From contig CALEDJ010000021.1 of NCBI GenBank assembly GCA_937951485.1, forward strand, positions 1-18,352: a DNA stretch of 18,352 bases, given 5' to 3'. The notes below the pieces were generated by a model, which was given only the letters and a program-made list of their open reading frames with translations, ran no database searches and had not been told where the DNA came from. The stretch is from an uncultured bacterium. Lineage in GTDB: Bacteria > Hydrogenedentota > Hydrogenedentia > Hydrogenedentales > CAILVY01. Numbering within the stretch: position 1 is the first letter of the stretch; each line of letters starts with the position of its first letter. This document shows positions 1-18,352 of this stretch, in pieces. The position numbers and the translations under genes were made by a program.

Positions 1-1
1 T

Positions 2-169
2 CCCGGCGCGGACCACACCTGCACACCGCACGCCTCGGATTATAATCCGCAGAACTGGCTGATCAGCCTGTCCGAGTTGCTGCGGGTGATCCAGTTCTAC
101 AATTCCGGCGGCTATTACTACTGTCCGCTGGACGGCACGGAGGACGGGTTCTGTCCCGGCCATCCGTGA
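2..169 (+). CDS. Secreted protein, C-terminal dockerin-like tail (5' partial)
   Basis: The reading frame is open from the left edge to a TGA at 167-169, giving the last 55 residues of a larger protein. It contains DYNPQNWLISLSELLRVIQF, followed by a Gly/Tyr/Cys-rich stretch and a TEDGFCPG end. The pattern (Asp/Asn-rich loop, then the helix LSELLRVIQFYN) resembles half of a dockerin or EF-hand repeat. It matches a C-terminal tail I know from many extracellular proteins of Hydrogenedentota/Lentisphaerae-like genomes, where it sits after PKD, beta-helix or enzyme domains. The tail probably serves in surface attachment or sorting; that role is inferred. The catalytic or structural part lies outside the window, so the protein's main function cannot be stated. 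Confidence 0.75.
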   Translation, partial: PGADHTCTPHASDYNPQNWLISLSELLRVIQFYNSGGYYYCPLDGTEDGFCPGHP

Positions 170-184
170 CATGACCGCCAAGTC

Positions 185-214
185 CGCTGGATGTAATTAG
201 AGCGGAATCCAGCG
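185..214. repeat. Inverted repeat just after the dockerin-tailed gene
   Basis: CGCTGGAT (185-192) pairs perfectly with ATCCAGCG (207-214) around a 14-nt loop. An overlapping alternative pairing, TCCGCT (183-188) with AGCGGA (201-206), also exists. It lies 16 bp after the stop of the upstream gene and has no T-tract, so it could be an mRNA 3'-end stabiliser or a weak terminator. The role is not shown. Confidence 0.4.
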
Positions 215-319
215 AACCGGAAACGCCCGCATCCGCGGTGGCGGAATTGACGCTGCGTGCCTGGAATCGGCATGATGCGTTGAGCAATTTCGCAACGCGG
301 GGTACGCACGTGTCCGTTG

Positions 320-370
320 CAGGTTGAAGCCTGTGCTCCAAACAGTTTTGGAGTCCACGTTTCAGCGTGG
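320..370. repeat. Triple-hairpin intergenic repeat (CAGGTTGAAGCCTG type)
   Basis: Three short hairpins lie head to tail. CAGG/CCTG (320-333) has loop TTGAAG, CTCCAAA/TTTGGAG (336-353) has loop CAGT, and CCACG/CGTGG (355-370) has loop TTTCAG. The first part (320-340) matches 8663-8683 at 18 of 21 positions, and its first ten bases occur again at 8608-8617, so it is a dispersed element. It lies 34 bp before the pectate-lyase-like gene, in what is probably its 5' untranslated region. Confidence 0.55.
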
Positions 371-404
371 GGAGCAAACGGCGATTTTCAAGGGAGAATA
401 GAGA

Positions 405-1778
405 ATGTGCGCAATCATGATGGTTGTCTGGGCGGCGGCATTGGCGGCGCAAACCGGGGAGGATGCAACGATGAACACAACGGGGGTGTGGAACGTGATG
501 GATTTCGGGGCCATCGGCGATGCTTCGGGCGACAACACAGGGGCTTTTCAGGCGGCGCTGGACGCGGCGTGCGCCGCAAACGGCGGGGTGGTGACGGTTC
601 CGGCGGGCCGGTACCGCTTTGATGGTGCGATGACCGTGCCGTCGAATGTGACGCTGCGCGGCGTGTTTGCATATGCGCCGGCGCACGCCGGTATCCGCGA
701 CGACGGCCACCAGCAGCGCCCTGAATTCGGCAGCGTGCTGGAGCCATACGGCGGCGCGGGCGATGAGGAGGCCGAACCGTTCATCACCCTGCAGGCCAAC
801 GCGACGGTTCAGGGCTTCACGGTGCACTATCCTGCGCAGGACCCCAGGGCCGACGCGCCCACGCCCTACCCGTGGACCATCCGCATGCGCGGCAACAACC
901 CGGCGGTGATGGATATGCAGTTGCTGAACCCCTACAACGCGATTGACGCCTCGGAAAACCAGCGCGCGCTTGTCCGCAACATCCACGGCCAGCCCATCCA
1001 CATCGGCGTCTATGTGGACCGCATTTACGACATCGGCCGCATCGAAAACGTGCACTGGAACCCGTGGTGGTCCTACAAGACCCCCGTTTTCGATTGGCAG
1101 ATGCAGCACGGCATCGGCTTCATTTTCGGCAGGACCGACTGGCATTACGTCCTGAACACGTTCTGCTTCGGCTATAACGTCGGCTATAAGTTCATCGAAA
1201 CGAAGGACGGCGCGACGAACGGCAATTTCCTGGGCATCGGCGCGGACGACTGCCATACCGCGCTCCTCGCCGAGCAGACCGCGCCGATGGGCGTCTTGAT
1301 CACCAACGGCGAGTTCGTGTCCTTCAACGGCCCTGACCCCACGATGATCCGCGTGGAAAAGACGCATACCGGCACGATCCGTTTCAGCAATTGCGCGTTC
1401 TGGGGACCGTCCAACCGCAACGCGGTGGTGGACGGGCACGGCACGGTCGGCTTCAGCGACTGCACCTTCATGCAATGGGGCCACCGGCGCGGTGACCGCA
1501 AACAGGAGACCGACACCCCAAGCATCGAGGCGCTGGGAGGGTCCATCCTGGTGCGCGGCTGTGAGTTTCTGGAAGACAAGCCGCAAATCCGCCTGGGGCG
1601 CGGGGTCGAGCGCGCCATCATCACGGAGAATCTCATCGCCGGGAAGGTGTGCATCGAAAACAAGGCGCGCGGCCGCACAATCATCAAAGACAACGCCGCC
1701 ACCCCCAAGGGCAAACACTGGCGTGAACACCACCAAGGCGCGCCGGGCTTCCGTTCCCAGTCCATAAGAAAGAAATAG
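405..1778 (+). CDS. Secreted pectate-lyase-superfamily (right-handed beta-helix) protein
   Basis: The protein has 457 residues. Residues 1-16 (MCAIMMVVWAAALAAQ) look like a short signal peptide with an ALA-type cleavage site but no basic n-region. Residues 28-85 carry the N-terminal signature of the Pectate_lyase_3 / GH55-like family: NVMDFGAIGDASGDNTGAFQ, then GGVVTVPAGRYRF and VPSNVTLRGV. The rest is a series of short strands with Asn/Gly turns (VQGFTVHYP, VRNIHGQP, IRFSNCAFWG, VGFSDCTFM, ILVRGCEFLED, IITENLIAGK), as expected of a right-handed parallel beta-helix. Such proteins bind or cleave acidic or host polysaccharides outside the cytoplasm. No catalytic residues can be assigned with confidence, so lyase activity is unproven. 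The start is supported by AGGGAG at 391-396, 8 nt upstream of the ATG. Confidence 0.85.
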   Translation: MCAIMMVVWAAALAAQTGEDATMNTTGVWNVMDFGAIGDASGDNTGAFQAALDAACAANGGVVTVPAGRYRFDGAMTVPSNVTLRGVFAYAPAHAGIRDDGHQQRPEFGSVLEPYGGAGDEEAEPFITLQANATVQGFTVHYPAQDPRADAPTPYPWTIRMRGNNPAVMDMQLLNPYNAIDASENQRALVRNIHGQPIHIGVYVDRIYDIGRIENVHWNPWWSYKTPVFDWQMQHGIGFIFGRTDWHYVLNTFCFGYNVGYKFIETKDGATNGNFLGIGADDCHTALLAEQTAPMGVLITNGEFVSFNGPDPTMIRVEKTHTGTIRFSNCAFWGPSNRNAVVDGHGTVGFSDCTFMQWGHRRGDRKQETDTPSIEALGGSILVRGCEFLEDKPQIRLGRGVERAIITENLIAGKVCIENKARGRTIIKDNAATPKGKHWREHHQGAPGFRSQSIRKK

Positions 1779-1814
1779 TCACTCCCGAGACAGTTCATCA
1801 TGACGCTTTGCGTA

Positions 1815-1835
1815 CCCGCCGCCTTCGGCGGCGGG
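1815..1835 (+). terminator. GC-rich hairpin after the beta-helix gene, possible terminator
   Basis: A perfect 9-bp stem, CCCGCCGCC (1815-1823) and GGCGGCGGG (1827-1835), closes a TTC loop. It lies 36 bp after the beta-helix stop codon. The only T-run (1855-1860) is 20 nt further on, too far for a classical Rho-independent terminator. The core is also the inverse of the repeat at 1868-1909, so it may equally be a copy of that mobile-like repeat. Confidence 0.4.
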
Positions 1836-1867
1836 AGAGTGCCTGGGAAGTGCGTTTTTTATCTTCA

Positions 1868-1909
1868 GCGAATCGCCGCCGAAGGCGGTGGGGGACTCGT
1901 AATGACGGG
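1868..1909 (+). repeat. 42-bp dispersed hairpin repeat, copy 1
   Basis: This 42-bp stretch is repeated at 16299-16340 with 3 mismatches. Shared blocks are GCGAATCG, CGCCGAAGGCGGTGGGGGAC and AATGACGGG. The centre folds as CCGCC-GAA-GGCGG. Both copies are intergenic, each lying just downstream (3') of a minus-strand gene. Confidence 0.65.
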
Positions 1910-1973
1910 TGGCGCGTCATCATTGGTCAAAATCAAGTACAGTTCTTATTTTATGCGCTGGGTCCGGGAACTA

Positions 1974-3137
1974 TCATCTTACGTTGCGCTTCGGGGTGTG
2001 TGCGCCGCGGAAAAGCCGCCAGAGGCGCGCGAGGGTTTCGGCGGTGTCGCGCAGATGGTCTCCGGTTTCGCGGATGGCCTCGGTCAGGGACATCGGGCCG
2101 GGGCAAATCGAGCAGGCCGCGTCCACGCCGCAGGCGTACACGGCATGGTAGCCCGCGCCCAAGGCGCCCGCCACCGCGAGCACGGGCACGCCGTGGGCCT
2201 TGGCGAAGCGCGCGACGCCGACGGGGGTCTTGCCGTGGACGCTCTGGCGGTCGAGCCGCCCTTCCGCCGTGATTACGAGGGCGGCGCCTTCCAGGTGCCG
2301 CGCCAGCCCGCAGGCTTCCGCCACCACCTCGACGCCCGGCCGCAGGCGTCCGCCGGCGAAGGCAAGCAGGCCCGCGCCGAGACCGCCCGCCGCGCCCGCC
2401 CCCGGCACGTTGGCCACCGGTGCGCCCAGTTGGGCCTCGATGATTTCGCCGTAGCGCCGCAGCGCAGCGTCCAGTTTCGCAATCAGGACGCCGTCCGCGC
2501 CTTTCTGCGGCCCATACACATACGACGCGCCGCTCGGGCCGCAGAGGGGATTGTCCACGTCGCAGGCGACCAGCACCTCGCACTCCCGCAGTTTCGGGTG
2601 CCGATCCGAGACGTCAATGCGCGCCAGCCGGAGGAGATGTTCGCCGCCGGGTGGCAGTTCACGCCCCTCGGCATCGAGCAGGCGGCAGCCCAGCGCCTGC
2701 GCCATGCCCGCGCCGCCGTCGTTCGTGGCGCTGCCGCCGATGCCCACGATAATCCGGCGCACGCCGGAATCGAGGGCGTGGCGGATAAGTTCGCCCGTGC
2801 CGCGCGTGGTGGCGGCGGCGGGGTTGCGCTGTTCGGGCGGGACCAGGGACAGGCCGGACGCCGCCGCCATCTCGATGACCGCCGTCTCGCCGTCGCCGAG
2901 GATGCCGTAGGTGGCATCCACGGGATCGCCCAGCGGGCCGCAGACGCGGACCGTCACCGGCTTGCCGCCGGTCGAAGTAACCAGCGCCTCGACCGTGCCT
3001 TCGCCGCCGTCGGCCATGGGCGCCAGCCGCAAATCGGCATCGGGGAAAACCCGCCGCCATCCTTCCGCCAGCGCCTCCGCCACCGCCACCGCCGTGCAGC
3101 ACTCCTTGAATCCGTCCGGCGCTATCACAATGTGCAT
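1974..3137 (-). CDS. glxK: Glycerate 2-kinase (type I, GarK/GlxK family)
   Basis: The protein has 387 residues, close to the usual 375-390. It should phosphorylate D-glycerate with ATP to 2-phosphoglycerate, feeding glyoxylate/tartronate- or serine-derived carbon into lower glycolysis in the cytoplasm. Family motifs are present in order: MHIVIAPDGFKE at the N-terminus, PMADGGEGT near residue 40, GIGGSATNDGGAGMAQALG near 130, VACDVDNPLCGPSGA near 190, PGAGAAGGLGAGLL near 245 and ITAEGRLDRQSVHGKTPVGV near 290. The reading frame extends 22 codons further upstream, but ATG 3137 is preferred because the family begins MxIVIAPD and GGGGAG (minus strand, 3147-3152) lies 9 nt before it. It stands alone, convergent with the upstream beta-helix gene and divergent from the MNT-HEPN remnant. 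Whether the product is 2-PG or 3-PG rests on the family. Confidence 0.93.
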   Translation of the reverse strand: MHIVIAPDGFKECCTAVAVAEALAEGWRRVFPDADLRLAPMADGGEGTVEALVTSTGGKPVTVRVCGPLGDPVDATYGILGDGETAVIEMAAASGLSLVPPEQRNPAAATTRGTGELIRHALDSGVRRIIVGIGGSATNDGGAGMAQALGCRLLDAEGRELPPGGEHLLRLARIDVSDRHPKLRECEVLVACDVDNPLCGPSGASYVYGPQKGADGVLIAKLDAALRRYGEIIEAQLGAPVANVPGAGAAGGLGAGLLAFAGGRLRPGVEVVAEACGLARHLEGAALVITAEGRLDRQSVHGKTPVGVARFAKAHGVPVLAVAGALGAGYHAVYACGVDAACSICPGPMSLTEAIRETGDHLRDTAETLARLWRLFRGAHTPKRNVR

Positions 3138-3222
3138 CGCAACTATCTCCCCAGTGTCCCGACACAGCCAACAGCATAGCGCGGCGCGCCTGCGAAACGC
3201 CACGCAAAGTCCCCAGGGATGC

Positions 3223-3241
3223 TATAATGCCTTGCAGGAGG
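3223..3241 (+). promoter_or_regulatory. Consensus -10 box and Shine-Dalgarno before the MNT-HEPN remnant
   Basis: A perfect TATAAT lies at 3223-3228 and AGGAGG at 3236-3241, the latter 7 nt before ATG 3249. No convincing -35 is seen (3200-3205 is CCACGC). If this -10 is used, the 5' leader is only about 10-15 nt. Intact start signals show that the remnant may still be transcribed and translated. Confidence 0.5.
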
Positions 3242-3248
3242 ATTCGGG

Positions 3249-3712
3249 ATGACACGCCTGATGGAAATCGCGGAGGAAGCGGTGCGGCGCATTGTCGAGG
3301 AGGTGCAACCGCTGCGGGTGGTGCTTTTCGGGTCCGTCGCGCAAGGGGAGGCGGGACCGGACAGCGATCTGGAAGACTGGTTGAGCCGTGCGCAAGGAAA
3401 ACTGGCATTGGCGCAACAGCCTTTGCCGCCGGGCGGATATTGGGAAGACCTGTGCTTTATGGCCCAGCAGGCGGGGGAACTCTCCATAAAAGCGGTCCAT
3501 CAACGCCATGGATGGCAATTCCCCTTCATCCATGATTTGCGCAAATTGCTGGACGGCCTGGAGGCAAAGGGTTTGCCATTCCGGAACATCTTTGCGAGGC
3601 GGAACGGCTGACGATCTACGTGACCCAACTGCGTTATCCAGGCACGACCGGGTTTGTAACGCAGGAAGAACATGCGGCCATGCTGGCCATCGCGGAAACG
3701 CATTACGCCTGA
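3249..3712 (+). pseudogene. MNT-HEPN toxin-antitoxin remnant: fused by deletion, then frameshifted
   Basis: Residues 1-42 are the start of a minimal nucleotidyltransferase (MntA-type), including VVLFGSVAQGEAGPDSDLE. It stops right after the GSx10Dx(D/E) site, where the second acidic residue is Glu rather than Asp, and the rest of the MNT fold is missing. The frame runs straight on into a HEPN domain: DWLSRAQGKLALAQ, then CFMAQQAGELSIKAVHQRHG and FPFIHDLRKLLDGLEAKG. In the starting frame translation ends at 3611 with an unrelated tail. In the -1 frame, from about 3567 to a TGA at 3710-3712, the expected HEPN end appears (FAIPEHLCEAERLTIYVTQL, then RYPGTTGFVTQEEHAAMLAI). So one base is missing or a -1 shift is needed. 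Normally MNT (antitoxin) and HEPN (RNase toxin) are separate adjacent genes. This looks like an internal deletion that joined them in frame, followed by decay. A functional fusion made by ribosomal frameshifting is the less likely alternative. Confidence 0.8.
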
Positions 3713-3888
3713 GCGGAAGCCATCGTCAATCAATGGCCTGCGCGCCATCAAGAAGCGGTCGTTTCTCCCGGCCACGCCGACCGCAGCGCTCCCACTCCAC
3801 GAGCCGGAGGAACGCGGAATCACCGTATGCCGAAGCGTGAGCAACGCACCTATTTCAGAATAGCAATGTCGTTGTGGCATGGCGAGGA

Positions 3889-5109
3889 TCAGTCGTGACC
3901 GGGGCCTTGCGTTCGAGGATTCGGGGCGGTCAAAGACTCCCGGATGCTTTCCGCGATGATTCGCGCTTTGACCAGGTTCCCGGCCTCCGTCATGTGGACC
4001 GGGTCGCTGAAGTAGCGGAGCGACGGGGGCATGCGTTCCTCGAGGTCCACCAGCCCGACCCCGAGATTCCGGGCGAGGTCGCGGACTACGGCATTGTGTT
4101 CCCCAAGCCCCCGGCGGTATAGGTCATCCATGCGGCGCGCTTCCTCATCGGGGGCGCTGAATGCGGGGCCGAAGAGGTGCGCCTCGGTCAGCAGCCACAC
4201 CTGCGCTCCGGAATCCCGCGCCAGGGCGATGGCCTCCGCCAGGTTATTGCGAAAAGCATCCGGCCCGTTCCGCGCCAGGTTGTTCTCCGCCTCGGCGACG
4301 GTCGGCATCGGGTGCTGCGTCCGCGCCTGCAGCGTAAGCGGCTGAATCAGTCCGAGTTTCCAGCCTGTCAGCAAAACCAGGCGCGAACGAAACGCGAGGC
4401 GGGCGAGAAAGCCCGTGTTCAACGGCCGGAGGGGCTTTCGGAAATGGCGGTATTGAGGGTCGAAATTCGGGTAGAATCGGGGCGTTACATCATTCACCGC
4501 GCATTGAATCAGCACCACATCGGGGGCCAGCGGCAAGCCGTGTTCCCGAAGCGTCAAGAGCACCTCCCGCGAAGTATAGCCGCCCACGCCGAGATTGAAC
4601 ACCTCCACCCTGTCCCATCCATCCGGCGGCAGGTCGCCGTTCAGCAGGCGATCCAGCACCGCCGGATAGGTGCTCGCATTATCCACAACGCTGACGCCGT
4701 AAGTCGTGGAACCGCCCAGGCAGATGATCCGAAGGGTTTCCGGTGTTTTTTGGGGGAACGGCGCGTCCGCGCGAAATCCCTGGGCATTGTGTCGTGTCAC
4801 CCCATGGCCGTCTGGAGAATGAAATTCGTATCCTGGCTTCAGCCGATAGGACAGCACCGGGTCCGGCACAAAGCGGAATCGGCTCGCATCCCGCCGGACG
4901 AGGCACCCATAGTCGTAAAGGATCATGCGGCATACCGGGTCGCCGCTTCTCGCCGCATACCACCGCGAAACCCCTTCCAACCCGGACAGCAGAATCAGCA
5001 GAAACGCGCCATACGCCAGGCGCCACGCCGCCCTGTGCGGGAAGCGACAGCCTCGACCCGGCGTATCTTGCGTGATTGTTCTCCGACCATCGGATATCAT
5101 GGCTGCCAT
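3889..5109 (-). CDS. Membrane-anchored SGNH/GDSL-family hydrolase
   Basis: The protein has 406 residues. A basic N-terminus is followed by one membrane segment (about residues 28-47, AWRLAYGAFLLILLSGLEG), which should place the enzyme on the outer face. The SGNH blocks are present: GGSTTYG with Ser134 (block I), NLGVGGYTS near 172-180 (block II), AVNDV with Asn206 (block III), and DPVHMTEAGN with Asp369/His372 (block V). This family removes acyl or acetyl groups from lipids, sugars or peptidoglycan. The large N-terminal region and single anchor suggest a cell-envelope polysaccharide substrate, which is inferred. The frame is open up to 5325, but ATG 5109 is preferred: a G-rich stretch lies just before it and a promoter-like pair lies at 5170-5197. 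ATG 5100 is an alternative. Confidence 0.85.
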   Translation of the reverse strand: MAAMISDGRRTITQDTPGRGCRFPHRAAWRLAYGAFLLILLSGLEGVSRWYAARSGDPVCRMILYDYGCLVRRDASRFRFVPDPVLSYRLKPGYEFHSPDGHGVTRHNAQGFRADAPFPQKTPETLRIICLGGSTTYGVSVVDNASTYPAVLDRLLNGDLPPDGWDRVEVFNLGVGGYTSREVLLTLREHGLPLAPDVVLIQCAVNDVTPRFYPNFDPQYRHFRKPLRPLNTGFLARLAFRSRLVLLTGWKLGLIQPLTLQARTQHPMPTVAEAENNLARNGPDAFRNNLAEAIALARDSGAQVWLLTEAHLFGPAFSAPDEEARRMDDLYRRGLGEHNAVVRDLARNLGVGLVDLEERMPPSLRYFSDPVHMTEAGNLVKARIIAESIRESLTAPNPRTQGPGHD

Positions 5110-5169
5110 AAGCCCCCCCCCACGATGTTCCTTGGGGTTTGAAGCACCGCCTGCGGTCTGGTTTCCCGT

Positions 5170-5197
5170 ATCATAGCAAAAACAGCGCGTTCGCCAA
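5170..5197 (-). promoter_or_regulatory. Putative promoter of the SGNH hydrolase gene
   Basis: On the minus strand, TTGGCG (5197-5192) is followed after 16 bp by TATGAT (5175-5170), preceded by TGC (extended -10, TGCTATGAT). The expected transcript start is about 55 nt before ATG 5109. It was picked by consensus only. Confidence 0.4.
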
Positions 5198-5290
5198 ATC
5201 ATGGACGTGTATCCGAAACAGCCTGGGGGTGCGTTGCAGCGCAGGAATGGTGTAACGACTACCGCGGACAACCGCAGCGGGATGACGAAT

Positions 5291-5319
5291 TTGCGAAGCG
5301 GGCCGTTTGGGTATAGGAT
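5291..5319 (+). promoter_or_regulatory. Putative promoter of the ApgM-like gene
   Basis: TTGCGA (5291-5296) is followed after 17 bp by TAGGAT (5314-5319), each matching 4 of 6 consensus bases. It is weak and was picked by consensus only. The leader would be about 85 nt and would contain the stem-loop at 5341-5358. Confidence 0.25.
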
Positions 5320-5337
5320 CGCCACCCGAAATTGTTA

Positions 5338-5361
5338 ATTGTCGGAAGAGTATCCGACCAA
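5338..5361 (+). repeat. Stem-loop in the leader of the ApgM-like gene
   Basis: GTCGG (5341-5345) pairs with CCGAC (5354-5358) around an 8-nt loop, and flanking ATT/AAT extends it with one bulge. A second small pairing, CCCC (5365-5368) with GGGG (5376-5379), follows. It could be an operator or leader structure. It has no T-tract and no recognised riboswitch core. Confidence 0.3.
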
Positions 5362-5410
5362 TGTCCCCTTTCGACGGGGGCGTTGCAAAGCCACATGGGA
5401 TGAACAACCG

Positions 5411-6640
5411 ATGAAGTACATTGTTTTACTGGGTGACGGCATGGCCGACTGGCCGGTGGAATCGCTGGGCGGTCAGACACCGTTGCAGGCGGCGCAGACC
5501 CCTGCAATGGACCGGGTGGCGCAGAAAGGGACGCTGGGCCTTTTTTTTCCGATTCCCGAAGGCATGCCGCCCGGCAGTGACATCGGCAATCTTTCGTGTT
5601 TCGGCTACAATCCGAGGGAGTGTTTTGGCGGGCGTGCTCCGATCGAGGCGGCGAATATGGGCATTGCCCTGGGACCGCAAGAGGTGGCGTTTCGCTGCAA
5701 CGTGGTGACATTGTCGAATGGCGTGATGGAGGATTTTACCGCGGGGCATATCGGCAGTGAGGAGGCGGCGGAACTGGTGGGGGCGCTCGACAGAACCCTG
5801 GCCTCGGAATTTCCAATACGGCTTTATCCTGGGGTAAGTTACCGGCATCTGGCGGTGATCCCGGGTTCGGAGGCGGTGTCTGCGGATGAATTGTCGGGCA
5901 TGCAATGCACCCCGCCGCACGACATCACGGGGCAGCCGTGGGAGCCGCATCTGCCGCGGGGCGTGGGCTGCGAGCTGGTCCGCGCAATCATCCGCCGCTC
6001 CCAGGAACTTCTGCCGGAGCACCCCGTTAGCCGCAAGCGCCGCGAATCGGGCAAACGCCCCGCGACCTCGATCTGGCTGTGGGGCCAGGGCAAGCCGCCC
6101 ACCATGGAGTCGTATGCATCCAAGTTCGGGTTGCGCGGCGCGGTGGTGTCGGCGGTGGATTTGGTGCGGGGTATCGGCGTGCTCGCGGGCTTGGAGGTAT
6201 TGAAGGTGCCCGGCGCGACCGGGTGGATAGACACCAATTACGAGGGCAAGATCGGCGCGGCGCTCGATGCGCTAGACCGTCACGATTTCGTGTATGTCCA
6301 TGTCGAGGCCCCGGATGAGGCGGCGCACCAGGGAAGGGCCGACCTTAAAATCCAGGCCATCGAGGATTTCGACCGGCGGATTGTCGCCCCTGCGCTGGCC
6401 TACCTGGAACAGCATCCGGACTGCCGGATTCTGGTGGCCCCGGACCATTTCACCACCATAAAAACCAAGACCCACGCGGGCGGTCCCGCGCCATTTGCCG
6501 TCTGTGGGGCAGGCGTGCCGGTCAACGGCCTGCGCGCCTACTCCGAATACGAAGCGGCGAAGGCCGGGATCGTGTTTCGGGAAGGGTATCGGCTGGTCCA
6601 GCGGTTCTTGACGCAAACGGATATGGATTTCGCGTCTTAA
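5411..6640 (+). CDS. apgM: ApgM-type phosphoglycerate mutase / proposed homoserine kinase
   Basis: The protein has 409 residues and belongs to the alkaline-phosphatase superfamily, archaeal-type cofactor-independent phosphoglycerate mutase group. Visible are KYIVLLGDGMADWP (metal-binding Asp9), PPGSDIGNLSCFGYNP (Ser56 in the position of the phosphorylated Ser), FTAGHIGSEEA, CTPPHDITGQPWEPHLP, ATSIWLWGQGKPP, RGAVVSAVDLVRGIGVLAG, HVEAPDEAAHQG and APDHFTTIKTKTHAGGPAPF (C-terminal metal ligands). The CTPPHDITGQP, SIWLWGQG and SAVDLVRGIG blocks are those of the bacterial subgroup annotated as 'proposed homoserine kinase'. That subgroup often neighbours citramalate synthase and aspartate kinase, as in Geobacter. 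Here cimA follows 304 bp later, which supports a threonine/isoleucine role, but 2-PG/3-PG mutase activity is not excluded. ATG 5411 was chosen over an upstream in-frame ATG at 5339 because the family begins MKYIVLLGDG. An 8-T run lies in the coding sequence at 5550-5557. Confidence 0.9.
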   Translation: MKYIVLLGDGMADWPVESLGGQTPLQAAQTPAMDRVAQKGTLGLFFPIPEGMPPGSDIGNLSCFGYNPRECFGGRAPIEAANMGIALGPQEVAFRCNVVTLSNGVMEDFTAGHIGSEEAAELVGALDRTLASEFPIRLYPGVSYRHLAVIPGSEAVSADELSGMQCTPPHDITGQPWEPHLPRGVGCELVRAIIRRSQELLPEHPVSRKRRESGKRPATSIWLWGQGKPPTMESYASKFGLRGAVVSAVDLVRGIGVLAGLEVLKVPGATGWIDTNYEGKIGAALDALDRHDFVYVHVEAPDEAAHQGRADLKIQAIEDFDRRIVAPALAYLEQHPDCRILVAPDHFTTIKTKTHAGGPAPFAVCGAGVPVNGLRAYSEYEAAKAGIVFREGYRLVQRFLTQTDMDFAS

Positions 6641-6944
6641 GCGCGAATTGCGCATAGTATTGCAATGAGTATGGGAAAAAGCGCCGGCGTGCGGTGCAGA
6701 AAAACGCAAGGAAAGAGCAGGACAAGAGGGCTTATACGACCCATATTGGATATCAGTTCTAAGATATTTCGGAGTGCTCGCTGAAAACGACGCGGCGCTT
6801 GTTAAATAACGCAAGGCGTTACAATCATTTCAGAAAGACACGAATGTTTCATGGTTTCCATGTGTTTCATGTTTCATGTTTGTCCATCAGGTCCTATCAT
6901 GCCTGTTTATGCTTTCCCCACGCCGCTGGGGCGGGGCCGGGAAC
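6641..6944. other. Intergenic region between ApgM-like gene and cimA
   Basis: 304 bp. Contents: a small GCGC/GCGC hairpin at 6641-6653 just after the stop; a weak promoter-like pair, TTGTTA (6799-6804) and TACAAT (6820-6825), with a short 15-bp spacer; an inverted repeat AACGC-AAG-GCGTT (6808-6820) inside that spacer, which could be an operator; and TTTCATG repeats at 6844-6881. A 39-codon frame from ATG 6844 overlaps the cimA start but has too few Ile/Val/Leu codons to look like an attenuator peptide. Confidence 0.45.
6844..6881 (+). repeat. Short tandem repeat TTTC(C)ATG x4 upstream of cimA
   Basis: Four copies of TTTCATG or TTTCCATG lie at 6847-6853, 6855-6862, 6865-6871 and 6872-6878. 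They sit 67-100 bp before the cimA start, downstream of the possible promoter, so they would be in the mRNA leader. Confidence 0.5.
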
Positions 6945-8549
6945 ATGGCAACCCAGGAGTTGACGACGGTGTCGCACCTTATCGAAATTTATGACACAAC
7001 CCTGCGGGATGGCGCGCAGGGGCCCGGCATCAAATTCACAGCGGATGACCAGTGGCGGGTGGCGCAGGAGTTGGATGCGCTGGGCGTATCGTACATCGAG
7101 GGCGGCCAGCCGGGGTCCAACCCCAAGGCGGTGGACTTTTTCCGCCGCGCGCGCGATACGGAATTGCGCAGCGCAAAATTGGTCGCCTTCGGCAGTACGC
7201 GGCACCCCAAGACGGCGGTTGAGGACGATGCCAATATTCAGGCGCTGCTTCAGGCGGAGACCGAGGTGGTGACCATTTTCGCCAAGACCTCGAAGATGCA
7301 CGTGCGCGAGGTGCTCGGGGTCACGATGGATTTGAATCTGTCCATCATCGCGGAGTCCGTGGCCTATCTCAAGGCCCAGGGCCGCCGCGTTTTCGTGGAT
7401 GCGGAACATTTCTTCGACGGCTACCGCGCCGACGCGGAGTATGCGCTGGCGGCGCTGTCCGCCGCGTGGGAGCATGGCGCGGAGATACTCGTGCTGTGCG
7501 ACACCAACGGCGGCCGTCTGCCGCATGAAGTGGCGGAGATCACCGAGGCGGTGCGCGCGCGGCTGCCGCAGGCGCGGCTGGGCATCCACACCCACAACGA
7601 CACGGGCTGCGCCGTGGCGAACGCGATCGCGGCGGTGCGTGCCGGTGCAGTGCAGGTGCAGGGCACCATCAACGGCTATGGCGAACGCACGGGCAACGCC
7701 AACCTCTGCACCATCATCCCCAATTTGCAGATCAAACTCGGCTACGACGTGCTGCGTCCCGAACAACTCGCCCGCCTCGCGCATGTTTCGCGCGTCGTGG
7801 CGGAACTCGCCAACATGACCCCCCGCGACCACGCGCCCTATGTGGGCCGGGACGCCTTCACCCACAAAGGCGGCATGCACGCCGACGCCGTGATGAAGAT
7901 CAAGGCGAGCTACGAACACATTGACCCCGCGCTTGTGGGCAATGTCACGCATATCGCGGTCAGCGAGGTCTCCGGCAGGTCCAGCCTTCTGCAGAAAGCC
8001 GCGGAATTCGACATCCGCCTCGAACGGGACGCGCCGGAAACAAGGCGCATCCTTGCGCGGATCAAGGAACTGGAAAACGAGGGCTATGAATTCGAGGGCG
8101 CCGACGCGTCGCTCGAACTCGTCATGCGCCGCGCCATTGGTCAGTGTCCGACCTTCTTCACCACCAAAAGTTTCCATGTGGACGTGAACCAACTGGACCC
8201 CGACCAGCCCGGTGTCGCCGAGGCCATCGTCAAGATCGCCCTCGCCAACGGCCTCGAGGAGCATACTGTTTCCGAAGGGCGCGGCCCGGTGGACGCGCTC
8301 AACAACGCCCTGCGCAAAGCCCTCGAACGGCATTACCCCGAATTGCGAACACTTCACCTCGAAGACTATAAGGTCCGCATCCTCGATGGAAAACTCGCCA
8401 CACGCGCCAAGACCCGCGTGCTCATCGAATCTGGCGACGGCGAAGCGTTGTGGAACACGGTCGGCGTTTCGGAAAACATCATCACCGCGTCCTATCTGGC
8501 GCTCATTGACAGCATCGAGTACAAACTCCTGCGCGCACGAGGGAGGTGA
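6945..8549 (+). CDS. cimA: (R)-citramalate synthase
   Basis: The protein has 534 residues, the usual length of the long CimA family. It condenses acetyl-CoA with pyruvate to (R)-citramalate, the first step of the threonine-independent route to 2-oxobutyrate and isoleucine. The N-terminal TIM barrel starts with [19 protein letters not shown] (Arg21/Asp22). It continues with [72 protein letters not shown] (metal ligands His215 and His217) and [20 protein letters not shown]. Then come [12 protein letters not shown] and, from about residue 400, a LeuA-type regulatory dimer domain. The SNPK and FFDGY motifs and GAQGPGI separate it from 2-isopropylmalate synthase. ATG 6945 was chosen because homologues begin a few residues before [11 protein letters not shown]. 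The frame is open back to 6876 without a better start. Confidence 0.95.
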
Positions 8550-8607
8550 TATGCATGGGGCCCGCGTTCGCCCGGACTGCGGTGCGGCGCGGGCATCCGC
8601 ACGTCCA

Positions 8608-8683
8608 CAGGTTGAAGGATATGCAGCATCGGCGCCATGCGTCGCCTGCCGCCTGTTATCCACAGGCTGAAGCCTCTACTCCA
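8608..8683. repeat. CAGGyTGAAGCCT repeat, partial copy plus second copy
   Basis: 8663-8683 matches 320-340 at 18 of 21 positions (CAGGCTGAAGCCT, then CTACTCCA). 8608-8617 repeats CAGGTTGAAG. In both places the bases before are of the form GCACGT..CC, which suggests that the repeat unit is longer than the conserved core. Confidence 0.5.
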
Positions 8684-8714
8684 CAACGGGAACGCGGGCG
8701 TCCTGCGTGCGTTC

Positions 8715-8745
8715 CAATCCGCTGTGGCTGACGATTCGCGGATTG
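8715..8745. repeat. 8-bp stem hairpin downstream of cimA
   Basis: CAATCCGC (8715-8722) pairs perfectly with GCGGATTG (8738-8745) around a 15-nt loop. No T-tract follows. It overlaps the -35-like TTGATC at 8743, so it could also be a protein-binding site for the downstream gene. Confidence 0.35.
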
Positions 8746-8771
8746 ATCAAACCAACCGGAAGAAGTAAACT
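8743..8771 (+). promoter_or_regulatory. Putative promoter of the GT39-MoxR pair
   Basis: TTGATC (8743-8748) and TAAACT (8766-8771) are separated by exactly 17 bp, each 4/6 to consensus. They lie about 100 bp before the GT39-like start. Picked by consensus only. Confidence 0.35.
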
Positions 8772-8868
8772 GTCGTTTTACGTGCGGCGCGCCGGGGTCT
8801 TTGGTGGTCGAGGGCGCGGGAATGCGCCGCCGGCTGCCAATCCCGTGTGATCGCTGGAGACTTTTGTG

Positions 8869-11379
8869 ATGACCGATGCTTCCTCAGCCCCTTGCCGGAC
8901 ATGTTCCGGGGCAGGGCGTTCGCGTATCCTGTGGGCGGTGGCGCTGTTTGCGCTCTTTGCGTTTCATGCCGGCATGAACGCCTGGTGGTTGATGGAGGAC
9001 AACCACACCATCCGCACGGATGAAGAAGGGCACATGCATTGGGCGCGCAAGTATTACGAGGCAATGTTTCTGGACAGGGAGGCCACGCTGATGCAGCGGG
9101 CGGTCGCGTTTGCCCAGGTCAAGCCGGGGAATCCGGCGCATCCGCCCCTGCTTCACATCATCGGCGCAGTGACTATCGCCCTCTTCGGTTACGACATTGA
9201 CACCCTGGCGGCGGTCAATACGGCCATGTTCCTGCTCACCCTGATCGGATGCCTGTTGATCCTGATCCGTTTTCTGGATCGCTGGAGCGCCCTGTTCGCG
9301 GTTTTTGTGATTGGTTTTTCGCCGATTGTCTATGCGTCTTCGCGGCATTTCATGACCGATTATGTTTCGCTGGCGATTGTCACATGGGCGTTGTATGCGC
9401 TGATCCGCACCGAGCGTTTCCGGAACACAGGCTGGGTCTTCGTCTTCGCCGTGCTCAACGGCCTGGGCTTTCTGGCGCGCAGCACGACGTTTCTTTACTA
9501 TCTCATTCCATGCTTGTTTGTGGTGCTGGCGGGCTGGGTCGCGGCGCTTACGGAAGGTCGGCGTGGTGAATGGCGCACGGTGCTGCTCAATTGTCTGCTG
9601 GCCGGCGTGGTGACAACGGGCGTGTTTTCCCCCTGGTACTTCAGACATCTGGATGATTTCTACCATTACTGGGTGAATGTTCACGCCGGCGGCGTGGGCG
9701 GGCCGGTGGCCCTGCTCCAGCCGGAAACGCCGCGCCCCGCTGCACGGCAGACACCGGAAGATGATTTCAGCAATGTTCCGCAGCCGGTTGTTTCAGATAA
9801 CCAGGCCCAACAAAGCCGGGCAACGATAGCCTCCGCGCCCGCGGCGGCTGCGCCGCCCCCGCCCCGGGAAGCACGGACGCAAGACAGCGCCGAAACGCCG
9901 CCGAAACGCCGTGGCATATGGGAGCAGATCATATCGCCGCGCGTGAATTGGGGACGTTACCCCATGCATGCGGTCCATAACGCTGTTTTCCTGCCGATCC
10001 TGCTGCTGTGTCTTGTCGGCATGGTGCTGGCCTTTCTGATGCCGAAATACCGATCATTTGAGGCGTTCATGCTGCTGTTGTGGCTGCTGGGTTCCTGGGT
10101 TTGCATGACCATCACGGTGAAATACGCCACCGCACGCTACATCTTGCCGGCGGCTCCGGCAATGGGCGCATTTGCCGCGCTGGCTGTGATGGCCCCCGGC
10201 AACAAAATTGCCCGGCGACTCTGCATGGGCATATTCACGCTCTTGCTTCTGTTCCAATACGGCAATTTGACAGTGCGTTCTTACGGTCCCCTGGCTGAGT
10301 GTTCGCCGGGGGGACTGACCGTCTGGAAGGACTATCTCACCCTGGGGTTCTCCTACACGCACCTGTCGGCACCGGAAAAGGCCAATTTCAAGGACAGGAT
10401 TTTCCTGGCCATGGTGAATGCCGAGCGGCAACGCGAGTTTCCAAAGGGAGAATGGGCGAATTACCTGCGCCTGCGCATGCGCGGCATGGAGTTTGATGAA
10501 GTGCACTACTGGCGTGATCTGCCGGGGGGAAAACCCAACCCCTTCCGCAGGAAAGAAATCCCCTCGGACAAATTGCCTCTGCGCCGCCTGCGCAGCATCG
10601 GATTCGCGCATGACGCGGAGGCATTGCTGCCCGCGCTCGACAATGCCGACTATATTGTCTATGCGTTGGACATGCCTGAAGAGGAACTCGAAGGGCGGTG
10701 GGTACTCTTCTTCCACGAACAGGGTTTTCAGCCGATTGATCGTCTCGAATGGCCCGGCTTCGGCGAAGTGCCCGACCGCGTCTATGGCGTGTTGGCGCGC
10801 ATGTCGGAGGCCAAAACAGTCAATATTGAAAACCGGGAGGACGTGGACGCACTGAACCTGTTCCAACTCTATGAGTTGCGGCTTGTGCTGCGCAACAGCA
10901 CGGACCCGCGACATGAAGCGATGAAAGCCTATGTGGAACAGCGCTTCGAGGAAGAAATCGCCGCGCTGGCCCCGCAGCCACAGGAAATCAATGAATATCT
11001 CACCTTTCTCTGGGTGGACGTGGCGCCCTTGGGAGATGACTGGTATGCCTTCCGCTTCATCTTCAGGGTCAACAAGGGGATTGACGCCGACTACCGCATC
11101 TTTTTCCACGGGAAAGTGGATGAATCGCAGGTCCATCTGTTGCCGCCCAACATGCGCGAACAGGGCTTTATGATGTGGAATTTTGATCCGACGCCGCCGA
11201 CTTCCCAGTGGCCCGAAAATGATTATGTCTTTCTGACACACCGCATTCGCGCCGAACGGATCAATTATGGACTGACAATAGGTTTCTATTCCGGCAGCAA
11301 ATATTTCGGCAACCCCGTATCGCTGGGCGAAATAGACTTCGGATCGTTGCACCCTGCCGTCCCGGCGCGGACCCCTTGA
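8869..11379 (+). CDS. GT39/ArnT-like polytopic membrane glycosyltransferase
   Basis: The protein has 836 residues. After a short Cys-containing N-terminus comes TM1 (about 20-41). The first outer loop then holds an acidic motif, RTDEEGHMHWARKYYEA (Asp51-Glu53, His55), in the position where GT39/ArnT/PMT enzymes carry their catalytic Asp/Glu. About seven more helices run to residue 258 and four more lie at about 370-462, followed by a soluble C-terminal region of about 360 residues. These enzymes move a sugar from a polyprenyl-phosphate donor to protein or lipid on the periplasmic face. Donor and acceptor here are unknown. Odd: between the two helix groups (about 279-348) is a Pro/Ala/Gln-rich, probably disordered stretch including SAPAAAAPPPPREA. 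ATG 8869 is preferred over the in-frame GTG 8866 because GGAG lies at 8856-8859. The stop is 9 bp before the MoxR gene, so the two are probably co-transcribed. Confidence 0.8.
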   Translation: MTDASSAPCRTCSGAGRSRILWAVALFALFAFHAGMNAWWLMEDNHTIRTDEEGHMHWARKYYEAMFLDREATLMQRAVAFAQVKPGNPAHPPLLHIIGAVTIALFGYDIDTLAAVNTAMFLLTLIGCLLILIRFLDRWSALFAVFVIGFSPIVYASSRHFMTDYVSLAIVTWALYALIRTERFRNTGWVFVFAVLNGLGFLARSTTFLYYLIPCLFVVLAGWVAALTEGRRGEWRTVLLNCLLAGVVTTGVFSPWYFRHLDDFYHYWVNVHAGGVGGPVALLQPETPRPAARQTPEDDFSNVPQPVVSDNQAQQSRATIASAPAAAAPPPPREARTQDSAETPPKRRGIWEQIISPRVNWGRYPMHAVHNAVFLPILLLCLVGMVLAFLMPKYRSFEAFMLLLWLLGSWVCMTITVKYATARYILPAAPAMGAFAALAVMAPGNKIARRLCMGIFTLLLLFQYGNLTVRSYGPLAECSPGGLTVWKDYLTLGFSYTHLSAPEKANFKDRIFLAMVNAERQREFPKGEWANYLRLRMRGMEFDEVHYWRDLPGGKPNPFRRKEIPSDKLPLRRLRSIGFAHDAEALLPALDNADYIVYALDMPEEELEGRWVLFFHEQGFQPIDRLEWPGFGEVPDRVYGVLARMSEAKTVNIENREDVDALNLFQLYELRLVLRNSTDPRHEAMKAYVEQRFEEEIAALAPQPQEINEYLTFLWVDVAPLGDDWYAFRFIFRVNKGIDADYRIFFHGKVDESQVHLLPPNMREQGFMMWNFDPTPPTSQWPENDYVFLTHRIRAERINYGLTIGFYSGSKYFGNPVSLGEIDFGSLHPAVPARTP

Positions 11380-11388
11380 GGCCTCTGC

Positions 11389-12240
11389 ATGGAAAACACC
11401 CCCCCCAGACAAATGCCGGTCTTTGAAGGGACCGACAAATACTACCTGGACCCCGAACTGCGCGCCATCGTCAACATTGCGCTGGCCATGGAAAAGCCGC
11501 TGCTGCTGACCGGCGAGGCGGGCACGGGAAAAACGCAACTGGCCCTGGAAACCGCCCGCGCCCTGAACATGCCGACGGAAATCCTCCGATGCAAATCCAC
11601 CATCAAGGGCGAAGAGGCCTGCTACACCCAGGATACCGTCCTGCGCCTCAACGACGCGCGCTTCGGCCCCGGTGACAGCGGACGCCATGTGGATAATTTC
11701 TTTGACTATATCATCTGGGGACCCATCGGGCGCGCATTCCGCGCCGACGAAAAAGTCGTGCTGCTGCTCGATGAGATAGACAAAACGGAATCGGATGTAC
11801 AGGACAATCTGCTCGACATCCTTGAGGAATGCCAGTTCACCATCCGCGAAGTGAACCAGACCATCCGTGCCAGGGTGCGCCCCGCAATCTTCATCACCTC
11901 CAACGCGAAACGGGAACTGTCCGACCCCTTTCTGCGCCGCTGCTACTGCCACCATATTGCTTTTCCCGACCAGGAAGCGATGCGCCGCATCGTGGACCTG
12001 CACTATCCCAACACCGATCCCCGACTGCTCGAAGCCGCCATCGCCATTTTCTATGATCTGCGCAGCCGGGGCTTTGAAAAGCCTCCAGCGACGAGTGAAC
12101 TGCTCAACTGGATCGGCGCGCTGGAACGCCTGGGAGAGATGCCCGACCCCGCCAAGCCCCCACTCACCGGCATCCTGCTGAAGCGCGCCGGCGACATCCT
12201 CCGCCACCGCGGTGGCGGCGCGCCCCGAAGACGCTTCTGA
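11389..12240 (+). CDS. MoxR-type AAA+ ATPase
   Basis: The protein has 283 residues, the usual size for compact MoxR/AAA_5 proteins. It shows Walker A GEAGTGKT (about 42-49), Walker B VVLLLDEIDK (about 122-131), sensor 1 IFITSNAKRELSD and arginine-finger context PFLRRCYCHHIAFPD. A C-terminal helical lid ends in a basic tail (GGGAPRRRF). MoxR ATPases act as chaperones that assemble or activate enzyme complexes, usually with a von Willebrand A-domain partner encoded next door. No VWA gene is present here. The gene starts 9 bp after the GT39-like gene, and a secreted glycoside hydrolase follows. A role with the glycosyltransferase is possible but only inferred from position. No strong Shine-Dalgarno precedes ATG 11389, consistent with translational coupling. 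Confidence 0.9.
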   Translation: MENTPPRQMPVFEGTDKYYLDPELRAIVNIALAMEKPLLLTGEAGTGKTQLALETARALNMPTEILRCKSTIKGEEACYTQDTVLRLNDARFGPGDSGRHVDNFFDYIIWGPIGRAFRADEKVVLLLDEIDKTESDVQDNLLDILEECQFTIREVNQTIRARVRPAIFITSNAKRELSDPFLRRCYCHHIAFPDQEAMRRIVDLHYPNTDPRLLEAAIAIFYDLRSRGFEKPPATSELLNWIGALERLGEMPDPAKPPLTGILLKRAGDILRHRGGGAPRRRF

Positions 12241-12365
12241 CCCTGCGGCAGTTCTAGCGAAATTCGGGTCCCGCGCATGCGAAGCGTATTATGATTCCGC
12301 GTGGCGGACGAAGAAATCCGTCGTGCCGCGCGGGAGGGATGTCGGCGTTCTTCGCACACAGACAC

Positions 12366-12381
12366 GGGAGCAACTGAGATG
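12366..12381 (+). promoter_or_regulatory. Shine-Dalgarno that decides the glycoside hydrolase start
   Basis: GGGAG at 12366-12370 lies 8 nt before ATG 12379. This favours 12379 over the upstream in-frame GTG at 12301, which has no such signal and would place basic, non-homologous residues before the signal peptide. Confidence 0.55.
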
Positions 12382-13380
12382 GTCGGTATTGGATGCGCAG
12401 TCGCGCTGGCGCTGACGCCGTTTTTTGGGCTGAATGAAGACATTGTCTGGAATCCGGAATCGGACTGGCCGATGATCATGGCGCGGCTGGAGGGGTCGGG
12501 CGCGCAATCGCTGCGCATGCCCATCCGCTGGCGTGTGGTGGAGCCGCAGCGGGGGGGCTGGGATTATTCCAGGGTGGACCGCGCGATTGCGGCGGTGCCC
12601 GCATCCATCGAAATCCTGGCCACGCTGATGTCCGTGCCGGAATGGGCCAATGGCATGCATCCCGATACGTGCGAGGGCTGGTTTGACGCCTATCCGCCGA
12701 AGGACCTGGCGGACTGGACGGTCTTCGTGGAAACAACCGTGCGGCGTTACAAAGCGCGCATCCGGCATTGGGAAATCTGGAACGAACCCAACGGCGTGGA
12801 TTTCTACCGCCCGCTGCCGGACCCCCCGGGCTACACGGCCCTGCTGAGAGCGGCTTATGAAGCGGTGAAACGCGCCGACCCCGATGCGGTGGTGGTGCTG
12901 GGCGGGCTGCAAATGAACGGGATCATCCCCAACCCGTGGTCGCCGGTGAAGACGCCGGATTTTCTGGAGGATTTGTACAAGGCGGGCGCAGGGCCGTATT
13001 TCGATGTCTGCAACATTCATCCCTATGTGCTGCCCTCGGAAGGCGCGGCGCATATGATGGCGCTGATACGCGATACCCTGGCCCTGATGAACCGCTATGG
13101 CGATGCCCGAAAGCCGCTGTGGATCACCGAGATCGGTTGCGGCTTGAACGCGGGCACGACGCCGGAACAGCAGGCGGACCTGTTGCGCGACAGTTTCCGG
13201 ATGACGCGCGCCGATCCGCGCATCCAGCGCGTGCACTGGTTCCTCCTGCGCGATATGGCGCAGGACTTGCTCGGCCCGGAGGGATCCATGGGTATCGTCA
13301 CCCGTGATTTTCAGGAAAAGCCCGCCTATCATGCCTTTGTCGCGGCTGTGCGCGAAGGCCGCGCCGCGGGCGGGCATTGA
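12379..13380 (+). CDS. Secreted clan GH-A glycoside hydrolase (GH39/GH5-like)
   Basis: The protein has 333 residues. Residues 1-17 (MVGIGCAVALALTPFFG) form a hydrophobic N-terminus, probably a signal peptide though without a basic n-region. The TIM-barrel features of clan A are clear: MPIRWRVVEPQRGGWDYSRV (strand 2 and substrate site), HWEIWNEPNG with acid/base Glu136, FDVCNIHPYV, and KPLWITEIGC with nucleophile Glu251. Both are strand 4/strand 7 glutamates, so it should be a retaining enzyme. Similarity is to GH39-type beta-xylosidases and related Cellulase-family proteins; the substrate cannot be read from the sequence. It follows the MoxR gene after 138 bp. Odd: its stop codon appears to come from the beta-helix remnant that overlaps its last bases (see 13373-13586), so the C-terminus may have been reset by a deletion. 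Confidence 0.85.
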   Translation: MVGIGCAVALALTPFFGLNEDIVWNPESDWPMIMARLEGSGAQSLRMPIRWRVVEPQRGGWDYSRVDRAIAAVPASIEILATLMSVPEWANGMHPDTCEGWFDAYPPKDLADWTVFVETTVRRYKARIRHWEIWNEPNGVDFYRPLPDPPGYTALLRAAYEAVKRADPDAVVVLGGLQMNGIIPNPWSPVKTPDFLEDLYKAGAGPYFDVCNIHPYVLPSEGAAHMMALIRDTLALMNRYGDARKPLWITEIGCGLNAGTTPEQQADLLRDSFRMTRADPRIQRVHWFLLRDMAQDLLGPEGSMGIVTRDFQEKPAYHAFVAAVREGRAAGGH

Positions 13381-13586
13381 CTTCAAGCCGAACCGCGCTA
13401 CCGAACTGTCGTTTAACTGCATCGCGCGCAATTGCGCCTTCGCCGCAAATGTCGGCACGGGCGTTTTCGTGTACCTCGAACCGCAGCAGAGAAAGCGCGC
13501 CCGTGTCGCTTCGGATCGAGGACTGCCTGATCAGCGGTGGCACGCCGCCGCCATTCAAAGTCATGCAGGCGTCGTTTCGGGACTGA
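13373..13586 (+). pseudogene. Remnant of a secreted right-handed beta-helix protein
   Basis: In one frame (13373 to about 13495) the translation reads GIDFKPNRATELSFNCIARN, then CAFAANVGTGVFVYLEPQQ. After a shift of one frame near 13495 it continues SRESAPVSLRIEDCLISGG and ends PFKVMQASFRD at TGA 13584-13586. The succession GIDF.PN, RNC.F..N.G.G..VYL, then PVS.R.EDC is that of bacterial parallel beta-helix proteins with a conserved central coil region. There is no start, no signal peptide and a frameshift, and only about 70 residues remain. The left end overlaps the last bases of the glycoside hydrolase gene in a different frame. This suggests that a deletion removed the 5' part of the beta-helix gene and joined it to the hydrolase. 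Confidence 0.65.
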
Positions 13587-13704
13587 GCACGCCTCTGGGG
13601 TCCCATCGGGCATCTTTTTGCCGTCACGGGTGTTATCGCTTGCAAACCTTTCCCGGTTTCATTTGCGGCGAAACGCCGTGTTGCGGTAGGCTGATGGGGC
13701 TTTC

Positions 13705-13729
13705 CGGCGGCACGCCGTGGCGGTTTTTT
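13705..13729 (+). terminator. Possible intrinsic terminator before the aconitase gene
   Basis: CGGCG (13705-13709) and CGCCG (13713-13717) form a 5-bp stem with a GCA loop. After six bases a run of six T follows (13724-13729). It would end transcription from the glycoside hydrolase and remnant region and insulate the aconitase gene. The rest of the 175 bp between 13586 and 13762 shows nothing else clear. Confidence 0.45.
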
Positions 13730-13761
13730 AGTAACCCGAATTCTATCAGGAGTTTAGGAGA

Positions 13762-16026
13762 ATGGCATTCGATTTTGAGATGATCCGGCAGGTCTATGAC
13801 GGCATGTCGGAGCGCGTTGCCGCGGCGCGGCGGGCGGCGGGGCGTCCGCTGACGCTGAGTGAAAAAATCCTCTATGCGCATTTGTGGGACGGCGCGGCGA
13901 CGAAAGCCTATGCGCGGGGCGCGGATTATGTGGATTTCGCACCGGACCGCGTGGCGATGCAGGATGCCACGGCGCAGATGGCGCTGTTGCAGTTCATGCA
14001 GTCGGGCCGCGCCACGACGGCGGTCCCCGCGACGGTGCATTGCGACCATCTGATTCAGGCGGCATCGGGCGCGGCGGCGGACCTGGCGACGGCGTTGGAT
14101 GCCAATCGGGAGGTCTATGATTTCCTGGCGTCGGTCTCGAAGAAGTACGGCATCGGGTTCTGGAAGCCGGGCGCGGGGATCATCCACCAGGTCGTGCTGG
14201 AAAACTACGCGTTCCCAGGCGGCATGATGATCGGCACGGACTCGCATACGCCGAACGCGGGCGGGCTGGGCATGATCGCCATCGGCGTGGGCGGCGCGGA
14301 CGCCGTGGACGTGATGGCGGGGATGCCGTGGGAACTGAAGTTTCCGAAACTCATCGGCGTGCATCTGAAGGGCCGGTTGCAGGGGTGGACCTCTCCCAAG
14401 GACGTTATCCTGAAACTCGCGGGCATCCTCACCGTCAAGGGCGGCACCGGCGCCATTGTGGAGTATTTCGGCGAGGGCGCGGAAACCTTGTCCTGCACCG
14501 GCAAGGGCACGATCTGCAACATGGGCGCGGAAATCGGCGCGACCACTTCGATTTTCCCCTTTGACGATACGATGGTCCGCTATCTGGAGGCGACCGGACG
14601 GTCTGACGTCGCCGCTGCGGCCCAGGCGATTCGCGAGCATCTGCGGCCCGACCCGGAGGTCTGCGCCGACCCCGCGCAATACTTTGACCAAATCATCGAA
14701 ATTGACCTGTCGGCGCTGGAACCGCACCTGAATGGCCCCTTCACGCCGGACCGCGCCACGCCGGTCTCTCAGATGAAGGAGGCGGTCGCGGCGCATGGCT
14801 GGCCGCGCACGGTCGAGGTCGGCCTGATCGGCTCCTGCACCAATTCCTCGTACGAAGACATGGCCCGCGCGGCGAGCATCGTCCGCCAGGCGCACGCGAA
14901 GAAACTCGGCGTCAAATCAGAATTCACCATCACGCCGGGGTCCGAACAGGTCCGACGCACCATCGAGCGGGACGGATTCCTGCAGGATTTCGAAGCCATC
15001 GGCGGGGTCGTGCTGGCCAACGCCTGCGGGCCGTGCATCGGCCAGTGGGCGCGGCACCGCTCCGGCGACGACGCACCCAACACCATCGTCACCTCGTTCA
15101 ACCGCAATTTTGCCAAGCGCAACGACGGCAATCCCAAAACGCACGCCTTCGTCACCTCTCCGGAACTGGTCACCGCGCTGGCCATTGCGGGCGATCTGAC
15201 CTTCAACCCCCTGACCGACACCCTGGTCAATGCCGACGGCGAAGCCGTCCGGCTGGACCCGCCCACGGGCGATGAACTGCCCCGCCAAGGTTTCCTGAGC
15301 GACATATCGGGCTATGTGCCGCCCGCCAAGGACGGCGGCGTCGTCGAAGTCATCGTGCGGCCGGATTCCGACCGCCTGCAACTGCTCGACCCCTTCCCGC
15401 CCAACAACGACGGCAATCTCGAAGGATTGCGCCTGCTGATAAAAGTCAAAGGGAAATGCACCACCGACCATATTTCGATGGCCGGGCCGTGGCTGCGTTT
15501 TCGCGGGCACCTTGACAAAATCTCCGACAATTGTTTCATCGGTGCAATCAACGCCTTCAACAACGAGGCGAACAAGGTGAAGAACCAACTCACCGGCGAC
15601 TACGACCAGGTGCCGAAGGTGCAGCGCGCTTACAAGGCGCAGGGCATCGGCACAATTGTCGTGGGCGACGAGAATTACGGCGAAGGGTCTTCGCGCGAGC
15701 ACGCCGCCATGGAACCGCGCCACCTCGGCGTCCGCGCGATTCTCGTCCGCAGTTTCGCCCGCATTCACGAGACCAACCTGAAAAAACAGGGCATGCTCGC
15801 CCTGACCTTCGCCGACCCCGCCGACTACGAGAGGATGCGCGAAGACGATGTCATTGACATTCTTGGTCTCGATGATTTTACGCCCGGGAAACCGCTCACG
15901 GTTGTGCTTCACCACGCGGACGGCAGTACTGAACAATTTCCCGTGAATCACTCCTACAATGACACCCAGATAGAATGGTATAAGGCCGGCGGCGCCCTGA
16001 ACCTCCTCCGCACGGCGCGGCAATAG
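13762..16026 (+). CDS. acn: Aconitate hydratase, mitochondrial type
   Basis: The protein has 754 residues. It isomerises citrate and isocitrate in the TCA cycle using a [4Fe-4S] cluster. The cluster cysteines are Cys359 ([11 protein letters not shown]), Cys422 and Cys425 ([11 protein letters not shown]), nearly the same numbers as in mitochondrial aconitase. Other active-site blocks are [90 protein letters not shown] and [17 protein letters not shown] (swivel-domain serine and arginine). Length and sequence fit the mitochondrial/AcnA_Mit group, not the about 890-residue AcnA/IRP or the AcnB group. AGGAG at 13748-13752 lies 9 nt before ATG 13762; a second AGGAG (13756-13760) is too close to be used. 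It is a single gene between a possible terminator and an inverted repeat. Confidence 0.97.
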
Positions 16027-16153
16027 GCCGCCATCAGCCGAACAGCCGTAGCGTGGGGGAGGTGCAGGAAATCACTTTTTCCAGCCACGGGAAGCACTGA
16101 ACGCCTGGAATAGATGCTGCAGCACCACAGCAGCGATATATTGCGTTTGTGAC

Positions 16154-16212
16154 TTTTGTGCCTTACGTGGCCGGAAATGCTTTTCGAATAAATGGCCACA
16201 GAAGGCACAAAA
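16154..16212. repeat. Long inverted repeat TTTTGTGCCTT..GTGGCC
   Basis: The left arm (16154-16172) and right arm (16194-16212) are 19 bp each and complementary at 17 positions, with a 21-nt A/T-richer loop. It lies between the ends of acn and lepB, 128 bp after the acn stop. It is either a bidirectional terminator-like or mRNA-protecting structure, or a member of a dispersed repeat family. Confidence 0.5.
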
Positions 16213-16232
16213 CACACAAAACACACAAAACA
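16206..16232. repeat. Tandem repeat CACAAAACA x3
   Basis: Three perfect 9-bp copies in a row, beginning inside the right arm of the inverted repeat. Such A/C-rich tracts can arise by slippage. Confidence 0.7.
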
Positions 16233-16298
16233 CTGAACAGAGAAGTGTTGACAATATGCTTTCGGTGAGAACGAACGACGAGTGCATAACTTTCTTTT

Positions 16299-16340
16299 GC
16301 GAATCGTCGCCGAAGGCGGTGGGGGACGCGCAATGACGGG
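16299..16340 (+). repeat. 42-bp dispersed hairpin repeat, copy 2
   Basis: It differs from 1868-1909 at 3 of 42 positions, in the same orientation. One of the changes (TCGCC for CCGCC) shortens the stem by one pair (to G-T). Like copy 1 it lies downstream of a minus-strand gene (lepB here, glycerate kinase at copy 1). Confidence 0.65.
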
Positions 16341-16402
16341 GTTGCGGGCAATGATGGCTTCGTGGGCCGAAGGGCCGCCTTTTTGGGGATGGCTGGCAAG
16401 GT

Positions 16403-17824
16403 CTATGTGAGCCGTCGGGCGCGGTGGATCGGCCACCACAACGCCACGGCCACCCCGGCAATATCCTGAGCCGCCACCCAGCCCAGGATGCGGCTGTCCA
16501 GCGCCTCGTGCGCATCGGGGTCCTGGGGCGCATCCGACAGAATGAAGTAGTGTCCCTCCGGGACCGCGCAGTGGTTGCGGTTGCGTGACCTGCCATAGAC
16601 GGCGTCAGGGTTATCCGTCGCAAAGTGCGGCGCGGCGAGGGCGGCGGGATGGTCCAACGGCGCGCCGTCTATGTACAGGCGTCCTTCCGTGATGGCGACT
16701 TTTTCGCCTGGCAGCCCCGCGATGCGTCCCATCAGATGACCCACTTCTTTCGCCCGGTCCCCCTGAGGATGGTAGATGACCAAATCGCCGCGCAGCACGC
16801 GGTTCCGCCGCCACAGCCACCAGCGGGTGAAGGGGATGCGCAGCCCCAGCGGCCAGAATGCGACGAAGTAGTGGTTGACGCCCGGCCCGTCGGGGTTGCG
16901 CGCGCCCCAGGACCGCCCAAGGAAGAGCCGAGCAAAAAGCCACAGCAATGTCAGCGTCACGAGCGCGCGCCACCACAGCGTTTTCGAGAAGCCGGTGAAG
17001 TCGCGCCAGCGCGTCGGCGGCCACCAGATGCAGGCCACGCGCCCCACGATGTTTTCATTCGGCAGCCAACCGAAATGTCGGCCGTCGGCGCTGTTCGCGC
17101 TGTTATCGCCGAGCACAAGGTAATGTCCCGCGGGCACCACGGAATACTCATCCTCCGGACGCACCCCGTATATCATGCCGCTGAATACGCTGGGAGAGGA
17201 GGTGTAAAAGGCATCCTGGGGCATGGAATCCGGCAATTCCAGCGCAACGCCATTCGCATATACTTTGCCGTCGCGGATTTGGATGCGCTCGCCCGGCATG
17301 CCGACGATCCGCTTGACCAGCGTCTTGTGCACGGCGTCTTTGCGCACCGCCTTGAACACGACAATATCCCAGCGTTGCGGGTCGGCCCCATGCCAGATGC
17401 GCTTGTTCATGAAGGGGTAACGGACGCCGTATATCCATTTATTCACAAAGACCCTGTCGCCTCGGCCGAAACGGTCATCGCCGTGCAGGGTCGGCTCCAT
17501 GGAACCCGACGGGATGCGGTAGGGTTCCGCGATGGGCCAGCGAATCATGAGCGCCACCCCGAGCGCCACCGCTTCGCTCTTCAGCCATTCCACCGCCTGC
17601 GCACGCGACATGCCGCTGAACAGACAGCCATGCCCGCCGAGTGCCGCCACCACAATCCCCGCCCACCAAATCCAATCCACGCCGCCCGGCCGCAACCGCT
17701 GGCTCCACATCACCAGCCAGATGCCGGCGGCAATCAACAATGCGCCCCCCACGAAGAAAACGTATCGTCGGACGGTTCCGCCCGTTTCGGCGCGTTGCGC
17801 TTCTTTCTTGTCCTGTTTCGGCAT
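16403..17824 (-). CDS. lepB: Signal peptidase I with a second, inactive peptidase-like domain
   Basis: The protein has 473 residues, long for the family. Two membrane segments (about 21-40 and 49-70) are followed by EWLKSEAVALGVALMIRWPI. The active domain then shows box B YRIPSGSMEPTL (nucleophile Ser108), box C QRWDIVVFK, box D LVKRIVGMPGE (general base Lys171) and box E GHYLVLGDNSANSADGRHFG (about 233-252). After another membrane segment (about 283-302) the fold repeats: RGDLVIYHP (345-353), HLMGRIAGLPGE (363-374) and GHYFILSDAPQD, then ALDSRILGWV (424-450). This copy has Gly366 where Lys is needed and no SGSM motif (RIPFTRWW instead), so it cannot be catalytic. The first half should cleave signal peptides on the outer face of the inner membrane. 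The second copy may bind substrate or partner proteins, which is inferred. ATG 17824 was preferred over GTG 17893; neither has a good Shine-Dalgarno. Confidence 0.92.
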   Translation of the reverse strand: MPKQDKKEAQRAETGGTVRRYVFFVGGALLIAAGIWLVMWSQRLRPGGVDWIWWAGIVVAALGGHGCLFSGMSRAQAVEWLKSEAVALGVALMIRWPIAEPYRIPSGSMEPTLHGDDRFGRGDRVFVNKWIYGVRYPFMNKRIWHGADPQRWDIVVFKAVRKDAVHKTLVKRIVGMPGERIQIRDGKVYANGVALELPDSMPQDAFYTSSPSVFSGMIYGVRPEDEYSVVPAGHYLVLGDNSANSADGRHFGWLPNENIVGRVACIWWPPTRWRDFTGFSKTLWWRALVTLTLLWLFARLFLGRSWGARNPDGPGVNHYFVAFWPLGLRIPFTRWWLWRRNRVLRGDLVIYHPQGDRAKEVGHLMGRIAGLPGEKVAITEGRLYIDGAPLDHPAALAAPHFATDNPDAVYGRSRNRNHCAVPEGHYFILSDAPQDPDAHEALDSRILGWVAAQDIAGVAVALWWPIHRARRLT

Positions 17825-18128
17825 TATCGAAGAAGGTCCCGGTCTCGGTGTTGCCCGGCGCGCGAGCGCCGGCAATGAACGCAATTTCACCACAGCGTCA
17901 AGGTGGAATCCGCGCCGCTGGGAGGCCCGTCAAGCGGTGGTCGCAACGGCGGCGGTGCCGCCAAGCATAGCCCATAAAGAACGAAGAAATAAACACCGGC
18001 CCCCAATCCGCGCGTAATAGAGGCCGGCATCATGTTGCACTTCTAAAAGGGCAAACACCGCGGAATCATTTTCAGGCATGCGTTTCGAGCACCAGCGCAT
18101 GTATCTCTTGACCAAAACGTCAAATGAG

Positions 18129-18149
18129 GATGCGGCACGATGCCGCATC
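18129..18149. repeat. Perfect 9-bp hairpin GATGCGGCA-CGA-TGCCGCATC
   Basis: Perfect palindrome with a 3-nt loop (arms 18129-18137 and 18141-18149). No T-tract follows. It is probably a REP-like element or a binding site upstream of lepB. Confidence 0.5.
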
Positions 18150-18320
18150 GGTGGTGTCCAAAGTGGGTTCTTGAAAAAATGAAAGGCAATGCCCAAAACC
18201 CCTGGAAAATTCTGTGGAATCAAGATGATCCGGCGGGCTTGTCCTGTGTGTAAACCACTCCTTGGGGATTTCTGAGATATCATTGACTCCTTTACCAAGG
18301 TGTCCCGTGTTGTTTCCCCT

Positions 18321-18349
18321 CACCCCACCCCTCTCCCGGAGGGAGAGGG
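18321..18349. repeat. REP-like palindrome CCCTCTCCC-GGA-GGGAGAGGG
   Basis: Arms 18329-18337 and 18341-18349 are perfectly complementary. The preceding CTCACCCCAC matches the very common 'CCCTCACCCC..CCCTCTCCC' intergenic repeat found in many GC-rich bacterial genomes. It may continue past the window edge. Confidence 0.7.
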
Positions 18350-18352
18350 TGT

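What the first reader, a model, noticed from the sequence alone, without database searches (positions are those of the whole stretch)
16403..17824. Signal peptidase I with a tandem, catalytically dead second peptidase domain
Residues 1-270 carry all SPase I boxes (Ser108, Lys171). Residues 345-466 repeat the box C, D and E order (RGDLVIYHP, HLMGRIAGLPGE, ILSDAPQD plus LDSRILGW) after an extra membrane segment, but Lys is replaced by Gly366 and the SGSM loop by RIPFTRWW. A fused inactive copy could select substrates or hold a dimer. It fits a cell with many exported proteins carrying special C-terminal tails.
Basis: partly seen in the sequence, partly recalled or inferred. Interest (0 to 1): 0.6.

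Follow-up and report, generated by a model that had tools for sequence, protein, structure and literature searches.

The report
Signal peptidase with fused dead twin
In a little-known bacterial phylum, the enzyme that trims export signals off secreted proteins carries a second, catalytically dead copy of itself, which has been kept for the age of the phylum and probably sits on the other side of the membrane.

Summary
D1 (residues about 78-275) is an intact type I signal peptidase (SPase I: Ser108, Lys171). D2 (about 304-473) is a true second SPase domain: Pfam S26 E 1.2e-17, HHalign D1-D2 E 6.7e-45, best structural match the dead SPase homologue SipA (Z 11.6). The genome is Candidatus Hydrogenedentota. 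A tandem SPase occurs in 37 of 38 high-quality genomes of the phylum. In 118 genomes outside it with an S26 match, no open frame held two complete S26 matches.

D2 is uniformly inactive: Lys became Gly in 67 of 68 copies, the Ser site is not conserved, and the glycine that must face Lys became Ser/Ala/Thr. One correction: RIPFTRWW does not replace the SGSM loop. It matches YPFMNKRIW after box C; the SGSM loop is deleted or eroded.

D2 arose once, before the split into lepB and the window-type paralogue. It is under purifying selection (dN/dS about 0.13-0.31; D1 0.02-0.18), so it is not a relic. One conserved transmembrane segment separates the domains, so D2 is predicted cytoplasmic: a docking or regulatory role is likelier than selection of cleavage sites. 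The 'special C-terminal tails' link is unsupported.

The parts
16403..17824 (-). Tandem signal peptidase gene, 473 aa (ATG start; the open frame runs on upstream, 496 aa from a GTG at 17893)
17606..17761 (-). N-terminal TM1 (about res 22-40) and TM2 (about res 52-73), a hairpin; the N-terminus is K/R-rich, so predicted cytoplasmic
   Evidence: hydropathy; topology inferred
17531..17587 (-). TM3 (about res 80-98), the canonical SPase anchor before box B
   Evidence: alignment with other SPases
17000..17593 (-). D1, active SPase I domain (res about 78-275): SGSM with Ser108, Lys171-Arg172, GDNS 239-242, DGR 247-249
16913..16999 (-). Conserved linker FTGFSxTxWW (res 276-285) and TM4 (about res 285-304), with invariant Arg299 and nearly invariant Arg304
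16406..16915 (-). D2, inactive SPase domain (res 304-473): box C equivalent HYFVAFWPLGLRIPF 318-332, RGDLV 345-349, Gly366 in place of Lys, Ser429 in place of the glycine facing Lys, DSR 443-445, WWP 463-465; no catalytic Ser loop

Best explanation
This is an active, membrane-anchored type I signal peptidase (D1, outside the inner membrane) to which a second SPase domain (D2) was fused once, in an ancestor of Hydrogenedentota. D2 lost its catalytic dyad and became a non-catalytic accessory domain. Shown: homology and fold of D2, loss of the dyad in every copy, single origin, phylum-wide retention, purifying selection. Inferred: a single transmembrane helix (TM4) joins D1 to D2, so D2 lies on the cytoplasmic face, an inside-out SPase fold. 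There it most likely acts as a docking or regulatory scaffold that holds the peptidase at the export machinery or at the cytoplasmic end of signal peptides, while D1 alone cleaves. The cytoplasmic placement is the step I hold at about 0.6; the exact partner is unknown.
For: D2 is an SPase domain. The D2 model's best structural matches are SPases, with the dead homologue SipA 4n31 first (Z 11.6, 2.9 A over 123 residues; Foldseek E about 1e-5). Dead: Lys to Gly in 67 of 68 (Arg in 1); the Ser column is mixed, while D1 keeps Ser in 85 of 86 and Lys in 86 of 86; the E. coli Gly272 equivalent, invariant in D1 because a side chain would clash with Lys (PMC4049620), is mostly Ser/Ala/Thr in D2. Retained: in 37 of 38 genomes at least 90% complete and at most 5% contaminated the D2 profile matches at E 1e-35 or better. 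Selection: D2 dN/dS 0.13-0.31 in pairs with dS up to about 1.3. Single origin: D2 of both paralogues is one clade, SH-aLRT 98. Topology: one hydrophobic segment between the domains, at least as hydrophobic as the canonical anchor TM3 (mean Kyte-Doolittle 1.77 against 1.52); single-domain lepB paralogues end with the same FTGFS-WW helix followed by an Arg-rich tail (5.3 K/R in 15 residues against 2.7 before it), which by the positive-inside rule is cytoplasmic.
Against: In the window-type proteins the charges around TM4 are symmetric (2.4 against 2.0 K/R), so the positive-inside rule alone does not orient it; TM4 could be a re-entrant or interfacial helix, leaving D2 outside. The full-length structure model is poor (pLDDT 46.9) and shows nothing about domain placement. 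D2 evolves several times faster than D1 in most pairs (median pairwise identity 34% against 68%), and in some family f10 members its C-terminus is eroded, so the constraint is moderate. No partner or substrate is known.
Confidence: 0.55

Rival explanations
1. D2 lies outside the membrane next to D1 (TM4 is not a true span) and works as a pseudo-dimer partner or substrate-gating module.
For: The same fold as D1 allows a pseudo-dimer; the charges around TM4 are symmetric; the dead SipA works outside the membrane with other proteins (PMC4049620).
Against: TM4 is as hydrophobic as a real anchor on average and matches the terminal helix of single-domain lepB, which ends in an Arg-rich tail. The Ser-bearing loop that helps to form the substrate groove is deleted in most D2 copies of the window type.
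Confidence: 0.28
2. D2 is a decaying relic of the duplication, with no function beyond a stable C-terminus.
For: D2 is far less conserved than D1 (34% against 68% median identity), it was lost from lepB in several families, and its C-terminus is eroded in some f10 members.
Against: D2 is kept in 37 of 38 high-quality genomes; dN/dS is well below 1 in all usable pairs; about 20 D2 columns are at least 85% conserved, with Gly327, Pro331, Gly366 and Gly457 invariant in the A-type set.
Confidence: 0.12
3. D2 is a second active peptidase that uses a different nucleophile or general base.
For: Box E Asp-Ser-Arg and the general fold are kept.
Against: The Lys site is Gly in 67 of 68, the Ser loop is shortened or substituted, and no other Ser, Cys or Lys is conserved at either site. 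Conserved Ser444 lies in box E, where active SPases carry Ser or Gly.
Confidence: 0.03

Closest known systems
Bacterial type I signal peptidase LepB (MEROPS S26A; Pfam PF10502; E. coli 1B12/1T7D)
   Same: D1 carries all boxes with Ser and Lys; D2 has the same fold and boxes C, D and E
   Different: LepB is a single domain. Large LepB-like frames (477-639 aa) seen in other phyla are one S26 domain split by an insert, not a tandem.
Streptococcus pyogenes SipA (4N31), inactive SPase homologue required for pilus polymerisation (PMC4049620)
   Same: Closest solved structure to the D2 model. The same Lys to Gly change and the same loss of the glycine that faces Lys.
   Different: SipA is a stand-alone extracellular protein with the full Ser-loop (Asp in place of Ser) and serves sortase pili. 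D2 is fused to an active SPase, has a deleted or eroded loop, sits behind an extra membrane segment, and belongs to an unrelated phylum.
Staphylococcus aureus SpsA/SpsB pair (from my own knowledge; not tested here)
   Same: An inactive SPase homologue encoded beside an active one
   Different: Two separate proteins, not one polypeptide

Membership tests
Type I signal peptidase (S26A), D1 | Ser-Lys dyad in boxes B and D | tested here: met
   Ser108 in SGSM, Lys171 in KRIVG; conserved in 85 of 86 and 86 of 86 first domains
Type I signal peptidase (S26A), D1 | Boxes C and E, N-terminal membrane anchor, family profile above cut-off | tested here: met
   PF10502 E 2e-60, TIGR02227 E 6e-60; TM3 before box B
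Type I signal peptidase (S26A), D1 | Cleaves signal peptides | not testable with these tools
   No assay
Type I signal peptidase (S26A), D2 as an active peptidase | Ser-Lys dyad | tested here: not met
   Lys to Gly in 67 of 68, Arg in 1; Ser site not conserved or deleted
Peptidase_S26 fold family, D2 as an inactive homologue | Family profile above cut-off and SPase fold | tested here: met
   PF10502 64.8 bits (cut-off 22.9), TIGR02227 71.5 bits (cut-off 47); structure match to SipA Z 11.6 and E. coli SPase Z 10.8
SipA-type inactive SPase | Loss of Ser and Lys with loss of the facing glycine | tested here: met
SipA-type inactive SPase | Extracellular location, role in sortase-dependent pilus assembly | not tested
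   Sortase was not searched for; D2 is predicted cytoplasmic, so the function is not claimed to be shared

The most novel reading that the evidence does not exclude
A signal peptidase with SPase folds on both faces of the membrane: an active one outside, and an inverted, dead one in the cytoplasm that binds the export machinery or the cytoplasmic end of signal peptides and couples translocation to cleavage.
Probability: 0.4. Interest if true: 0.7.

Novelty: new variant of a known kind. Interest (0 to 1): 0.5.

Why it matters
Inactive SPase homologues are known as separate proteins; I found no report of one fused to an active SPase as a phylum-wide trait. SPase I is often taken to act without regulation. 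A conserved dead domain, predicted on the cytoplasmic face, would be a handle on how signal peptide cleavage is coupled to export. It also shows a repeated route to an SPase pseudoenzyme (Lys to Gly plus loss of the facing glycine), seen in Streptococcus SipA and here.

Tried and rejected
(1) Substitution of the SGSM loop by RIPFTRWW: rejected, wrong register. (3) More relatives for a deeper alignment from viral contigs: none. (4) Tandem SPases outside the phylum: the best outside matches to the D2 profile are ordinary single-domain SPases (a 523-aa frame in L112 is one SPase with a spurious upstream extension); 120 genomes searched, 118 with an S26 match, no tandem listed; plasmids: no place covers more than 52% of the query in the rows listed. 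The control genomes, including Bacteroides, were reported only as ringing, so their architecture was not read here. (5) PEP-CTERM link: one hit. (6) Literature on tandem or pseudoenzyme SPases, or on Hydrogenedentota SPases: nothing relevant apart from SipA. (7) Positive-inside rule on TM4 of the window-type proteins: inconclusive.

Full report
WHAT IS THERE. The interval 16403-17824 holds a gene on the minus strand, 473 codons from ATG 17824. The window is one whole contig (C21) of a 4.5 Mb genome (contig length). Its nearest named relatives are Candidatus Hydrogenedentota.

TWO SPASE DOMAINS. PF10502 matches the whole protein at E 2e-60, and residues 323-473 alone at 1.2e-17, over the curated cut-off; TIGR02227 gives 7.2e-20 for that piece. 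D1 and D2 align to each other directly (30% identity, E 1e-24) and as profiles (E 6.7e-45). Its best structural matches are SPases: SipA 4n31 Z 11.6 (2.9 A, 123 residues), E. coli SPase Z 10.8; Foldseek gives 26 SPase or SipA chains ahead of anything else.

CORRECTION OF REGISTER. In several alignments D2 LGLRIPFTRWWLW sits on D1 YGVRYPFMNKRIW and E. coli YGIKDPIYQKTL, the stretch after box C. The piece that would hold SGSM lies before it (residues about 305-317), and is shortened by roughly 10-14 residues in most families. In families f4/f5 it is still almost full length: L036 SWRVPEAGVSDSLAKGDHV lies without a gap on its own D1 PFKIPSESMVPTLKVGDRI, with Gly at the Ser site (read). So the loop was first substituted, later deleted, or both happened in different lines.

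D2 IS DEAD EVERYWHERE. Over 68 second and 86 first domains: the Lys site is Lys in 86 of 86 D1, and Gly in 67 and Arg in 1 of 68 D2. The Ser site is Ser in 85 of 86 D1 (one gap) and a mixture in D2; seven D2 rows show Ser in that column, in a loosely aligned loop and always without Lys. The glycine of GDN (E. coli Gly272) is Gly in 86 of 86 D1, and mostly Ser, Ala or Thr in D2. [quoted passage not shown] Structural parts are kept: Asp-Ser-Arg of box E, RGDLV, the box D glycines, the VPxGxYF stretch, WWP.

DISTRIBUTION. The D2 profile matches at E 1e-35 or better in 37 of the 38 genomes of the phylum that are at least 90% complete and at most 5% contaminated; the exception, G026, is in 660 contigs. 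In four of these (G006, G029, G042, G048) the only tandem seen is of the B type described below. In the 386-genome relatives set, matches at 1e-35 or better all lie inside the phylum; the best outside one is 1.4e-33, and the outside matches checked by hand (L112-L116) are ordinary single-domain SPases. In 120 genomes of other families searched with PF10502, 118 have a match and none of the listed rows shows two complete S26 matches in one open frame; several frames of 477-639 aa there are one domain split by an insert.

HISTORY. Neighbourhoods show two paralogues. B is lepB, next to lepA (own genome C16, L099; also L104, L105, L111; Pfam). A is the window gene's type, often directly downstream of lepB and followed in several genomes by a HemN/HemW-like radical SAM gene and a Leu/Phe-tRNA transferase gene; in the window it stands alone beside an aconitase gene. 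In f4/f5, B also has a degenerate D2. In the tree all D2 form one clade (SH-aLRT 98), all D1 of the phylum another (92), with outside SPases on the D1 side of the drawn root. The single-domain lepB group (100) lies inside B. The simplest reading is one tandem duplication or fusion in an ancestor, then the A/B split, then loss of D2 from lepB in several families. Long D2 branches make the exact root uncertain, and a 'quick' tree was used.

SELECTION. In close pairs D2 dN/dS is 0.13-0.31 for pairs with dS up to about 1.3, with less reliable 0.41 and 0.21 at higher dS. D1 is 0.02-0.07, with one value of 0.18. D2 is constrained, more weakly than D1, so it is not a relic.

TOPOLOGY. The window protein has TM1 and TM2 (a hairpin after a K/R-rich N-terminus), TM3 (the canonical anchor) and TM4 between the domains. 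TM4 begins with the invariant FTGF element, and in the profile alignment it lies on TM3 without a gap, so it is also the former anchor of D2. Single-domain lepB proteins end with the same FTGFSxTWWG helix and an Arg-rich tail such as RHFLRERRRKQ (5.3 K/R after against 2.7 before). With D1 outside, as catalysis requires, one span puts D2 in the cytoplasm. This is inference: the window-type proteins have symmetric charges around TM4, and no reliable full-length model could be made.

MECHANISM. Shown by sequence: D1 with an intact dyad, D2 dead and conserved. Inferred: D2 is a membrane-apposed, non-catalytic domain. With the Ser-bearing loop gone, one wall of the peptide groove is missing, so choosing cleavage sites by the normal groove is unlikely. 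A docking or regulatory role on the cytoplasmic side is my preferred reading (0.55), an outside pseudo-dimer or gate the main rival (0.28), a relic 0.12.

NOVELTY. Inactive SPases are known (SipA here; SpsA from my own knowledge). Fusion to an active SPase across a whole phylum, with a membrane span between, was not found in the literature library, which is incomplete. I call it a new variant of a known kind.

Noticed in passing
window 3249-3611 (+): A 120-aa frame joins the start of an MNT-type nucleotidyltransferase (PF01909, res 13-41) directly to a HEPN domain (PF05168, res 42-109); it looks like an internally deleted MNT-HEPN toxin-antitoxin pair.
   Followed up: no
L041 3001-4403 and L097 (the same contig, G001:C281): In the close relative (MAG LaPlata_bin-1517) the tandem SPase is split over two overlapping frames by a frameshift within D1; assembly error or pseudogene not resolved.
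   Followed up: partly
L030, L035, L073, L078, L081-L085, L087, L090-L092: In families f4/f5 a second SPase (type B, the lepB paralogue) also carries a degenerate second S26 domain, often with lost box E; a second dead-domain lineage.
   Followed up: yes
L028, L032, L033, L034, L037: In family f10 the C-terminus of D2 is eroded (WWP or DSR lost) while D1 stays intact.
   Followed up: partly
own genome C3:44536-45096, C16:184567-185364, C31:14975-15409: Three further SPase I genes, all with Ser and Lys, making four in this genome.
   Followed up: partly
window 8866-11379 (+): An 837-aa protein with a PMT_2 glycosyltransferase domain and a long unassigned C-terminal part.
   Followed up: no
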